Of a DNA stretch of 64,000 nt, positions 1 to 64,000 are shown in pieces. The notes beneath the pieces were generated by a model that was given only the letters and a program-made list of their open reading frames with translations, did not search any database and had not been told where the DNA came from. The position numbers and the translations under genes are program-made. Source of the stretch: an uncultured Eubacteriales bacterium (GTDB lineage: Bacteria > Bacillota > Clostridia > Oscillospirales > Oscillospiraceae); contig ONEB01000001.1 of the NCBI GenBank assembly GCA_900316745.1, positions 62,001 to 126,000 on the forward strand. The letters are read 5' to 3'. Position 1 is the stretch's first letter; each line of letters opens with the position of its first letter.

Positions 1-1165
1 AGCCCTGAAACAGGAACACGGCGAAAAAGCAGAAGAACATGATCGCCGCCGCGAGCGCGCGCACGCGCAGGAAGCCCGTACCGATCATAAGGGTCTCAGC
101 GTCCGCAATAAACAGGCGCACGATCTGGTGCGTGAAGAGCTCATACACCGAAATGCTCACAAGTGCGACCGTGACGCCGATCTTCAGCACGTATGCCATG
201 ATCTCCCTTATGCGCTCCCGGTCATGCAGCGCGTAGCTGTATGCCACGAGCGGCACCATGCCCTGGCACAGACCGATGCCGATCTGCTGCGGGAAGCGCT
301 CGGCTTTCAGGACGATGCCGATCGCGGCGAGCGCCGCCTCGCCATATCCCGCGACGAGCTTATCCAGCACCATGTAGTCAATATCGAACAGGAGCGTCCC
401 CAGCGTGCCGGGAACGCCGACCGTGAACACGGCGGCGATGCTCTCCCGTCTCGGCGCGGGCGCGAAAAAGCGCGGCGTGATCTCCCTCTGCCGCCGCAGG
501 AACACGGCGAGACAATAGACACAGGCGATTACGTTGGAGATGAGCGTCGCGATGCCGACGCCGAGCACCTCGCTCCCTTTCGGCAGCAGCACGAACATGA
601 AGAGCGGATCGAGCCCGATGTTCAGCGCGCCGCCGAGCGCCACGCCGACGCCCGCCTCGCGCGAAAGGCCGAGACTGCGCAGGAGATTGGACAGCACATT
701 GGAAAAGATCGTCGGCACGCCGCCGAGCACCAGCACCATCCGCACATAGGTGCTCGCGTGCGAGAGGGTATTCTCGCTCGCGCCGAGCAGCAGCAGGATC
801 GGCCGCATGAAGATCAGAAGCCCCGCCGAAAACAAAAGTGCCACCGCCACGGAAAACCGCAGGCAGTACGCCGCCGCGCGCGACGCCTCCTCCCGGTCGC
901 CCATTGCCAGAAGCTTCGGCAGCAGCGCGCCGCCGCCGATGCCGAACAGGCCGCCGAGACACAGCGTGAGATTGAACACCGGCAGAATGAGCGACACGCC
1001 CGCCACCATATAGGGGCTGTTCGTCTGCCCGATGAAATAGGTATCCGCAAGGTTATAGATGAGCACGATGAGCTGGCTCACCACGGCGGGCACCGCCATG
1101 GTCCGAACGGCCTGCGGCACGGTCATCTCTCTGAAGATCTCCTCGCTCGTGCGCTGTCTGGCCAT
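1..1165 (-). CDS. MATE family efflux transporter (3' end outside window)
   Basis: Multidrug/toxin extrusion family protein, a membrane antiporter that exports drugs or metabolites using a cation gradient. The start at 1165 follows a GGGGGGAGA ribosome site. The 388 residues visible run uninterrupted to the window edge; the family is usually about 450 residues, so roughly the last 60 are missing. It opens with a soluble stretch and then the typical MATE core (AVPAVVSQLIVLIYNLADTY, then FIGQT), followed by alternating hydrophobic helices with GIGGGALLPKLL and GLDPLFMFVLLPKGS. It is divergent from the small gene at 1282. The substrate cannot be told. Family call is firm, function generic. Confidence 0.88.
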   Translation of the reverse strand, partial: MARQRTSEEIFREMTVPQAVRTMAVPAVVSQLIVLIYNLADTYFIGQTNSPYMVAGVSLILPVFNLTLCLGGLFGIGGGALLPKLLAMGDREEASRAAAYCLRFSVAVALLFSAGLLIFMRPILLLLGASENTLSHASTYVRMVLVLGGVPTIFSNVLSNLLRSLGLSREAGVGVALGGALNIGLDPLFMFVLLPKGSEVLGVGIATLISNVIACVYCLAVFLRRQREITPRFFAPAPRRESIAAVFTVGVPGTLGTLLFDIDYMVLDKLVAGYGEAALAAIGIVLKAERFPQQIGIGLCQGMVPLVAYSYALHDRERIREIMAYVLKIGVTVALVSISVYELFTHQIVRLFIADAETLMIGTGFLRVRALAAAIMFFCFFAVFLFQG

Positions 1166-1224
1166 GGCGCTCTCCCCCCTTTTGGCAGCTTTTATGATGT
1201 GATGATAGCACGAACGCGCGGGAT

Positions 1225-1253
1225 TTGCAACGGCGCGGAATGTGTAGTATACT
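1225..1253 (+). promoter_or_regulatory. Sigma-A type promoter for gene at 1282
   Basis: TTGCAA at 1225-1230 and TATACT at 1248-1253 with a 17-base spacer, about 30 bases before the start codon. Seen directly; activity is inferred. Confidence 0.6.
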
Positions 1254-1281
1254 ACGGTCAGCACACGCAGGAGGGATGACG

Positions 1282-1638
1282 ATGAAAGACGCTCCGTTCA
1301 CAACGCCGCCGATCGTGGCAAAGCAAGCGGATTCCGGCGCGCTCCGGCGCATGCTGTTCGGGCACGCCGCCTCGGACGCCTATTACGAGGCGCTCGACGC
1401 CGCGGGGCGCTATCTGCTCTGGATGGAATTTTCCCGCTTCGGCTCCGTACGCGCCTATCCCTGCGTAATGACCGACGGCGACGAAACGCTGGTCTATCGC
1501 CCCTACGGAGACGGCAACGACGTGCTTTTAGAGCGCTGGCAGGCGGTTGTGACCGAGGACGCCGTACACAAGCTGCAGATCACGGAGCTCACGAAAGCGG
1601 ACTTTAAGAGGATCTATCAAAGCTATCGAGAGGCATGA
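1282..1638 (+). CDS. Small hypothetical protein
   Basis: 118-residue protein I do not recognise. The start at 1282 is chosen because GGAGGG at 1270-1275 lies 6 bases before it, while the in-frame ATG at 1276 touches that site. The protein is soluble-looking, without signal peptide or membrane segment. It has an aromatic-rich middle (YYEALDAAGRYLLWMEFSRF) and then a run resembling a short beta-rich domain. It is monocistronic, with its own promoter and a shared terminator at 1640. Being divergent from a MATE gene does not establish a link. Confidence 0.7.
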   Translation: MKDAPFTTPPIVAKQADSGALRRMLFGHAASDAYYEALDAAGRYLLWMEFSRFGSVRAYPCVMTDGDETLVYRPYGDGNDVLLERWQAVVTEDAVHKLQITELTKADFKRIYQSYREA

Positions 1639-1639
1639 C

Positions 1640-1670
1640 AAAAGCCGGACACGTTCTGTGTCCGGCTTTT
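1640..1670. terminator. Bidirectional rho-independent terminator
   Basis: Stem AAAGCCGGACAC / GTGTCCGGCTTT with loop GTTCT lies between the convergent genes ending at 1638 and 1675. T-runs occur on both sides. Confidence 0.85.
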
Positions 1671-1674
1671 CCTT

Positions 1675-2649
1675 TTATTTCTCACCCGCCCTGTGGCAGG
1701 CGACGCGGTGTCCGGGCGCGACTTCGCGCATCTCGGGGCACTCGGCGGCGCAGCGCTCGGTCGCATGGGGGCAGCGGGTGTGGAACACGCAGCCCGACGG
1801 CGGGTCGAGCGGCGACGGGAGGTCGCCCTCGAGCACGACGCGCTCATGCTTCGTGTGCGGGTCGGGCGTCGGCACGGCGCTCAGCAGCACCTGCGTGTAC
1901 GGGTGCAGCGGCTGCCGGAAGATCGTATCCGTCCCGGCCTCCTCCACGAGGTGGCCGAGATACATGACGCCGACGCGGTCCGCCATATAGCGCACAACGG
2001 ACATATCGTGCGAGATGAAGAGATACGTCAGGTTCTCTTCCTTCTGCAGGTCGAGCAGCAGATTGATGATCTGCGCGCGCACCGAGACGTCCAGCGCCGA
2101 AACGGGCTCGTCGCAGACAATGAGATCCGGGTGCAGAAGCAGGGCGCGGGCCAGTCCCACGCGCTGACGCTGACCGCCGGAGAGCTCATGCGGATAGCGG
2201 TAAAAGTGCTCGGCAAGCAGTCCCACCTCCGAGAGGATGGCGAGGACGCGGTTCATGCGCTCTTCGCGCGGGACCTCGTTTTGGATCGCGAGCGTCTCCA
2301 TCAGGATATCGCCGACGTGCATCCGTCCGTCAAGCGAGGTATAGGGGTCCTGAAAGACCATCTGCATCTTGCTGCGGATGGGACGGAGCTGACGGTGCGA
2401 GAGCTTCGTGATATCCTCCCCGTCCACGGTGATCGTGCCGTCGGTGGGGTCGAGCAGGCGAATGATCGTCCTGCCGAGAGTGGATTTTCCGCAGCCCGTC
2501 TCGCCCACGAGACCGTAGGTCTCGCCGCGATAGAGCCGGAAGGAGACGTCATCCACGGCCTTGACGTTGCCGATGGTCTGACCGACGAAGCCCTTTACCG
2601 GGAACCATTTTCTGAGATGGTCGGCCTGCAGTACGATGTCTTTTTTCAT
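1675..2649 (-). CDS. oppF: Oligopeptide ABC transporter ATP-binding protein (OppF type)
   Basis: 324-residue ATPase of the oligopeptide/dipeptide importer; it pairs with the OppD-type subunit encoded upstream. Visible motifs are Walker [10 protein letters not shown] near residue 55, the signature [15 protein letters not shown] and Walker [13 protein letters not shown]. The C-terminal oligopeptide-type extension has the Cys pattern [14 protein letters not shown], common in OppD/OppF proteins. It is last in the five-gene operon SBP-permease-permease-ATPase-ATPase, 15 bases after the previous gene. Length is typical. Family certain; the peptide substrate is unknown, but the neighbouring D-aminoacylase is suggestive. 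Confidence 0.94.
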
Positions 2650-2664
2650 GTCGGCAGCCTCCCG

Positions 2665-3639
2665 TCAGATTTCTTCCGCGCGGATGCAGCGGATCTTTTG
2701 CGTTTCGCTCACGCGCTCGAGCTTCGGGTGCGCCGTGCGGCAGGCATCCGTGGCATACGGACAGCGCGGCGCGAATCGGCAGCCGTCCGGGATCTGGCTT
2801 AAGAGCGGCACGGTGCCCTCGATGATGTGCAGCCGCTCACGCTCGCCGGTGATCTTCGGGATGCTCTTGAGCAGGCCGCGCGTGTAGGGATGGCGCGGAT
2901 GATCAAAGAGCGTGACGACGTCCGCCTCCTCCACGATCTGGCCGAGATACATGACCGCGACGCGCGTACAGGTCTCAGCGACGACGGAGAGGTCATGCGT
3001 GATAAGGATGACGCCCATATCGAGCTTTCGGTTGAGCTCTACAATCAGCTCCATGATCTGTGCCTGGATCGTGACGTCGAGCGCCGTGGTGGGCTCGTCG
3101 GCGATCAGGAGCTTCGGCCGGCAACTGAGCGCGCAGGCGATCATCACGCGCTGACGCATGCCGCCCGAGAGCTCATGCGGATACTGATCCACGCGCGTCT
3201 CGGGACTCGGGATGCCGACGAGACGCAGCATTTCGATGGCCTCGGCGCGGGCCTGCTTGCGAGGCATCTTCTGATGGATGCGCATGGCCTCCATGATCTG
3301 CTCGCCGCAGGTGAACACCGGGTTCAGGGCGCTCAGGCTGTCCTGAAACACCATGGCAATGTCCTTGCCTCGCACCTGCTGCATCTTCCGCTCGGGAAGC
3401 TGCAGGAGATCTTCGCCGTCAAAGAAGATCTTGCCGTCATAGCGCACGAAGCGCTTTTCATCATACAGGCGCATGATCGACTGGCTTGTGACGGACTTGC
3501 CGCAGCCGGACTCGCCCACGAGGCCGAGGATCTCGCCCTTTCTCACATAAAACGACACGCCCTGCACGGCGTCCATCACGCCGCGCTCGGTGCGAAACGA
3601 TGTTGTGAGGTGCTTGACTTCCAGAATTTTTTCCGCCAT
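2665..3639 (-). CDS. oppD: Oligopeptide ABC transporter ATP-binding protein (OppD type)
   Basis: 324-residue ATPase partner of the preceding subunit. Walker A GESGCGKSV sits near residue 40, the signature LSGGMRQRVMIACAL in mid-protein and Walker B LLIADEPTTALD follows. The C-terminal Cys-rich oligopeptide domain has CRFAPRCPYATDAC. The start at 3639 follows GGAGGTGCG. It is 12 bases after the OppC-type permease gene, so co-transcribed. Together the two ATPases power import of peptides delivered by the lipoprotein encoded at 5679-7259. Confidence 0.94.
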   Translation of the reverse strand: MAEKILEVKHLTTSFRTERGVMDAVQGVSFYVRKGEILGLVGESGCGKSVTSQSIMRLYDEKRFVRYDGKIFFDGEDLLQLPERKMQQVRGKDIAMVFQDSLSALNPVFTCGEQIMEAMRIHQKMPRKQARAEAIEMLRLVGIPSPETRVDQYPHELSGGMRQRVMIACALSCRPKLLIADEPTTALDVTIQAQIMELIVELNRKLDMGVILITHDLSVVAETCTRVAVMYLGQIVEEADVVTLFDHPRHPYTRGLLKSIPKITGERERLHIIEGTVPLLSQIPDGCRFAPRCPYATDACRTAHPKLERVSETQKIRCIRAEEI

Positions 3640-3651
3640 AAACGCACCTCC

Positions 3652-4554
3652 TTAGTTCGTATGCGGGTCGAGGATGTCCCGCAGACCGTCGCCGAAAATG
3701 TTGGTCCCCATCACGGCCAGCGCCGTGGCGATGCCGGGATAGACGATCATCCACCAGGCGGTGGTGATGACCTCCCTGCCGTCGGACAGGATGTTGCCCC
3801 AGCTCGGCTGCGGGGCGGGCACGCCGACGCCGAGGAAGCTCAGCGCGGCCTCGGTGATGATGGAGTTGGCGAAGTTATACGACGCCTGCACCACGACGAC
3901 CGAGAGGATGTTCGGCGCGATATGACGCCAGATGATGCGCGTGGCGCTCGCGCCCTGGCTGCGCAGCGCTTCGATGTAGGTCTGCTCTTTCACGACGAGA
4001 GCGGCAGAGCGCGAGATGCGCGCCATGCGCGGGATGTACACGATGCTCAGCGCGAGGATGACGTTAAAGAGGCTCTGCCCCAGCATCGCCATCAGCGCGA
4101 TAGCCAGCAGCGTCGAGGGGATGGCGCTCAGACCGTCGCAGATGCGCATGAGGACGTTGTCGAGCGCTTTATAGTAGCAGGCGTACAGGCCGAGGATCAT
4201 GCCGAAGACCATGGAGCTCAGACCCACGCTGACGCCGACGATCATCGACACGCGCGCGCCGTAGATGATGCGGCTCAAGAGATCGCGGCCGAGCTTATCC
4301 GTGCCGAGAAGATAGTCCCCGCCCGGAGGTGAGAGCCGGTGCGCGACCGTCTGCGCGAGGGGATCTGCCGGCGCAAGCAGCGGCGCAAAGATCGCCGTGA
4401 GCGTCATGATCAGGATGAGAACGGCGCCGATCACAGCGAGTCTGCTGTGGAAAAACCGCTTGAACTGCAGCGCGCTCTGCTCCTTTTGCAGGCGGCGCTT
4501 GACATGCTCAAGCTCAGAGCGGGAGATGCTTTCCAGACGTTTTGTGGAATCCAT
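3652..4554 (-). CDS. oppC: Oligopeptide ABC transporter permease (OppC type)
   Basis: 300-residue membrane permease. A basic cytoplasmic N-terminus of about 37 residues precedes the first membrane helix (LAVIGAVLILIMTLTAIFAP). The OppC hallmark LLGTDKLGRDLLSRIIYGAR lies near residues 82-101. The coupling-helix EAA region reads EALRSQGASATRIIWRHIAP. The start follows GGAGGTGCGGCT, and 13 bases separate it from the OppB-type gene. Forms the translocation pore with OppB. Confidence 0.94.
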   Translation of the reverse strand: MDSTKRLESISRSELEHVKRRLQKEQSALQFKRFFHSRLAVIGAVLILIMTLTAIFAPLLAPADPLAQTVAHRLSPPGGDYLLGTDKLGRDLLSRIIYGARVSMIVGVSVGLSSMVFGMILGLYACYYKALDNVLMRICDGLSAIPSTLLAIALMAMLGQSLFNVILALSIVYIPRMARISRSAALVVKEQTYIEALRSQGASATRIIWRHIAPNILSVVVVQASYNFANSIITEAALSFLGVGVPAPQPSWGNILSDGREVITTAWWMIVYPGIATALAVMGTNIFGDGLRDILDPHTN

Positions 4555-4567
4555 AGCCGCACCTCCC

Positions 4568-5515
4568 TTACGACAGGCGCACGCGCGGATCGATCAGCCC
4601 GTACAGCAGATCAAGCACCAGCGTGCACAGAACGTTCAGCAGCGACACAACGAGCACCACCGCCTGCACGACCTCATAGTCGCGGCGCATGACGGCGTTA
4701 AGCGTGAGCTTGCCGATACCGGGGATATTGAAGATCGTCTCCGTGACGGCGGCGCCGCCGAGGCAGGAGATGAACGACAGGCCCACGACCGTGACGATGC
4801 CGACGAGGGCGTTTTTGAGCGCGTGCTTGGCAAAGATCTTGAAGCGGCTGACGCCCTTGGCCTTCGCCATGCGGATATAATCCGAGCCCATGATCTCCAG
4901 CATGCTCGAGCGGGTCATGCGGATGATGAGACCCATCTCGATGAAGCCCAGCGCGATGCCGGGCAGAAGCATGTAGCGGATGTGCGTGCCCCAGCCGAAG
5001 CCGGCAATGGACTTGTAGCCGGAGGACGGGAGCCAGCCGAGCTTGACGGAAAACACCAGAATGAGCCCGAGGCCCATCAGAAAGCTCGGCAGCGACACGC
5101 CGATGATAGAGAATGTAGAGATGATCTGATCGGCGGCACGGCCGCGTTTGACGGCGGCGATCATGCCGAGCGGCACGCCGATGAGCGCCGCGAAGGCAAC
5201 CGCGACGAGCGTCTGCTGCACGGTGGGCACCATGTGCGAGCCGATGATCTCGGTCATCGTGCCTTTCATGAAAAAGCTCGTGCCGAGGTCGCCGCGGAAA
5301 ATGTCCGCGATCCAGTTGAAGTACTGCGTGAGCAGCGGCTGATCCAGTCCAAGCGTGTGGCGCAGGTTCGCGATCTGCTCAGGGGTCGCCTTGTCGCCCA
5401 GCATCATCGCCGCCGGATCGCCGGGGACGAGATGGATGAGCATGAAGATCACGACCGAGACGATGAACAGCACCGGTATCAGCGCCAGCAATCGTTTGAA
5501 GATATATTTGTGCAT
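4568..5515 (-). CDS. oppB: Oligopeptide ABC transporter permease (OppB type)
   Basis: 315-residue membrane permease starting MHKYIFKRLLALIPVLFIVS, the standard OppB-like N-terminus with one helix followed by HLVPGDPA. The EAA coupling loop reads YIRMAKAKGVSRFKIFAKHA. Six membrane helices are evident. It is second in the operon, 163 bases behind the substrate-binding protein; that gap carries a strong hairpin (5612-5643). Confidence 0.94.
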   Translation of the reverse strand: MHKYIFKRLLALIPVLFIVSVVIFMLIHLVPGDPAAMMLGDKATPEQIANLRHTLGLDQPLLTQYFNWIADIFRGDLGTSFFMKGTMTEIIGSHMVPTVQQTLVAVAFAALIGVPLGMIAAVKRGRAADQIISTFSIIGVSLPSFLMGLGLILVFSVKLGWLPSSGYKSIAGFGWGTHIRYMLLPGIALGFIEMGLIIRMTRSSMLEIMGSDYIRMAKAKGVSRFKIFAKHALKNALVGIVTVVGLSFISCLGGAAVTETIFNIPGIGKLTLNAVMRRDYEVVQAVVLVVSLLNVLCTLVLDLLYGLIDPRVRLS

Positions 5516-5611
5516 CGATATCGACTCCTAAAAACGGGACGGTTTCGCTTTCCGAAAGCTGCTTTTCCGTCAAAAACAGCCTTCGGAAAACGAGACCTGA
5601 AAAGCGCTAAA

Positions 5612-5643
5612 CCGACAGAAAGCCTTTTCAGGCTTTCTGTCGG
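5612..5643 (-). other. Intercistronic hairpin between binding protein and permeases
   Basis: A perfect 13-bp stem, CCGACAGAAAGCC paired with GGCTTTCTGTCGG, loop TTTTCA. In the transcript it is followed only by UUUAGCG, a poor U-run, so it looks more like a partial terminator or 3'-end-protecting hairpin that leaves the binding-protein message more abundant than the permease message. A second imperfect hairpin (TTTTCCG with CGGAAAA) lies at about 5563-5590. The rest of 5516-5678 shows no gene. Confidence 0.6.
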
Positions 5644-5678
5644 ATGCATAGGGTTGCGCGGTTTCCGCTCTTCTGGCT

Positions 5679-7259
5679 TTACGCCTCGACGGGGTGGGCG
5701 TTGACCCAAACCAGACGCTCCTTGATGAACGCGCCCTCGATGTCGGACTTGCAGACGCCGCTGAGCACATAGGTGCCGAACGTCACGACCGGGACAGACT
5801 CGGTGTTCATGTAGCCCTGCAGATCGTTCCAGAGCTTGATGCCGACGTCGAGATCGTCCTCGGCGGCGATGGCGGCGAGATCATTCTGGATGCGCTCGTC
5901 GGTGCACCAGCCCGCCCAGGAGGAGGACAGGTACAGGTTCAGGTTCGGCATGATCTTCGGGCCGAAGCTCGTGATGAAGGCGTCCCACTGCTCGGGATGC
6001 TCGTTGCGGACGGAGCTGTGGGTCGCGCTGTCGAGCGTGAGCACCTCGCAGTTGATGCCGATCGCGCGCAGCTCCTCCTGGATGACCTGCGCCATCAGGA
6101 CGAACTCGGTATAATCGCTGCGGACCAGGATGCGGAACACATCGTGATCGGTCCAGCCGGCCTCGTCGAAGAGCGCCTTTGCGCGCTCCGGATCGCCCTG
6201 GTTGTAGTTCTCTTTGCCCGCCTCGGAATACCAGTACGGGGAGTCCTTGAACATGTAGGACGAATAGAGATCATAGTAATCCTTGTTGCCGGTGGAGGCG
6301 AACATGACGTCATCGCAGTTGATCACTGCCTGCACCGCGCGGCGGACCGTCGCGTTGGCGGCAACGCCCTGGCTCTTGTTGAACACGAGCATGGGCATCT
6401 GATCCTTGCTGCCGAAGATCGTGTAGTTGTCATCGCCCTCAAACTCGCCGAAGTTATCCACGGAGAGACGGCTCGCGATGTCATACTCGCCGGTCTTGAC
6501 GCCGGAGTTCACGGTCGCGGCGTCACCCGGGAAGTAGAAATAGACCTCGTCATAGTAGGCGTGCTTGTAGCCGCCCCAGCCGGAGTAGTCGCCGTCGGTG
6601 CCGTAGGGGGTGTAGTCAGGGTTCTTTTCGAGTTTGATGTACTGGTCGTCAGCCCACTCGGAGAACTTATAGGGGCCGGTGCCGATGTAGCCGTCCTGCG
6701 GGACGAGCTCGCCCTCGACGACATTGTTCAGCACGGAGGCGGGCATGATGACGGCCTGCTGGCCGAGACCCGCGATCATCTCATTGAGATAGGGCGTGCC
6801 GCTTTCCATCTTGATCTGCACGGTGTAGTCATCGACCTTCTCGAAGCGGGCGTCGCCCACGAGCGTCTTGACGTTGTCGGCAGCGCCGATCCAGCGGTTC
6901 ATGCTGGCAACGACGTCGTCGGCCTTCATCTCCTCGCCGTTATGGAACTTCACACCCTGGCGAAGCTTATAGGTGTAGACGGTGTTGTCGGGGCTGACCT
7001 CGCAGTCCTCCGCCAGCTCATAGATGACCTTGTTCTCTCCGTTGAGCGCGGTGAGCTTTTCGAGCACGGAGCCGTAAACGACTTCACTCGCGATGTCCTC
7101 ACTGCTCATGGCAACGTCAAGGTTGTTCGGCGCGCCGTCGAGCGCGATGTTCAGCACCTTGGCGTCCGACGCAGTCTGATCGCCGCCCTTGTTCGCGCAG
7201 CCGGCGAACAGCGCAACGCACATGAGACACGCCAGAACAAGACAGATGGTCCTTTTCAT
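5679..7259 (-). CDS. oppA: Peptide ABC transporter substrate-binding lipoprotein
   Basis: 526-residue extracytoplasmic solute-binding protein of family 5. A lipoprotein signal peptide ends in lipobox LFAGC with Cys21 as the lipidated residue. The family-5 region starts near residue 40 and includes YTYKLRQGVKFHNGEEMKAD near residue 110, the usual family signature. The start at 7259 is preceded by GGAGGAAAGACT. It is first in the operon and delivers peptides or acylated amino acids to OppBCDF. Acidic, as usual for surface lipoproteins. Substrate not determinable from sequence. Confidence 0.93.
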   Translation of the reverse strand: MKRTICLVLACLMCVALFAGCANKGGDQTASDAKVLNIALDGAPNNLDVAMSSEDIASEVVYGSVLEKLTALNGENKVIYELAEDCEVSPDNTVYTYKLRQGVKFHNGEEMKADDVVASMNRWIGAADNVKTLVGDARFEKVDDYTVQIKMESGTPYLNEMIAGLGQQAVIMPASVLNNVVEGELVPQDGYIGTGPYKFSEWADDQYIKLEKNPDYTPYGTDGDYSGWGGYKHAYYDEVYFYFPGDAATVNSGVKTGEYDIASRLSVDNFGEFEGDDNYTIFGSKDQMPMLVFNKSQGVAANATVRRAVQAVINCDDVMFASTGNKDYYDLYSSYMFKDSPYWYSEAGKENYNQGDPERAKALFDEAGWTDHDVFRILVRSDYTEFVLMAQVIQEELRAIGINCEVLTLDSATHSSVRNEHPEQWDAFITSFGPKIMPNLNLYLSSSWAGWCTDERIQNDLAAIAAEDDLDVGIKLWNDLQGYMNTESVPVVTFGTYVLSGVCKSDIEGAFIKERLVWVNAHPVEA

Positions 7260-7315
7260 AGTCTTTCCTCCTGCTTTTTAATAAAAGGGATCTTCCCTTA
7301 CCCTATCGTACTCTT

Positions 7316-7344
7316 ATTATATGGGATTCTCTGACACACAAGAA
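7316..7344 (-). promoter_or_regulatory. Candidate promoter of the opp operon
   Basis: On the minus strand TTCTTG (7339-7344) and TATAAT (7316-7321) are 17 bases apart, about 57 bases before the start codon. The -35 is weak; the -10 is consensus. Confidence 0.45.
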
Positions 7345-7494
7345 GCGTATAATGTGCCATCATCTGTGCAAAAAATGCTGCACAGTCCTTGTTTTTTCTT
7401 CAACACTTTTCGGCAATGAAGTTATTTTATCACGATATCTAGTGCAATGCAATCGGGAAAACCACGAAATATGTCCAAAAAGTGCCGCCGGTTC

Positions 7495-7523
7495 TTGATT
7501 TCCCGTGCAGAAAGTGGTAGCTT
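7495..7523 (+). promoter_or_regulatory. Candidate promoter of the D-aminoacylase gene
   Basis: TTGATT (7495-7500), 17-base spacer, TAGCTT (7518-7523), 28 bases before the start. The 7260-7550 gap otherwise holds the opposing opp promoter and no gene. Confidence 0.4.
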
Positions 7524-7551
7524 AACATAGAATTGTATGCAAAGGCTGGTA

Positions 7552-8919
7552 ATGGCTATGAAAACTTTGATCCGAAACGGTATGCTCATTGACCCCGCCG
7601 CCGGGGTGCACACGCGTCTGAATCTGCTCATCGAGGACGGCCGCGTCGTCGACGTGACGCGCGGCACGCCGAACGCCGACCGCGTAATCGACGCGGCCGG
7701 CAGGATCGTCTGCCCCGGCTTTCTGGATATCCACATGCACGAGGATCCGGTTCTGCCGGACGGCACGATCTATGCCGATCCCGAAAAGGCGATCTTCCGG
7801 TGCATGCTGCGCATGGGCGTGACGACCGCCGTGGCGGGCAACTGCGGCGAGAACAAGTATCACCCGGCGGACTATCTCGACATCGTGGACAGAGATGGCG
7901 CTGCGGTGAACGTCGCGATGCTCGCGGGACACGGCTGGTTCCGTGCCGAGGCGGGCGCGACCGACAAATACGCTCCCGCCACCGAGGCGCAGATCGACGC
8001 CATGACCGACGGTATCCGTGAGAGTCTCACGCGCGGCTGCCTCGGCGTGTCCTACGGCATCCGCTATATCCCCGGCATGAACAGCGAGGAGCTGCGGCGC
8101 ACCGCCGCGCCCGCGCAGAGCGGAAACAAGCTCGTCGCCGCGCACATCCGCAGCGACGCCGAGGAGGTATTTGACGCGGCGCGGGAATTTCTCGACGCCT
8201 GCGAGCCTCTGCACGTCCCCGTGGAGGTCAGCCACATCGGCAGCATGGCGGGCTTCGGGCAGATGGAGCGCTTCCTCACGCTCGTGGATTCGTACCGCGC
8301 AGGCGGCATGGACGTGAAATGCGACTGCTATCCCTACGACGCCTTTTCCACCGGCATCGGCGAGACGACCTACGATCCCGGCTGGCTGGAGCGCTACAAC
8401 TGCGGCTATGACGTGGTGGAGCTCGCCGAGGGCAAATACAAAGGACAGCGCTGCACCGAAGAGACCTTTGAAGAAATGCGCCGCGACTTCCCGGAATGCA
8501 CCACGATCTGCTATGTGATGCAGCAGGAGGACGTGGATCTCGCGTTCCGCCACCCCGGTGTGCTGATCGGCAGCGACGGCACGCTCAGCGCGGGCCAGGG
8601 CCACCCGCGCGCCGCAGGCGCGTTCCCCCGCGTGCTGGGGCGCTATGTCCGCGCGGGGAAGCTGACCATGGACGACGCGATCGCGCGCATGACCGCACTG
8701 CCCGCGCAGCAGCTGGGTCTTTCGCGCAAGGGCACACTGCGCGTCGGCGCAGACGCCGACGTCGTGATCTTCGACCCCGACACGATTCTCGACCGCGCGA
8801 CGTTCGAGCAGCCGCTGCTCTCCCCCGTCGGCATCGACTATGTGCTCATCGGCGGCGAGATTGCCCTCGACAACGGTGAGGTCAGGCGCACCGACGCCGG
8901 CCGCGCCGTGAGAAGATAA
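7552..8919 (+). CDS. N-acyl-D-amino-acid deacylase family amidohydrolase
   Basis: About 455-residue metal-dependent hydrolase of the D-aminoacylase branch of the amidohydrolase superfamily, which removes acyl groups from N-acyl-D-amino acids. Seen: entry metal site DIHMHED, AGNCG with the metal-bridging Cys of this branch, EVSHIG in mid-barrel, GSDGT near the C-terminus, and the usual terminal segment LRVGADADVVIFDPDTI. ATGs occur at 7537, 7552 and 7558; AAAGG at 7541-7545 favours 7552. The divergent opp importer suggests that imported acylated D-amino acids or D-residue peptides are its substrate, which is inference. Dihydroorotase-like relatives are less likely given the AGNCG motif. Confidence 0.85.
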   Translation: MAMKTLIRNGMLIDPAAGVHTRLNLLIEDGRVVDVTRGTPNADRVIDAAGRIVCPGFLDIHMHEDPVLPDGTIYADPEKAIFRCMLRMGVTTAVAGNCGENKYHPADYLDIVDRDGAAVNVAMLAGHGWFRAEAGATDKYAPATEAQIDAMTDGIRESLTRGCLGVSYGIRYIPGMNSEELRRTAAPAQSGNKLVAAHIRSDAEEVFDAAREFLDACEPLHVPVEVSHIGSMAGFGQMERFLTLVDSYRAGGMDVKCDCYPYDAFSTGIGETTYDPGWLERYNCGYDVVELAEGKYKGQRCTEETFEEMRRDFPECTTICYVMQQEDVDLAFRHPGVLIGSDGTLSAGQGHPRAAGAFPRVLGRYVRAGKLTMDDAIARMTALPAQQLGLSRKGTLRVGADADVVIFDPDTILDRATFEQPLLSPVGIDYVLIGGEIALDNGEVRRTDAGRAVRR

Positions 8920-8930
8920 TCATACAGAAC

Positions 8931-8966
8931 GAGACCGCCGTTTCCATTCCCGGAAGCGGCGGTTTC
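8931..8966. terminator. Terminator hairpin between convergent genes
   Basis: GAGACCGCCG pairs with CGGCGGTTTC (one wobble) and an inner TTCC/GGAA extends the stem. GTGTTTTATG follows on the plus strand. It separates genes ending at 8919 and 8996. Confidence 0.7.
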
Positions 8967-8970
8967 GTGT

Positions 8971-8996
8971 TTTATGTAAACTAATTTATGTAAACT
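8971..8996. repeat. Tandem TTTATGTAAACT motif
   Basis: Two exact copies of TTTATGTAAACT start at 8971 and 8985, a 14-base period. They lie between the terminator and the stop codon of the metallo-hydrolase gene. The core TTATGTAAAC recurs at other places in the window (see findings). Confidence 0.6.
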
Positions 8997-9841
8997 TATT
9001 CAAACAGCGTGAGGCTCGTCAGCGGCAGCTGGACGCAGCAGTCCACGCCCGCTTCGGCGCAGTACGCCGCCAGCAGATGCATGGTCAGGCCGGTGTCCTC
9101 AAACAGGCGCGGCAGCCCGCGCACGGGTCCATAGAGCGGACTGAAAAACTTGTCCCAATGCAGCGGGATCACGAGCTCGGGCCGCACCTTGTCGATGGTC
9201 TCCGCAAAGAACGCGCGCTGCCACGCGGCATCCTCCTTGCACAGCCCCGTGACGCCGAGAAACAGCACGTCCGCCTGGATGCCGTCGAGCTGTCCCGCAA
9301 TGTAATTGCAGCTGGGCCGGATCACATAGGTCTTCCCCGCGTGGGTCACGATGAAATCGAACGAGCCGCCCTCCCTGAACTTCTTCTTGTGCGCGGGCTG
9401 ACGGAGCGGCGCGTCAATCGTCTGACCGAGATCGTCATTGTAAAAGTGCGCGCGGGAGTGCTTCGAGGGGATGACCCGGATATGAAACGCCCCGATGCGC
9501 GCCTCCGGCTGCGCTGTGAAATCATGCAGCCGCGCCTCCGATACACCGCCGCCGCGCGCAACGTTCAGCGCGGACGGAGAGCCGTAGACCTCGCCGCCGC
9601 AATGGTTTACATAATACGGCAAGTCCAATACATGGTCATAGTGCGAGTGGGACGCAAAGGTCGCGCGCAGGCGCTCAAAGCCAAACTGCCGGATCACGCG
9701 ATCCGCAGTCGCGGTGTCGGTGGAGAGCCTGCTGAACAAAAACTGCCGGATGCTTGGGCGGGTCGTGTGGCAGTCAAACAGGATCTGATCCGTGCCGTCA
9801 TCAAACAGCAGCACAGTCGTGCCGAGATAGGTGATTTTCAT
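8996..9841 (-). CDS. MBL-fold metallo-hydrolase
   Basis: 281-residue protein of the metallo-beta-lactamase fold. The zinc-binding signature SHSHYDH lies near residue 65, further metal-ligand candidates appear at SKHSRAHF and in VIPLHWDKFF near the C-terminus. The N-terminus MKITYLGTTVLLFDDG is the usual first strand of UlaG/RomA-like MBL proteins. The start at 9841 has AAGAGGA about 8 bases upstream. No signal peptide, so cytoplasmic. It lies just downstream of tmRNA. The substrate is unknown. Confidence 0.82.
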   Translation of the reverse strand: MKITYLGTTVLLFDDGTDQILFDCHTTRPSIRQFLFSRLSTDTATADRVIRQFGFERLRATFASHSHYDHVLDLPYYVNHCGGEVYGSPSALNVARGGGVSEARLHDFTAQPEARIGAFHIRVIPSKHSRAHFYNDDLGQTIDAPLRQPAHKKKFREGGSFDFIVTHAGKTYVIRPSCNYIAGQLDGIQADVLFLGVTGLCKEDAAWQRAFFAETIDKVRPELVIPLHWDKFFSPLYGPVRGLPRLFEDTGLTMHLLAAYCAEAGVDCCVQLPLTSLTLFE

Positions 9842-9877
9842 AGTCTGCATCCTCTTTTTCTGATCAAGCATAAAAAT

Positions 9878-9906
9878 CGGAGCAAGCATAAGCTGCTTGC
9901 CCCGAC
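9878..9906 (-). terminator. tmRNA terminator
   Basis: On the minus strand CGGGGCAAGC pairs with GCTTGCTCCG, followed by ATTTTT, immediately after the tmRNA 3' end. Confidence 0.75.
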
Positions 9907-9907
9907 G

Positions 9908-10275
9908 TGGTGGAGATGGGGGGAGTTGAACCCCCGTCCGAAAGTGTTTTGACAGGAACTTCTCCGGGCGCAGCGGGTTGTCCTGACGCTCTGAAAGCGT
10001 CTGTTCCCATCACGGCGGGTCAACACGCAAACCCATCCGGTCCGGTAGCTTCATGATGCGTGGCTCGGGCAAAGCTTACCGAGCGCACGTTCCCCACTCA
10101 TCGACGCTCCGCATCCGGGCCGTGGGCCTCCCGGCGGGAACGCTCGCTAATTAAGCAGCGAGAAGAACAGTGTTATCGTTGTTCTTTAATTTATAAGGTT
10201 GCCCGTTTTATGGCGGTCAGGCGCCGCCGCCCGCTATTCCAGCCTCCACGCCCCCGTCGAAACCGTGACATCCCC
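9908..10275 (-). ncRNA. ssrA: Transfer-messenger RNA (tmRNA)
   Basis: 368-nt tmRNA that rescues stalled ribosomes and tags nascent proteins. The 5' end GGGGAUG pairs over 7 bp with CAUCUCC before the encoded ACCA at 9908. The conserved GGUUUCGACGGG follows the 5' end, and the T-arm GGGGGUUCAACUCCCCC lies near the 3' end. The tag reading frame ends ...NNDNTVLLAA followed by a stop at about 10151-10153. I cannot fix the resume codon by eye. The protein partner smpB is two genes upstream on the same strand. No clear promoter is visible just before the 5' end, where a repeat copy (10281-10493) sits, so processing from a longer smpB transcript is possible. Confidence 0.93.
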
Positions 10276-10280
10276 TCGTC

Positions 10281-10493
10281 AGACCGGGCGCACTCCACTT
10301 CGCAGCCGTGCAAAGGCTTTGCCTGTGCACGACGGCTTCGTAGCCGTTTCCCCGGTCTTCCTCTCCGAATCGAAGCGCAGCGGCTTCGATTCGGTTGGAT
10401 TCATAATGTTGCATTTTTGCACCGAGGCAAAGCTCCGGAGCAAAAATGATTCGACTTTCTTTCTTCGCCTGCGGGCGAAGAAACTCTGCGAGG
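10281..10493 (+). repeat. Hairpin-rich intergenic repeat, copy 3 (divergent)
   Basis: A gene-free 213-base stretch between tmRNA and the cyclophilin gene, full of perfect inverted repeats: AGACCGGG (10281) with CCCGGTCT (10351), CCGAATCGAAG (10365) with CTTCGATTCGG (10384), CATTTTTGC (10412) with GCAAAAATG (10440). The end is TTCTTCGCC-TGCG-GGCGAAGAA followed by ACTCTGCGAGG. The same end plan (stem, TGCG loop, ACTCTGCGAGG) occurs at 17200-17229 and 58062-58091 with different stem bases. GGTTGGATTCATA at 10393 also resembles GGATTGGATTCTAT of the 16905 copy. Orientation is opposite to both flanking genes. Confidence 0.65.
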
Positions 10494-10530
10494 TCTGGTG
10501 ATTTGACGATTACTCGTCCGATTGGTTCCC

Positions 10531-11061
10531 TTACCGCTCGGGGAGCTTCTCCGGCTCGGGGTACTCGACGCCGAAGGTCTCGACCGTGACGGTCTTCATG
10601 CGCTGGTCGACTTTCGGCTTGTCGTTCATCATGTTGCGCGGGGTGCGGGCGATCTTGTCCACGACCTCCATGCCCTCGGTGACCATGCCGAACGCGGCAT
10701 ACTGGCGGTCGAGGTGCGGGGCATCCTGATGCATGATGAAAAACTGGCTGCCGGCGCTGTCGGGGATCATGGTGCGCGCCATGGAGAGCACGCCGCGGGT
10801 GTGCTTCAGATCGTTCTGGAAACCGTTGGCAGTAAACTCGCCCTTGATGGAGTAGCCGGGGCCGCCGATGCCGATGCCGTTCGGATCGCCGCCCTGGATC
10901 ATGAAGCCGGGGATGACGCGGTGGAAAATCACGCCGTCATAAAAGCCCTTCTGCACGAGGCTGATGAAGTTGTTGACGGTGTTCGGGGCGACCTCGGGAT
11001 AGAGCTCGGCCTTGATGACGCCGCCGTCTTCCATTTCGATGGTGACAATGGGATTGCTCAT
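10531..11061 (-). CDS. Cyclophilin-type peptidyl-prolyl cis-trans isomerase
   Basis: 176-residue cytoplasmic cyclophilin that isomerises Xaa-Pro bonds. The catalytic core is clear: FYDGVIFHRVIPGFMIQGGD carries the active-site Arg, followed by GYSIKGEF, GVLSMAR and SAGSQFFIMHQDAPHLD with the usual substrate-pocket residues. No signal peptide or lipobox. The start is preceded by GAAAGGAAATCATC. It lies between smpB and tmRNA, 18 bases after smpB, probably the same transcript. Confidence 0.95.
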   Translation of the reverse strand: MSNPIVTIEMEDGGVIKAELYPEVAPNTVNNFISLVQKGFYDGVIFHRVIPGFMIQGGDPNGIGIGGPGYSIKGEFTANGFQNDLKHTRGVLSMARTMIPDSAGSQFFIMHQDAPHLDRQYAAFGMVTEGMEVVDKIARTPRNMMNDKPKVDQRMKTVTVETFGVEYPEPEKLPER

Positions 11062-11079
11062 GGTGATGATTTCCTTTCT

Positions 11080-11544
11080 TCAGTAACGTTCCTTGATGGC
11101 TCTGTCCATATCGCGCCTGGCGCTGCGCACGGCGTCCGCCTCGCGCTTGTCATAGAGCTTTTTGCCCTTGCAGAGCCCGACCTCGACCTTGACGCGGCTG
11201 TCCTTGAAATAGAGGCTCAGCGGGATGAGCGTGAGTCCGTCCTGCTGGATGCGCGCATGGAGCTTGCGGATCTCTTTTTTGTGCATCAGAAGCCGCTTGG
11301 GCCGATCGGGGTCTTTGTTATAGTAGCTGCCGTGGGTGTAGGGGCTGATGTGGATGCCGTGGGCAAAGAGCTCGCCGTTTTTCACGGTGCAGAACGAGTC
11401 TTTCAGATTCACCGTACCGGCGCGGATGCTCTTGACCTCCGTGCCGAACAGCTCGACGCCCGCTTCATAGCGCTCCAGAACGAAATAATCATGCAGCGCC
11501 TTGCGGTTTGCCGCCGCCTGCTTCGTGCCTTTTTCCCGTGGCAT
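11080..11544 (-). CDS. smpB: SsrA-binding protein SmpB
   Basis: 154-residue tmRNA-binding protein needed for trans-translation. Family hallmarks: N-terminal YFVLERYEAGVELFGTEVKS, SFCTVKNGELFAHGIHISPY, and a basic C-terminal tail KKLYDKREADAVRSARRDMD that enters the ribosomal mRNA channel. The start at 11544 follows AAAGGAGGCAGAGGC. It is clustered with its RNA partner ssrA. Confidence 0.97.
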   Translation of the reverse strand: MPREKGTKQAAANRKALHDYFVLERYEAGVELFGTEVKSIRAGTVNLKDSFCTVKNGELFAHGIHISPYTHGSYYNKDPDRPKRLLMHKKEIRKLHARIQQDGLTLIPLSLYFKDSRVKVEVGLCKGKKLYDKREADAVRSARRDMDRAIKERY

Positions 11545-11614
11545 GCCTCTGCCTCCTTTCCCATGGGTTACTATGATACTATATCATACTTTGCAGGGAA
11601 AGGAAAGAGCGAAA

Positions 11615-12088
11615 TCAGCCGAAATACCGCCGCAGCACCGGCAGGGCGTTTTCCGCAATGACGACGCCCTGCTCTTTCAGGTGCGCGGCGAGCTCCGGCG
11701 TGCAGGGGCATAGCTCGCCGAACTCATAAAGCGCGTTCGGAAGCCCCGCCTCGCTGCGGTGAACGATGAGCTGAAACACGTCCTCGGCAAAGAGAACGTC
11801 ACAGGGGACATTGGGATCAATGTACGCGCTCGCGGCGAGCAGGTGCGAAAAGTGCCGGAAGCGGAAGCGGTAGACCTGCACCTCCACCGGACGGGCGATG
11901 AGCAGCAGCTCGCGCTCTGCCGGAAAGAGGCTGATCTCCATGCGCTTCCAAGGTCGCTTGCCGCTGCTCTCCAGCGCATGGGCAACGGCGGCGCGGGCCT
12001 CCCGGGGCGTGATGGTGTCGCGCGGCCCGAGCTCCTCGCGCGAGATGCGCAGGCTCACGGCCTGCGCGGTGACGGTCTCAATGATCAT
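11615..12088 (-). CDS. MecA-like adaptor protein
   Basis: 157-residue protein resembling MecA, the adaptor that hands substrates to the ClpC protease. The resemblance is in the overall plan: a short N-terminal domain opening MIIETVTAQAVSLRISREEL, then a C-terminal domain with YRFRFRHFSHLLAASAYI, VFQLIVHR, and the ending ENALPVLRRYFG, matching the MecA-type end (..ALK.LRRYF). It is shorter than B. subtilis MecA (about 218 residues), with the linker reduced. Minus strand, upstream of smpB. The assignment comes from pattern memory and is moderate; no substrate can be inferred. Confidence 0.6.
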   Translation of the reverse strand: MIIETVTAQAVSLRISREELGPRDTITPREARAAVAHALESSGKRPWKRMEISLFPAERELLLIARPVEVQVYRFRFRHFSHLLAASAYIDPNVPCDVLFAEDVFQLIVHRSEAGLPNALYEFGELCPCTPELAAHLKEQGVVIAENALPVLRRYFG

Positions 12089-12213
12089 GAAGGGCTCCCT
12101 CCGTATTTCAAATGGTTCTCTCTCATTCTATCGTCTGCGGCGCCGTCGCGCCACTTAAAATATATGGCAGAACGGGCAATAATATGGTAAGATAATTAAA
12201 GAGGTGACCCGAT

Positions 12214-12774
12214 ATGAAACTGAACGAAACCCCGCTGCGCTCCATCACGCGCTATGAGGGCGTGGTGATCAATGTACGGCTGGATCTGGCGGAGCTGCCT
12301 GACGGAAGCACCGCGCTGCGCGAGGTCGTGGAGCACCCCGGCGGTGTCGCCGTGCTGCCGCTGGAGTCGGACGGCACGGTCTGGTGCGTGCGCCAGTATC
12401 GCTATCCCTTCGCCGAACAGCTTCTGGAGGTCCCGGCGGGCAGGCTTGAGCCCGGCGAGACGCCCGAGGACGCCGCGCGCAGAGAACTCTCTGAGGAAAC
12501 AGGGCTCATCGCCGACACCCTCACGCCGCTCGGCCGCCAGTACGCCACGCCCGGCTACTGCGGCGAGGTGCTGCATGTCTATCTCGCGCAGGGACTCCGG
12601 CACGGCGAGGCGCATCTCGACGACGGGGAATTTCTGAACGTGGAAAAGCACACGCTCGACGAGCTGGCAGACCTCGCCCTCGCAAACGAGCTTCCCGACA
12701 CAAAAACCGCCCTCGCCGTCCTGAAAGCAAAGCTGCTGCTTTCCAAGACAAAAAACGCACATTGTGACGAATAA
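12214..12774 (+). CDS. nudF: Nudix hydrolase, ADP-ribose pyrophosphatase type
   Basis: 186-residue Nudix enzyme. The Nudix box spans residues 76-98: GRLEPGE, then AARREL and SEETG, matching GX5EX7REUXEEXGU. The upstream strand HPGGVAVLPL and RQYRYP are typical of the ADP-sugar (NudF/TrgB) branch, which cleaves ADP-ribose to AMP and ribose-5-phosphate. The start is preceded by AAAGAGGTGACC. It is followed at once by the promoter of the next gene. Symbol is by family resemblance. Confidence 0.88.
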   Translation: MKLNETPLRSITRYEGVVINVRLDLAELPDGSTALREVVEHPGGVAVLPLESDGTVWCVRQYRYPFAEQLLEVPAGRLEPGETPEDAARRELSEETGLIADTLTPLGRQYATPGYCGEVLHVYLAQGLRHGEAHLDDGEFLNVEKHTLDELADLALANELPDTKTALAVLKAKLLLSKTKNAHCDE

Positions 12775-12777
12775 GCC

Positions 12778-12806
12778 TTGCAAACGGAAATCGAACGTGC
12801 TATGAT
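12778..12806 (+). promoter_or_regulatory. Promoter for the YegP-like gene
   Basis: TTGCAA (12778-12783), 17-base spacer, TATGAT (12801-12806). The -35 begins 4 bases after the previous stop codon. Confidence 0.65.
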
Positions 12807-12859
12807 GAAATCGAAATGAAACGATTCAAATTTTTAATCATACAACAGGAGGTATCATC

Positions 12860-13231
12860 ATGGGCAAATTCGTAGTTCGCCAGGTCAAAACCGGCATCAT
12901 GTTCAACCTGAAAGCCAACAACGGTCAGGTCATCGCCACGTCCGAGGTCTACAACTCCGACGCCGCCTGCCGCAAGGGCATTGAGAGCGTGCGCAAAAAC
13001 GCGCCCATTGCCCCCATTGAAAACCAGACCGTCGAGGGTTTTGCCAAAGAGAAGCACCCGAAATTCGAGGTCTATCTCGACAAGGCCGGCGAATACCGCT
13101 TCCGCCTGAAAGCCACGAACGGCCAGATCATCGCCGTCGGCGAGAGCTACACGCAGCTCTCCGGCTGCTTAAACGGCATCGAGTCCGTCAAGAAAAACGC
13201 CCCGGACGCCGAGATCGTGATGGAGGAATAA
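12860..13231 (+). CDS. YegP-like protein with two DUF1508 repeats
   Basis: 123-residue protein made of two copies of the DUF1508/YegP module. Repeat 1 has FNLKANNGQVIATSEVYNSD and GIESVRKNAP; repeat 2 has FRLKATNGQIIAVGESYTQL and GIESVKKNAP. The start follows ACAGGAGGTATCATC, a strong ribosome site, and it has its own promoter and terminator, so it is probably well expressed. The biochemical role of YegP proteins is not established. Cytoplasmic. Confidence 0.9.
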   Translation: MGKFVVRQVKTGIMFNLKANNGQVIATSEVYNSDAACRKGIESVRKNAPIAPIENQTVEGFAKEKHPKFEVYLDKAGEYRFRLKATNGQIIAVGESYTQLSGCLNGIESVKKNAPDAEIVMEE

Positions 13232-13243
13232 CCAGATTCCACG

Positions 13244-13280
13244 CAGCTCCCCGCGGACAGCCTGCGGGGAGTTGTTTTTT
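13244..13280 (+). terminator. Rho-independent terminator
   Basis: CTCCCCGC pairs with GCGGGGAG, loop GGACAGCCT, followed by TTGTTTTTT. Confidence 0.85.
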
Positions 13281-13290
13281 GCCCTGTACC

Positions 13291-13316
13291 ATTTACATAA
13301 TATATATTATGTAAAT
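13291..13316. repeat. Perfect 26-bp AT-rich palindrome
   Basis: ATTTACATAATAT is followed immediately by its exact complement ATATTATGTAAAT. It stands alone between a terminator and the methyltransferase promoter. Each arm contains TTATGTAAA, the core of the motif repeated elsewhere in the window. Could be an operator or a cruciform. Confidence 0.7.
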
Positions 13317-13329
13317 AATCGCGGCACAC

Positions 13330-13347
13330 ATCCCCCCGGGGGGCTTG
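13330..13347 (+). promoter_or_regulatory. C/G palindrome operator, methyltransferase copy
   Basis: ATCCCCCCGGGGGGCTTG, one base different from the site at 53113-53130 in front of cbiM. It ends inside the -35 element of the next promoter. C-run/G-run sites of this kind recall CsoR/RcnR-family metal-sensor operators; that identity is inferred. Confidence 0.5.
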
Positions 13348-13374
13348 TGGATGCGCGCGCTCCTATGGTACAAT
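13345..13374 (+). promoter_or_regulatory. Promoter of the methyltransferase gene
   Basis: TTGTGG (13345-13350), 18-base spacer, TACAAT (13369-13374). The -35 overlaps the palindromic operator candidate. Confidence 0.45.
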
Positions 13375-13447
13375 TTCGCCCGAAAGGCCGGTGGTCGCCA
13401 CGATGACCGACCGGAATCTGATGGAGAAAGGCCGATGGTGCGCTGCG

Positions 13448-14227
13448 ATGACCTGTAAAACGATCCTGAATGAAAACAAAGCCTACTGGACGCAGCGGGC
13501 AAGCGGCTATTCCGAGGTGAATCAGGCCGAGCTCGGCACCGCGCAGCATGAGATCTGGCGCGGCGAGCTCTGCCGACAGATCGCGGCGCACTTTCCCGAC
13601 CGCGCGCCGGAGGATCTGCGCGTGCTGGACGTCGGCACAGGCCCGGGATTTTTCGCGATTTTGCTGACAGAGTCCGGCTTTCGCGTGACGGCGATTGATC
13701 TCACGCCGGAGATGCTCTCGGAGGCAAGACGCAACGCCGGCGCGATCGCGGAGCAGATCGACTTTTTCGAGATGAACGCCGAGGCCACCACATTCCCGGA
13801 CGGGGCGTTCGACGTGATCGTCACGCGCAATCTCACCTGGAATCTTCCACACCCCGAACAGGCTCTGCGCGAGTGGGCGCGCCTGCTCGCCCCGGGAGGG
13901 CTGCTCTTAAACTTTGACGCGAACTGGTACGGCTATCTCTTCGACGAGGACAAGCGCGCGGACTTTGACGCCGACCGCCTGAACAGCGCCGCGCAGGGCG
14001 TGGGCGACCAGAACGTGGGCGAAAACTTCGACGTCATGGAGGACATCGCGCGGCGCATTCCCCTCTCAGGCACGCAGCGCCCGGCGTGGGATCTCGCCGT
14101 TTTCACAGCGCTGGGACTCAGCGCGCGGGCGGACGAGCTGGTATGGGAGCGCGTCTGGTCGCCGGAGGAGAAGATCAATTTTGCCTCCACGCCGCTGTTT
14201 CTGGTTCAGGCTTCAAAATCCGTATAA
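13448..14227 (+). CDS. Class I SAM-dependent methyltransferase
   Basis: About 259-residue methyltransferase with the Rossmann motif I VLDVGTGPGFFAILL and the acidic end of the second strand in VTAIDLTPEML. DVIVTRNLTWNLPHPEQAL is the motif IV region of this family. The start is uncertain: GTG 13391 and ATGs at 13403, 13421 and 13448 are in frame; 13448 gives MTCKTILNENKAYWTQRASG, which best fits relatives. A 7-codon out-of-frame ORF starting at 13435 might be a leader peptide. The substrate is unknown. Sharing an operator-like palindrome with cbiM hints at a metal-regulated role, which is inference. Confidence 0.8.
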   Translation: MTCKTILNENKAYWTQRASGYSEVNQAELGTAQHEIWRGELCRQIAAHFPDRAPEDLRVLDVGTGPGFFAILLTESGFRVTAIDLTPEMLSEARRNAGAIAEQIDFFEMNAEATTFPDGAFDVIVTRNLTWNLPHPEQALREWARLLAPGGLLLNFDANWYGYLFDEDKRADFDADRLNSAAQGVGDQNVGENFDVMEDIARRIPLSGTQRPAWDLAVFTALGLSARADELVWERVWSPEEKINFASTPLFLVQASKSV

Positions 14228-14234
14228 TTTTCTC

Positions 14235-14263
14235 TTTACAAATCAAGCGATCCGTGCTATCAT
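14235..14263 (+). promoter_or_regulatory. Promoter of rpsO
   Basis: TTTACA (14235-14240), 17-base spacer, TATCAT (14258-14263). About 110 bases of leader follow before rpsO, long enough for S15 autoregulation, though I recognise no defined S15 site. Confidence 0.5.
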
Positions 14264-14375
14264 ATCATGGATTTCGCCCATGAGCCCGGTTCCGGGGGCA
14301 AGCCGATTCGCTTCGGACGCCTTTCAGCCCGATACTGCGCCATAGGGTAATAAAAAACGAAAGGAAGCAAATACT

Positions 14376-14642
14376 ATGATCACGAAGGATCAGAAGACCG
14401 CCGTCATCGACGCCAACAAGACCCACGAGGGCGACACCGGTTCCCCCGAGGTTCAGATCGCCATCCTCACCGAGCGCATCCGTCAGCTCACCGAGCACCT
14501 GAAGGTCCATCCCAACGACAAGCACAGCCGTCTGGGCATGTACAAGATGGTCGGTAAGCGCCGCCGTCTGCTCGACTACCTCGCCAAGAAGGACATCGAG
14601 CGCTATCGTGCGATCATCGCAAAGCTGGGCATCCGCAAGTAA
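14376..14642 (+). CDS. rpsO: 30S ribosomal protein S15
   Basis: 88-residue ribosomal protein S15, binding the central domain of 16S rRNA. Hallmarks are [20 protein letters not shown] and [20 protein letters not shown] followed by RRRLLDYL. Length is exactly typical. The start follows GAAAGGAAGCAAATACT. rpsO next to pnp is the widespread bacterial arrangement. Confidence 0.98.
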
Positions 14643-14683
14643 TGCTTGCGTTTCCCAATCATTTGAAGGGTATGAACGTTTTT

Positions 14684-14722
14684 GATGCAGGAGACAATTT
14701 TATAGTTGTCTCCTGCATTTTT
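14684..14722 (+). terminator. rpsO terminator / pnp leader hairpin
   Basis: TGCAGGAGACAA pairs perfectly with TTGTCTCCTGCA (12 bp, loop TTTTATAG), followed by TTTTTAC. It lies 27 bases before pnp, where enterobacteria carry an RNase III-processed hairpin for PNPase autoregulation. It may be a partial terminator, a processing site, or both. Confidence 0.75.
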
Positions 14723-14748
14723 ACTGTCGACAGAAAGGAACAAAGGAT

Positions 14749-16869
14749 ATGATCATTACCCACAAGGAATTCCCCAATTACAAAAAGTATGAGATCGACT
14801 ATGAGGGCCGCAAGCTCTCCATGGAGGTCGGCAAGCTCGCGGAGCTCTGCAACGCCGCCGTGCTCGTGACCTACGGCGAGACAACCGTGCTCGTCACCTG
14901 CACCGCCTCTGCCCGCCCGAAGGACGGCATCGACTATTTCCCGCTCGCCGTGGACTTCAACGAGAAGCTCTACGCCGTCGGCCGCATCCCCGGCAGCTTC
15001 ATGCGCCGTGAGGGCAAGCCGAGCCTGCCCGCCGTGCTGGCGAGCCGCCTCATCGACCGCCCGATGCGTCCCCTCTTCCCCAGCGATCTGCGCAACGACG
15101 TCGTCATCGCCTGCGAAGTGCTGAGCGTTGACCGCGACTGCTCCCCCGAGATTACCGCGATGATCGGCGCCTCCGCCGCCGTGAGCATCTCGGACGTGCC
15201 CTTCAACGGCCCCATCGCCGGTATTGTCCTCGGCTGGGACGGCGAGAAGTATCTCTTCAACCCCACCCAGGAAGAGCGCAAGACCAACCGCATGATCACC
15301 ACCATCGCCGCGACTCACAAGAAGATCGTCATGATCGAGTCCGAGGCCGACCAGGTCCCCGACGACGTCATGTACGAGGGCATCGTGCAGGCGCATGCGC
15401 ATCTGCAGCCCGTCCTCGACCTCATCGACAAGATGGTCGCCGAGATCGGCAAGCCGAAGTTCGAGTATGAGCACGCTTCCTTTGACGAGGAGCTGTTTGA
15501 TCTCCTGTGCACCAACGAGATGGAAGGCATGGAGCACTGCATGGACACGGACGACAAGAACGTCCGCGAGGAGCGCGTGAACGAGTGGATCACCGCCGTG
15601 CAGGAAAAGTATGAGGAAGAGCACCCCGACATGATGCAGTTCATGGACGAGATCCTCTATAAGATGCAGAAGAAGATCGTCAAGAAGTGGCTGCTCGCCG
15701 GTCACCGCGTGGACGGCCGCAAGATGAACGAGATCCGTCCCCTCGGCGCCGAGGTTGGTCTGATTCCCCGCGTGCACGGCTCGGGTCTGTTCACCCGCGG
15801 CCAGACCCAGGTGCTGAGCATCGCGACCCTCGCGACCCTCTCCATGGCCCAGAAGCTCGACACGATCTGGGAAGAGGAAGAAAAGCGCTTCATGCACCAC
15901 TACAACATGCCCTCCTACTCCACGGGCGAGGCCCGTGCCAGCCGCAGCACCAACCGCCGCGAGTACGGCCACGGTGCGCTCGTCGAGAAGGCGCTGCAGA
16001 GCGTCATCCCCGAGGTCGAGGACTTCCCGTACGCCATCCGCGTGGTGTCCGAGGTTCTCTCCTCCAACGGCTCCACCTCCCAGGGCTCCATCTGCGGCAG
16101 CACGCTGGCTCTGATGGACGCCGGCGTTCCGCTGAAGGCGCCCGTTGCCGGCATCAGCTGCGGTCTGATTCAGGACGGCGACGACTTCACCACCTTTATC
16201 GACATCCAGGGCGTTGAGGACTTCCACGGCGAGATGGACTTCAAGGTCGCCGGCACCAAGGACGGCATCACCGCCATCCAGATGGACCTGAAGAACGACG
16301 GTCTGAAGCACGAGATCGTGAAGGAGGCCTTCCAGATCACCCGCGAGGCCCGCTTCCAGATCCTCGACGAGATCATGCTCAAGGCCATCCCCGAGCCGCG
16401 CAAGGAGCTGGCCAAGTCCGCCCCGAAGATGATCCAGATGAAGATCAACCCCGACAAGATTCGCGAGGTCATCGGCTCCGGCGGCAAGGTCATCCAGAAG
16501 ATCTGCGCCGACACCGGCTGCAAGATCGACATCGACGACGACGGCTCCATCTTCATCGCCTCCGAGGACATCGAGGCCTGCCGCGCCGCCCGCACCACGA
16601 TCGAGAACATCGTGTTCGAGCCCGAGGTCGGTCAGCTGTACTACGGCAAGGTCACGAACATCCGCGAGGACTTCGGCGCGTGGGTCGAGCTGGCTCCGGG
16701 CAAGGACGGTCTCGTGAAGATCAAGGACCTCGAGTTCAAGCGCACGAACAAGGTGGCTGACGTTCTGAACATCGGCGACATGTGCTGGGTCAAGGTCATG
16801 AACGTGGACGACCGCGGCCGCGTGGACCTCTCCCGCAAGGACGCCATGCGCGAAAAGGGACTCCTGTAA
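14749..16869 (+). CDS. pnp: Polyribonucleotide nucleotidyltransferase (PNPase)
   Basis: 706-residue 3'-5' phosphorolytic exoribonuclease, a component of RNA decay. Two RNase PH-like domains (about 12-230 and 310-540), with [15 protein letters not shown] in the first and the second core showing [20 protein letters not shown]. The KH domain (about 555-615) has [15 protein letters not shown]; the S1 domain follows at about 620-690 ([18 protein letters not shown]). It ends soon after S1, without a long acidic tail. The start is preceded by AAAGGAACAAAGGAT. Codons are strongly biased to C/G endings, as expected for a highly expressed gene. Confidence 0.98.
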
Positions 16870-16870
16870 T

Positions 16871-16897
16871 CCGTCAAAAAACTCCGTTTTTCGACGG
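16871..16897 (+). terminator. pnp terminator
   Basis: CCGTC..AAAAAC paired with GTTTTT..GACGG, loop TCC, starting two bases after the pnp stop. A U-rich strand is within the stem rather than after it. Confidence 0.6.
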
Positions 16898-16904
16898 AAG
16901 AGAC

Positions 16905-17230
16905 AACACTTCATGGAGCACGCTTGGACGAAAGTGCAGCTTTCGCGAAAAGCGTGCTCCATTTCGTGAGAAGTGTTTTCCGCGCCACGTCAGAAGAAAC
17001 TCGCTCCATTCCGCAGCCACGCAAGGCGTGACGGCTCCATATCCGCTCCTTCCTTCTTCCTTTCCAAAACAAAACAGGCGCTTTGTTTTGGTTAAGGAGG
17101 AATGGGGGCGCAAAAACGAAGCCGGTGAGCGTCAGCGAGGCTGCGGAGTGATGCAAGCCCATTCCGACGTGCCGCGCCGTGAAAACGGATTGGATTCTAT
17201 TTGCCGCTGCGGCGGCAAACTCTGCGAGGC
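16905..17230 (+). repeat. Hairpin-rich intergenic repeat, copy 1
   Basis: This gene-free stretch of about 325 bases begins with a two-stem structure: outer AACACTTC (16905) / GAAGTGTT (16970), inner GGAGCACGCTT (16915) / AAGCGTGCTCC (16950), internal hairpin around GGACGAAAGT and CTTTCGCGAA, and a 3'-side bulge TTTCGTGA. Further inverted repeats follow (CCAAAACAAA with TTTGTTTTGG; GGAATGGG with CCCATTCC). It ends with a 34-base segment at 17197-17230 identical to 58059-58092: TTTGCCGC-TGCG-GCGGCAAA then CTCTGCGAGGC. Copy 2 keeps the loops but has different, still complementary, stems. Open frames here look spurious. Confidence 0.75.
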
Positions 17231-17260
17231 ATTATCATGCAGAATTGGACGGTGATAAAA

Positions 17261-17659
17261 ATGACGGAAGTCGTGGCGGCGCTCATCTGGGACGGGGGCC
17301 GGTTCCTGATCTGCCAGCGTCCGGCGCACAAGGCGCGGGGGCTTCTCTGGGAGTTTGTGGGCGGCAAGGTCGAGCCCGGCGAAACGAAAGAGGAGGCTCT
17401 GCGGCGTGAGTGCCGCGAGGAGCTGGACATTTCGCTTGCGGTGCATGACGTGTTCATGGATGTGACGCACGTCTACCCCGATCTCACGGTGCATCTGACG
17501 CTCTTCAACGCCTCAATTGCGGCGGGTGAGCCGAAGCTTTTGGAGCACAACGCCATGCGCTGGATCACACCCGAGGAGATCCCGCAGTATGATTTCTGCC
17601 CGGCGGATGAGGAAATCCTGAAGCGCATTACAGCGCAAAAAGCTCGTTCTCAAGCATGA
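17261..17659 (+). CDS. mutT: MutT-type (d)NTP pyrophosphohydrolase
   Basis: 132-residue Nudix protein of the MutT/8-oxo-dGTPase kind, which cleans oxidised nucleotides from the pool. With the start at 17261 the Nudix box is at residues 35-57 (GKVEPGE, then ALRREC and REEL). Upstream ATG 17237 would add 8 residues; GGACGGTGA just before 17261 and family length favour 17261. It starts right after the repeat copy 1. The RPAHKARGLLWEFVGGK segment matches 8-oxo-dGTP diphosphatase relatives. Confidence 0.9.
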   Translation: MTEVVAALIWDGGRFLICQRPAHKARGLLWEFVGGKVEPGETKEEALRRECREELDISLAVHDVFMDVTHVYPDLTVHLTLFNASIAAGEPKLLEHNAMRWITPEEIPQYDFCPADEEILKRITAQKARSQA

Positions 17660-17674
17660 GAACGAGCTTTTTTG
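17637..17674. terminator. Bidirectional terminator
   Basis: AAAGCTCGTTCTC pairs with GAGAACGAGCTTT, loop AAGCAT, with A/T runs on both sides. It overlaps the last codons of mutT and precedes the stop of the convergent permease gene. Confidence 0.85.
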
Positions 17675-17681
17675 TATGTCT

Positions 17682-18941
17682 TTATTCGTATCTGAGCGCT
17701 TCGATCGGGTCGAGCTTCGAGGCCTTCACCGACGGGAGCAGGCCGAACACGATGCCGACGAGCATCGAAAAGCCGAGCGCGATAAGCACGGCCGGAACGC
17801 TGAACGCCACCGGGATCTGCGCCACCGACGAGATGATCGCGGACAGGCCGATGCCGACGAGGACGCCGAGCACGCCGCCCAGCAGCGACAGCACCACAGC
17901 CTCCGTCAGAAACTGCATCAGGATCTGGCGGCGGCGCGCGCCGAGCGCCTTTTTCAGACCGATCTCGCGCGTGCGCTCCGTGACGGAGACGAGCATGATG
18001 TTCATCACGCCGATGCCGCCCACGAGCAGGGAGATCGAGGCGATGGCAATGAGCATGATGTTTGTCGACGCAGCCAGCTGCTGCAGATCCGCTGCCTGAG
18101 ACAGCAGGTCCTCGCTCTGGTAGTGCAGGGCGCTGCTGTCGTCGGTCTTCAGTCCGAGCGTATCGTTGATAAGGTTCGCGGTGCGGCGTCCGGCCTCGGT
18201 CATATCGTCCGTGGTATTGGCGCGCACGATGACAGTCTCCGGCTCATCATAGCCGTAGAGCAGCGGCCACGCGGACACGGGCACGAACACCTTGCTGTTT
18301 TTGTTGCCGGAATAGGTGTTGTAATCGCTCATCGAGTTGATGGTCGGCTCGAACGTGGAGCTCTCTTTCACAACGCCGATGACCGTGAACGGAATGCCGT
18401 TGACCTCCACGGTGCCGCCGATAGGGTCCTCCCCGCCGAAGGCCGCGGAGCAGGCGCTGCGGTCCAGGATGCAGACGCGTCCCGGGCGGGCGCTGAGCTC
18501 CCGCCGCGAAAAGCCTCGGCCGCGCACGATCTGGTAGCCCGCCGTATCAAAGTAGCTGCCGTCCACGCCGTAAAGCGAGCTTCCGGCAAGCTCCTTTCCC
18601 TTGCAGAGAACGCCCGCATAGTCGCGGCTGTGGATGAACGAGGCGCTCTGCACGACCTCGATCTCGCTGATCTTGGCTTTGAGATCCTCCGAAAGCGGGG
18701 GCAGGTCCGTGCGCCCCTCGTAATCGAACTCATAGTTCCAGCCGTCTTTATAGAGCGTGACGGTGACGGTATTCGTGCCGGAGCCGACGAGGTTCTGCTT
18801 GATCTGTTCGTTCGTCCCCTGGATGGTGGAGACGATGGCGATGATGGCCGCGATGCCGATGATGATGCCGAGCATCGTGAGGATGCTTCGCAGCTTGTGC
18901 GACCAGATGCCCCGGAAGGACAGAGAAATATTTTCCAACAT
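17682..18941 (-). CDS. MacB-type ABC transporter permease
   Basis: 419-residue permease of the MacB/LolC-FtsX superfamily. One N-terminal helix (SILTMLGIIIGIAAIIAIVS) precedes a large extracytoplasmic MacB core domain (about 45-270), then three C-terminal helices from IMLIAIASISLLVGGIGVMN. The conserved cytoplasmic loop reads SVTERTREIGLKKALGARRR, a strong family signature. The start at 18941 has GGAGGGACGCAAG directly upstream. It is last in a four-gene efflux operon, working with the ATPase at 20481-21155. Exports an unknown compound such as a peptide or drug. Confidence 0.92.
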   Translation of the reverse strand: MLENISLSFRGIWSHKLRSILTMLGIIIGIAAIIAIVSTIQGTNEQIKQNLVGSGTNTVTVTLYKDGWNYEFDYEGRTDLPPLSEDLKAKISEIEVVQSASFIHSRDYAGVLCKGKELAGSSLYGVDGSYFDTAGYQIVRGRGFSRRELSARPGRVCILDRSACSAAFGGEDPIGGTVEVNGIPFTVIGVVKESSTFEPTINSMSDYNTYSGNKNSKVFVPVSAWPLLYGYDEPETVIVRANTTDDMTEAGRRTANLINDTLGLKTDDSSALHYQSEDLLSQAADLQQLAASTNIMLIAIASISLLVGGIGVMNIMLVSVTERTREIGLKKALGARRRQILMQFLTEAVVLSLLGGVLGVLVGIGLSAIISSVAQIPVAFSVPAVLIALGFSMLVGIVFGLLPSVKASKLDPIEALRYE

Positions 18942-18954
18942 CTTGCGTCCCTCC

Positions 18955-20484
18955 TTAACCCATGCTGTAAAGCTGTTCCAGATCGCCGGGCTGCGTATGG
19001 GCGCCCGTGTGCGCGGTCGGTCCGTACGGGAAGGCGATGGAATCCTCCATCGTGAGTCCGCTGCGGACGGCAATCTCAGAGCCCCAGAGGATCTCGCCGG
19101 TCTTCACATAGCGCTTTTCCAGACGGCCGTCCTTGTCGGCGAAGACATAGTGTCCCTCGCTGTCCTCGCGGACGAACGCCATGGGAAGATAGAACGTCTC
19201 CTCGTCGGCATTGGCGTCCATGAGCGTGACGCCGCAGCCCTCGCCCACCTTGAGCTCCACGTCCGTGTCATCGGCAATGCAGGTGACCGGATAGTAGGAC
19301 ACGTTCTCGCCGTAGCCCTGCATCTCCTCGGCAGGGCGGTCGCCGATCTTCTGGACCGTGGCGGTGAAGCTTGCGCCGCTCTCGTAGGAATAGACATACA
19401 CGACGGCGCCGGGGGCGATGTTGGAAAGAGACAGCTCATCGACATACGCCGTGACGGAGCCGTTGAGCTCGCCGCGCACGGTGATGATCGTGCTTCCGGC
19501 GGAGACGCTGCTCGGATCGCCCACGAAGCTGACGGTGCCCGCGTTCGAGGCGCGCACCTCGCCCGTCTGGGCCGTCAGCCGGTCGCGCTGCAGCTTGATG
19601 CGCGCGCTCGACAGCTCGCGCTGCTGATCCTGCAGGGCGGCGCTCTTTTCGGCGATCATCTGCTGGATCTCCTGCGCGGTATAGTTCACGACCGCCTCCG
19701 GTTCCTCGGGCAGGATGGTCTGGAACGCGCCGTAGTGCGGCGCGGAGAAATCGATGACGGCGGTGCCGTCGCCGGAGAGCGTGATCCCCTCGCCGAGCGT
19801 CCAGTCCGGGAACGCCCAGTCGGCTGAATAGTTCGCCGCGAGGATCGAGCCGTAGACCGTCCACGCGCCGACCAGCGCCCCGTCATCATAGACGCGGAAC
19901 ACACTGTCGCGCTGCTCGGTCTGCAGCTGCTTGAGCAGCGCTCCGGAAACGACGGTCTGCTGCGAGCAGGCATAGATGCGCACGCCTTCCTCCACCGTGA
20001 CAGGTGCGGTATCGGTCGTGACGCTTGCGGCCGGCTGCGGCGGCGCGGGCGTCGGCGTCGGTGTCGCGGGCGCGCTCGGCTGCATGCTGCGCAGGCGCTG
20101 AAGCTCCTTCTGCGACTGTGCGATCTGGCTTTCGATCATCGTGATGCGCGCCTGATCGGCGTCGATCGCGAGCTGGTAGGAGGCGGTGTCATAGGTCATG
20201 AGCAGGTCGCCCTGCTGCACCGTGTCGCCCTCCTTGACGGCGATGGACTGCACGAGTCCCTCCCGCAGGACGATGTTTTCGACGCTGCCCTCGCTGACGA
20301 CGCCGGAGAGCTCATGGCTGTCGCCATAGCCCGTATCGGCGATCTCGGCGACGGCATAGACGTCCGCCGTGCCGCCGTGCGTGGCGCGATAGCTGAGAAA
20401 CGCCACCAGAAGCGCCGCGGCAAGCACAATCGCGAGGATCACGATCAGCCGCTTGCGCTGCCTGGGGTCAAGCTTCGTCTTCAT
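18955..20484 (-). CDS. Membrane-fusion/periplasmic adaptor protein with inserted domain
   Basis: 509-residue HlyD/MacA-like adaptor. A single N-terminal membrane helix (LIVILAIVLAAALLVAFLSY) is followed by a biotinyl-lipoyl-like half (ENIVLREGLVQSIAVKEGDT, VQQGDLLMTYD) and a coiled-coil arm with SQIAQSQKELQRLRSMQ. Instead of turning straight back, the arm carries a Pro/Thr linker and about 120 residues of beta-rich sequence (roughly 150-270) before the second coil (QEIQQMIAEKSAALQDQQRE). The lipoyl half then closes at VRASNAGTVSFVGDP. That insert is unusual; I do not recognise it. It overlaps the ATPase gene by 4 bases (ATGA). Confidence 0.85.
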   Translation of the reverse strand: MKTKLDPRQRKRLIVILAIVLAAALLVAFLSYRATHGGTADVYAVAEIADTGYGDSHELSGVVSEGSVENIVLREGLVQSIAVKEGDTVQQGDLLMTYDTASYQLAIDADQARITMIESQIAQSQKELQRLRSMQPSAPATPTPTPAPPQPAASVTTDTAPVTVEEGVRIYACSQQTVVSGALLKQLQTEQRDSVFRVYDDGALVGAWTVYGSILAANYSADWAFPDWTLGEGITLSGDGTAVIDFSAPHYGAFQTILPEEPEAVVNYTAQEIQQMIAEKSAALQDQQRELSSARIKLQRDRLTAQTGEVRASNAGTVSFVGDPSSVSAGSTIITVRGELNGSVTAYVDELSLSNIAPGAVVYVYSYESGASFTATVQKIGDRPAEEMQGYGENVSYYPVTCIADDTDVELKVGEGCGVTLMDANADEETFYLPMAFVREDSEGHYVFADKDGRLEKRYVKTGEILWGSEIAVRSGLTMEDSIAFPYGPTAHTGAHTQPGDLEQLYSMG

Positions 20485-21155
20485 TCGCGCACCTCCCCGT
20501 CAAAAATATGGATGGTACGTCTGGCGCGGTCGGCGATCTCCTGTGCGTGCGTGATCATCACGATCGTGACGCCGACGTCGTTCAGGCGCTGAAAGATCTC
20601 CATGACCTGGCGTCCCGAGGCGCTGTCGAGCGCGCCGGTGGGCTCGTCGGCAAGCAGCACGCGCGGTCGGTTGACCATCGCGCGGGCGATGGCGACGCGC
20701 TGCTTCTGGCCGCCGGAGAGCTGCGTGGGATAGAACTCTACGCGGTCGGAAAGCCCCACGCCCTCGAGCACCTCCCTTGCGCGCTCCAGCCGTTCGGCGC
20801 GCGCCACGCCCGCATACAGCAGCGGCAGCGCGACATTCTCCAGCACCGTCTCACGCGGCAGGAGGTTGAAGTTCTGGAACACGAAGCCAATGGTGCGGTT
20901 GCGCAGCCGGCTCAGGCCGTTATCATCCAGTGAAAACACATTCTCACCCGCGAGGGTGTACTCCCCGGAGTCCGGGCGGTCGAGACAGCCGATCATATTC
21001 ATCAGCGTCGACTTGCCGGAGCCGGAGGGCCCCATGATCGCGAGATACTCGCCCTCCTCGATCGAGAGCGACACATCGTGGAGCACCGGCACGGAGAACT
21101 TTCCGTCGCCATAGCTCTTGTTGATGTGGGATAATTTGATCAGTTCCTGTCCCAT
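20481..21155 (-). CDS. ABC transporter ATP-binding protein (MacB/LolD type)
   Basis: 224-residue ATPase. Walker [11 protein letters not shown] near residue 42, Q-loop [20 protein letters not shown], signature [14 protein letters not shown], Walker [17 protein letters not shown]. These are typical of MacB/LolD-like systems that work with MacB-fold permeases. The start at 21155 uses GAGGGGTGAG, which overlaps the stop codon of the upstream adaptor gene, implying coupled translation. Partner permease is encoded at 17682. Confidence 0.95.
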
Positions 21156-21159
21156 GCGC

Positions 21160-22440
21160 TCACCCCTCGGTCTCGGGCGCGGCGTCGGTCTCAGGCGCTT
21201 CCTCGGCCGGGACGTCCTCGGCGGGCGCATCCTCCTCAGGCGCCGCGTCCTCTTCTTCGGGCGGGGCCTCCTCGTCCTCATTATAGACGTATTCGGTGGT
21301 CGTCTTCGCGCCCGGGACGCAGTTTTCGTCCGGCCAGGCGATATAATCCTCCAGCGTCAGACCGCTCGTGATCTCATATTCGTCCATGCCCTCGTCATAG
21401 CGCTGCACGGCGACGGTCTGCTTCTGGAGTCTGCCGCGGCTGTTGCGCGCCCAGACAAAGCAGGTGTCGCCCTCCTGCTGGATAAAGCCGGACGGGATCC
21501 AGATGCCGCTTTTATCGACGCTCTGGCCGACGTTGGGCTCGATGACGACGTGCTGGCCCATGATGAGCTTTTCCGAGCTCTCGAGCTCGACATAGAACGA
21601 ATAGAACGAAGCGCGGCCGGAGTCGCCCTCGCCGTTCATGCTCTCCTCGCCTGCCGCAGCAGAGCCGGTATCGATCGCGCCGATGGTGCCCTTCCACGTC
21701 TTATCGGCGTCCACGCGCGAGCGGACGATGACGCTCTGTCCGGTGTAGATATTGCTGATGTTCTGCTCCGAAACGCTGCCCTTCACGCGCAGGTCGCCGC
21801 CGTTGCGCACCGTAACGAGCACGTCCGGCGCGTTCTGGTCGGGATTCATGGGGTCCGCAACGGATTCCACCACACCCGTGACGGGAGATGTGACCGCCGC
21901 GTTTTCGATCTCCTTTTTCAGCCGCTCGATCTCCGCCTGCTTGGTCTTGATCTGGTAGTTTGTGGAGTTGATCTCAGACTGGAGCTGCTGGATCTGGGCG
22001 TCGTATGCCAGACGATCCGCGCCCTCCACGCTGCCCCGCTCGGACTGGAGCTGCTTGATCTGCTCGCTGTTCGTCGTGACCGTCGCCTGCAGGGAGTCGA
22101 TCTCCAGCTGCCCGGCCTCCACATCGAGCTGCATGACCTGAGTATTATAAGTAAAGAGCACGTCCCCCTGCGAGACCTTCTGCCCCGCCTCGACCGAGAT
22201 CGCTCCGATCGTCTTGGAGGCGTCGAACTTGATCTTCTCGATCTTCTGGGATTCCACGATGCCCGCATAGCGGCCGATGGACAGCCCGGCGTCAGACTGC
22301 AGATCGCCCACGCGCTGGACGTACACCGCCGGACCGCCGGGGCCGGCATTGAGCACCACGAGCACGACCACCGCCGCGATGACGAGGATCGCCAGCACGA
22401 TCAGCACGGGCAGTTTGTTTCGTTTCAGAAACGCTAACAT
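21160..22440 (-). CDS. HlyD/RND-type efflux adaptor with acidic tail
   Basis: 426-residue adaptor, first gene of the operon. N-terminal membrane helix (LPVLIVLAILVIAAVVVLVV), a lipoyl-like half (GAISVEAGQKVSQGDVLFTY), coiled coils (about 115-200, with QIKTKQAEIERLKKEIENAA), the second lipoyl half (VTSPVTGVVESV) and a beta-barrel domain to about 385. The last 40 residues are a low-complexity tail of Glu, Pro, Ala and Asp. A second adaptor in the same operon is unusual. The start follows GGAGGAACCGTAT. Confidence 0.88.
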   Translation of the reverse strand: MLAFLKRNKLPVLIVLAILVIAAVVVLVVLNAGPGGPAVYVQRVGDLQSDAGLSIGRYAGIVESQKIEKIKFDASKTIGAISVEAGQKVSQGDVLFTYNTQVMQLDVEAGQLEIDSLQATVTTNSEQIKQLQSERGSVEGADRLAYDAQIQQLQSEINSTNYQIKTKQAEIERLKKEIENAAVTSPVTGVVESVADPMNPDQNAPDVLVTVRNGGDLRVKGSVSEQNISNIYTGQSVIVRSRVDADKTWKGTIGAIDTGSAAAGEESMNGEGDSGRASFYSFYVELESSEKLIMGQHVVIEPNVGQSVDKSGIWIPSGFIQQEGDTCFVWARNSRGRLQKQTVAVQRYDEGMDEYEITSGLTLEDYIAWPDENCVPGAKTTTEYVYNEDEEAPPEEEDAAPEEDAPAEDVPAEEAPETDAAPETEG

Positions 22441-22633
22441 ATACGGTTCCTCCTTTGAAATGCCCGCTCAGCAGCGGACATAAACTTCCATGCTAGCCAT
22501 TATAACGGAAAATTGATGAAAAAACCATAGCAAAATATGAATTTTAAGATTATAAAAGGTTACGAAAACACACATCGCTTTTGTAAAAAACGCACAAACT
22601 TTTAATTCCTATTAAAATGCAGTGATTTTGCGC

Positions 22634-22662
22634 TTGCAATTCCTACTTGTTTGGTATATATT
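22634..22662 (+). promoter_or_regulatory. Promoter of the suf operon
   Basis: TTGCAA (22634-22639), 17-base spacer, TATATT (22657-22662), about 34 bases before sufC. The 22441-22633 stretch is AT-rich with no gene. Confidence 0.6.
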
Positions 22663-22695
22663 CAAGGCAAGAGCAAATCCGGGAGGTTGTTTCCT

Positions 22696-23442
22696 ATGAA
22701 AGACACATTGCTGGAGGTCCGTGATCTGTGCGTCACGGCGGGTGAAAAGGTCATTCTCGACGGCGCGGATCTGACCGTATGTCCGGGCGAGATCCATGTG
22801 CTGATGGGCACGAACGGCGCGGGCAAATCCACGCTTGCCTCCGCCATCATGGGCGATCCGCGCTATACGATCGCGCGCGGCGTGATCGAGCTCGACGGCG
22901 AGGACATTACGCACACGAGCGCCGATGTGCGCGCGCGAAAGGGCGTATTCCTCTCGTTCCAGACGCCGCAGGAGATCCCCGGCGTGACGCTGGAAAATTT
23001 TCTGCGCACGGCACAGGGCGCCGTGACGGGACAGCCCAAAAAGGTGCTGGCATTCCGCCGGGAGCTCGCGGAAAAGATGGCGCTTCTCGGCATGGACAGC
23101 GCCTACGCCGAGCGGTATCTGAACGTCGGCTTCTCCGGCGGTGAGAAGAAGAAGGCGGAGATTTTGCAGCTGCTGATGCTCAATCCCAGACTCGCGCTGC
23201 TGGACGAGACCGACTCCGGACTCGACGTGGACGCCGTAAAGACCGTCTCTGCCGGCATCCGCGCATGGCACAACGAATCAAACGCCCTCATCATCATCAC
23301 GCACAACGCCAAGATTCTGGAGGGGCTCGACGTCGATCGCGTCCACATTCTCAACGACAGGCACATCGTGCGCACCGGCGGCGCGGAGCTCATCCGCACC
23401 ATCACGGAGCAGGGCTTTGAAGCGGTGAAGGAGGCGGAGTAA
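22696..23442 (+). CDS. sufC: SufC, Fe-S assembly ATPase
   Basis: 248-residue ABC-type ATPase that drives SufBD scaffold remodelling in Fe-S cluster assembly. Walker A GTNGAGKSTL, signature FSGGEKKKAEILQLL (the SufC-specific form), Walker B LALLDETDSGLDVDAVK. The start at 22696 has GGGAGGTTG 7 bases upstream. First in sufCBDSU. It ends one base before sufB, so translation is coupled. Cytoplasmic. Confidence 0.97.
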   Translation: MKDTLLEVRDLCVTAGEKVILDGADLTVCPGEIHVLMGTNGAGKSTLASAIMGDPRYTIARGVIELDGEDITHTSADVRARKGVFLSFQTPQEIPGVTLENFLRTAQGAVTGQPKKVLAFRRELAEKMALLGMDSAYAERYLNVGFSGGEKKKAEILQLLMLNPRLALLDETDSGLDVDAVKTVSAGIRAWHNESNALIIITHNAKILEGLDVDRVHILNDRHIVRTGGAELIRTITEQGFEAVKEAE

Positions 23443-24852
23443 ATGGCGGAAACCGGAAGGTCCGAGATTCGGGACATCGACCGCAGTCTCTATGATTTCC
23501 GCTATGAATCCGACCCTGATTTTCAGGTGGAATCGGGACTCACGCCGGAGATCGTCGAGACCATTTCCCGGGAGAAAAACGACCCGGACTGGATGCGGGC
23601 GTTTCGCCTGAAATCGCTCGCGGTCTACAACAAAATGCCGCTCCCTGCATGGGGCCCGCCGCTGGACGGTCTGCACATGGAAAACATCGTCACCTATGTC
23701 CGACCGAAAACCGACATGCGCGGCACCTGGGACGAGGTGCCGGACGACATCAAAAACACCTTCGAGCGTCTGGGCATCCCGCAGGCGGAGCGCGCCTCGC
23801 TCGCCGGCGTCGGCGCGCAGTATGACTCCGAGGTCGTCTATCACAACGTGAAAAAAGAGGTTCTGGAGCAGGGCGTGATCTACACGGATCTGGAGAGCGC
23901 GCTGCACAGCGACCAGGCAGAACGCATCCGCGAGCACTTCATGCACCTTGTGCCGCCGGGCGACCACAAGTTCGCGGCGCTGCACGGCGCGGTCTGGTCG
24001 GGCGGCTCCTACGTCTATGTGCCGAAAGGCGTATCGGTGGAGATCCCGCTGCAGAGCTACTTCCGCCTGAACGCCCCCGGCGCGGGACAGTTTGAGCACA
24101 CGCTCATCATCGTGGACGAGGGTGCGTATCTGCACTTCATCGAGGGCTGCAGCGCGCCGAAATACAACGTCGCGAATCTGCACGCCGGGTGCGTCGAGAT
24201 CTTTGTGGGCAAGAACGCCCGCGTGCGCTATTCGACCATCGAAAACTGGTCGAAGAACATGTATAACCTCAACACCAAACGCGCCGTCGTGGACGAGGGC
24301 GGCACGATCGAATGGGTCTCAGGCTCCTTCGGCTCGCACACCTCCTACCTCTACCCGATGAGCATTCTCAGGGGCGAGGGCGCGCGCATGGAGTTTACCG
24401 GCATCACCTTTGCCGGAAACGGGCAGGAGCTCGACACCGGCGCGCAGGTCGTGCACGCGGCGGCAGGGACGAGCAGCCACATCATGACGAAGTCCCTCGC
24501 GCGCGACGGCGGCGTGTCGAACTTCCGCAGCAGCGTGATCGTCACAAAGGACGCGCACGAGGCAAAGTCCGCCGTGAGCTGCGAATCGCTGATGCTCGAC
24601 GACCGCTCCCGCTCCGATACGATCCCCGTGATGGACATCCGCTGCGACCGCGCCGACGTCGGGCACGAGGCGAAGATCGGCCGCATCAGCGAGGACGCGG
24701 TGTTCTATCTCATGAGCCGCGGGCTCTCCGAGGAGGACGCGCGGGCGCTGATCGTCGGCGGCTTTGCCGAGCCCATCGCCAAGGAGCTGCCGCTGGAATA
24801 CGCCGTCGAAATGAACAACCTCATCCACCTTGAGATGAGCGGAACACTATGA
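23443..24852 (+). CDS. sufB: SufB, Fe-S scaffold protein
   Basis: 469-residue scaffold on which Fe-S clusters are built. Typical segments are YVPKGVSVEIPLQSYFRLNA, HFIEGCSAPKYNVANLHAGC and SRSDTIPVMDIRCDRADVGH near the C-terminus, including the Cys and His residues associated with cluster assembly. It begins directly after the sufC stop and overlaps the next gene's first ATG by 4 bases. Length is usual. Confidence 0.97.
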   Translation: MAETGRSEIRDIDRSLYDFRYESDPDFQVESGLTPEIVETISREKNDPDWMRAFRLKSLAVYNKMPLPAWGPPLDGLHMENIVTYVRPKTDMRGTWDEVPDDIKNTFERLGIPQAERASLAGVGAQYDSEVVYHNVKKEVLEQGVIYTDLESALHSDQAERIREHFMHLVPPGDHKFAALHGAVWSGGSYVYVPKGVSVEIPLQSYFRLNAPGAGQFEHTLIIVDEGAYLHFIEGCSAPKYNVANLHAGCVEIFVGKNARVRYSTIENWSKNMYNLNTKRAVVDEGGTIEWVSGSFGSHTSYLYPMSILRGEGARMEFTGITFAGNGQELDTGAQVVHAAAGTSSHIMTKSLARDGGVSNFRSSVIVTKDAHEAKSAVSCESLMLDDRSRSDTIPVMDIRCDRADVGHEAKIGRISEDAVFYLMSRGLSEEDARALIVGGFAEPIAKELPLEYAVEMNNLIHLEMSGTL

Positions 24853-24866
24853 AAGGAGGCGCGGCC

Positions 24867-25943
24867 ATGCAACTGAATACGCTTCCTGTTTCGACATGGA
24901 ACCATCTCGGCGTGAATCACGCGCCGGACAGAGCCGCCCTCCCCGCCGCTCCCGCAGGCGGCTGGGGCGCGACCAACACCCGCTATGAAGCGCTGCCCGA
25001 GGGCTGCGCCTGCCGTCCGGTGCTGCCGCTCGCGTGCGCGAGAGCCCGGAGCGGTCTCGGCGTGGAGGCAGACAGGTTTATCCGCACCAACGCGACATTC
25101 CACCGCTTCTATTCTGCCGCAGGCACGGCAAAAGCTCCGATCCGCCTGTATGAGCATCTGGACAGCGATCACCCCAACGCCATCACGCACACGGCGCTGC
25201 ACGCGCAGGAAAACGCCTGCGTGACCTATATTCAGGTGATCACCGCCGAGGACGACGCAGACGGCGTGAGCGCAGGTCTGACGCAGATTGCCGCCGAGCG
25301 CGGCGCGCGCGTGCGTCTCATCCAGGTGCAGCTGCTGCCCCTCGCCTGCAGACGGTACAACGCCGTGGCGGTACGCTGCGAGGCCGGCGCACGCGTGGAC
25401 GTCGTGCGCGCGGAGCCCGGCGCGGGCGTGCTCGTCTCCGGCGCGCACTTTGCGCTGGAGGGCGACGAGAGCGCCTGCCGGCTCGACGCCGTGTACTACG
25501 GCGAAGGGGACGGCATACTCGACTTCAACGACGTCGCCGTCCACACCGGGCGCGGCACAGTGAGCGAACTCACCACCGCGGGCGTCCTCTCGGACCGCGC
25601 GGAGAAGATTCTGCGCGGAACGATCGACTTTCAGCGCGGCGCTGTTCGCGGCGTGGGACACGAGCAGGAGGACGTGGTCCTCTTCAGCCCCGACGTGCGC
25701 AACCGCACGGCGCCGCTGATCCTCTGCGCGGAGGAACAGGTGGAGGGTCAGCACGCAGCCACCATCGGGCGGCTGGACGAGGACATGCTCTACTACCTCT
25801 CGTCACGCGGCCTCTCGGCTGCGGATGCCCGGCGGCTGCTGGTGGAGGCGCGCTTCGCCCCCATCCTCGACAAAATCCCGGACACGGCACTGCGCGAACA
25901 GGTCCGCGCCGACATCGGAAGGAGACTTGACCATGACGCTTGA
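24867..25943 (+). CDS. sufD: SufD-type protein of the SufBD scaffold
   Basis: 358-residue SufB/SufD-family protein, partner of SufB in the SufBC2D complex. The C-terminal core QRGAVRGVGHEQEDVVLFSP and AEEQVEGQHAATIGRLDEDM shows the family. The N-terminal half is divergent and rich in Ala and Arg. ATG 24849 overlaps the sufB stop, but AAAGGAGG lies 8 bases before 24867, which I prefer. Its end overlaps sufS by 11 bases. Confidence 0.9.
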   Translation: MQLNTLPVSTWNHLGVNHAPDRAALPAAPAGGWGATNTRYEALPEGCACRPVLPLACARARSGLGVEADRFIRTNATFHRFYSAAGTAKAPIRLYEHLDSDHPNAITHTALHAQENACVTYIQVITAEDDADGVSAGLTQIAAERGARVRLIQVQLLPLACRRYNAVAVRCEAGARVDVVRAEPGAGVLVSGAHFALEGDESACRLDAVYYGEGDGILDFNDVAVHTGRGTVSELTTAGVLSDRAEKILRGTIDFQRGAVRGVGHEQEDVVLFSPDVRNRTAPLILCAEEQVEGQHAATIGRLDEDMLYYLSSRGLSAADARRLLVEARFAPILDKIPDTALREQVRADIGRRLDHDA

Positions 25944-27156
25944 CCGCATTTCAGACTTCCCCATCCTCGCCCCGGGTGCAGACGGGAAACGTCTGGTTTA
26001 TCTGGACAACGGCGCAACCACGCAAAAGCCCCGTCAGGTGCTCAACGCCGTCCTGCGCTACTACGAGACGGAAAACGCCAACCCGCATCGCGGGGTCTAT
26101 GATCTCGCCATGCGCGCAACCGACGCACACGAGAACGCCCGCGCTGCCGTTGCAAGGTTCCTGCACGCGGAGGACGACGAAATCATCTTCACGCAGAACG
26201 CCTCCGAGGCGCTCAATCTCGTGGCGCAGAGCTGGGGCCGCGCCTTTGTGGGCGAGGGTGACGAGATTCTCATCTACGTCGCCGAGCACCACTCCAACCT
26301 CGTGCCGTGGCAGCGTATCGCCGCGGAAAGGGGCGCGGTGCTGCGCTACATGTATCCGAACACGGAAGGCCGCCTGACAGAGGCGGAGATCGCCGAAAAA
26401 ATCACGCCGCGCACGAAAGTCGTCTGCGCAGCACAGGTATCGAACGTGCTGGGTCTGGAGATCCCGGTGAAGGCACTCACGGAGCAGGCGCACGCCGTGG
26501 GCGCGGTGGTCGTGCTCGACATCGCGCAGAGCGTGGCGCATCTGCCGATCGATCTCAAGGCGCTGGACGTGGACTTTGCCGCCCTGTCGGGACACAAGAT
26601 CTACGCACCCATGGGCGTCGGCGCGCTCTATGGCAAGCACGAGCTGCTGGAAAAAATGCCGCCCTTCCTCTCCGGCGGCGACATGATCAATCAGGTGCAC
26701 GAGCAGCGCACGACCTACGCCGAGGCGCCGCGCAAATTCGAAGCCGGCACCCGCAACGTCGGCGGAGAGGTCGGTCTTGCGGCGGCTATCGATTATGTAA
26801 ACCAAATCGGATGGGACGCGATCATGGCGCACGAAAGCGCTCTCATCGAGCGGGCTGTGGCAGGCATGGCGGCGCTCCCCTATGTGACCGTGTATGGCGC
26901 GGCGAGCGCCGCTGGACGGCACGGGGTATTGAGCTTCAACATCGAGGACGTACACCCGCACGACGTCGCCACGATCCTCGACAGCGCGGGCGTATGCATC
27001 CGCGCGGGACACCACTGCGCGCAGCCGCTGATGGAGCATCTCGGCATCGGCTCCTGCTGCCGGGCGAGCTTTGCGCTCTACAACACCGCCGGGGACGTGG
27101 ACGCGCTCCTCGACGGACTCAAACAGGTCAGAGAGGTGATGGGTCTTGGATCTTAA
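25933..27156 (+). CDS. sufS: SufS, group II cysteine desulfurase
   Basis: 407-residue PLP enzyme that removes sulfur from L-cysteine for Fe-S assembly. The PLP Lys is in LSGHKIYAPMG (about residue 222), the persulfide Cys in RAGHHCAQPLMEH near residue 360. N-terminal YLDNGATTQKP is also diagnostic. The start at 25933 follows GGAAGGAGACTTGACC. Partner SufU follows with an 11-base overlap. The segment IDYVNQIG contains a TTATGTAAAC motif (26793-26802). Confidence 0.97.
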   Translation: MTLDRISDFPILAPGADGKRLVYLDNGATTQKPRQVLNAVLRYYETENANPHRGVYDLAMRATDAHENARAAVARFLHAEDDEIIFTQNASEALNLVAQSWGRAFVGEGDEILIYVAEHHSNLVPWQRIAAERGAVLRYMYPNTEGRLTEAEIAEKITPRTKVVCAAQVSNVLGLEIPVKALTEQAHAVGAVVVLDIAQSVAHLPIDLKALDVDFAALSGHKIYAPMGVGALYGKHELLEKMPPFLSGGDMINQVHEQRTTYAEAPRKFEAGTRNVGGEVGLAAAIDYVNQIGWDAIMAHESALIERAVAGMAALPYVTVYGAASAAGRHGVLSFNIEDVHPHDVATILDSAGVCIRAGHHCAQPLMEHLGIGSCCRASFALYNTAGDVDALLDGLKQVREVMGLGS

Positions 27157-27580
27157 AACGCTGTACAATCAGATCATCACGGAAAACAGCCGCTCGCGGC
27201 GCAACCGCCATCCGGTGGAGGGCGCGACGCACACACTTGAGGGCGTGAACCCCTCCTGCGGCGACGACATCACGCTCCAGCTGCGCGTGGTGGACGGCGT
27301 CGTGGAGGACGCGGGCTTCACGGGAAACGGCTGCGCGATCTCGCAGGCCTCTGCATCCCTGATGATCGACGACATCTTAGGCAAGCCCATTGAGGAAGCC
27401 CGGCGGCTGATCGGTCTGTTTCTCGGCATGGTCAAGGGCACGGTCAGGCCGGACGAGATCGACGATCTTGAGGATGCCGCCGCCCTGCAGGGCATCGCCC
27501 ACACGCCCGCGCGAACGAAATGCGCGGTGCTTGCCTGGCACACGCTGGAGGAAGCGCTAAGCGGAAAAACGGAATCCTGA
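27146..27580 (+). CDS. sufU: SufU-type sulfur-transfer protein
   Basis: 144-residue zinc protein that takes sulfur from SufS, typical for Gram-positive suf operons. Conserved Cys occur in NPSCGDDI, GNGCAISQASASL and ARTKCAVLAWHTL, matching the zinc/sulfur-acceptor Cys pattern of SufU rather than IscU. The start is TTG at 27146, inside sufS, with GAGGTGAT before it. Last gene of the operon; a terminator follows. Confidence 0.95.
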   Translation: MDLKTLYNQIITENSRSRRNRHPVEGATHTLEGVNPSCGDDITLQLRVVDGVVEDAGFTGNGCAISQASASLMIDDILGKPIEEARRLIGLFLGMVKGTVRPDEIDDLEDAAALQGIAHTPARTKCAVLAWHTLEEALSGKTES

Positions 27581-27584
27581 CGAA

Positions 27585-27615
27585 AAACCCTCTGCCGTTT
27601 CATGGCAGAGGGTTT
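27585..27615. terminator. Bidirectional terminator after suf
   Basis: AAACCCTCTGCC pairs with GGCAGAGGGTTT, loop GTTTCAT. It serves suf and the convergent GtrA-like gene. Confidence 0.8.
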
Positions 27616-27620
27616 GCTGT

Positions 27621-28037
27621 TTATTTCTGCTCCCTGAATGCGAACAGCCGCTGCCCGAGGTAGTTCAGCCCCGTGAAGAGCACCATACCGACGAAGAGCG
27701 CCACATTGTCGCGCACGCTGATTGACGCATTGTTCAAAAGGCGGAGACACAGGGGCTTTGCAATGCCGTAGGCGAGCAGATAGCACACGGCGATGTTCAC
27801 GACGAAGCGAAACACCTGTCCCCAGCTCTGCTCATGGTTGCGGAACGTGAAGTACTTGTTGAGGAAAAAGCTCAGGATGCTCGTGAGCACATAGTTCGCA
27901 GCCGACGACACCCAGTAGCTCGCGCCCGCCAGATTATACAGCCCGAACATGATCGCCATGCCTACGAGCGTATTGATCACGCCCACGATCAGAAAGCGCA
28001 GAAGCTTTCCGTCGACGAGCGACAGGAGCTTTTTCAT
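27621..28037 (-). CDS. GtrA family membrane protein
   Basis: 138-residue protein with four membrane helices of the GtrA/DPMS family, thought to flip or present lipid-linked sugars. Typical opening LLRFLIVGVINTLVGMAIMF and mid segment LSFFLNKYFTFRN. The start overlaps the preceding glycosyltransferase stop by 4 bases (ATGA), a classic GtrB-GtrA pair. Likely works in modification of a cell-surface polymer. Confidence 0.92.
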   Translation of the reverse strand: MKKLLSLVDGKLLRFLIVGVINTLVGMAIMFGLYNLAGASYWVSSAANYVLTSILSFFLNKYFTFRNHEQSWGQVFRFVVNIAVCYLLAYGIAKPLCLRLLNNASISVRDNVALFVGMVLFTGLNYLGQRLFAFREQK

Positions 28038-28999
28038 TCCGTCTCTCCCCTGTCGTCGAGCAGCGTTTCCACGCGCCAGCGCGGGCGGCGCTTGGTCTCC
28101 AGATAGATCTTGCCGACGTACTCGCCCACGATGCCGATGGCCAGCATCTGCAGGCCGCCGAGCGCCCAGATGGACACGGCAAGGCTCGACCAGCCGGTGA
28201 CGGTGTGTCCCGTCCAGTGACGGATCAAGAACCAGATCAGCATGAGAATGCTGAAGCAGAAGATGAGCATACCCAGACGCGTGATGAACCTGATCGGCTG
28301 CACGGAAAGGCTCGTGATGCCCTCCCACGCAAACGACAGCATTTTTTTCAGCGGATACTTGCTCTCGCCAGCGAAGCGCTCTCCGCGCTCATAGTACACG
28401 ACGTCGCTTTTGTACCCCACAAGCGGCACCAGCCCGCGCAGGAAGAGATTGACCTCCTCATACTCGGCAAGAGCGTCCAGCGCGCGGCGGCTCATGAGCC
28501 GGTAGTCCGCGTGGTTGTAGACCGTCTCCGCCCCGAGAAAGCGCATGACCTTATAAAACGCCTGCGCCGTGCCGCGCTTGAACGCCGTGTCCTTTTTGCG
28601 GTCAGACCGCACGCCGTAAACCACGTCGCAGCCGGAGGTAAACTTCTCGAGCATCGCGTCGATGGCGTCAATATCGTCCTGCAGGTCGGCGTCCATGGAG
28701 ATCACGCAGTCGGCGCGGTCTCGAAGCGTCATCAGAGCGCACAAAAGCGCGTTCTGGTGCCCGCGGTTGCGCGAAAGCCGGATGCCGGAGAACGTCTCGG
28801 GCTCCGCGTCGTGCAGGCGCTCGATGATCGTCCAGGTCGCGTCCTTTGAGCCGTCGTCGGCAAAGCAGATGCGGCTTCCCGGCGTGATCACGCCGGCGGC
28901 GCGCAGCGCGCGGAACTTCTCGCGCAGGCGCTTTGCCGTCTCGGGCAGAACAGCTTCTTCGTTGTAGCACGGGATCGCCAGATATACGGTCACAGCCAT
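28034..28999 (-). CDS. Family 2 glycosyltransferase (GtrB/dolichol-P-mannose-synthase like)
   Basis: 321-residue enzyme that charges a polyprenyl phosphate with a sugar. The GT2 domain opens VYLAIPCYNEEAVLPET, has FADDGSKDAT, the metal-binding DADLQDD, and NHADYRLMSRRALDAL. Two C-terminal membrane helices (about 230-290) follow, as in GtrB/YfdH proteins. The start at 28999 follows GGGAGGCATCTGCC. Operonic with the GtrA-like protein. Confidence 0.92.
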   Translation of the reverse strand: MAVTVYLAIPCYNEEAVLPETAKRLREKFRALRAAGVITPGSRICFADDGSKDATWTIIERLHDAEPETFSGIRLSRNRGHQNALLCALMTLRDRADCVISMDADLQDDIDAIDAMLEKFTSGCDVVYGVRSDRKKDTAFKRGTAQAFYKVMRFLGAETVYNHADYRLMSRRALDALAEYEEVNLFLRGLVPLVGYKSDVVYYERGERFAGESKYPLKKMLSFAWEGITSLSVQPIRFITRLGMLIFCFSILMLIWFLIRHWTGHTVTGWSSLAVSIWALGGLQMLAIGIVGEYVGKIYLETKRRPRWRVETLLDDRGETE

Positions 29000-29102
29000 G
29001 GCAGATGCCTCCCTCTCGCCGCATCGGCGCGGCACTTTCACTTTACCACATACCGGGAGAAAAGGCAACCGGAATGTGTTATGTAAACTTCATGTGCAAA
29101 AC

Positions 29103-29126
29103 GATACCCGCCCGAAGGCGGGTATC
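29103..29126 (-). terminator. Terminator of the symporter gene
   Basis: GATACCCGCC pairs with GGCGGGTATC around a 4-base loop; on the minus strand GTTTTGC follows. Just beyond it is a TTATGTAAAC motif at 29079-29088. Confidence 0.8.
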
Positions 29127-29135
29127 TGTCATGGT

Positions 29136-30659
29136 TCAAACGCTCTCGTACTCTTCGACGATCTCCGCTTCGGGAGCACGGGTCAGCAGGCTCACGACCA
29201 CAATGGCGATGCAGCCGACCACGAAGGCGGGCAGCAGCTCATAGATGTCCCACGCGCCGCCGAGCGGACGTACCGCAAACTTCCAGACGAAGATCATGAC
29301 CGCGCCGGAGAACATCCCGGCAATGGCACCCTGCTTGTTGCAGCGCTTCCAGAAGAGGGCGAACAGCATCACGGGTCCGAATGTGGCGCCGAAGCCTGCC
29401 CAGGCAAAGGAGACCACACGGAAAATGGAGCTGTTGGGATCCATGGCGAAGAACACGGCAATCACAGCCACGCCGATGACGCCGAGGCGGGCGATGAGAA
29501 GGTTCGTTTTTTCACTGAGCTTCAGGCCGAAGACGTCATGCAGCAGATTCTGCGTGATGCCGGAGGCCGCTGCCAGAAGCTGCACATCGGCGGTAGACAT
29601 TGTGGCTGAGAGGATGCCCGCCAGAATGACGCCGGCGATGACGGCGAAGAAAATGTTCTTCTGGCTCATGAGGGCGGAAGCTCGAATGAGGATGGATTCG
29701 GCCTCAGAGCTGCTGCTGAAGCCCTGGATCGCGCCGGCATTCACCATGCCGTAGCCCACGATGCCGATGACGACGGCAACGCCCAGCGAGAGGATGACCC
29801 AGGTGCTGGCGATGCGGCGGGAGACTTTGATGTTGCTCTCGTCCTTGGCCGCCATAAAGTGGATGAGAACGTGCGGCATACCGAAGTAGCCGAGGCCCCA
29901 GGCCAGCGTGGACAGGATGGTGATCCCGCCATAGCGGCCTGCTTCCGTCGCCGCAATGTTGGTGCTGGAAAAGAAGTCCAGATAACCGGGGACCGCTTTG
30001 GCATTGGCAACGACAGCGTCCCAGCCTCCGGCTGCATGGATGCCGAAAATAAATACAACAATCAGCGCAAAGGTCATGACCATGCTCTGAATGAGACTGG
30101 TGATGGAAGCCGCCATGAAGCCGCCCATCGTGCAGTAAGCAACGATCACAATGGCAGAGACGATCATGGTAACGGTGTAGTCCCAGCCGAACATGCTGTT
30201 GAACAGCTTGCCGCAGGCGACAAAGCCGGAAGCGGTATAGGGAACAAAGAAGATGATAATGACCAGCGCGCCGATGGTCTCGATCAATTTGGTGTTATCC
30301 CGGAAGCGCTTTGCCAGAAAATCCGGAACCGTGATCGCATCCAGCTTTGCGGAATAAACGCGAAGTCTGCGGGCGACAATCAACCAGTTGAGATAGGTGC
30401 CCGCGGCAAGACCGATGGCTGTCCAGCCGGCTTCCGCGACACCGCAGAACAGCGCCAGTCCCGGGACGCCCATCAGCAGATAAGCACTCATGTCTGAGGC
30501 TTCCGTACTCATGGCGGCAGCAACAGGGCCGAGCTTCCGACCTCCGAGGTAGAAGTCTGAGCTGGTGTTGGTGCCCTTGGAATGGCGGTAACCGATGAGC
30601 AGCATACCGACCAGGTAGGCAATGATGGCAATGATGATGAAGACGGATGATGTGGACAT
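29136..30659 (-). CDS. putP: Sodium/solute symporter, PutP (proline) type
   Basis: About 507-residue SSS-family transporter with 13 helices. Signatures: SDFYLGGRKLGPVAAAMSTE, AWGLGYFGMPHVLIHFMA and ILSATMSTADVQLLAAASGI. These are characteristic of Na+/proline symporters, though panthothenate-like relatives are possible. ATG 30674 is also in frame; AGGGAAGAG upstream supports 30659. It is divergent from a LysR regulator with a dyad between them, suggesting control by that regulator. Confidence 0.9.
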   Translation of the reverse strand: MSTSSVFIIIAIIAYLVGMLLIGYRHSKGTNTSSDFYLGGRKLGPVAAAMSTEASDMSAYLLMGVPGLALFCGVAEAGWTAIGLAAGTYLNWLIVARRLRVYSAKLDAITVPDFLAKRFRDNTKLIETIGALVIIIFFVPYTASGFVACGKLFNSMFGWDYTVTMIVSAIVIVAYCTMGGFMAASITSLIQSMVMTFALIVVFIFGIHAAGGWDAVVANAKAVPGYLDFFSSTNIAATEAGRYGGITILSTLAWGLGYFGMPHVLIHFMAAKDESNIKVSRRIASTWVILSLGVAVVIGIVGYGMVNAGAIQGFSSSSEAESILIRASALMSQKNIFFAVIAGVILAGILSATMSTADVQLLAAASGITQNLLHDVFGLKLSEKTNLLIARLGVIGVAVIAVFFAMDPNSSIFRVVSFAWAGFGATFGPVMLFALFWKRCNKQGAIAGMFSGAVMIFVWKFAVRPLGGAWDIYELLPAFVVGCIAIVVVSLLTRAPEAEIVEEYESV

Positions 30660-30727
30660 ATTCTCTTCCCTCATTTCTAAAATGGACGAGCCTGCGCCGC
30701 AGCGGCAGTCCGTCAGGTCTCGCTTAA

Positions 30728-30743
30728 ATTAGTAAATACTAAT
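30728..30743. promoter_or_regulatory. 16-bp dyad, candidate LysR operator
   Basis: ATTAGTA-AA-TACTAAT is a perfect inverted repeat in the putP-lysR intergenic region, of the size and A/T character of LysR-family boxes. A weak minus-strand promoter (TTGCAA with TTTAAG, 17 apart) overlaps it. Inference from position and symmetry. Confidence 0.45.
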
Positions 30744-30843
30744 GTTTGCAAGAGTTTCAGAAAACATGTGTAGTTTACTTTAATTCGGCGAAGATGTCAA
30801 GCGCTATCTTCTATTTTTGGCGATTATTTACGAGAATTGCAGC

Positions 30844-30872
30844 TTGACACCGGGCATTTTATGGATTATAAT
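30844..30872 (+). promoter_or_regulatory. Consensus promoter of lysR-type gene
   Basis: TTGACA (30844-30849), 17-base spacer, TATAAT (30867-30872): a perfect sigma-A consensus. Confidence 0.8.
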
Positions 30873-30915
30873 CACATTTGTACATAAGGTTTTACTTATT
30901 TGCGGAGGGATTCCG

Positions 30916-31797
30916 ATGAGTCTCAAGCAGTATCAGGCGTTTTTGAAGGCAGCCGAGCTGCACTCGGTCTCGGCCGCGGCGGAGGCGCTGGGCATTTCCC
31001 AGAGCGCGCTGACGCAGGCGATCGCGGCGCTGGAAAAGCAGTTCGGCTTTGCCGTTCTCTCCCGCTCGCGTTCGGGCACGCAGCTCACGCAGGAGGGACG
31101 GCGCGTGTATGAGGCGGTGCGGCAGGTCGTGCACGCCGAGGCGGCGCTCTCCACCGCCGTGCGCGAGGTGCGCGAGACGGGAAGCAGCGTCATTCGCATC
31201 GCGACGTTCAAGAGCGTGGCGGTGAGCTGGCTGCCGGCAATGATGAAGGCCTTTCAGGCCGAGCACCCGGAGGCGCGCTTTCGTCTTTTTGACGGCGCGT
31301 ATGCCGAGGTGGACGCGTATGTGCGCTCCGGCGCAGTGGACTTCGGCTTCGTCTCCCTGCCCGACACGCTGGATTGCGACCACATCCCCGTGCGCGAGGA
31401 TCGCCTGCTCGCCGTGCTGCCGCAGGGCCATCCCCTCGCAAGTGCGGAGCGGGTGCCGGTCGAGCAGTTCGGGCGCGAGCCGGTTGTGAGTCTCATCGAC
31501 AGCACGAACCAGGACGCGCTGCGCGTTCTGAACGCCGCCGGCGTCACGCCGGACGTGCGCTTCAAGACCGCGGACGACTATGCGCTCATCTCCATGGCAG
31601 AGAGCGGACTCGGCATCTGCATCACGCACGAGCTCGTCTTAAAGAGCGACAATCACAACGTCGTCGTGCGCGAGCTCGACCCACCCGCCCACCGGACGAT
31701 CGCCATCGCCCTGCCGGGCTTCAAGAGTGCAAAGCCCCTCGTGCAGGACTTCATCCGCTTCGTTCAGCGCTGGACAAAAGCCCACCCGGAGATGTAA
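30916..31797 (+). CDS. LysR family transcriptional regulator
   Basis: 293-residue LysR protein. The N-terminal winged helix (1-60) reads LKQYQAFLKAAELHSVSAAA, EALGISQSALTQAIAALEKQ; the effector-binding domain starts near residue 90 (VIRIATFKSVAVSWLPAMMK). The start at 30916 is fixed by GGAGGG 5-10 bases upstream and by family length. Divergent from the symporter gene, which it probably regulates; the ligand is unknown. Confidence 0.93.
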   Translation: MSLKQYQAFLKAAELHSVSAAAEALGISQSALTQAIAALEKQFGFAVLSRSRSGTQLTQEGRRVYEAVRQVVHAEAALSTAVREVRETGSSVIRIATFKSVAVSWLPAMMKAFQAEHPEARFRLFDGAYAEVDAYVRSGAVDFGFVSLPDTLDCDHIPVREDRLLAVLPQGHPLASAERVPVEQFGREPVVSLIDSTNQDALRVLNAAGVTPDVRFKTADDYALISMAESGLGICITHELVLKSDNHNVVVRELDPPAHRTIAIALPGFKSAKPLVQDFIRFVQRWTKAHPEM

Positions 31798-31807
31798 GGA
31801 AAAAACA

Positions 31808-31846
31808 AAACAGCCCTCTGTTCCGTTTGAGAACAGAGGGCTGTTT
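31808..31846. terminator. Bidirectional terminator
   Basis: AAACAGCCCTCTGTTC pairs with GAACAGAGGGCTGTTT, loop CGTTTGA, between convergent genes. Confidence 0.85.
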
Positions 31847-31859
31847 GTGTTGAATCGTA

Positions 31860-34733
31860 TTATGCCATCTGCAGCGGCTGCACCTCGTCAAGGTCGCAGG
31901 CGTCGAGGACGTTCTGTCCGCCGATGACGCAGACGGCGGCATTCTCATTCGCCGCGTCGATCGCGTCCGCAAGGGCGGCGAGCGTCTCGGGCGTCGTGGC
32001 GAGAAGCTCCGCTCTCTGCTGCTGGAGATCGTCGTTCGTCACGCCGGAGAGCGTGCGGGCGGCTGCCGCGACGCCTGCGGCACGCACGGTCTCGACAGGC
32101 TCCAGGTTGCCGACGGCGCTGATGATATATTTCTCGGTCTCGGCAGCGTCGCGGCTCATCGCGCGCAGCGCGTCGCCGCAGCCGGAGAAGGCGTTTAGGC
32201 TGCCCGCGACGTTCGGATCGCGGTAGCTCGTGGCGACCATATCGCCGAGTCTGCCGACGCGCCAGCCGGTGCCGTAGGCGCCGCCCTGCACGCGCACGGC
32301 GTTCCAGAGATAGTCGTAGGTGAGCATCTGGCCCGCGCACTCCGCCGCGCCGTTGTAGGGCGCAGCGAGCACAGCGCACTTCGCGCCGTAGCCGATCTCG
32401 GCGGGGATCACAAAGCCCTCGCGCGCACACTTCAGCGGCGCATACGTCTCCGGCCTGCCCGCGGGCTGATCGGAGAGGACGGCGAGCATGCCGCGCAGGA
32501 AGCTTTCATCATACGCGCCCGTGAGGCTTACGGTCACACGCGCGCGGGAGAAGATCGTCTTCGCCAGATCCCTCAGCTGCGCGCCGAGGGCGGCGGGATC
32601 ACTTTCATACGCGCGCTCGGCTGCCTGCATCGCGCGCAGGAGCGTCACGCCGTCAAAGGCCTCGCGCACCGCGCCGCGCGCCGTGAGCATGGCGAGGGCG
32701 CGCATGGCGGCGAAGCGGTTGCCGCCGGCGGAGATGTCCTGCTCGAGCATGATGCGGCTCTGGCGCAGAAGCTGGAAGATGGCATCCGGATCATCAAAGC
32801 GGGTGCGGTTCAAAATCTCATCCGTGAGACGCGCGGCGTCCGCCTTGCCCTCCTCCAGCAGCGCAAGCTGCACGGTGAAGTACGGCGTCACCGTGCCGCC
32901 GCGCTCGGCGACGGTCGTGCCGGTGACAAAGCGCCCCAGCGCCCCCTCCAGAGCATCGGCCAGCGCCATGGGCGTGTAGTGCTCGGTGGCAAGGTCGCTG
33001 AAGAGCATGGCGAGCATGCTGAGCTTCGGCAAAGTCTCGGCTTTCTGATCCGAGAGATCGAAGAACAGATCGAGATAGGTGATGCCGTCCGTTTTGAGAT
33101 CATGGTGCAGCACCCTCGTGCCGTCGAGCTCTCGCATAGTCTCGGCAGTATAGACGCCCTTCTCCGGGATGTCTTTCAGGTGCAGGCGCGGGAGCGTCGC
33201 GAGCTCCTCGGGCGTATCGGACGCCTGCTGGCGCTCGCGGAGCTTTTCAAAGCGCGCCGTGACAGCCGCGTTCTGCTCCTCCGTCCAGCCCGCCCTGACG
33301 GCGGCAAGGCGTTTTCTCTCCGCCTCGGCAGTCTCCGCGCCCAGCGTCTTCGAGGGCAGGAGCGCAACCGTGGCGGTATGGGGATTGTCCAGAAAGGCCG
33401 CGCGCAGGAAGTCTTCAAACCAGCCCGCGTCGAGCTTCTCCCGCAGCGCATCGAACACCGCGTCATAGCGCAGCCCCTGCGCTGGGTCGCCGCCGTAGAG
33501 CCAGGCGTCCATGCTCTGGATGGCATAGACCACGCCGCGCGGCATGCGCCCGAAGTCCTTTTCGCGCGTGGAGAATTCGATCCGGCGCAGCACATTGCGC
33601 AGCCGCTCACGGTCGAGCGCGCCGTCAGCGAGAGTCCGGAGCGTATCCTCGACAATGCGCCACGCCTCATCCGCGCGCTTTTCGTCGGCGTTGTACAGCA
33701 GCAGATACGCATAGTTCTGCTGCATGCCGTCGTCCGTGCCGAACGAGAGATCCTCGCAGAGCCCGGCATCGAGCAGGGCTTTTTTCAGCGGGGCGTCGTT
33801 CGTGCCCGTGAGCGCGGCGGCAAGCGCGCTCAGAGCGATGGTCTTTTCCGGCTCTTCAAACGTGCCGTAGACCCAGCCGCGCGACAGGAGCGCCTTGTTT
33901 TCCGTGCGCTCCTCCGCGCCGATCTCGTAATATGCCGTCGCCTCGCTTTTGACAGGCTCCTGCATCGGGATATCCGCGTCGGGGTCGATGCGGTCAAAGT
34001 CGCGCAGGAAGCTGTCGAGCTTTTCGAGCACGGCGTCGAGATCCATGTCGCCGTCGAGCAGGATGCGGCTGTTGGAGGGATGGTAAAACCGCGCATGGCT
34101 CGCGCAGTAGTCTTCATACGTCAGCTCCGGGATGTGCGCCGGGTCGCCGCCGGAGCTGCATCCGTAGGTCACATCCGGGAAGAGCGCGCGCAGCAGCGTC
34201 TGGCGCAGGCGGCTTTCGGGGTTGGAGTAGTCGCCCTTCATCTCGTTGAACACAACGCCGTTGACGATGATCGCGCCGTCCTCGGTCGGCTCATAATGCC
34301 AGCCCTCCTGCAAAAACGCGTGGTCATCATGGATGCACAGCGGGTGGAGCACCGCGTCGAGGTATACGTCCATCAGGTTCAGGAAATCAGCGCCGTTGCG
34401 GCTCGAGACCGGGTACATCGTCTTGTCCGGAAACGTGAACGCATTCAGGAACGTGGAGAGCGAGCCCTTCAGCAGCTCCACGAACGGCTCGCGCACGGGA
34501 TACTTCTCGCTGCCGTTGAGCACCGAGTGCTCCAGAATGTGAAACACGCCCGTGTCATCGTGCGGGATGGTCTTGAACGCAATGGCAAACGTCTTGTTGT
34601 CGTCCGGGCGCTGCAGCCAGACGAGGTCTGCGCCGTTTTTCTCATATTCCATGCGCCAAAGCGTCGCGCCGATCTCGGAAAGCTGCTCGCTCCCGTGCAC
34701 GCGGAAGCCATGGATCAGGTCGTTTACTTGCAT
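31860..34733 (-). CDS. M16C-family zinc metallopeptidase (presequence-protease-like)
   Basis: 957-residue insulinase-family peptidase, the single-chain clamshell type that degrades short peptides. Inverted zinc motif HILEH at residues 65-69 and distal Glu164 in FNEMKGDYS. The C-terminal half has QGGAYGTGWRV, a substrate-binding signature of this clan. No signal peptide, so cytoplasmic. The start directly follows the larE stop, with AAAGGAGAA upstream, so it is part of the lar operon; a functional link to nickel-pincer cofactor synthesis is not obvious. Confidence 0.93.
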   Translation of the reverse strand: MQVNDLIHGFRVHGSEQLSEIGATLWRMEYEKNGADLVWLQRPDDNKTFAIAFKTIPHDDTGVFHILEHSVLNGSEKYPVREPFVELLKGSLSTFLNAFTFPDKTMYPVSSRNGADFLNLMDVYLDAVLHPLCIHDDHAFLQEGWHYEPTEDGAIIVNGVVFNEMKGDYSNPESRLRQTLLRALFPDVTYGCSSGGDPAHIPELTYEDYCASHARFYHPSNSRILLDGDMDLDAVLEKLDSFLRDFDRIDPDADIPMQEPVKSEATAYYEIGAEERTENKALLSRGWVYGTFEEPEKTIALSALAAALTGTNDAPLKKALLDAGLCEDLSFGTDDGMQQNYAYLLLYNADEKRADEAWRIVEDTLRTLADGALDRERLRNVLRRIEFSTREKDFGRMPRGVVYAIQSMDAWLYGGDPAQGLRYDAVFDALREKLDAGWFEDFLRAAFLDNPHTATVALLPSKTLGAETAEAERKRLAAVRAGWTEEQNAAVTARFEKLRERQQASDTPEELATLPRLHLKDIPEKGVYTAETMRELDGTRVLHHDLKTDGITYLDLFFDLSDQKAETLPKLSMLAMLFSDLATEHYTPMALADALEGALGRFVTGTTVAERGGTVTPYFTVQLALLEEGKADAARLTDEILNRTRFDDPDAIFQLLRQSRIMLEQDISAGGNRFAAMRALAMLTARGAVREAFDGVTLLRAMQAAERAYESDPAALGAQLRDLAKTIFSRARVTVSLTGAYDESFLRGMLAVLSDQPAGRPETYAPLKCAREGFVIPAEIGYGAKCAVLAAPYNGAAECAGQMLTYDYLWNAVRVQGGAYGTGWRVGRLGDMVATSYRDPNVAGSLNAFSGCGDALRAMSRDAAETEKYIISAVGNLEPVETVRAAGVAAAARTLSGVTNDDLQQQRAELLATTPETLAALADAIDAANENAAVCVIGGQNVLDACDLDEVQPLQMA

Positions 34734-35546
34734 CTATTCGTTCTCCTTTGTGAGTGTTTCGTTCATGCTGCCGGTTCGGTAGCCCTGCAGATCCAGCGTG
34801 ACATAAGCAAAGCCGAGCGCGCGGAGCTTTGCGCCCAGCTGCGCGCGCATCTCCGGCGCTGCAAGCCGCAGGATGTCCCCGGGCTCTGCTTCGACGCGGG
34901 CGAGCTCGCCGTGCACGCGCACGCGCACCTGCCGGAAGCCAAGGTCGTGCAGAAAGGCCTCCGCCGCGTCCACGCGCCGCAGCCCCTCCTGCGTGATGCG
35001 CTCGCCGTAGGCAAAGCGGGAAGCAAGGCACGCGCACGAGGGCTTGTCCCAGGTGTCGAGTCCAAGCTCTCTCGAGAGCGCGCGGATCATGGCCTTTGTC
35101 AGCCCCGCCTCGCGCAGCGGGCTTTTCACGTCCAGCTCCGCGATTGCGCGCAGCCCGGGCCGATAGTCGCCCTCGTCGTCGAGGTTCGAGCCCTCCGCCA
35201 CGACGGCGGCGCCGCTTGCCCGCGCGGCCTCCGAAAGCGCCGAGAAGATCTGCTTCTTGCAGTGATAGCAGCGGTCGGGCGGATTTGTATAAAAGCCCGG
35301 CAAACGCATCACGTCCGGCTGAACTATGATATGCCGCACGCCGAGCGCGGCGCAGAAGGCCTTTGCCGCCTCGAGCTCGCGCTCGGGCACCGCCTCGATC
35401 GCCGCGGTGACGGCGACGGCGTTTGCGCCCAGAGCATCGTGCGCCGCCTTCAGCAGAAGCGTCGAGTCCACGCCTCCGGAAAACGCCACGGCGACGCTGC
35501 CATAGCTTTTTAGGCAATTGATCAGGTTTACATAATGTTCATTCAT
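34734..35546 (-). CDS. larE: LarE, sacrificial sulfur transferase for nickel-pincer cofactor
   Basis: 270-residue PP-loop protein that adenylates P2CMN and donates sulfur in synthesis of the NPN cofactor. PP-loop SGGVDST at residues 23-29; Cys-bearing motifs CYHCKKQIFSAL and PSCACLASRF follow. The two Cys-rich motifs hint at a cluster-bound, catalytic-type LarE rather than the one-Cys sacrificial kind, but this is uncertain. ATG 35546 lies within the end of larC. Its start MNEHYVN contains a TTATGTAAAC motif. Confidence 0.92.
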   Translation of the reverse strand: MNEHYVNLINCLKSYGSVAVAFSGGVDSTLLLKAAHDALGANAVAVTAAIEAVPERELEAAKAFCAALGVRHIIVQPDVMRLPGFYTNPPDRCYHCKKQIFSALSEAARASGAAVVAEGSNLDDEGDYRPGLRAIAELDVKSPLREAGLTKAMIRALSRELGLDTWDKPSCACLASRFAYGERITQEGLRRVDAAEAFLHDLGFRQVRVRVHGELARVEAEPGDILRLAAPEMRAQLGAKLRALGFAYVTLDLQGYRTGSMNETLTKENE

Positions 35547-36714
35547 AGAGCAGCTCCCGTGCCTCGTCAAGCGTCAGATCCGCCTCGCGGGCGATCCGGC
35601 GCAGGTCATCGAACTCTGCCTTTTCTCGCTCGACGCCGTAGCCCTCGGAGCGCTTGACGCGCACCGGGCCGTAGGGCGTCTCGACCATGCGCTCGGCCCT
35701 GCGCAGCACATAGCGGCGGCAGAGCGTTTCGCGGATGCCGAGCGTCGTCGTATGGCGGAAGAGGGCGCGCACCATCTCGTCGCGCTGGTCCTCCCGGCAG
35801 AGGCACGTCAGGATCACGCCGGGGCGGTTTTTCTTCATGCCGATGGGCGTGTAATAGGCGTCCGGCGCGCCGAGGCGCAAAAGCTCTTCGATCGCAAAGC
35901 CCACCGCCTCGGGGCTCATATCGTCCACGTTGCAGCTGAGCTCCACGATGGTCTCCTCGACGCTGCCGAGTACGGCGCGCACGGCGGAGAGCTTCGGGAA
36001 GTCTTTCTTTCCCATGCCATAGCCGATCCGCTCCGCCGTCATGGCGGGCTGGCGGCTGTAAGTCTGCGCAAAGTGCTTGATGAGCGCAGCGCCGGTGGGC
36101 GTGCAGAGCTCGCCCTCCATGTCGCCGGCAAGGGACGGCACGCCGCGCAGAATCCGCGCGGTCGCCGGAGCGGGCACGGACAGGCGCCCGTGGGCGCAGA
36201 GAATCTCGCCAAAGCCGGTGCAGACGGGACTTGCCGTGATGTGCTCTGGCCGAAGCTCATGCAGGATCAGGCATGCGGCGGTGATGTCCGCGATGGCGTC
36301 CATCGACCCGAGCTCGTGGAAATGGATGTGCTCCATTGTCGTGCCGTGTACCTCCGCCTCCGCCTCGGCGATCTCCTGATAGACCGCAAGCACATCTCGG
36401 CGGACTGTTTCGGGCACATCCAGCCCCGCGACGATCTCACGGATCTCAAACATGCCGCGGTGGACATGCGCATGGTGGTGAGGGTGCGCGTCCGGGACGC
36501 CCTGCTCTTCCTCCTCCTCGCGGAAGAGGACGGTGAGGTGCGTGCCGACGACGCCGTGCTTCTCCACACGCTGCGCTGAGAACGTCACGCCGGGGATTTT
36601 GGCGGCATTCAGGCGCGCAAGCATGGCGTCCCGATCCTGGCAGAGCTCCAGCAGCGCCGCCGAGAGCATATCGCCCGCGGCGCCGGCAGAGACGTCGAGA
36701 AAGAGCGCTCTCAT
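35539..36714 (-). CDS. larC: LarC, nickel insertion protein / cyclometallase
   Basis: 391-residue protein that inserts nickel into the pincer cofactor. N-terminal LFLDVSAGAAGDML is family-typical; a His-rich loop HPHHHAHVHR at about residues 77-86 suits nickel handling; HIHFHELGSMDAIADITA and LSCNVDDMSPE follow. In Lactiplantibacillus plantarum larC is split by a programmed frameshift, whereas here it is one intact frame. Overlaps larB by 4 bases and larE by 8. Confidence 0.95.
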   Translation of the reverse strand: MRALFLDVSAGAAGDMLSAALLELCQDRDAMLARLNAAKIPGVTFSAQRVEKHGVVGTHLTVLFREEEEEQGVPDAHPHHHAHVHRGMFEIREIVAGLDVPETVRRDVLAVYQEIAEAEAEVHGTTMEHIHFHELGSMDAIADITAACLILHELRPEHITASPVCTGFGEILCAHGRLSVPAPATARILRGVPSLAGDMEGELCTPTGAALIKHFAQTYSRQPAMTAERIGYGMGKKDFPKLSAVRAVLGSVEETIVELSCNVDDMSPEAVGFAIEELLRLGAPDAYYTPIGMKKNRPGVILTCLCREDQRDEMVRALFRHTTTLGIRETLCRRYVLRRAERMVETPYGPVRVKRSEGYGVEREKAEFDDLRRIAREADLTLDEARELLYE

Positions 36715-37469
36715 TTCTTGCCCTCCAGGTGGTTGATCATGCTGGCGAGATAGCCGCCGCCGAAGCCGTTGTCGATATTCACAACGCTCACGCCGCTGGC
36801 ACAGGAGTTGAGCATGCTCAGAAGCGCCGCAACGCCGCCGAGGCTCGCGCCGTAGCCCACGCTCGTCGGAACGGCGATCACGGGGCAGTCGGCGAGTCCG
36901 CCGATAACGGACGGCAGCGCGCCCTCCATGCCCGCAACGGCGACGATGCAGCGCGCGGACATGATGGGCTCGATGTTATGCAGCAGACGGTGAACGCCCG
37001 AAACGCCCACATCATACAGGCGCGTGACTTTGTTGCCGAGCGCCTCTGCCGTGAGCGCGGCTTCCTCGGCAACTGCCATATCGCTCGTGCCGCCCGTGGC
37101 GACAACAATTGTGCCGTCGCCGTCAGGCTCCGGCAGCTCGCCGATCAGTCCGATTCTGGCAAGGGCGTTATATTCCAGCGGATGCGCCGCATGAATCAGG
37201 TCGGCGGTCTCGGGCGAGATGCGCGTGATCATGATGGTCTTCTGCCCGCGCTCGCGCATGGCAGAGGCAATGCGGATGATCTGGTCGCTGGTCTTGCCCG
37301 CGCCGTAGATGACCTCCGCGACGCCCTGACGAAGCTCGCGGTGGTGATCCACCTTGGCAAAGCCGAGATCCTCAAACGGCTCCAGCTTTAATTTGAGCAT
37401 GGCATCCTGCGGCGTGATCGCGCCGTCCCGCACGGCCTCCAGGGTATGCAGAATGTCTCTCTGACTCAT
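36711..37469 (-). CDS. larB: LarB, NaAD carboxylase/hydrolase
   Basis: 252-residue enzyme related to the PurE-type AIR carboxylases, which carboxylates nicotinic acid adenine dinucleotide in the first step of nickel-pincer cofactor synthesis. Signatures: KLKLEPFEDLGFAKVDHHRE, EVIYGAGKT and GGTSDMAVAEEA, VAGMEGALPSVIGGL near the C-terminus. First gene of larBCE; start preceded by GAAAGGAACGATGTCTG. No larA lies in the window. Confidence 0.95.
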   Translation of the reverse strand: MSQRDILHTLEAVRDGAITPQDAMLKLKLEPFEDLGFAKVDHHRELRQGVAEVIYGAGKTSDQIIRIASAMRERGQKTIMITRISPETADLIHAAHPLEYNALARIGLIGELPEPDGDGTIVVATGGTSDMAVAEEAALTAEALGNKVTRLYDVGVSGVHRLLHNIEPIMSARCIVAVAGMEGALPSVIGGLADCPVIAVPTSVGYGASLGGVAALLSMLNSCASGVSVVNIDNGFGGGYLASMINHLEGKK

Positions 37470-37516
37470 CAGACATCGTTCCTTTCAGTATTCCCATTTC
37501 ATATCATAATAGTGTA

Positions 37517-37545
37517 ATTATATAGAAAAATCCGCAAACGGTCAA
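37517..37545 (-). promoter_or_regulatory. lar operon promoter inside a terminator
   Basis: On the minus strand TTGACC (37540-37545), 17-base spacer, TATAAT (37517-37522). The -35 lies in the loop and stem of the terminator at 37530-37557. Confidence 0.6.
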
Positions 37546-37557
37546 CCGTCTGCGGAT
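37530..37557 (-). terminator. Terminator of the DUF2804 gene
   Basis: ATCCGCAGACGG pairs with CCGTTTGCGGAT on the minus strand (one wobble), loop TTGA, then TTTTTC. Confidence 0.8.
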
Positions 37558-37563
37558 CGTGTC

Positions 37564-38607
37564 TCACCATTTGTTCATGACCTTTTCGGCAAAGCCGGGA
37601 AGCTCCCGGATCTCGAGCACCGTGCCGTCGTCGAGCACCGCCCTGCCGGTAAACCTGCCGAACACCTGATGCTGGTCGCTTTTGAGCACCTTGAAATCCG
37701 TGCAGCTCGCGCGGTCGAGCACGGGCGTGAAGTCCATCTCAAACCGCCCGTCGTCCGAGGAAAACGTCCACGGCTTCATGTAATCGGGCGTGTGCCTCCC
37801 GTCGTCGCCGGGGATGTGAAAGCGCACTTGACTGAGCTTGTGCGCTCTGCCGTTGTAAAAGAGCATGTTTTCGCTCGCGGCCGAGGTATCGCCGAAGCCG
37901 TAGCCGATGTTGAAACCGAACGGCACACCCTCGTGCAGCCCGGACGCGCTGCCCCAGTACCAGGTGTTGTCATACGTCCAGACGCCGCGACCCCAGTCGA
38001 GCACGGCAAAGCTATCGGCAGGATCAAACGTATAGGTCGTGCCGTGGTAGCCGTAGGTCACAAAGCCCTCGGCGCGCATGCAGTTGATCTTCTGGTTATA
38101 GTAAAAGTGCTTCGGCTTGTCAAAGGGCGTGGCGATGACCATGCTCTCCTCCGGCTCGTCATAGAGCGTCACTTTGGCATAGAGCGCGCCCTCAGGGCCG
38201 AACTTCTTCATCTGGGCCATGAGCGTACGCTTCCCCGGCTGGACGTCGAAGACGATGTCATAGCCCTTTTTGTGGATCTCCGTTCTGCCGGAAGCCGAGG
38301 ACTCGGGGAGATTCGTCTTGCCGAGCGTGAGGACGCGCATGGGGCTTGTGGTAATCTCCCAGCCCTCCTCGAAGTTCAGAAGCGAGACGGAATCCAGTCC
38401 CATATAGCCGTTGTCCGCGATCGTGAGGCACAGGGCGAAGCGGCCGTTGTTCACGCAGTAGTAGTCCCACTCCTTCAGGCGCAGGGGGCTTGCCTTCACG
38501 TCCGCGCGGCGGTAGACCGGCAGAAGGCGCTTGGCATAGCCGGGCTCGGTCAGGTCGCCCGCAGCGTTGAGAAGCATGATCGGGCGGGTGATTTCATGCT
38601 GGCTCAC
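37564..38607 (-). CDS. DUF2804 domain protein
   Basis: 347-residue protein matching the DUF2804 family: opening EITRPIMLLNAAGDLTEPGY, then WDYYCVNNGRFALCLTIADN and late GVPFGFNIGYGFGDTSAASE. Beta-rich with no signal peptide. Function is unknown. GTG start at 38607 overlaps the dnaC stop (GTGA), and GGAG lies upstream, so it is co-translated with dnaC-dnaD although no replication role is implied. Confidence 0.88.
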   Translation of the reverse strand: MSQHEITRPIMLLNAAGDLTEPGYAKRLLPVYRRADVKASPLRLKEWDYYCVNNGRFALCLTIADNGYMGLDSVSLLNFEEGWEITTSPMRVLTLGKTNLPESSASGRTEIHKKGYDIVFDVQPGKRTLMAQMKKFGPEGALYAKVTLYDEPEESMVIATPFDKPKHFYYNQKINCMRAEGFVTYGYHGTTYTFDPADSFAVLDWGRGVWTYDNTWYWGSASGLHEGVPFGFNIGYGFGDTSAASENMLFYNGRAHKLSQVRFHIPGDDGRHTPDYMKPWTFSSDDGRFEMDFTPVLDRASCTDFKVLKSDQHQVFGRFTGRAVLDDGTVLEIRELPGFAEKVMNKW

Positions 38608-39590
38608 AGGCCTTGCTCCTTTCTCTGGCGGCGGATATCCGTGCCCAGAAACGGCAGCGTCTGGTATTCACCCTCGAGGCGCGAGAGGATTTGGGGCGAA
38701 TAGCAGCGCTGAAGATCGGCGTCGGTGAGATTCGTGGAGATGATGGTGGCCCTGCCGTTTACAAGGCGCGTATTGATGAGCGTGTACAGCGCGCTCACGG
38801 AATAGGGCGAGATCATCTCCGTGCCGAGATCATCAAGGATCATGAGATCACAGGAGAGATACTGCTCCACGCGCGCCTGTCCCTGCTCGCCCGCCGGGGT
38901 GAACGGACGAAACTTCGCCGCCTCAAACGCCGCGAGGCAGGTGCTCGCCGTCTCATAAGCCACGCTGCAGCCGCGCGCGGAGACCACGCGCGCAATGCAG
39001 GCGGAGAGATACGTCTTGCCAAGCCCCGTCCCGCCCTGCAGCAGCAGATTCGGCGCGCCGGGCGTAAAGCGATCGGCATATTCGCGGGCAAAGTCGCGCG
39101 TCATCGCCATCTGCTCGCGTGCGCCGGTGGCGTCGTCGTACCAGTCGAGCGAGAATTTTTCAAAGGACTCGTCTCCCGCGCGCAGAAGCGAGCTTAAGTC
39201 CGCCGTGGCCTCGGCGTTATAGAGCTTCATGAGACAATCGCAGATGCTCCCGTCCGGGAGATAGCCCTTGTCGCGGCACTTTTTGCACGAGCAGATCTCG
39301 TCCGTCCAGTCCTCGCTCAGTCCGTTTTGCTTCAAGAGCGCGGCGCGCTGTGCCTGCGCGGCGAGATTTTCCTTTCGCAGGGCGGCGACCGCCTCGGAGG
39401 TATCACCCTGCTGCAGGGCGAGCGCATACAGCCGCGGCATCTGCGCGCGCAGCGTTTCGTCCAGCTCGCGAAGACCGGGGATCGTGTCATAGGCGCGCTG
39501 CTCGCGGCGGCGGCGCGTTTCCTCGTTCGCCGCGCGGCGCGCAGAGAGCTTCTCCCGCGCGCGGGCGAGATAGATTCCGTTCAATGCCAT
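38604..39590 (-). CDS. dnaC: DnaC/DnaI-type ATP-binding protein (helicase loader)
   Basis: 328-residue AAA+ protein related to DnaI/DnaC loaders that place the replicative helicase on DNA. An N-terminal coiled region ends in a zinc-like Cys cluster (CSCKKC...CDC, about residues 99-119), as in DnaI. Walker A GGTGLGKTYL near 186, Walker B LMILDDLG, and sensor ATIISTNLT follow. Six bases after dnaD, so the two primosome genes are an operon. Confidence 0.9.
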   Translation of the reverse strand: MALNGIYLARAREKLSARRAANEETRRRREQRAYDTIPGLRELDETLRAQMPRLYALALQQGDTSEAVAALRKENLAAQAQRAALLKQNGLSEDWTDEICSCKKCRDKGYLPDGSICDCLMKLYNAEATADLSSLLRAGDESFEKFSLDWYDDATGAREQMAMTRDFAREYADRFTPGAPNLLLQGGTGLGKTYLSACIARVVSARGCSVAYETASTCLAAFEAAKFRPFTPAGEQGQARVEQYLSCDLMILDDLGTEMISPYSVSALYTLINTRLVNGRATIISTNLTDADLQRCYSPQILSRLEGEYQTLPFLGTDIRRQRKEQGL

Positions 39591-39596
39591 GGGCGG

Positions 39597-40532
39597 TCAC
39601 TCCTCCTTTTTGTCACGCATGCCGCGCAGAAGCTCCTGCGCGCGCGCCAGATCGTTGCGCGGCTGCGCACCGGCGGCAGGCTGTGTCTGGCGGCGCTGCG
39701 CACCGCGCGGATCGCGCTCCCGGACGGCTGCGAGCGTGTGGATGTTCTGGGCATGCCAGCCTTTCAGGATCTTGTCCATATACGCCCAGGTCAGACGGCC
39801 AGTGTTCGTCACGGTGCGATCCCAAGCCTCGGCGATCACATCCACGGGAAACTCCATGTCGATCCAGCTGTCGACATACTTGCGCTCGGTCGGGACGTGC
39901 GGGCGGTCATCAAGCTGCAGCGCGCGCCAGATCTGACCGTGCAGGGAGCGGCGCTCCCGGTCGCGGGCGATATACCGCTCTGCCATATCGAGCGTGAGCA
40001 CCTCGTCATCCGCCCAGTGGCAGGCCACCTTTTCGATGTAGCGGATGCCCGGCGAACGGCCGGGTCCGTTCTTGGCGCGGTATTCGTCAAACACATAGGT
40101 CAGCAGCTGCATCAGCACCTCGGGCGGCAGGCCGAAATGATCCTGCATGCCGAGCAGCTTTTTCATCTCCGCCGCCGTAAGCTTGCGCCCGTAGAGCTGC
40201 TGCGCCATCTGCACGACGCCGGAAAAGCCGCGATCCTCGTTCGTGCGCTGCACAAGCTCCTCGTTGGTATACTCCGGCAGCGTGTGCGTATCCGGCACCG
40301 GCTTCTCGGCGGTTTGCAGGACGCCCGCAGACCGCAGCAGCGCCACTGCCGCACGATAGTCCTCCTCCGACAGGTGCAGCTCCCTCGCCGACGGAAGCTT
40401 GCCGCCCGTGCGCTGCACCGCCAGATATAGAAGCGCCGCCGGCGCGCTGCGCGCGCGGAGCACCTTGTCCAGCTCGTCCACCGGCAGAGAGATGTTCACC
40501 TGCCGCGTGAGCGTATAATTCGTTTCATTCAT
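39597..40532 (-). CDS. dnaD: DnaD domain primosome protein
   Basis: 311-residue protein. The N-terminal winged helix (about 10-85; SARELHLSEEDYRAAVALLR) is followed by a DnaD/DnaB2 domain with FGLPPEVLMQLLTYVFDEYR and YIEKVACHWADDEV. A second DnaB2-like copy is at about 215-260 (RLTWAYMDKILKGWH), ending in a basic tail. The start at 40532 gives MNETNYTLTRQVNISLP; no strong ribosome site is visible. Likely role: remodelling of the origin or restart primosome with the dnaC product. Confidence 0.88.
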   Translation of the reverse strand: MNETNYTLTRQVNISLPVDELDKVLRARSAPAALLYLAVQRTGGKLPSARELHLSEEDYRAAVALLRSAGVLQTAEKPVPDTHTLPEYTNEELVQRTNEDRGFSGVVQMAQQLYGRKLTAAEMKKLLGMQDHFGLPPEVLMQLLTYVFDEYRAKNGPGRSPGIRYIEKVACHWADDEVLTLDMAERYIARDRERRSLHGQIWRALQLDDRPHVPTERKYVDSWIDMEFPVDVIAEAWDRTVTNTGRLTWAYMDKILKGWHAQNIHTLAAVRERDPRGAQRRQTQPAAGAQPRNDLARAQELLRGMRDKKEE

Positions 40533-40612
40533 GTACGTTTTCACGCTTTCTCGTTCGTATGCGGCGTTCGCGGATGGAATGCGCAGAAACGCCCTATTCT
40601 TTATCACGATAC

Positions 40613-40641
40613 AGTATACCATCGTTTCGCGTTTCCCGCAA
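40613..40641 (-). promoter_or_regulatory. Promoter of dnaD-dnaC
   Basis: Minus strand TTGCGG (40636-40641), 17-base spacer, TATACT (40613-40618). The rest of 40642-40768 shows no gene. Confidence 0.6.
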
Positions 40642-40768
40642 TATTCGCGTTCATGTTTCTTACGGGTAGAAAACAGGGGAAAATGGCAAAAAAACAGTGG
40701 CATAATTATCAATTTATACTTGTTATGTTAACAAATTTGTAAACTTTCGTCGAATGAAAGGGAAGCAT

Positions 40769-40797
40769 TTGACATTCTTTGTTTCTTTTGATATAAT
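40769..40797 (+). promoter_or_regulatory. Consensus promoter of the SLH protein gene
   Basis: TTGACA (40769-40774), 17-base spacer, TATAAT (40792-40797): a perfect consensus, fitting a highly expressed surface protein. Confidence 0.85.
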
Positions 40798-40802
40798 ACT
40801 TG

Positions 40803-40856
40803 CGTCTATTATGTGAACTTGTATAGACGGCGTCCGCCCGACCTCTCCCGGCGGAC
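40803..40856 (+). other. Two hairpins in the SLH gene leader
   Basis: CGTCTAT (40803) pairs with ATAGACG (40823), and GTCCGCC (40832) pairs with GGCGGAC (40850), right at the expected 5' end of the transcript. 5' hairpins of this kind often stabilise abundant mRNAs. Confidence 0.5.
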
Positions 40857-40880
40857 CAACCATGAAAGTGAGGGAAATGC

Positions 40881-42086
40881 ATGAAAGGACGACTGAAACA
40901 GCTCACCGGCGTTTTTCTGGCGCTGCTGCTCTGTGTCTCACTCGCCGCGCCTGCGGCTGCTGCGAACCCGAGCGTGAATGATATCGCAACTGCCGCCCTC
41001 GAGCTGATTTCTTCCCACGAGGGAACCTACAACTCGGTCAACGCCAATGACTCCGGCGCGGTATCCGTCGGCAAGATCCAGTGGCACGGCGACCGTGCGC
41101 TGGAGGTCGTGCGGCTGGCTGCAAATTACATGGGCGCAAACGGCGCCGTCGCGATTCTCGGCCAGAGCTTTTATGATGAGATTATGACCGCTTCCAGCTG
41201 GGCGAGCCGCTCTGTGAACGAAACCGAGGCTGCGGCGCTCAGACAGCTGCTCGGATCCGAAGCCGGACACCGCGCGGAGGACGAGATCGGCGCGAGAGAC
41301 CTCTCTCGGTATGTCAACGACGGCATGTCCCGCGGTCTGAGCAATCCGACCACGCTGGTGTACTACTGCGATCTGATGAACCAGTGGCCCGTGCAGGCGT
41401 GGAACATCGCACGTGACACGGTCGCCAAGTACGGCGGCGCTGCCACGGTGGATAAGATCCATGAGATTGCCTGCGCCTCCCCGATGGCGGGCATGCTGCG
41501 TACCCGCGCCTACAACTACTGCATCAACATCCGCTGGGACGGCTACGGCCCGTCCACGGTCGCCGGCATGACCGACGTGCAGCAGGGCATCTGGTATGCC
41601 GCGCCTGTCGAATGGGCGGTCAACAAGGGCATCACGACCGGCACCTCCAGCACGACCTTCTCCCCCGACGCCGTCTGCACCCGCGCGCAGGCCGTCACGT
41701 TCCTGTGGCGCGCGATGGGCGCGCTGAAGCCGACTACGACCGTGCAGGTGTTCTCGGATGTGTCCGCCTCTGACTACTACTACGACGCCGTTATTTGGGC
41801 GGCGGAGCAGGGCATCACCTCCGGCACCGGCAACGGCACCTTCTCCCCGGACAAGGAATGCTCCCGCGGCGAGATCGTCACGTTCCTGTGGCGCGCCAAG
41901 AACATGCCCGCTCCCGGCGGTAGCAACTTCTTCTGGGATGTCGGCGCTGACAGCTACTGCGCGACCGCAGTGGACTGGGCTTATTGTCAGGGCATCACGG
42001 AAGGCAGCGGAGGCGGCATGTTCTCACCCAACGACGCCTGCACCCGCGCGCACATCGTGACGTTCCTGTATCGCGACCAGACGTAA
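40881..42086 (+). CDS. Secreted SLH-domain protein with lysozyme-like N-terminal domain
   Basis: 401-residue exported protein. The signal peptide is residues 1-28, with cleavage after APAAAA. An N-terminal catalytic-looking domain (about 30-215) has SSHEGTYNSVNANDSGAVSV and GKIQWHGDRA, resembling lysozyme or lytic-transglycosylase-like domains; Glu46 is a candidate catalytic residue. Three S-layer-homology repeats follow (about 225-275, 290-340, 350-400; each ends in VTFLWR or VTFLYR), which should anchor it to wall polymer. Own promoter and terminator. Enzymatic role is inferred. Confidence 0.88.
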   Translation: MKGRLKQLTGVFLALLLCVSLAAPAAAANPSVNDIATAALELISSHEGTYNSVNANDSGAVSVGKIQWHGDRALEVVRLAANYMGANGAVAILGQSFYDEIMTASSWASRSVNETEAAALRQLLGSEAGHRAEDEIGARDLSRYVNDGMSRGLSNPTTLVYYCDLMNQWPVQAWNIARDTVAKYGGAATVDKIHEIACASPMAGMLRTRAYNYCINIRWDGYGPSTVAGMTDVQQGIWYAAPVEWAVNKGITTGTSSTTFSPDAVCTRAQAVTFLWRAMGALKPTTTVQVFSDVSASDYYYDAVIWAAEQGITSGTGNGTFSPDKECSRGEIVTFLWRAKNMPAPGGSNFFWDVGADSYCATAVDWAYCQGITEGSGGGMFSPNDACTRAHIVTFLYRDQT

Positions 42087-42103
42087 GCGAATCAAAAAAA
42101 TGA

Positions 42104-42135
42104 CTGCGCATCGCTTTGCGGTGCGCAGCTTTTTT
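42104..42135. terminator. Terminator of SLH gene
   Basis: CTGCGCATCGC pairs with GCGGTGCGCAG (one wobble), loop TTT, then CTTTTTT. Confidence 0.85.
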
Positions 42136-42141
42136 ATGTAC

Positions 42142-42747
42142 CTATGTGCGTTCAATCTCCGAGGCGCTGATCTCAAACGCTGTGCGCGTCTCGACGCCGG
42201 TTTCGGTCTGCTTTCGATATTCGCGCGACTGGAAGCGTCCCTCCAGCGACACGACGTCCCCGACGCTCCACTGCCCGGCGCGCGCCGCCCGATCCCCCCA
42301 GGCGATGCAGGGCAGATAGTCGCTGCGCCCATAGCGGCGGTTGACCGCGACCATGAGATCGCAGATCTCCCGTCCGCGCGGCGTGACGCGCAGGATTGGC
42401 GGTTTGCAGATTGTGCCGGTGAGCCGGACGAGATTCCGGTCCTGCGCCTCCGGCGACAAGAGCGCACGCGCAAACAGCAGAATCACAAGTCTCGCGCCGA
42501 CGCCGCTTTTGTTGTTGAAGCTACGTACCTCTCCCTCCGCGACAATGCGCGCTCCCTCGCGCAGCTCCGCCGCCGTGAGCAGCCGCTCGCGCGAGAGCAC
42601 GTTCACGCAGTCTGCCGCGCCCGAAAGCCGCTCCACGCGCAGCGGAAAGCGGAAAAACCGCTCGCCCCGGCTGACGTGCGACAGCTCCGGCGCAGCCGCA
42701 GCCGTACCGCAGAGCACGGCGTAGTTGTTCGATTCAAATTGCTGCAT
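42142..42747 (-). CDS. Single-stranded DNA-binding protein with two OB folds
   Basis: 201-residue SSB-like protein. Two OB folds in tandem: the first about 8-95 (NNYAVLCGTAAAAPELSHVS), the second about 105-195 (RNLVRLTGTICKPPILRVTP, then NRRYGRSDYLPCIAWGDRAA). The second is the more canonical SSB. There is no acidic SSB tail (DDDIPF-like), so it is probably not the main replicative SSB. Minus strand, monocistronic. Similar duplicated SSBs occur in Clostridia. Confidence 0.85.
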   Translation of the reverse strand: MQQFESNNYAVLCGTAAAAPELSHVSRGERFFRFPLRVERLSGAADCVNVLSRERLLTAAELREGARIVAEGEVRSFNNKSGVGARLVILLFARALLSPEAQDRNLVRLTGTICKPPILRVTPRGREICDLMVAVNRRYGRSDYLPCIAWGDRAARAGQWSVGDVVSLEGRFQSREYRKQTETGVETRTAFEISASEIERT

Positions 42748-42810
42748 AGCCTCTTCTCCCCTCGTGAAAACATAGAACAGTCTATGCCCTGACGAGATGG
42801 GATAGAACGC

Positions 42811-42839
42811 TTGCCAAGTTCTGCGAGGTGCAGTATAAT
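42811..42839 (+). promoter_or_regulatory. Promoter of deoC
   Basis: TTGCCA (42811-42816), 17-base spacer, TATAAT (42834-42839). Confidence 0.65.
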
Positions 42840-42874
42840 TGGAGCAGAAACTACGAAAGAGAGGTTACCCATTT

Positions 42875-43531
42875 ATGGAACTGAAAGATATTCTCTCCCG
42901 CTGCGATCATACGCTTCTGCGCGTGGACAGCACGGAGGCGGAGATCAAAACCCTCTGCGATCAGGGCATCCGATATAACTGCGCATCCGTGTGCATCCCG
43001 CCCTGCTTCGTGAAGATGGCGAAAGAATATGTCGCGGGCAAGCTCAGAATCTGCACGGTCATCGGCTTCCCGAACGGCTACAACACGCCCGCTGTGAAAG
43101 CCTTTGAGGCTGCCGAAGCCATCCGCGACGGCGCGGACGAGATCGACATGGTCATCAATGTGGGTCTCGTGAAAGACGGCAAATGGGACGCCGTTGCCGC
43201 CGACATTGCCGCCGTGCGCGCTGCCAGCCGCGGCACGCTTCTGAAGGTCATCATCGAGACATGCCTGCTCACCGAGGAGGAAAAGGTGCGCCTGTGCCGC
43301 ATCGTGTCCGAGTCCGGAGCGGAGTACATCAAGACCTCCACAGGCTTCTCCACCGGCGGCGCGACCCGCGAGGACGTGAAGCTCATGCGTGACAACTGCG
43401 ACGCAAACGTGAAAGTCAAGGCAGCGGGCGGCATCAAGACGCTCGAAGACGCCGAGGACATGATCGCTCTGGGCGCCGACCGTCTCGGTACCAGCCGCAT
43501 CGTAAAGCTCGCGATGGCGCAGGAAGCGTGA
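42875..43531 (+). CDS. deoC: Deoxyribose-phosphate aldolase
   Basis: 218-residue class I aldolase splitting 2-deoxyribose-5-phosphate to acetaldehyde and glyceraldehyde-3-phosphate. The Schiff-base Lys is in AEYIKTSTGFSTGGAT (about residue 153); the second conserved Lys is in VKVKAAGGIKT; VGFP-type segment is VIGFPNGY. The start at 42875 follows GAGAGG. It stands alone, without other deo genes nearby. Confidence 0.96.
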   Translation: MELKDILSRCDHTLLRVDSTEAEIKTLCDQGIRYNCASVCIPPCFVKMAKEYVAGKLRICTVIGFPNGYNTPAVKAFEAAEAIRDGADEIDMVINVGLVKDGKWDAVAADIAAVRAASRGTLLKVIIETCLLTEEEKVRLCRIVSESGAEYIKTSTGFSTGGATREDVKLMRDNCDANVKVKAAGGIKTLEDAEDMIALGADRLGTSRIVKLAMAQEA

Positions 43532-43569
43532 CCGCGCGAAAAAAACTCTTGTTTTTTCGTTTTTAGGTC

Positions 43570-43597
43570 TTTACAAACACAAAAAATATGTTATAAT
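43570..43597 (+). promoter_or_regulatory. Promoter of tRNA-Ala
   Basis: TTTACA (43570-43575), 16-base spacer, TATAAT (43592-43597), 13 bases before the tRNA. Confidence 0.65.
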
Positions 43598-43610
43598 AGC
43601 TGAGCGACTT

Positions 43611-43686
43611 GGGGGCGTAGCTCAGCTGGGAGAGCGTACGGTTCGCATCCGTAAGGTCAAGGGTTCGAATCCCTCCGTCTCCACCA
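43611..43686 (+). tRNA. tRNA-Ala(CGC)
   Basis: 76-nt tRNA with encoded CCA. Acceptor GGGGGCG pairs with CGTCTCC and includes the G3-U70 pair that identifies alanine tRNAs. Anticodon stem TACGG/CCGTA with loop TTCGCAT gives anticodon CGC. The T loop is TTCGAAT. The outermost T-stem pair is an A-C mismatch as I fold it. Its 3' end (43664-43686) is repeated at 47370-47392, marking an integration site. Confidence 0.95.
43664..43686 (+). repeat. attL-like copy of the tRNA 3' end
   Basis: 23-base segment beginning TTCGAATCCCTCCG and ending CCACCA, identical to 47370-47392. It is the intact tRNA 3' end. Confidence 0.85.
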
Positions 43687-43687
43687 C

Positions 43688-43725
43688 AAAAGGTAGGTAA
43701 TTTTGATAGAAATTGCCTACCTTTT
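43688..43725 (+). terminator. Terminator after tRNA-Ala
   Basis: AAAAGGTAGG pairs with CCTACCTTTT, followed by CATTTT. It lies on the cassette side of the junction. Confidence 0.75.
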
Positions 43726-43736
43726 CATTTTGCCCG

Positions 43737-43826
43737 AAAGCCCTTGATTTTAGGGCTTTTTCGCTATCCAGCCATAAAAAAGCAACCGCTGCGGAGCTAT
43801 TTCCGCAGCGGCATTTTTTGTTTTTT
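43737..43826 (+). terminator. Two further tandem terminator hairpins
   Basis: AAAGCCC/GGGCTTT at 43737-43759 with following T-run, and CCGCTGCGG/CCGCAGCGG at 43786-43811 followed by ATTTTTTGTTTTTT. Together with the first hairpin they insulate the cassette genes from tRNA transcription. A further inverted repeat TTCAATTC/GAATTGAA sits at 43881-43900. Confidence 0.75.
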
Positions 43827-43912
43827 CGGGTGTTTCTGGCACCCCTCTCCCTGACAAATCGTTCTCACAGAGGAGTATTGTTCAATTCATTGGAATTGAA
43901 TAAGCCAAAGCC

Positions 43913-43941
43913 TTGAATATTCGGGTTTTTAATGTTACACT
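43913..43941 (+). promoter_or_regulatory. Promoter of the restriction-modification operon
   Basis: TTGAAT (43913-43918), 17-base spacer, TACACT (43936-43941). Downstream, ACACT (43937) and AGTGT (43971) form a loose dyad that could be the site for the RHH protein. Confidence 0.5.
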
Positions 43942-43980
43942 ACTACACGAGCACACGGACAGTGTATGGAGGGTCATTTT

Positions 43981-44139
43981 ATGGCAGAACGCAATCTTGA
44001 AAATATTACCGTCACAATGACGAAAGAAGAAAAGAAAGCCTTGAAGCAAGCGGCTCTGGATAACGACTGCTCGGTGTCTGAGCTTATCCGCCGCTGGCTG
44101 CAAGAATATAGAGCGAAGGAGGCGGAGAAACGTGGCTAA
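43981..44139 (+). CDS. Ribbon-helix-helix (Arc/CopG-like) protein
   Basis: 52-residue protein. ENITVTMTKEEKKALKQAAL is the ribbon strand and first helix, and NDCSVSELIRRWLQEYRAKE the second helix of an RHH DNA-binding fold. The ATG at 43981 has GGAGGG at 43968-43973. Its stop overlaps the next gene's GTG start by 8 bases, so it is co-translated with the restriction-modification genes. Likely role: transcriptional control of the operon, as C proteins do in other systems; this is inferred. Confidence 0.8.
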   Translation: MAERNLENITVTMTKEEKKALKQAALDNDCSVSELIRRWLQEYRAKEAEKRG

Positions 44140-45961
44140 ACGAATGACAGAAGACGAAGTCCGCGACTTAGCCCGTGGAATTCTCGGCTTTGAAGATAAA
44201 GATGGTGTCCGCTCTGGTGTCGGACAGCTCACGACTTTCAATCAACTTGGATTTGCTGGTGTTGCAGATAAGCCTGACGGCTGGTATCTGCCTAACAATC
44301 GTGCTGATGTGGCTATGGTGCTTGAAACGAAAGCATCATACATTCCGCTTGGGGACAAGCAGGTTGAAGAGGTCTTGAAGAACGTCAAAATTATTGAAAG
44401 CCAGTATGAAAAAGTGGTTGGTATCCTCTACAACGGTGAGGACATCCGCGTTTTCATGAATCATGAAGAAGTGGATACAGTAAAGCAGCTACAGCGGCTT
44501 GAATATTATGCTGCTCTCTTCACTGTAGACACGATTGACAAAGAGCATATCTATGAACTGACGGCTAAGATCAACAACTGTCTGCACTTTGATTTCGGCA
44601 TTAAGAACCTGTATCATCGCATGATTTTTACTGCGTGTGCTCTGGTAGCAAAGCGATACAATGCTCTGATGGTCAGTGGCATGGATTATTCTGAGTTCCA
44701 TAATGCTATACTGAACTGTTTGAACAAAGAACTCATTCGTGATAAGCAGCAGAACCGCAAGCTTGGCATACTGACAGATGTCTTCGCCAGAATCGAAATG
44801 AATCTTGATGTCAGTTCCGAAGATGCAAAGCAACAGCAGCATGTGAAGGATCTGATTACAGAGTTCATTGGATGGGTGACAGAAATCTCTGAGTGTCTTA
44901 ACTCCGACGCATGGCGCGGTGAAGACGTCATGGGTATCTTCTTTAATGAATTCAATCGCTACAAGAAGAAATCCGAGGCGGGACAGGTCTTCACTCCTGA
45001 GCATATTACAGATTTCATGTACAAGATTCTGGAAGTGAACAAAGACGACCGTGTTCTGGACGGCTGTTGTGGCTCTGGTGGATTCCTTGTGAAGTCCATG
45101 GCGAATATGATACAGGAAGCAGGTGGCGTACAGACAGAAAAGGCAACAGAGATTAAGCGCGAACAGCTTTACGGTATAGAGTTCGATAAGGAAATCTATG
45201 CGCTTGCCTGTGCGAATATGCTGATTCATAAGGACGGCAAGACCAATCTGGAACAGATGGATGCCAGGACGGAAGAGGCTGGGAAATGGATTGGCAAGAA
45301 GAATATCACGAAGGTGCTGATGAACCCACCATACGAAAACAAATACGGTTGCATGACCATTGTTGAGAATATGCTTGACAGTGTTCCAGCGCATACAATG
45401 TGCGGATTTATCCTTCCCGATAAGAAGCTTGAAAAAGCAAGCAAGGCGCAGATCAAGCGCATCCTGAAGAACCACAGGCTTAATAAAATTATCAAGATGC
45501 CTGAAGACCTGTTCTTTGGCGTAGGTGTGACAACTTCTATCTTCGTGTTTGAGACTGGCGTTCCGCAGGGCGATAATGAGATTTTCGGTTGCTATATCGA
45601 GACTGACGGTCTGGAGACAGTCAAGAATAAAGGTCGTCATGATGTGCGCCATCGTTGGCCTGCTATTGAGCGGTATTGGGTGGATAGCATCAAGAAGCTA
45701 CGTGATGATAAGCACGGAACAGCTCAGTGGATTAAGCCGAGTGAACACCTTTCCTATCAGATGCCCGAAAAGCCCTTTGAAGTTTTCAAAGAGGATTTCA
45801 GAAAGACGGCTATGGATTATCTGATGTTCCAACAGGGCATTGATGCTAAGGAGTTTGGAGATAAGTTGCTTACAGCGGCAATGTATTCAAGCAAGATTAG
45901 CCGTTCTGATGAAAGTGTGAGCATATCTATCAAGGCAGGTGACAATGATGGAGAGGATTGA
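44132..45961 (+). CDS. BcgI-like type IIB restriction enzyme, nuclease plus N6-adenine methyltransferase subunit
   Basis: 609-residue fusion. The N-terminal part has a PD-(D/E)XK-like active site: Asp59, Glu65 and Lys67 in ADVAMVLETK. The methyltransferase part has a motif X-like VFTPEHITDF (287-296), the SAM-binding LDGCCGSGGF (309-318) and catalytic NPPY (398-401), all of the HsdM gamma class. Size and order match BcgIA (nuclease then methylase, partnered with a separate specificity subunit), not classical type I HsdM, which lacks a nuclease domain. GTG start at 44132. No hsdR is nearby. Strongly AT-rich, so acquired by transfer. Confidence 0.85.
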   Translation: MAKRMTEDEVRDLARGILGFEDKDGVRSGVGQLTTFNQLGFAGVADKPDGWYLPNNRADVAMVLETKASYIPLGDKQVEEVLKNVKIIESQYEKVVGILYNGEDIRVFMNHEEVDTVKQLQRLEYYAALFTVDTIDKEHIYELTAKINNCLHFDFGIKNLYHRMIFTACALVAKRYNALMVSGMDYSEFHNAILNCLNKELIRDKQQNRKLGILTDVFARIEMNLDVSSEDAKQQQHVKDLITEFIGWVTEISECLNSDAWRGEDVMGIFFNEFNRYKKKSEAGQVFTPEHITDFMYKILEVNKDDRVLDGCCGSGGFLVKSMANMIQEAGGVQTEKATEIKREQLYGIEFDKEIYALACANMLIHKDGKTNLEQMDARTEEAGKWIGKKNITKVLMNPPYENKYGCMTIVENMLDSVPAHTMCGFILPDKKLEKASKAQIKRILKNHRLNKIIKMPEDLFFGVGVTTSIFVFETGVPQGDNEIFGCYIETDGLETVKNKGRHDVRHRWPAIERYWVDSIKKLRDDKHGTAQWIKPSEHLSYQMPEKPFEVFKEDFRKTAMDYLMFQQGIDAKEFGDKLLTAAMYSSKISRSDESVSISIKAGDNDGED

Positions 45962-47033
45962 TACGAGCGAATGGAAGGCGTTTAAGATTGACGATTTGTT
46001 TGAAAAGCTTCAGCTTGGCATAAAAAAAGAGAATTTTAATAAGACATTGGACGTGTCCGAAGTTAGAACTGCTGAGTTCAACCTGCCCTTGGTTAATGCG
46101 AAACATGGCAATAACGGCATCATGTATTATGGCCGAGAGGATGACTTTGAAACTGCGGAAATGACCATAGATATTGTTCAGAATGGTGCAATTGCCACTG
46201 GTGATGTCTATGCACAACCGCAGAGAACGGGCGTTTTATGGGACGCATACTTGATTAAGCTGAAAGATTCTATTTCATCGGAATATGTTCTGATGTTTAT
46301 TGCTTCGGTTCTTGAAAAGGCTATCAAGGACAAGTTCAGTTATGATAACAAATGCGTGTGGGATAAAGCATCGCAGTTGATGGTATTTCTACCTGCTACA
46401 GAAGATGGCAAGCCTGATTATGCATATATGGATCTGTACATGCAGGACGTAATGAAAGAATCTGAGGCAAGCCTTGAAAACCTTAGGCAAGCCGATAAGT
46501 CGAAAGAACCTGTAGACATTCATGCGTGGGAAAAATATAAAGTGTCAGATTTGTTTGATATTCATCCGACAAAAGCATATAAGTTGATAAACGAGAAGCT
46601 GTTGGATGAAAATGGGAAAAACCCCGTTGTTGTAAATTCTGGATTTAACAATGGAGTGGGCGGGTATAGTAATTACGATTGCACTGAAAAAGCAGGTATA
46701 ATTACCTTTACCGATACTGCTGCAAAAAGTGTAGATTCTTTTTTCTATCAAGAGAATGATTTTGTGGGTTATCCGCATGTTCAGGGCATGTACCCCAAGG
46801 AGCATAATCTGACAAAGTCTGAAGCAATGTTTATTACAACTGTGCTTCGCTCATCGGTTGGAAAATATGATTTTATTTCTAAGATGACAAGGGAAGATAT
46901 TTTGAACCTTATTATCGAATTGCCTGCTTTATCTGATGGAAATCCTGATTGGGATTATATGAATACTTACATGAGTGAAATGTTGGACACTACTTCTGTA
47001 CACCTTAATATGCTTGCAGAGGTAGCCAGTTGA
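45945..47033 (+). CDS. Specificity (target recognition) subunit, BcgIB/HsdS-like
   Basis: 362-residue subunit with two target-recognition halves. Half 1 opens WKAFKIDDLFEKL and ends LPATEDGKPDYAYMDLYMQD; half 2 opens WEKYKVSDLFDI and ends LPALSDGNPDWDYMNTYMSE. This internal repeat is typical of S subunits that read a bipartite site. GTG 45939 and ATGs 45945/45948 are possible starts; AAGGCAGG at 45932-45939 favours the ATGs. It overlaps the methyltransferase gene by about 17 bases. The recognised sequence cannot be predicted. Confidence 0.85.
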   Translation: MMERIDTSEWKAFKIDDLFEKLQLGIKKENFNKTLDVSEVRTAEFNLPLVNAKHGNNGIMYYGREDDFETAEMTIDIVQNGAIATGDVYAQPQRTGVLWDAYLIKLKDSISSEYVLMFIASVLEKAIKDKFSYDNKCVWDKASQLMVFLPATEDGKPDYAYMDLYMQDVMKESEASLENLRQADKSKEPVDIHAWEKYKVSDLFDIHPTKAYKLINEKLLDENGKNPVVVNSGFNNGVGGYSNYDCTEKAGIITFTDTAAKSVDSFFYQENDFVGYPHVQGMYPKEHNLTKSEAMFITTVLRSSVGKYDFISKMTREDILNLIIELPALSDGNPDWDYMNTYMSEMLDTTSVHLNMLAEVAS

Positions 47034-47133
47034 AAGGATGGTTCAGACTGGCTAAGCAAAAGGCATTCGGTCGTACAGACAATAATAACCTTGCTATCGA
47101 AACTTGAAAAAAGGGAAGCGCAGTAATCGAATT

Positions 47134-47205
47134 TGCACCCCCCTAATAAGAGAAATGCACCCCCGTGGCAGAAAAAGTGCACCCCCTTTTGTTTAAGGAG
47201 GTGCA
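47134..47205. repeat. Three TGCACCCCC repeats at exact 22-bp spacing
   Basis: TGCACCCCC starts at 47134, 47156 and 47178. An inverted, one-mismatch copy GGAGGTGCA is at 47197-47205. Spacing of two helical turns is typical of binding arrays such as iterons or transposon-end repeats. The 47034-47490 stretch otherwise holds a terminator, a palindrome AGGGTTCGAACCCT (47277-47290), the right tRNA repeat and the next promoter; no gene is supported. Confidence 0.6.
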
Positions 47206-47233
47206 TTCTATCAAAACGCGATACCTTTTCCAT

Positions 47234-47268
47234 AAAAACAGCACCTGCTTTTTGCAGGTGCTGTTTTT
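47234..47268. terminator. Terminator at the end of the cassette
   Basis: AAAAACAGCACCTGC pairs with GCAGGTGCTGTTTTT, loop TTTTT; a near-perfect bidirectional terminator. Confidence 0.9.
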
Positions 47269-47369
47269 ATTATGGGAGGGTTCGAACCCTTTGTCATCCC
47301 CGAGCGGTTTCGCCGCGCAGCGGCGGGAGCGAGTGGGGACATCCGCGCACGAAGTGCCGCTTGCGGCGC

Positions 47370-47392
47370 TTCGAATCCCTCCGTCTCCACCA
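47370..47392 (+). repeat. attR-like copy of the tRNA 3' end
   Basis: Exact 23-base repeat of the tRNA-Ala 3' end including CCA, 3706 bp from the first copy, without the rest of a tRNA. Confidence 0.85.
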
Positions 47393-47397
47393 TGAAA

Positions 47398-47426
47398 GGC
47401 ACTTGCCGTTTGGCAGGTGTCTTTTT
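47398..47426 (+). terminator. Hairpin terminator after attR
   Basis: GGCACTTGCC pairs with GGCAGGTGTC (two wobbles), then TTTTT. Probably the ancestral tRNA-Ala terminator displaced by the insertion. Confidence 0.6.
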
Positions 47427-47428
47427 CG

Positions 47429-47457
47429 TTGCCAATTCTGATTCCTTATGGTATGCT
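47429..47457 (+). promoter_or_regulatory. Promoter of the HD-domain gene
   Basis: TTGCCA (47429-47434), 17-base spacer, TATGCT (47452-47457). Confidence 0.55.
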
Positions 47458-47490
47458 TTTTATAAATATAAAGGTACGGGAGGGTTCACC

Positions 47491-48081
47491 ATGGATGTAC
47501 GGCAACTGTTGAACGCGCTGCATGTCGCAGAGCGGCTGAAGGACACGACGCGTCACTGCGACACCTCCGGCGGACGGCGGGAGAGCGTCGCGGAGCACAG
47601 CTGGCGGCTGGCGCTGATGGCCTATCTCATGCGCGATGAGTTCCCGGAGGCGGACATGGACAGGGTCGTGCAGATGTGTCTCATCCATGATCTGGGCGAG
47701 GCGTTCACCGGAGATATTCCGTCATTTGAGAAAACGCGCGCTGACGAGGAAAAGGAAGACGCGCTCCTGCGCGCCTGGGTCACGTCGCTTCCGGAGCCGC
47801 ACCGGACAGGGCTCTCCGCGCTCTATGCCGAGATGGAGGCGCGCCAGACGCTGGAAGCGCGCATTTACAAGGCGCTCGACGGTCTGGAAGCCGTCATTCA
47901 GCACAACGAGGCAGACCTCTCCACCTGGGAGGAAAACGAATACGCGCTGAATCTCACCTACTGCGACGACCGTGTGGGCTTCTCGCCGTATCTCACCGCC
48001 CTGCGTGAGGCGATCCGCGAGGACACGCGCGAAAAGCTCCGGAAAGCAAAAACGATCGACACCGCGTCTGTTTCTTCTTGA
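47491..48081 (+). CDS. HD-domain hydrolase (YfbR-like 5'-nucleotidase family)
   Basis: 196-residue HD phosphohydrolase. Metal ligands: His in RRESVAEHSWR, His-Asp in CLIHDLGE, and a distal Asp in KALDGLEAVIQH. The order and spacing resemble YfbR/YGK1-type deoxynucleoside 5'-monophosphatases. The start at 47491 follows GGGAGGG. The stop codon lies within the -35 box of the next gene's promoter. Confidence 0.87.
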   Translation: MDVRQLLNALHVAERLKDTTRHCDTSGGRRESVAEHSWRLALMAYLMRDEFPEADMDRVVQMCLIHDLGEAFTGDIPSFEKTRADEEKEDALLRAWVTSLPEPHRTGLSALYAEMEARQTLEARIYKALDGLEAVIQHNEADLSTWEENEYALNLTYCDDRVGFSPYLTALREAIREDTREKLRKAKTIDTASVSS

Positions 48082-48106
48082 CAAATTGTTCCATTCTTTT
48101 TATACT
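48078..48106 (+). promoter_or_regulatory. Promoter of the NhaC-type gene
   Basis: TTGACA (48078-48083), 17-base spacer, TATACT (48101-48106). The -35 includes the stop codon of the HD gene. Confidence 0.75.
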
Positions 48107-48124
48107 GATACAGTCGCTCATACG

Positions 48125-48157
48125 CGGAGCGGAGATGGTGAACCCGTCTCCGCTCCG
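48125..48157 (+). other. Strong hairpin in the NhaC-gene leader
   Basis: CGGAGCGGAGA pairs perfectly over 11 bp with TCTCCGCTCCG around an 11-base loop TGGTGAACCCG, close to the predicted transcript start. A weaker TTGCG/CGCAA pair follows. It may be a cis-regulatory RNA; no known riboswitch class is recognised. Confidence 0.45.
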
Positions 48158-48197
48158 TTGCGCCGTCTATCAAACGCAAAAGAAGGTAAGAATTCCT

Positions 48198-49523
48198 ATG
48201 AACGAAAAACAAATCCGTTCCAATCCGGCCGCGCTGCTGCCCATCGGCGTGTTCCTGGTGCTCTATCTCGGGCTCGGCATTCTGTTTGAATATGTGCTCA
48301 AGATCCCGATGGGGTTTTACAACATCCCGATCGTGGTCGTGTTTCTCGCGGCGCTGCTGGTCGCCTGCCTGCAGAACCGCTCCCTCTCCTTTGATCAGAA
48401 GCTCACGCTCATGGGACAGGGCATCGGCGACAAGAACATCGTGACGATGATCCTGATCTTCATGGAGGCCGGCATCTTCGTCGGCGTCGTCGGACGCGGC
48501 AGCGCCGAGAGCGTGGCGTACTTCATGCTCTCGATCATTCCCGCGCGGTATGCCGTGGCGGTGCTCTTTGTGGTAAGCTGCTTTGTCTCCACCGCGATGG
48601 GCACGAGCGTCGGCACGATCACGCTCATCACCCCGATCGCCGTCGCTGCGGCGGACGCCTCGGGCTTCTCCCTGCCGCTGTGCATCGGCTCCGTCATGGG
48701 CGGCGCGATGTTCGGCGACAACCTCTCCTTTATCTCCGACACGACCATCGCCGCCTGCAACGGTCAGGGCTGCGAGATGAAGGACAAGTTCCGCGAGAAC
48801 TTCGCCATCGCCCTGCCCGCCGCGCTCGTGACGCTCGTGCTCATCCTCGCGCTCAGCCTGCGCGCGAACATCGGCGTCATGGAGCTGAAGGATTACAGCC
48901 TCATCCAGATCATCCCCTATGTGCTGGTGCTGCTGGGCGGGCTGCTCGGCATCAACGTGTTCGTGGTGCTGCTGGTCGGCATCGTCTCGGGCGCGATCAT
49001 CATGCTCGCCACGGGCGCGATCCCGGCGACGGAGCTGCTCAGCAGCATGGGCGCGGGCGCAGCCGGCATGTTTGAGACCACGATGGTCGCGATCCTCGTT
49101 GCCGCGATCTGCGCGCTCATTCGCGAGCACGGCGGCTTTGAGGCGCTCCTGAACGGCATTCTGAAGCTCTTCAGGGGCAAAAAAGGCGGTCAGCTCGGCA
49201 TGGGTCTGCTCGTCGGCGCGATGGACATCGCCACCGCGAACAACACCGTCGCCATCGTCATGGCAAACCCGATCGCCGCGCAGATGGCGGAGCGCTACGG
49301 CATCTCCAAGCGAAAGACCGCTTCCCTGCTCGACACGTTCTCCTGCGTGTTTCAGGGCATCATCCCCTACGGTGCGCAGATGCTCGTCGCGCTCTCGGCG
49401 GCAAACGAGATGGGCCACAGCGTCTCTGCCTTCGACGTGATCCCGAATCTCTTCTATCCGTTCCTGCTTCTCGTGAGCTCGCTTATATTCATCTATCTCA
49501 TCCCCGAGAAGAAAGCGAAATAA
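48198..49523 (+). CDS. Na+/H+ antiporter, NhaC family
   Basis: 441-residue ion-transporter-superfamily protein with about 11 helices. The NhaC-like core is GGAMFGDNLSFISDTTIAAC, and the C-terminal repeat half shows DIATANNTVAIVMANPIAAQ. Members exchange sodium for protons or move organic acids or amino acids, so the substrate is uncertain. The start at 48198 follows GAAGGTAAG. It has its own promoter and a structured leader. Confidence 0.88.
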   Translation: MNEKQIRSNPAALLPIGVFLVLYLGLGILFEYVLKIPMGFYNIPIVVVFLAALLVACLQNRSLSFDQKLTLMGQGIGDKNIVTMILIFMEAGIFVGVVGRGSAESVAYFMLSIIPARYAVAVLFVVSCFVSTAMGTSVGTITLITPIAVAAADASGFSLPLCIGSVMGGAMFGDNLSFISDTTIAACNGQGCEMKDKFRENFAIALPAALVTLVLILALSLRANIGVMELKDYSLIQIIPYVLVLLGGLLGINVFVVLLVGIVSGAIIMLATGAIPATELLSSMGAGAAGMFETTMVAILVAAICALIREHGGFEALLNGILKLFRGKKGGQLGMGLLVGAMDIATANNTVAIVMANPIAAQMAERYGISKRKTASLLDTFSCVFQGIIPYGAQMLVALSAANEMGHSVSAFDVIPNLFYPFLLLVSSLIFIYLIPEKKAK

Positions 49524-49527
49524 TCGC

Positions 49528-49556
49528 TTTACAGTCTCTGAGTGGGATGCTAAAAT
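49528..49556 (+). promoter_or_regulatory. Promoter of nadE
   Basis: TTTACA (49528-49533), 17-base spacer, TAAAAT (49551-49556). Confidence 0.5.
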
Positions 49557-49590
49557 ATGCATAGTATACGTCCCGGAAGGAGCGATCTGA

Positions 49591-50355
49591 ATGAACGACC
49601 ATCTGAAGAACTGTCTCGAAGCGCGCGATTACAATGCGATCACACACGCCTGCATCCAGTGGATCCGCGACTGGTTCCAGCAAAACGGGCCCGACTCCCC
49701 GGCGGTGATCGGCATTTCCGGCGGCAAGGACTCCAGCGCCGTGGCGGCGCTGTGCGTGGAGGCGCTGGGCCGCGACCGTGTGTTCGGCGTGATGATGCCG
49801 AACGGCGTGCAGTGTGACATTGACGTGTCCAAGCGTGTGGTGCAGCATCTCGCAATCCCGCACGCAACGATCAACATCAAGGATTCCGTGGACGCCGTAA
49901 AACGCACCGTCCTCGAGGGCATCGGCGGTGAAGCGCTGGCAAACCAGGTGAACATCAACCTGCCGCCGCGCATCCGCATGGCGACGCTCTACGCCGTGAG
50001 CCAGAACCGGAACGGCCGCGTGTCCAACAACTGCAACCGCTCGGAGAACTTCGTCGGCTACTCGACGATCTTCGGTGACGCAGCAGGTGATTTCTCTCCG
50101 CTCGGCAATCTCACCGTCGCCGAGGTCAAATGCGTCGGACGCTGCCTCGGTCTGCCGGAGGAGTTCGTGGAAAAGCCGCCCGCAGACGGGCTGTCCGACC
50201 GCACGGACGAGGACGCGCTCGGCTTCACCTACGAGGCGCTCGACACCTATATCCTCACCGGCTGGTGCCCTGACGAGGCGCTGAAAGAGAAGATGGAAAA
50301 ACGCCATCAGGCAAACCTCTTCAAGCTCCGCCCCATGCCGGAATTCGAATTCTGA
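49591..50355 (+). CDS. nadE: Ammonia-type NAD+ synthetase
   Basis: 254-residue enzyme amidating nicotinic acid adenine dinucleotide to NAD with ATP. PP-loop SGGKDS at residues 43-48; substrate motifs RVSNNCNRSENFVGYSTIFG and PPADGLSDRTDEDALGF. No glutaminase domain, so it uses free ammonia. The start follows GGAAGGAGCGATCTGA. LarB in the same window uses NaAD, the substrate of this enzyme. Confidence 0.95.
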   Translation: MNDHLKNCLEARDYNAITHACIQWIRDWFQQNGPDSPAVIGISGGKDSSAVAALCVEALGRDRVFGVMMPNGVQCDIDVSKRVVQHLAIPHATINIKDSVDAVKRTVLEGIGGEALANQVNINLPPRIRMATLYAVSQNRNGRVSNNCNRSENFVGYSTIFGDAAGDFSPLGNLTVAEVKCVGRCLGLPEEFVEKPPADGLSDRTDEDALGFTYEALDTYILTGWCPDEALKEKMEKRHQANLFKLRPMPEFEF

Positions 50356-50361
50356 TACCAA

Positions 50362-50395
50362 AAGACCGCCGTCTCATCTTTGAGACGGCGGTCTT
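50362..50395. terminator. Bidirectional terminator
   Basis: AAGACCGCCGTCTC pairs with GAGACGGCGGTCTT, loop ATCTTT, between convergent nadE and cbiO. Confidence 0.85.
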
Positions 50396-50398
50396 GTT

Positions 50399-51118
50399 TT
50401 ATCTGCCCGCGAGACAGAACGGCAGCTCCATGCGGTTGGCCTCGAGCAGTTCCCTGTTGCGCAGAATGTCGTCTGCCCTGCCGTCGGCGACAATCTTTCC
50501 GTCGGAGAGCAGGATCACGCGCTCGCAGGTATCGAGGATCATATCGAGATCGTGGGACGTGATGAGCTTCGTCTGCTTCAGGTCCCGGATCGTGTTGATG
50601 ATGATGCGGCGGTTGTAGGGATCGAGCGCGGCGGTGGGCTCGTCCATCAGGATCGCCTCCGGCTCCATGGCAAGGATTGTCGCGATCGCCGCCATGCGCT
50701 TTTCGCCGCCGGATATGCGGTGGTTGTGGCGGTGCTTCAGATCCTCCAGCCCAAGCTGGGCGAGCACGGCGTCCACGCGCTGCTCGGCTTGATCACGCGG
50801 CACGCCGTAATTCAGCGGCGCGAACATCATGTCCTCATACACCGTGGGCATGAACATCTGGTGGTCGGAGTTTTGCAGCACAAAGCCGAGCTTGCGCCGG
50901 ATCTGGCTGAGCGTCGTTTTCTGCACGGGCGTGCCGTCCACAAGCACCTCTCCCTCGCCGGAGACAAGCCCCAGCAGGAGCTTCATGACGGTGGACTTCC
51001 CCGCACCGTTGGCGCCGATCAGCCCCACGCTCTGCCCCGCCTCGATGCGGAACGAAAGATGCTCGATCACGGGCGTGCCGCGCTCATAGGAAAAGGATAC
51101 ATCCTTGAATTCGATCAT
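50399..51118 (-). CDS. cbiO: Cobalt/nickel ECF transporter ATPase CbiO
   Basis: 239-residue ABC ATPase. Walker A GANGAGKSTV, Q-loop LGFVLQNSDHQMFMPTVYED (typical ECF ATPase), signature SGGEKRMAAIATIL, Walker B AILMDEPTAALD. Start at 51118 with GAGGTAAG overlapping the cbiQ stop. Powers metal uptake with CbiM and CbiQ. Confidence 0.94.
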   Translation of the reverse strand: MIEFKDVSFSYERGTPVIEHLSFRIEAGQSVGLIGANGAGKSTVMKLLLGLVSGEGEVLVDGTPVQKTTLSQIRRKLGFVLQNSDHQMFMPTVYEDMMFAPLNYGVPRDQAEQRVDAVLAQLGLEDLKHRHNHRISGGEKRMAAIATILAMEPEAILMDEPTAALDPYNRRIIINTIRDLKQTKLITSHDLDMILDTCERVILLSDGKIVADGRADDILRNRELLEANRMELPFCLAGR

Positions 51119-51124
51119 GATTTC

Positions 51125-51928
51125 TTACCTCACAAGCAGTCTGCCCAGCGTCTCCGCCAGGTTTACATAACGCAGCAGCAGGCACAGCGCCGAAATACCG
51201 AGCGCATAGGCCGCGTCCACCGCGCCAAAGGGGCTGGTTTTGGCGTAGCGGAACTCGCCCTCATAGCCGCGCAGCAGCATGCTCGAATAGAGCTCCTGCG
51301 CCCGGTCCATGCTGCGCAGCAGCACCTGTCCGAGAAACGAGCCCCACGCCGAGATGTGGATGCCCTTCTGCCCCGGGGCGCGCAGGTGGTAGGCGTCCGT
51401 CATGATGGCGAGCTCCTCCGTCATGACGCCGACATACCGGTACGTCAAAAGCAGCAGCGTCACAAGCATGCTCGGCACATGCAGCCGTCTGAGCGCGGCG
51501 CACAGGCTGTCGATCGGCGTCGTCGCGATGAGCAGAAACGACATCATCAGGCAGAAGACGCCCTTGAGCATCAGACTCAGCATGGACACCACGCCGCCCG
51601 ACACCGCGACCGAGCCGACATAGAACATCGGCGCGCGGTCAAAGAGCGGATTGAACAGGCCAACAGCCATCACGAGCGGGAGCACAATGCGCAGCTTATA
51701 AAAGCAGGTGCGCACCGGGATGCCGCTCACCTGAAACAGAAACACCGGGATGAGCACCATCACGGCAAGACCGCTGAGCTGATATTTATTGAAAGACACC
51801 GTCACAACGATGTAAACCACCGTCGCGATCAGCTTCGAGAGCGGGCTCAGCCGGTGGATCGGAGAGTCCTGCGCCGCGAGGGCGTCCATTTCGGACAGCT
51901 CATGCAGCGCTTTTTCCATCTTGTTCAT
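51125..51928 (-). CDS. cbiQ: Cobalt/nickel ECF transporter transmembrane protein CbiQ
   Basis: 267-residue T-component with about five helices. Opening MDALAAQDSPIHRLSPLSKL is the CbiQ signature, and coupling-helix region near LRAPGQKGIHISAWGSFLGQ. Start at 51928 after AAAGGGCGAACT. A 9-bp hairpin AAGGGACAC/GTGTCCCTT (51951-51975) lies between cbiM and cbiQ. The RYVNLAE segment contains a TTATGTAAAC motif. Confidence 0.92.
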   Translation of the reverse strand: MNKMEKALHELSEMDALAAQDSPIHRLSPLSKLIATVVYIVVTVSFNKYQLSGLAVMVLIPVFLFQVSGIPVRTCFYKLRIVLPLVMAVGLFNPLFDRAPMFYVGSVAVSGGVVSMLSLMLKGVFCLMMSFLLIATTPIDSLCAALRRLHVPSMLVTLLLLTYRYVGVMTEELAIMTDAYHLRAPGQKGIHISAWGSFLGQVLLRSMDRAQELYSSMLLRGYEGEFRYAKTSPFGAVDAAYALGISALCLLLRYVNLAETLGRLLVR

Positions 51929-51997
51929 AGTTCGCCCTTTACACGGCTATAAGGGACACCGAAAAAGTGTCCCTTGCAGCCGATATTGAAATACTGT

Positions 51998-53044
51998 TTA
52001 TTTACTGTGCTTCTTGCGGAAGAAGCCTCCCGCTAAGCATATAAGGAGCGCGACAGCCGCGACCATCGCCGCGCCCACGATACCGGAGACGGTGGTACCG
52101 GCGGCGGAGTCGCTGTTTGTAAATGCATAGTCCGGAAGGAGCGAGGTATGCTCCTGGATGGCGGCCGCCTTGTCGGCAGCGTCGCTCTGCACTCCGAAGT
52201 CGTCTTCATCAAGCGCCATGTTTTCAGCGTAGCCGGCCTCGGCATTGCCGAAGAGCGCCCACTCCAGACCGTCGGGGTTGGAGCTCGCGAGCAGGCTCAA
52301 ACCGCCGCCCACGACAAGCGCCACAACGGCGAGGATGGCGATGGTGGCCTTGAGGCTGCGCTTTGCCTCGCCCGGCCGGGCATTCACGTCACGCAGCAGC
52401 TCCGGGCGGGACTCGAACACGAACACCAGCACGGCGGACGTGATGAGACCCTCGATGAGTCCGATGGCAAGGTGAATGGGCTGCATCAGCGCGACGAACG
52501 CGCCGAACGGCAGCTCCGTGATGCCGGAGAGGCTCGTCTCCAGAACGACGGAGAGGGCGCCGAGCTGCAGGGTGATCACACAGCCGAGGATGCTGGCGAG
52601 GATGATCCGCGCGCGCTGCGCGCCCTTGCCGGAGCCGAAGAGTCCGGAGCGCATGATCGGGCGCCAGATCAGGTAATAGCCGACAAAGCAGCCGTAAAAC
52701 GCCATGTTCCAGACGTTCGCGCCGAGGGCGAGCAGGCCGCCGTCGGCAAAGAACAGGCATTGGATCGCGAGGATCACGATCATGGATAAAAATCCCGCCT
52801 GCGGGCCTAAGAGCGCCGAGAGCAGCATGCCGCCGCACATGTGGCCGGAGGAACCCGTGCCGGGGATCGTATAGTTGATCATCTGACCGGCGAACACGAG
52901 CGCCGCCGCGACCGCCATGGTCGGGAGCTTTTGCGGCTCGTCGTCCTTTCTGAGCTTATGGACGGAGATCCCGGCGGTCACGCCGGAGGCCGCATACATC
53001 GTTGCCGCTACCGCAGGAGCGAGCAATGCGTCTGCCATGTGCAT
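51998..53044 (-). CDS. cbiM: CbiM-CbiN-like fused substrate-binding component
   Basis: 348-residue S-component. Residues 1-210 are CbiM: the N-terminal MHMADALL fits the conserved Met-His metal-binding start, and GTGSSGHMCGGMLLSALLGP is the core signature. Residues about 230-345 are a CbiN/PDGLE-like part with SSNPDGLEWALFG and a last membrane helix, so CbiM and CbiN are one chain. Start at 53044 after GGAGGTGTTTTT. Nickel or cobalt cannot be separated from sequence alone; larBCE in the window makes nickel attractive. Confidence 0.92.
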   Translation of the reverse strand: MHMADALLAPAVAATMYAASGVTAGISVHKLRKDDEPQKLPTMAVAAALVFAGQMINYTIPGTGSSGHMCGGMLLSALLGPQAGFLSMIVILAIQCLFFADGGLLALGANVWNMAFYGCFVGYYLIWRPIMRSGLFGSGKGAQRARIILASILGCVITLQLGALSVVLETSLSGITELPFGAFVALMQPIHLAIGLIEGLITSAVLVFVFESRPELLRDVNARPGEAKRSLKATIAILAVVALVVGGGLSLLASSNPDGLEWALFGNAEAGYAENMALDEDDFGVQSDAADKAAAIQEHTSLLPDYAFTNSDSAAGTTVSGIVGAAMVAAVALLICLAGGFFRKKHSK

Positions 53045-53086
53045 AAAAACACCTCCAAAACTGGGCTTTCGTGATTTATTAAGATA

Positions 53087-53115
53087 AATTTATACCCTGC
53101 GGCGACCGCCTGCAA
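53087..53115 (-). promoter_or_regulatory. Promoter of cbiMNQO
   Basis: Minus strand TTGCAG (53110-53115), 17-base spacer, TAAATT (53087-53092). The -35 overlaps the palindromic operator. Confidence 0.5.
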
Positions 53116-53130
53116 GCCCCCCAGGGGGAT
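53113..53130 (-). promoter_or_regulatory. C/G palindrome operator, cbiM copy
   Basis: Minus strand ATCCCCCTGGGGGGCTTG, differing in one base from 13330-13347 and placed identically relative to the -35 box. Likely a metal-sensor binding site (CsoR/RcnR-like runs); the regulator is not in the window. Confidence 0.55.
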
Positions 53131-53165
53131 AAAATTTTCAACAAAACGTTCTTTTTTCCCCGCTC

Positions 53166-53194
53166 TTGACGGATGATGGATTTTTTTGTATTTT
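53166..53194 (+). promoter_or_regulatory. Promoter of DUF5662 gene
   Basis: TTGACG (53166-53171), 17-base spacer, TATTTT (53189-53194). Confidence 0.5.
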
Positions 53195-53224
53195 AATATC
53201 GTATGAAGCAAAGGAGATTCAGGG

Positions 53225-53761
53225 ATGCATCCGATCGCACATTTTAAGACCATCACAGCGCACCGCCATCTGGTGTGCCGTTACTGCTTCCGGCTGGGAC
53301 TCTACGCGCAGGGTCTGCGGCACGATCTGAGCAAGTATTCGCCCACGGAATTCTGGCGCGGAGCGAAGTACTATCAGGGCGACCGCAGTCCGAACGATGC
53401 CGAGCGTCTGGAGACCGGCACGTCCATTGCGTGGCTCCACCACAAGGGGCGCAACCGCCATCACTTTGAGTACTGGATCGACTATGTGCGCACGCCGGAC
53501 GGCTTCGGCTACGGCGGGCACAAAATGCCGCTGAAATATGTTGCCGAGATGTTCTGCGACCGAATTGCCGCAAGCCGCATCTACCTCGGCGATCAGTATA
53601 CGAACGACGCGCCCTATCACTATTTCATGCAGTCGCGCGACCTGATCCTGATCCACAGGGAGACGGGTGACGAGCTGGAAAAAATGCTCACCGTCCTGAA
53701 GGACGAGGGCGAGGACGCAGCGTTCCGATATGTCAGAAAGCGGCTGAAAGAAGCAAAATAA
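53225..53761 (+). CDS. DUF5662 family protein
   Basis: 178-residue His-rich protein of the DUF5662 type, found in Clostridia. LRHDLSKYSPTEFWRGAKYY, then SIAWLHHKGRNRHHFEYWID carry many His and Asp residues in a metal-hydrolase-like arrangement reminiscent of HD proteins. Function unknown. ATG 53225 follows GGAGATTCAGGG. The ABC-exporter gene begins 19 bases downstream, so they are probably co-transcribed. Confidence 0.85.
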   Translation: MHPIAHFKTITAHRHLVCRYCFRLGLYAQGLRHDLSKYSPTEFWRGAKYYQGDRSPNDAERLETGTSIAWLHHKGRNRHHFEYWIDYVRTPDGFGYGGHKMPLKYVAEMFCDRIAASRIYLGDQYTNDAPYHYFMQSRDLILIHRETGDELEKMLTVLKDEGEDAAFRYVRKRLKEAK

Positions 53762-53779
53762 CAGCAAGGGGGAATCTGT

Positions 53780-56053
53780 ATGCCGCCTCCCGGAGGTCCG
53801 CGCCGGTATCTCACCGATGAGGAAAAGAAAAACCGCCCCAAAGTGACGCTGCCGCTTATAAAGCGCGTGTTCTCTTGGCTCGCGCCGTACAAAAAGCAGA
53901 TGGCGCTGGTGCTGCTGTGCATTCTGGTGTCGTCGGTATTCTCCCTGCTGCCCTCGGTGCTCACCGGGCGCATCATCGACGAGGGACTCATCGGCCGCAG
54001 CATGCCCAGGCTTGTGAAGTTCATCGTCCTGTCCTTCGCCGTGACGATCGCCGCAAACCTGATCGGCGTGGCGGAGAGCTACTTAAACAGCTGGATCGCC
54101 GAGCACATCACGTTCGACATGCGCGGGCAGATGTACCGGCACCTCCAGCGCATGAGCCAGTCGTTTTTCACCACGAACAACCAGGGCGACATCATCACGC
54201 GCATGACGAGCGACATTTCCGGCGTGCGCCAGATCATCACGAGCACGCTCACGAGCATCCTCTCCAATTCCGTGACGCTCATTGCGGCGCTCGTGATCAT
54301 GTACCGCCAGAACTGGGTGCTCGCGACGCTGGGTCTCATCATCGTGCCGCTCTTCGCCCTGCCGACGCGCGCCGCGGGCAAGACCCGCTGGGCGCTCACG
54401 AACGAGGTGCAGGCGGTCAACGACGATATCAACGGCATCCTGAATGAGAAGCTCTCCGTCTCCGGGCAGCTGCTTGTAAAGCTCTTCGGCCGCGAGGACG
54501 ACGAATTCGAAACGTATCAGGAAGTCAACGGCAGGCTCGTGAAGCTCAACATCCGCGAGGGCATGGCGGGCCGCTGGTTCCGCGTCGTGATCTCGACGGT
54601 CTCGAGCGTTGGGCCGATGCTTCTCTATCTCGTGGGCGGCATCCTCATGATGCGGTATGACGCCGACCTCTCCGTCGGCGATATCACGGTGCTCGTGACG
54701 CTCCTGGGGCGCATGTACGGGCCGGTGAACAATCTATTGAACATTCAGGTGGACTGGATCCGCTCGATGGCGCTCTTTACACGGATCTTTGATTACTTTG
54801 ATATGCCGATCGAGATTCAAAACGCGCCCGATGCCATCACGCCCGACCACGCAGACGGCGCTGTGGCGTTCGAGAACGTGGACTTCCGCTACAATCCGGA
54901 GCGCAAGATTCTCGACGACGTGTCCTTTACGCTCGCGCCGGGGCACTCGGTCGCGATCGTCGGTCCCTCCGGCAGCGGCAAGAGCACGATCATCAATCTC
55001 ATCCCGCGCCTGTACGACGTGGAATCCGGCACGGTGAAATTCGACGGCGTCGATGTGCGCAGGCTCGATCTCAATTTCCTGCGCCGGAGCATCGGCATCG
55101 TGAGCCAGGAGACCTATCTCTTCAACGGTACGATCCGGGACAATCTGCTCTATGCCAAGCCCGAGGCGACAGACGAGGAGCTTCTGGCCGCCTGCCGCGA
55201 CGCGAACATTCTGGACTTCATCGAAAAGCAAGACGACGGTCTGGACACGATGGTAGGAAATCGGGGTTTAAAACTCTCCGGCGGCGAGAAGCAGCGCATT
55301 GCGATTGCGCGCGTGCTGCTGAAAAACCCCGCACTGCTGATCTTCGACGAGGCGACCTCGGCGCTGGATTCCATTTCCGAACGCAAGATTCAGGACGCGC
55401 TCGACCCGCTCATTGCCTCGCGCACGGCGATTCTGATCGCGCACCGGCTCTCAACGATCCTTGCCGCGGACGAGATCCTCGTCGTGAAAGACGGACGCAT
55501 CGTGGAGCGCGGCGCGCACAAAGATCTCGTCTCGGCGGGCGGCGTCTATACGGAGCTCTACGAGACGCAGTTTCGCATGGCGCTCGACACGGACACCGTG
55601 CAGGCGCGCGCAGCGCAGCCTGAGGAGACCGAGCAGCTTGTCCGCATCCGCCGCGACGCCGAACAGGACGCGCAGCAGTTTCTCCCGGCGTCCTACTTTG
55701 CCGAAAAAGCGGAGACCGTACGCGACGAGATCCGCACCGGCGACGTCTACGTCATCGGCGGCGAGACAGACGGGGCCGAGAACGTGCTCGGCTTCATCGG
55801 CCTGCAAGACGACTGCATCGCGGGCTTCTTCATCGACCGCGCGTTCCAGTCGCAGGGACTCGGCAAGCAGCTGCTGGACTACGTCAAGCAGCGATACAGC
55901 CGCCTGACGCTCGACGTTTTTGCCAAGAACAACGGCGCCGTGCGCTTCTACACCCGCGAGGGCTTTCAGATCCGAAGCAGCAGCACAGACGCTGCCACGG
56001 GCGAACAGATCTACACGATGATCTGGGAAAGCGGAGCGCGAGCCGCGAAATAA
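53780..56053 (+). CDS. ABC exporter fused to a GNAT acetyltransferase
   Basis: 757-residue fusion. Residues 1-605 are a complete MsbA/BmrA-like half-transporter: six helices (about 38-335), Walker [10 protein letters not shown] (395-403), signature LSGGE (499-503), Walker B with FDEATSALD (522-530) and H-loop His555. Residues about 612-750 are a GNAT N-acetyltransferase with YVIGG, GFIGLQDD, FIDRAFQSQGLGKQLLDYVK (acetyl-CoA loop Q690-x-x-G693-x-G695) and AVRFYTREGFQIR. The frame is continuous with no stop or slip between them. The start follows AAGGGGGAA. Substrate unknown; acetylation coupled to export is a possibility. Confidence 0.9.
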   Translation: MPPPGGPRRYLTDEEKKNRPKVTLPLIKRVFSWLAPYKKQMALVLLCILVSSVFSLLPSVLTGRIIDEGLIGRSMPRLVKFIVLSFAVTIAANLIGVAESYLNSWIAEHITFDMRGQMYRHLQRMSQSFFTTNNQGDIITRMTSDISGVRQIITSTLTSILSNSVTLIAALVIMYRQNWVLATLGLIIVPLFALPTRAAGKTRWALTNEVQAVNDDINGILNEKLSVSGQLLVKLFGREDDEFETYQEVNGRLVKLNIREGMAGRWFRVVISTVSSVGPMLLYLVGGILMMRYDADLSVGDITVLVTLLGRMYGPVNNLLNIQVDWIRSMALFTRIFDYFDMPIEIQNAPDAITPDHADGAVAFENVDFRYNPERKILDDVSFTLAPGHSVAIVGPSGSGKSTIINLIPRLYDVESGTVKFDGVDVRRLDLNFLRRSIGIVSQETYLFNGTIRDNLLYAKPEATDEELLAACRDANILDFIEKQDDGLDTMVGNRGLKLSGGEKQRIAIARVLLKNPALLIFDEATSALDSISERKIQDALDPLIASRTAILIAHRLSTILAADEILVVKDGRIVERGAHKDLVSAGGVYTELYETQFRMALDTDTVQARAAQPEETEQLVRIRRDAEQDAQQFLPASYFAEKAETVRDEIRTGDVYVIGGETDGAENVLGFIGLQDDCIAGFFIDRAFQSQGLGKQLLDYVKQRYSRLTLDVFAKNNGAVRFYTREGFQIRSSSTDAATGEQIYTMIWESGARAAK

Positions 56054-56065
56054 AATCCCCTCTCA

Positions 56066-56095
56066 TTGACAAAGCGCGGCTCGGTGTGCTATCGT
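56066..56095 (+). promoter_or_regulatory. Promoter overlapped by a long hairpin
   Basis: TTGACA (56066-56071), 18-base spacer, TATCGT (56090-56095). AGCGCGGCTC (56073) and GAGCCGCGCT (56105) form a 10-bp stem with an inner GGTG..GCTA/TAGC-ACC pairing spanning the -10. Confidence 0.5.
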
Positions 56096-56150
56096 AGCAC
56101 CAATGAGCCGCGCTGTTATCATGCGCAAACAGAAGGAGAGTTGATGGAAC

Positions 56151-57239
56151 ATGTTCTGTACCAAATGCGGCGCTCAGCTGCCGGAGGGCGTGAAGTTCTG
56201 CACGAGCTGCGGCGCGCCGGTCAAGACGATTGCCGCTGCCCAGGCGCCGGTCGAGCAGACAAGCGACACCTTCGTGCCCGTTTACGCCCCGGAGGCTCCC
56301 GCGGCGCCGGTTGAAGCAAAAAAGAAGAAAAAGGTCTGGCCGATCGTACTCACGGTCGCGCTCATCGCGCTGATCGCGGCTGCGGTGTGCGCGGTGCTGT
56401 TTGTCCCCGCCGTGCACGACATGGTGTTCGGTGTGGAGGAGCTCTCGTTTGCGGAGGGCAAGCTCGAGCTTCCCGTCGGTGACAAGCTGGATCTCACGGA
56501 TGAGCTCGACGCGGGCAAGCGCGATGCGAGCGATCTGAAGTGGTCTTCCGACGATGAGAACGTCGCCACTGTGAAAAACGGCGTCGTCACCGCCGTCGGC
56601 GTCGGCGAATGCCGCATCACGGTCGAAGACAAGGAGCACGACGACGTGTCCGACGAGCTGCGCGTGACGGTCTATGAAAAGGTACTGCGCTTCGAAGAAG
56701 ATGAGATCACGCTCAAGGTCGGCGAGACTGCCGAGCTGAAGCTCGTAACCGAGCACATCAACAGCGAGACAACGATGGACGTGTCGAACTCTGACACGAA
56801 CGTGGCAAGTCTGGATGGCTGGACGGTCACGGCGCTCTCCGCCGGACAGACGATCATCACCGTGAAAGGCGACGGCAAGGAAGCCTCTGTGACCGTCACG
56901 GTCGAGGCCGAGGCACCGAGCCCCGAGCCGGTGGATGTCGCGGCGGCGGTCGCGCAGATCCGCTCCTGGTACTACACGCCCGGCAGCGGCGATGTCCGCC
57001 GTGAGGTCGCGGCAGGCGCCGGCGGCTGGAACTACGGACGGGAATATCTCTTCCACGACGGTCAGCTCGTATTCGCCTTTGTCCACGACGGCAATGACCA
57101 GAACCGTCTGTATTTTCAGGACGGCAAACTGATCTTCGTCATCGCGCCCGACCGCACGGAGCTCTCCGGAGACGCCGTCGCTCCCTATCAGGGCATGGCA
57201 GATCAGGCAAAAACCGACAGTCTCAATTACGCGCCGTAA
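56151..57239 (+). CDS. Zinc-ribbon membrane protein with Ig-like (BIG2) domains
   Basis: 362-residue protein. Cytoplasmic N-terminal zinc ribbon CTKCG...CTSCG (residues 3-20), a Pro/Ala linker, KKKKK and one membrane helix (about 64-88), then two bacterial Ig-like domains outside (about 95-175 and 178-256; LKWSSDDENVATVKNGVVTA is the BIG2 signature). The C-terminal 100 residues are unrecognised, with WNYGREYLFHDGQLVFAFVH. The start follows GAAGGAGAGTTGATGGAAC. Probably a surface or signalling protein of unknown function. Confidence 0.85.
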   Translation: MFCTKCGAQLPEGVKFCTSCGAPVKTIAAAQAPVEQTSDTFVPVYAPEAPAAPVEAKKKKKVWPIVLTVALIALIAAAVCAVLFVPAVHDMVFGVEELSFAEGKLELPVGDKLDLTDELDAGKRDASDLKWSSDDENVATVKNGVVTAVGVGECRITVEDKEHDDVSDELRVTVYEKVLRFEEDEITLKVGETAELKLVTEHINSETTMDVSNSDTNVASLDGWTVTALSAGQTIITVKGDGKEASVTVTVEAEAPSPEPVDVAAAVAQIRSWYYTPGSGDVRREVAAGAGGWNYGREYLFHDGQLVFAFVHDGNDQNRLYFQDGKLIFVIAPDRTELSGDAVAPYQGMADQAKTDSLNYAP

Positions 57240-57257
57240 CAATTCCGGTATAAATTC

Positions 57258-57298
57258 CCTCATGGGCGGACATACTGCCCATGAGGTGATTTTTTTTG
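57258..57298 (+). terminator. Rho-independent terminator
   Basis: CCTCATGGGC pairs with GCCCATGAGG, loop GGACATACT, followed by TGATTTTTTTT. Confidence 0.9.
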
Positions 57299-57319
57299 TG
57301 TAAGAACACAAAAAAATCA

Positions 57320-57437
57320 TAACAATTGCGTGCTGCTCGCCCCTGACGGGGCAACCGCAGCACATGCAAAAGATCTCCATCTGCCGCTGGTTGGAGATGC
57401 GGGAAATACGGATAACGGCAGCGGCAGAATGGAGATC
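57320..57437 (+). promoter_or_regulatory. Structured leader that sequesters the ribosome site of the CotF-like gene
   Basis: Hairpin 1: GTGCTG (about 57330) with CAGCAC (57356) enclosing GCCCC/GGGGC. Hairpin 2: GATCTCCATCTGCCGCTG (57372-57389) pairs with 57419-57437 (CAGCGGCAG, one bulged A, ATGGAGATC), 18 bp in all. The second arm contains the GGAGA ribosome site of the gene starting at 57443. The hairpin-2 loop has another GGAGAT (57393-57398) that could pair with the same ATCTCC, offering an alternative fold that frees the ribosome site. Confidence 0.65.
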
Positions 57438-57442
57438 ATGTT

Positions 57443-57904
57443 ATGAACAGCAATCTTACCCCCAAAGAATGCAGCCTGCTCACCGAGCTCAAAGGACAGG
57501 AGCAGCTCTGCATCCAGAAGTACCGCCGCAGCTCCGAGGCCGCTGTGGACGGACAGCTCAAGGGCCTGTTCAGCCACATTGCGGACATCGAGCAGCAGCA
57601 CTTCGACACGCTGACCCAGATCGAAAACGGCAGCGTCCCGCAGCCGAAAGCTGCCGGCAAGACAACGCCGCCGACCTTCACCGAGATGTACGGCACCGCC
57701 GACACGCCCGACAAGCAGAACGACTGCTACCTCTGCACCGATACCCTCACCATGGAAAAGCACGCCTCCGGTCTCTATGACACGAGCGTGTTCGAATTCC
57801 GCGACGAGAACATCCGCAAAAACCTCAACCACATCCAGGCCGAGGAGCAGGAGCACGGCAAGATGATTTACGACTATATGTCCACCAATCACATGTACGG
57901 CTAA
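57443..57904 (+). CDS. CotF-like spore coat / ferritin-like protein
   Basis: 153-residue helical protein like the CotF spore-coat family. Two long helical pairs: LTPKECSLLTELKGQEQLCI with IEQQHFDTLTQIE, and CYLCTDTLTMEKHASGLYDT with IQAEEQEHGKMIYDYM. Repeated Glu and His (EQQH, EEQEHG) recall ferritin-like di-iron helices. It is encoded behind a leader that hides its ribosome site, so translation is probably regulated. Sporulation role cannot be shown from this window. Confidence 0.8.
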   Translation: MNSNLTPKECSLLTELKGQEQLCIQKYRRSSEAAVDGQLKGLFSHIADIEQQHFDTLTQIENGSVPQPKAAGKTTPPTFTEMYGTADTPDKQNDCYLCTDTLTMEKHASGLYDTSVFEFRDENIRKNLNHIQAEEQEHGKMIYDYMSTNHMYG

Positions 57905-57946
57905 AGCCCAATTCAATCACGTTGCGATTGAATTGGAAAGTCTTGC

Positions 57947-58092
57947 ACTCCGCAGGGCGCTCTTGGACGAAAGTACGACTTTCGCGAAAAGAGCGCCCTG
58001 CTTCGTGAGCGGAGTTTTCCACGTCACGGCGAAGCCGCGGCGGGAAAACGATTGTATGCTATTTGCCGCTGCGGCGGCAAACTCTGCGAGGC
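57947..58092 (+). repeat. Hairpin-rich intergenic repeat, copy 2
   Basis: Outer stem ACTCCGC (57947) / GCGGAGT (58009), inner stem AGGGCGCTCTT (57954) / AAGAGCGCCCT (57989), conserved GGACGAAAGT and ACTTTCGCGAA inside, and 3' bulge with TTCGTGAG. A middle stem GTTTTCC/GGAAAAC (58014, 58042) follows. The end 58059-58092 is identical to 17197-17230. A separate hairpin CCAATTCAATC/GATTGAATTGG (57908-57936), probably the coat-gene terminator, precedes it. The 57905-58096 gap holds no gene. Confidence 0.75.
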
Positions 58093-58096
58093 TGTT

Positions 58097-59902
58097 TCAA
58101 GTAACTGCCGCAATTATCATACACAGAACCATGCCCGCTGCCGTCGGGAGCGCGGCGGCGAGCAGCACCCAGCGCCACTTCCCCGTCTCCTTTTTGATTG
58201 TGAGCAGCGTTGTGGAGCACGGCCAGTGAAAGAGCGTGAACACCGCGGCGCACAGAGCCGTCGCAGCCGTCCATCCGTGGGCGGCGAGCGGCGCGAGACT
58301 GCCCGCGTCCGGCAGCACGCCGCCGCCGGAATAGAGCATGAGCAAAATCGGCAGGACGATCTCGTTTGCCGGGATGCCGAGGGCGAATGCCAAAAGCGTC
58401 TCGCCGTCCAGCCCCATGGCACGCGCCGCCGGCTGCAAGAGCCCTGCCAGCCATGGCAGCATGCCGCCGGTGATGTTGGCAAGAACCCAGATCACCAGTC
58501 CGGCAGGCGCTGCCACGGCCACCGCGCGTCCGAGGACGAACAGCGTTCGATCGAGCACCGAGCGCACAAGCACTCTGCCCACCTGCGGTCTCCGGTACGG
58601 CGGCAGCTCCAGCGTGAACGACGACGTGTGTCCGCGCAGGATCGTCTCGGACAAAAGCCGCGTCACCGCAAGCGTCATCCACACGCCGAGCACGACGAGC
58701 AGCGTCACGGCGATCGACGCCAGGAGCGACGCCCGCCAGCCCTTCGCATTGCCGGCAAGGAACCCTGTCGCCAGCGCGATCAGCACCGGGAAGCGCCCGT
58801 TGCAGGGGACAAACGCATTCGTAAGCACTGCAAGCAGCCGTTCGCGCTCCGAATCGATGATCCGGCAGCCGGTCACGCCCGCCGCGTTGCACCCGAAGCC
58901 CATGCACATCGTAAGCGCCTGCTTCCCGCACGCCCCGCAGGACTGAAACGGTTTATCCAGCGCATACGCCACACGCGGGAGATACCCCAAGTCCTCCAGC
59001 AGCGTAAAAAGCGGAAAGAAGATTGCCATCGGCGGCAGCATGACGGAGACCACCCACGCCAGCACGCGGTACATCCCGTCCACGAGCGCCCCGCGCAGCC
59101 ACTCCGGCGCGCCGAGGGCATTCAGGCCCTCCGACAGCCGCCCGCCCAGTCGGAAGAGGATACCGCCGAGGGCGTCCGACACGATGTTTGCTCCGGAGAT
59201 CGTGAGCCAGAGCACCAGCGCGAGCAGGAGCACCATCACCGCCCAGCCCGTCACGCGTCCGGTCAGAACGCGGTCCAGCGCACGGTCACGCGCATCGGTG
59301 TGCTTCCCGGCGCGAACTGCGCGGGCACAGAGCGCGGCTGCCTTTTCCGTGCGCAGACGGACCGCAAGTCCGGTCCCCGGCGGCGGCAGCTGCGGCATTT
59401 TGCGCGGCTGGAATGCGTCCAGAGCGGCTTTCAGATCGCGCAGCGTGCGTTTCTTCTGCGCCGCCGCGCCCACTACGGGAATACCGAGTTCCTTTGAGAT
59501 AGTTGTTATGTCAACCGCAATCTCCCGCTGTCTCGCCTCATCCATGAGATTCACACAGAGGATCACATTCGGCGTCAGCTCCAGCACCTGCAGCGCCAGC
59601 TGCAGACTCCGCTGCAGACACGTCGCATCACAGACGACGACAGCGGCGTCATAATCTCCGGACAAGAGGAAATCCCGCGCGACACGCTCTTCCTCCGAAT
59701 GCGCAGAGAGGGAGTAGGTGCCTGGCAGATCCACAAGGAGATACTCCCGCGCATCCGTTGAAAATCGTCCCCGCGCCGTCTCGACCGTTTTGCCCGGCCA
59801 GTTGCCGGTGTGCTGGCGCATACCGGTGAGGGCGTTGAACACTGTGCTCTTGCCGACATTCGGATTTCCGGCGAGGGCGACGGTGAATGCCTCGCGCTGC
59901 AT
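58097..59902 (-). CDS. feoB: Ferrous iron transporter FeoB
   Basis: 601-residue Fe(II) importer. G domain: G1 GNPNVGKST (12-20), G2-region HTGNWPGKTVE, G3 DLPGTYSL, G4 NLMD. Membrane part from about 230 with the nucleoside-recognition/Gate motifs, including MCMGFGCNAAGVTGC and PCNGRFPVLIALA. It is shorter than E. coli FeoB (773) because the linker and C-terminal tail are short. Its ATG overlaps the feoA stop by one base (TGATG), with GGAGGTGGGG upstream. Confidence 0.95.
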   Translation of the reverse strand: MQREAFTVALAGNPNVGKSTVFNALTGMRQHTGNWPGKTVETARGRFSTDAREYLLVDLPGTYSLSAHSEEERVARDFLLSGDYDAAVVVCDATCLQRSLQLALQVLELTPNVILCVNLMDEARQREIAVDITTISKELGIPVVGAAAQKKRTLRDLKAALDAFQPRKMPQLPPPGTGLAVRLRTEKAAALCARAVRAGKHTDARDRALDRVLTGRVTGWAVMVLLLALVLWLTISGANIVSDALGGILFRLGGRLSEGLNALGAPEWLRGALVDGMYRVLAWVVSVMLPPMAIFFPLFTLLEDLGYLPRVAYALDKPFQSCGACGKQALTMCMGFGCNAAGVTGCRIIDSERERLLAVLTNAFVPCNGRFPVLIALATGFLAGNAKGWRASLLASIAVTLLVVLGVWMTLAVTRLLSETILRGHTSSFTLELPPYRRPQVGRVLVRSVLDRTLFVLGRAVAVAAPAGLVIWVLANITGGMLPWLAGLLQPAARAMGLDGETLLAFALGIPANEIVLPILLMLYSGGGVLPDAGSLAPLAAHGWTAATALCAAVFTLFHWPCSTTLLTIKKETGKWRWVLLAAALPTAAGMVLCMIIAAVT

Positions 59903-60123
59903 CACGGCCCCACCTCCACGAGCGCGGCGTCGCAATTGCGCAGGGCGATCACCGCGCCGCAGATCCGGTAAGCGCGCGGATCGCCAAAGGGACTCACGCC
60001 CACGCACGCGACGTGCTCTCCCTCCAGCAGCCCAAGCTCCCGCAGCCGGAGCGCCATCGCGCCCGCCTGACGCACCGCCGTGACCCGCGCAGTCTCGCCC
60101 ACACCCAATTCACACAGCCGCAT
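59902..60123 (-). CDS. feoA: FeoA domain protein
   Basis: 73-residue SH3-like protein that assists FeoB. MRLCELGVGETARVTAVRQA and LRLRELGLLEGEHVACVGVS are the usual FeoA pattern; the end RNCDAALVEVGP is typical. Start at 60123 follows GGAGGGATATCTGTG. Translationally coupled to feoB. No clear promoter in the 40-base gap to the terminator at 60166. Confidence 0.93.
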   Translation of the reverse strand: MRLCELGVGETARVTAVRQAGAMALRLRELGLLEGEHVACVGVSPFGDPRAYRICGAVIALRNCDAALVEVGP

Positions 60124-60165
60124 CACAGATATCCCTCCGAACGTCATTGATCGGATTATCCTATG

Positions 60166-60196
60166 AAAAGCGGGCGCACTCTGTGCGCCCGCTTTT
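60166..60196. terminator. Terminator of the YgjV-like gene
   Basis: AAAAGCGGGCGCAC pairs with GTGCGCCCGCTTTT, loop TCT. Confidence 0.85.
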
Positions 60197-60713
60197 ATGC
60201 TGTCTGTTCTGTTTTTTCTTTCCGCACCAGGCGGATCAGGGAGATGACCGTCAGCACGCCGATGACCGCCGAGGCGGTGCCGTAGGCAATGTCCAGGATG
60301 CAGTAGGAATAGATCGTCCAGAGGATGACGTTGATCAGAAAACTCAGCTTCACGCCGCGCAGGCTCTTGACGAAGTAGTTGCACAGCGTCAGCTGCACGG
60401 TCGCGGCGACGGGGATGAGGCCGATCAGCCCGCGATTGTTCACGGCGACTCCGATCACCGTGGTGAGGACGGTGCAGAGGATCATGAGCGGTGTGGAGAA
60501 CTTCTCTTTCATGACAAGGCCGTTGCGCACCGTGCCGATTGCCTGCGTGGACATGCTCGACCACACGCCGAAAAAGCAGGCCGAAACCGTGAGCAGGAGA
60601 CTCTCCATCATCTGAAAGAAATACGCCCGCTTCTTGTCGTTCACAACGCAGCTCGCCGCAAGGCATCCGGACGCGCACGCCGAGATGAGATTGCCGATGA
60701 GAATGCGATTCAC
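60195..60713 (-). CDS. YgjV family inner-membrane protein
   Basis: 172-residue membrane protein with about five or six helices and many Ala/Val/Leu; matches the YgjV (Imp-YgjV) family in segments such as LSFLINVILWTIYSYCILDI. Start is GTG at 60713 (VNRILIGNLISACASGC) with GGAGGGTTCGGAC directly upstream. Function unknown. Confidence 0.75.
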   Translation of the reverse strand: MNRILIGNLISACASGCLAASCVVNDKKRAYFFQMMESLLLTVSACFFGVWSSMSTQAIGTVRNGLVMKEKFSTPLMILCTVLTTVIGVAVNNRGLIGLIPVAATVQLTLCNYFVKSLRGVKLSFLINVILWTIYSYCILDIAYGTASAVIGVLTVISLIRLVRKEKTEQTA

Positions 60714-60749
60714 GTCCGAACCCTCCTTTCCCGAAACATGATACATGTG

Positions 60750-60779
60750 ATTGTAGCAAGGCAGCTGCAGATTTGTCAA
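60750..60779 (-). promoter_or_regulatory. Promoter of the YgjV-like gene
   Basis: Minus strand TTGACA (60774-60779), 18-base spacer, TACAAT (60750-60755). Confidence 0.65.
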
Positions 60780-60795
60780 CCCTGCAGGCATGGAA

Positions 60796-60826
60796 AACGG
60801 GCGGATGCCGAGGACACCCGCCCGTT
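60796..60826 (-). terminator. Terminator of trpB2
   Basis: AACGGGCGG pairs with CCGCCCGTT, then TTTTCC on the minus strand. Confidence 0.7.
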
Positions 60827-60839
60827 CTGACAGGATCGC

Positions 60840-62213
60840 TTATTCCACCTTCGGCAGCTTCGCGACGCTCGCCGCGATCTCCTCGTCGGAGGGGATGTAG
60901 TTTTTCATTTCGCCGTTGTGGAATTTTTCATACGCCACAAGATCGAAGTAGCCCGTGCCGGTCAGCCCGAAGACGATGGTCTTCTCCTCGCCGGTCTCCT
61001 TGCATTTGATCGCCTCGTCGATGGCGACGCGGATCGCATGGCTGCTCTCCGGGGCAGGCAGGATGCCCTCGACGCGGGCGAAGTACTCCGCCGCCTCGAA
61101 CACGTCCGTCTGGCTGACGGCGCGGGCTTCCATATAGCCGTCGTGATAGAGCTGGGAGAGCGTGGAGCTCATGCCGTGGAAGCGCAGCCCACCGGCGTGG
61201 TCGGGGTTCGGCATGAAGCTGCTGCCGAGCGTATACATCTTCGCCAGCGGGCAGACCATGCCCGTGTCGCAGAAATCATAAGCAAACGTTCCGCGCGTAA
61301 AGCTCGGGCAGCTCTTCGGCTCTACGGCGATAATCTGATAGTCGCGCTCGCCGCGCAGCTTTTCGCCCATGAACGGCGCGATCAGACCGCCGAGGTTTGA
61401 GCCGCCGCCCGCACAGCCGATGATCATATCGGGGACGACGCCGTATTTCTCCAGCGCGGCTTTCGTTTCCAAGCCGATCACGGACTGATGCAGCAGCACC
61501 TGGTTCAGGACGCTGCCGAGCACATAGCGGTAACCGGGCGTGCTCGTCGCCACCTCGACCGCCTCGCTGATCGCGCAGCCGAGGGAGCCGGCCGTGCCGG
61601 GAAACTGCTCGAGGATCCTGCGGCCCACCGCCGTGGTATCGCTCGGAGACGGCGTGACGGACGCGCCATAGGTGCGCATGACCTCTCGCCGGAACGGCTT
61701 TTGCTCGTAGGAGCACTTGACCATAAACACTTTCAGATCCAGTCCCAGATACGCGCACGCCATGCTCAGCGCCGTGCCCCACTGTCCCGCGCCGGTCTCG
61801 GTTGTGACGCCGGTGAGCCCCTGCTCCTTGGCGTAATACGCCTGCGCGATGGCGGAGTTCAGCTTATGCGAACCGGAGGTGTTGTTGCCCTCGAACTTAT
61901 AATAGATCTTCGCGGGCGTCTGGAGCTTTTCCTCCAGACAGTAGGCGCGCACCAGCGGCGAGGGGCGGTACATCTTGTAGAAATCGCGGATGTGCTCCGG
62001 GATCTCAAAGAAAGCGGTATCGTTGTCCAGCTCCTGCCGTACCAGCTCGTCGCAGAAAACAGGCGTCAGATCCTCAAAGCCCATCGGCTTTCCGGTGCCG
62101 GGATTCAGCAGCGGAGCCGGCTTCACCTTCATGTCCGCGCGGACATTATACCATGCTCTCGGCATCTCATCTTCGGTCAGATAGATTTTGTAGGGGATCT
62201 TTTCGGTTGACAT
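60840..62213 (-). CDS. trpB2: TrpB2-type tryptophan synthase beta subunit
   Basis: 457-residue PLP enzyme of the TrpB2 branch that joins indole and serine. PLP Lys117 is in NNTSGSHKLNSA; the catalytic region has ETGAGQWGTALSMA, and the phosphate-binding loop is CAGGGSNLGG. The N-terminal extension with WYNVRADMKVKPAPLLNPGT is TrpB2-specific. No trpA or other trp genes are adjacent. A tRNA-Trp T-box precedes it, so expression rises when charged tRNA-Trp is scarce. Start at 62213 after AAGGAGAAAACATT. Confidence 0.95.
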   Translation of the reverse strand: MSTEKIPYKIYLTEDEMPRAWYNVRADMKVKPAPLLNPGTGKPMGFEDLTPVFCDELVRQELDNDTAFFEIPEHIRDFYKMYRPSPLVRAYCLEEKLQTPAKIYYKFEGNNTSGSHKLNSAIAQAYYAKEQGLTGVTTETGAGQWGTALSMACAYLGLDLKVFMVKCSYEQKPFRREVMRTYGASVTPSPSDTTAVGRRILEQFPGTAGSLGCAISEAVEVATSTPGYRYVLGSVLNQVLLHQSVIGLETKAALEKYGVVPDMIIGCAGGGSNLGGLIAPFMGEKLRGERDYQIIAVEPKSCPSFTRGTFAYDFCDTGMVCPLAKMYTLGSSFMPNPDHAGGLRFHGMSSTLSQLYHDGYMEARAVSQTDVFEAAEYFARVEGILPAPESSHAIRVAIDEAIKCKETGEEKTIVFGLTGTGYFDLVAYEKFHNGEMKNYIPSDEEIAASVAKLPKVE

Positions 62214-62252
62214 AATGTTTTCTCCTTTCGGGTGTCTGTTTTCCCAGAGCAA

Positions 62253-62551
62253 CAAAAAAGCTCCTGTCGCAATGGGAATCGGTTGATGATTACCCATTGG
62301 GACAGAAGCGAAACTTCTGCGGTGCCACCCAATTTGACGGCAGATGCCGCCCACTCAGCGCCGTGCAGTCACACAGCTTCCCTTGGTAACGGCGGGAAAG
62401 GCCCGTCGGACTTCACAGCGAAAACGCTTCTCATCCGCCCTCGGCAGTCCATTCGGTCGGGTCCTCCCTGCCGCCATCCCACCGCCGGCGGCTCTCTGTG
62501 AGCTCGGAACTCCGCTTACTACTCTGCTTCATCGGTTTTTTGTTTTAACTT
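62253..62551 (-). promoter_or_regulatory. T-box riboswitch, tRNA-Trp specific
   Basis: Leader of about 300 nt on the minus strand. The T-box core GGGTGGCACCGC (62319-62330) and terminator CTGTCCCAATGGG/CCCATTGCGACAG followed by CTTTTTT (62254-62307) are clear. Stem I shows an AGTA element and AGAGAGC, and the specifier region reads CGAATGGACTG, so the specifier codon is UGG (Trp). Uncharged tRNA-Trp should favour the antiterminator and expression of trpB2. Confidence 0.92.
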
Positions 62552-62558
62552 GTGAAAC

Positions 62559-62587
62559 AATATAGCACTGCTTTGCTGCGCTGTCAA
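62559..62587 (-). promoter_or_regulatory. Promoter of the T-box/trpB2 unit
   Basis: Minus strand TTGACA (62582-62587), 17-base spacer, TATATT (62559-62564). Confidence 0.75.
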
Positions 62588-62601
62588 GCCCTGTTTTCGG
62601 G

Positions 62602-63456
62602 TCAATTTTTCCCATCTGTGACAGAATAACCCTCCAGGAAGGAATGTGTCACACCTTTGGACTTGTACCCCGGAAAGGTATCGAGCGAGACAGCGTGGAT
62701 CGCATGAAAAATGCTGTTTTCGATATCCGGATTCGTCTTCTGAAGCTCCCGGATGAGGTTTTTGATCTCCTTGCGCTTGGAGGCGCTCTCACGGTGCTGC
62801 GTAGCTGTCATCTCCGTGAACCGGCAGGCGCACTGCAAAAACTCCAGCCCGTTATACCGCGCCCAGGAGATGATATCCTCCTCGCGCACACAGTACAGCG
62901 GTCGGATGAGCTCCATGCCGGGAAAATTCGTGCTGTGGAGCTTCGGCATCATGCCCTGCAGCTGCGCGCCGTAAAACATGGCCATCACGGTCGTCTCGAT
63001 CACGTCGTTTTTATGGTGTCCGAGGGCGATCTTGTTGCAGCCCAGTTCCTGCGCCTTGGCATACAGCGCGCCGCGCCGCATCCGCGCGCAGAGATAGCAG
63101 GGGTTTTTCTCGGTGCCGTTCGCGACATCGAAAATGTCCGATTCAAAAATCGTGACGGGGATGTGCAGAAGCGCCGCATTGTCCTCAATGCGCTGCCGGT
63201 TCGCCGGGCTGTATCCGGGGTCCATGACGAGAAATACCAGCTCGAACGGCACGTCGCTGTGGCGCTGGAGCTGCTGCATGAGCTTGGCCAGCAGCACGGA
63301 ATCCTTGCCGCCGGAGATGCACACGGCGATTTTATCACCCGCCTGCACGAGGTCATACTGCTTCATGGCGGCGATGAACGGCGTCCAGAGCTGCTTATGG
63401 TATTTTTTGATGATGCTGCGCTCGATAAGCTGCCAGCGTTCCAGTTCACGACTCAT
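62602..63456 (-). CDS. ttcA: TtcA-family tRNA 2-thiolation protein
   Basis: 284-residue PP-loop ATPase related to TtcA, which thiolates cytidine-32 in tRNA using an Fe-S cluster. PP-loop SGGKDS at 48-53; Cys pairs in NPCYLCARMRR and CACRF match the cluster ligands; GHHKNDVIETTVMAMFYG is the family substrate motif. Start at 63456 overlaps the end of tcdA by 11 bases, so the two tRNA-modification genes are coupled. TtuA-like function is the alternative. Confidence 0.88.
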   Translation of the reverse strand: MSRELERWQLIERSIIKKYHKQLWTPFIAAMKQYDLVQAGDKIAVCISGGKDSVLLAKLMQQLQRHSDVPFELVFLVMDPGYSPANRQRIEDNAALLHIPVTIFESDIFDVANGTEKNPCYLCARMRRGALYAKAQELGCNKIALGHHKNDVIETTVMAMFYGAQLQGMMPKLHSTNFPGMELIRPLYCVREEDIISWARYNGLEFLQCACRFTEMTATQHRESASKRKEIKNLIRELQKTNPDIENSIFHAIHAVSLDTFPGYKSKGVTHSFLEGYSVTDGKN

Positions 63457-64000
63457 GGCTGCAATCCTTTATGAGATCCTTGATGACTTCTCCCGCCGCA
63501 ATCATCCCCGCGACGCCGGGCACAAATGAGACGCTGCCCGGGACGGCGCGGCGGGCGGTCTCCTCCCCGCTTGGCGCGCTCTTCAGGGCGGGCTCGGTCG
63601 AATAGACCACTTTGAGATGGGAGACGCCGCGCTTTTTGAGTTCCTTGCGCATGATACGCGCGAGCGGGCACATCGTGGTCTTCGAAATGTCCGTGACTTC
63701 GAAGCGCGTGGGGTCGAGTTTGTTGCCCGCGCCCATGACGCTGATGATCGGCGTCCCGGCGTCGTGCGCCTGCTGCACCAGCATGAGCTTGCCCGTCACG
63801 GTGTCGATGGCGTCAATGACATAGTCGTACTGCGTAAAATCAAACTGCCCCGCCGTCTCCGGGAGATAAAAGCAGCGGCAGGTGCGAAGCTTTAAGTCGG
63901 GGCTGATGTCCATCAGACGCTGCCGCGCCGCCTCCACTTTCGGCATGCCGACCGTGCTGCGCAGGGCGAACATCTGGCGATTGAGGTTTGAGACCGCCAC
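63446..64000 (-). CDS. tcdA: tRNA threonylcarbamoyladenosine dehydratase, C-terminal part
   Basis: 184 residues of an E1-like (ThiF/HesA) enzyme that cyclises t6A37 of tRNA. The open frame enters from the window edge at SNLNRQMFALRSTVGMPKVE (the conserved LNRQ segment), followed by DYVIDAIDTVTGKLMLV. The N-terminal ATP-binding GxGxxG part lies outside. The C-terminus has VAGMIAAGEVIKDLI, typical of TcdA. Truncation is only by the window. Confidence 0.92.
   Translation of the reverse strand: MAVSNLNRQMFALRSTVGMPKVEAARQRLMDISPDLKLRTCRCFYLPETAGQFDFTQYDYVIDAIDTVTGKLMLVQQAHDAGTPIISVMGAGNKLDPTRFEVTDISKTTMCPLARIMRKELKKRGVSHLKVVYSTEPALKSAPSGEETARRAVPGSVSFVPGVAGMIAAGEVIKDLIKDCSHES

Follow-up and report, generated by a model that had tools for sequence, protein, structure and literature searches.

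Two stretches of DNA from an uncultured Eubacteriales bacterium of the family Oscillospiraceae, one after the pnp gene and one after a coat gene, fold in the same way. Both lie in a stretch of 64,000 nucleotides of contig ONEB01000001.1, which we analysed at its full length and call the window. Do they represent a structured RNA, or a folding repeat of the DNA itself? The original prediction, made from the sequence, had left both answers standing. Our analysis suggests that both are probably diverged representatives of a MITE, a non-autonomous transposable element mobilised by IS1182-family transposases. The element, found in Oscillospiraceae, is about 155 to 200 bp long and carries four hairpins, with a core of about 155 nt. 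The computed support comes from its copies, covariation, end repeats, duplicated hairpins, relatives that lack it after the same genes, and IS1182 elements with such ends. A MITE is in itself an ordinary kind of element; the target duplication in the better-preserved copies and the elaborate folded core are unusual.

A four-hairpin repeat in the window

Both folded stretches (16905-16977 and 57947-58015) exist as predicted. On the + strand, their folding surpasses that of dinucleotide shuffles (z of -5.11 and -4.34, respectively; for either stretch, 0 of 200 shuffles folded equally well), and the window holds two instances of the pattern of near-identical loops where 0.00 would be expected. 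With up to three mismatches, the conserved loop was found at nine sites in the source genome and at 0 in the reversed control. The extent was drawn too short: both stretches do hold a hairpin, H2, but the element runs from H1 to H4, with one more hairpin before H2 and two after it, and has the 3′ end AACTCTGCGAGGC. The features in the window are given below, where R1 denotes the covariance model built from the element.

16871-17230, + strand: copy 1 as a whole, H3 broken by about 190 nt
16871-16897, + strand: H1 of copy 1 (CCGTCAAAAAAC..GTTTTTCGACGG), from the sequence; onset after a single base past the pnp stop codon
16899-17230, + strand: core of copy 1, H2 through the 3′ motif, split inside H3 (R1 matches 16899-17014 and 17071-17230)
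16905-16977, + strand: H2 and outer stem of copy 1, the stretch of the original prediction (sequence and folding)
16986-17171, limits approximate, + strand: insert of about 190 nt within H3 of copy 1, by eye from the sequences
17200-17230, + strand: H4 of copy 1 (TTTGCCGC..GCGGCAAA) and 3′ motif AACTCTGCGAGGC, with an exact repeat at 58062
57908-58092, + strand: copy 2 as a whole, core uninterrupted
57908-57936, + strand: H1 of copy 2 (CCAATTCAATC..GATTGAATTGG), directly 3′ of the stop codon of the upstream gene
57938-58092, + strand: core of copy 2 (H2 57952-58001, H3 58014-58049, H4 58062-58081, 3′ motif to 58092)
10353-10494, + strand: third copy, weaker and diverged (R1 53.8 bits, E 1.8e-9)

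The core of copy 2, which is also part of the R1 seed alignment, is the top R1 match of the source genome (161.3 bits). A second block, TTTGCCGCTGCGGCGGCAAACTCTGCGAGGC, is common to copies 1 and 2 downstream. By eye, the insert that breaks H3 of copy 1 is also present in the source-genome copies L007/L021 and L015. Longer, similar-looking forms of it occur at L192 in genome G001 and at L145 and L150 in genome G007.

A single architecture recurs in 16 aligned copies of the source genome: H1, a linker ending near TTGCACTYC, H2, a TTCGYGAG-like stretch, H3 (TTTTCC..GGGAAAA or alike), a further linker, H4 (TTTGCnnC..GnnGCAAA or alike) and AACTCTGCGAGGC.

The original prediction could match the element to no known family, and Rfam bears this out: at gathering score, the scan of the window gave tmRNA, T-box and tRNA only, and the element matched nothing. 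Nor did anything come near the gathering score in five element loci or at window positions 16850-17260, where the sub-threshold matches (E 0.014-0.81) look like chance. Membership of the element in an Rfam family was therefore rejected, for want of a covariance-model match at gathering score. The same scan placed the tmRNA gene (9908-10275, - strand) next to the third copy, and a T-box leader at 62295-62541 on the minus strand (RF00230, 100.4 bits).

Compensatory change in the helices

The compensatory changes on which the prediction was built are real, and they extend to further copies. Across the 16 source-genome copies, 29 of 42 pairs were doubly changed and the covariation score was 0.464, compared with 0.171 for shuffles and at most 0.148 for slid controls. 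It was 0.316 versus 0.116 in 112 R1 matches from other genomes, drawn from 100 of the collected loci and aligned by fitting to model R1. The signal sits in H2, H3 and H4. For the long-range helix P1, double changes were found in 1 of 6 pairs in the 16 copies and 2 of 6 in the 112 matches; this helix stays in model R1 without support from double changes.

The strongly covarying helices are local hairpins and hence palindromes of the DNA too. Thus, the folding repeat of the original prediction stands, whereas the data do not amount to strong evidence in favour of an RNA. Covariation alone is no proof of RNA, as mobile palindromes may give the same signal.

Wobble pairs were considered as a means of telling DNA-level from RNA-level pairing. 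Among 2328 pairs of H3 and H4, taken from 158 distinct cores (156 yielded H4 and 113 yielded H3), the departures comprised 14 G-U and 30 A-C. The contrast is clear against 23 tRNA acceptor stems (10 G-U versus 1 A-C), yet 109 terminator-like hairpins behave like the element (9 versus 14), so these counts do not discriminate and the ratio was dropped as a proof of DNA-level pairing. Perfect hairpins of varied sequence are expected from selected RNA and DNA palindromes alike.

A structured non-coding RNA, either trans-acting or part of a 3′ UTR, present in many copies and with its helices under RNA selection, seems to us an unlikely explanation. Strong compensatory change in three hairpins, conserved unpaired motifs and the location of several copies directly 3′ of stop codons agree with such an RNA, but P1, the long-range helix tested, is barely backed by double changes. 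It is the end repeats, the duplicated hairpins in relatives and the multi-copy, patchy distribution that point to a transposable DNA element.

Distribution

Model R1 gave 27 matches in the source genome, which correspond to 25 copies, three of them in the window, since two pairs of matches are the halves of interrupted copies. L015 is one more copy, absent from the R1 output, and the candidate L025 was judged a chance match. In a survey of 40 genomes, 14 including the source genome had R1 matches and 26 had none. Counts reached 71 (G030), with 68 in G001, 50 in G007 and 12 in G020, all within the up to 75 candidates scored per genome, which limits the counts accordingly. Stricter filters were applied to 150 sampled genomes of the taxonomic family, from 106 genera; the element was present in 68 of the genomes and 57 of the genera. 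Among the matches listed, most named carriers are uncultured members of Oscillospiraceae or other Clostridia, and two are Pseudoflavonifractor isolates. Pseudoflavonifractor sp. An44 and An85 are cultured carriers, and An44 is placed in Oscillospiraceae.

For inspection of individual copies, we took the best 20 of 50 in G007, the best 10 of 12 in G020, the best 20 of 71 in G030 and 10 of 68 in G001, the last chosen down the list. The G030 copies (L101-L120) are often preceded by more long palindromes, some common to several loci; this genome seems to carry further hairpin repeat families.

End repeats of the element

In G007, the repeat starts with GAGCCTGTCGAAAAAC, which pairs with its own complement to form H1. 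Many G007 copies end in GAGGC(C)TTTTTTGACAAACTG, and the reverse complement of this right end resembles the left end. Allowing two mismatches, a sequence like this terminal inverted repeat (TIR) precedes the core in 20 of 20 copies in G007, 7 of 10 in G001, 3 of 20 in G030 and 1 of 10 in G020. A TIR-like H1 was found in 8 of 25 source-genome copies (counting one half per interrupted copy) versus 45 of 1250 random windows, a low share that, like those of G030 and G020, speaks against the MITE reading. H1 of copy 1 (CCGTCAAAAAAC) matches the end-repeat hairpin in part and looks like a decayed form of it, judging from its resemblance to GCCTGTCGAAAAAC..GTTTTTCGACAGG of G007; copy 2 has no recognisable end repeat.

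At L018 and L022, the 5′ arm of H1 reaches into the end of the upstream gene, stop codon included, so the element may have altered the last codons of that gene. This overlap raised the possibility that H1 is the host's own terminator. For most copies we discarded this idea: in G007, H1 is the end-repeat hairpin, and at several G020 loci it is found again with a common loop. Two minimal derivatives in G007 lie beside a terminator-like hairpin: L148 is just the 26-bp end hairpin CTGTCGAAAAACATGTTTTTCGACAG, and L147 combines an end repeat with an H4-like hairpin.

Relatives lacking the element after the same genes

We read about 620 bases at the pnp and coat-gene sites in relatives. As judged by eye, pnp is followed by a terminator-like hairpin without the element in 6 of 7 relatives, while G001 has a related element. 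After the coat gene, the element is absent by eye in 7 of 7. Likewise, 6 of 6 relatives read for the gene upstream of the G007 copy L094 have a terminator-like hairpin and no element. The relatives are other species with a mostly different downstream neighbour, and these cases therefore document that the element is missing behind the same gene but are not strict empty sites, a point against the MITE reading. Such patchy presence, with the element missing after the same genes in relatives, argues against a structured RNA. At L192, G001 carries a different, related element after pnp together with a second, reversed one, so the position after pnp has been struck in at least two species.

Duplication of flanking hairpins

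Outside the ends of G007 copies lies a terminator-like hairpin, often on both sides. At L082, for instance, AGGCGTGGATGCTCAGAACATCCACGCCT abuts both the left and the right end, with a T-tract after the right copy. Among the matches listed, G007 and the named genomes together gave 87 distinct copies, of which 38 have a duplicated flank of 17 to 41 bp (median 29). For the named genomes, there were at least 120 stretches and the 80 loci listed were used; 72 copies passed the flank-length filter and 67 remained without the G007 duplicates. The cut-off score for duplication, 15, was picked after a first flank comparison, and cross pairs reach it in 0.04%.

Hairpins with a stem of at least 9 bp and a length of 21 to 41 bp make up 32 of these 38 duplicates, among the matches listed. 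The other six, which count against the MITE reading, are not clean hairpins over their full length, L085 and L291 being short non-hairpins and L087, L243, L254 and L261 fitting imperfectly. Paired bases amount to a median of 80% in the duplicates, against 23% in length-matched random windows (99th percentile, 62%), and for the 38 duplicates among the matches listed stem and length correlate at 0.54.

Duplication goes with the presence of ends. In a wider set of 148 copies among the matches listed, 39 have a duplicated flank: 38 of the 68 with at least one recognisable end versus 1 of the 80 with none (both ends against all others, Fisher p 5e-12). That the end repeats are tied to hairpin duplication speaks against a structured RNA, as does the lack of a clear orientation bias to the T-tract in the 38 duplicated cases (T 15, A 12, tie 11).

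The best match between the two flanks is direct in 31 of the 39 copies and better inverted in 8, again among the matches listed, and the hairpins may thus be rewritten. This is one observation in favour of a mutational process, namely template switching in which one arm copies the other, that would keep the arms perfect without selection on structure. Watson-Crick pairing of the arms is indeed near-perfect, and the H4 arms of 156 copies come in 41 different sequences. However, the conservation of stem bases, loops and linkers argues for some constraint too, and we regard this process as a doubtful explanation of the arms.

Flank similarity exceeded the cross-pair maximum in 9 of 20 copies in G007 and 1 of 10 in G001, and in 0 copies in G000, G020 and G030. 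In the source genome, window copies included, no duplication was found, mean self similarity equalling mean cross similarity (both 7.0) over 23 copies, which counts against the MITE reading; L048, L051, L052 and L053, the halves of two interrupted copies, were omitted from these flank sets. As the copies in G020 and G030 are numerous and have no duplications, a second mode of spread may exist.

IS1182-family elements with similar ends

With NCBIfam NF033551 as the search model, IS1182-family members were found in 9 of the 40 genomes (3 over cut-off) and, among the matches listed, in 12 of 29 element-bearing named genomes (5 over cut-off), where 30 loci were searched. We examined the ends at 11 longer loci (L161-L164, L336-L341 and L348). 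A TGTCRAARAA-type end is present on one or both sides at six of them: L161, L336, L337, L338, L341 and L348. Counting against the MITE reading, the full IS1182 loci L162, L163 and L164 have other ends (CTGTTGCAAAAC, CTGTTGACAAA and CTGTGAAAAAA, respectively), and L339 and L340 do not fit the end type either.

Both ends could be located at four loci, and two of these (L338 and L336) have the same hairpin on each side. At L338, from Pseudoflavonifractor sp. An44, the ends are CAGACTGTCGAAAAAC and CAGACTGTCGAAGAAC, each flanked by a hairpin with the stem GGTGTGGGGCGGGAA..TTCCCGCCCCACACC, the loop being inverted between the two; at L336, one base is changed. Conversely, the flanking hairpin is confined to one side at L161, and at L348 the two sides carry different hairpins; both cases weigh against the MITE reading. 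Two further IS1182 right ends in G007 (L179 and L182) run directly into a terminator-like hairpin.

The 3′ motif of the core was found in 0 of 7 IS1182 loci checked, and tblastn gave no IS1182 transposase at the named-genome element loci among the matches listed. Co-occurrence by genome was considered as well and set aside, the 40 genomes giving no association: IS1182 matches were found in 2 of 14 element-bearing versus 7 of 26 other genomes, with none in the source genome. All of these results count against the MITE reading.

A possible mode of insertion

We infer from the shared ends and flanking hairpins that an IS1182 transposase moves the element in trans. An IS1182-type transposase would pick a terminator hairpin by DNA structure, and joining would take place at the 5′ feet of the host stem-loop. 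Gap repair would then copy the hairpin and leave one on each side of the element, as in pathway b of Wan et al. (2017). The duplicated target, mostly a whole hairpin of 21 to 41 bp, would be set by shape and not by a fixed number of bases. Observed in nature at some thirty sites, such duplication would indicate that an IS1182-type transposase selects its target by DNA structure, with joining possible at the 5′ feet of a stem-loop. Structure-guided transposition thereby becomes testable, the substrate being small and abundant.

Since the window copies lack a duplication and their end repeats are partial or absent, they would be old insertions or stem-loop replacements. The latter leads to a further explanation, in which copies without end repeats, window copies included, were made by an IS1272-like replacement of the stem-loop, so that the terminator was replaced and not duplicated. 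Relatives do bear a terminator-like hairpin after the same genes, duplications number 0 in 23 source-genome copies, and IS1272 is reported to replace hairpins without duplication (PMC5678879, PMC4923244). Against this, a strong hairpin lies within 75 nt downstream of 6 of 25 source-genome copies versus 8 of 404 random windows, as expected had the terminator been kept. Many TIR-bearing copies show hairpin duplication, so replacement without target duplication does not describe them; the window copies are compatible with it. Overall, we consider replacement possible for the copies without end repeats, although not the probable course.

Returning to the MITE reading, what role the core plays is a separate matter. 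The four-hairpin core may be a functional DNA or RNA module of an IS1182-type system, present in over half of the sampled genera, although we judge this improbable. If true, the core would let a non-coding passenger borrow a hairpin-targeting transposase, and insertion would be harmless because a hairpin is left on each side. One would then be dealing with a two-component parasite whose speciality is the transcription terminator.

Comparison with known systems

Dispersed intergenic repeats with a conserved fold are known from other bacteria, such as bcr1 of the Bacillus cereus group and REP/BIME, to which the present element is similar by description. Group IIC introns insert beside intrinsic terminators, as this element probably does; the Rfam scan of the window gave no match to an intron family. 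Some IS1182 members are catalogued with long direct repeats. The titles and abstract beginnings listed from the open-licence literature mention neither an IS1182 MITE nor an observed stem-loop duplication.

TnSha1/IS1272 of Staphylococcus inserts into hairpins, several of them confirmed terminators, with partial deletion and no duplication according to PMC4923244. For IS1272, PMC5678879 describes inverted-repeat replacement and proposes three pathways, among them pathway b, in which the entire stem-loop may be duplicated through joining at the 5′ foot (Wan et al. 2017). As cited there, Siguier et al. describe palindrome-targeting IS1182 members, without detailed data.

Our element resembles IS1272/TnSha1 in its hairpin target, which has no sequence consensus and includes several terminators (PMC5678879, PMC4923244), in its probable link to an IS1182-family transposase and in its terminal inverted repeats. 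It differs in that IS1272 is reported to delete or replace the stem-loop without duplication, whereas many TIR-bearing copies of our element have a duplicated stem-loop. Furthermore, its core is short, and our searches turned up no transposase alongside. With prokaryotic MITEs in general (review PMC10969869), it shares its short length, multiple copies and end repeats common to an IS. In contrast to these, its target duplication is a hairpin of variable length, and it carries a long internal covarying core.
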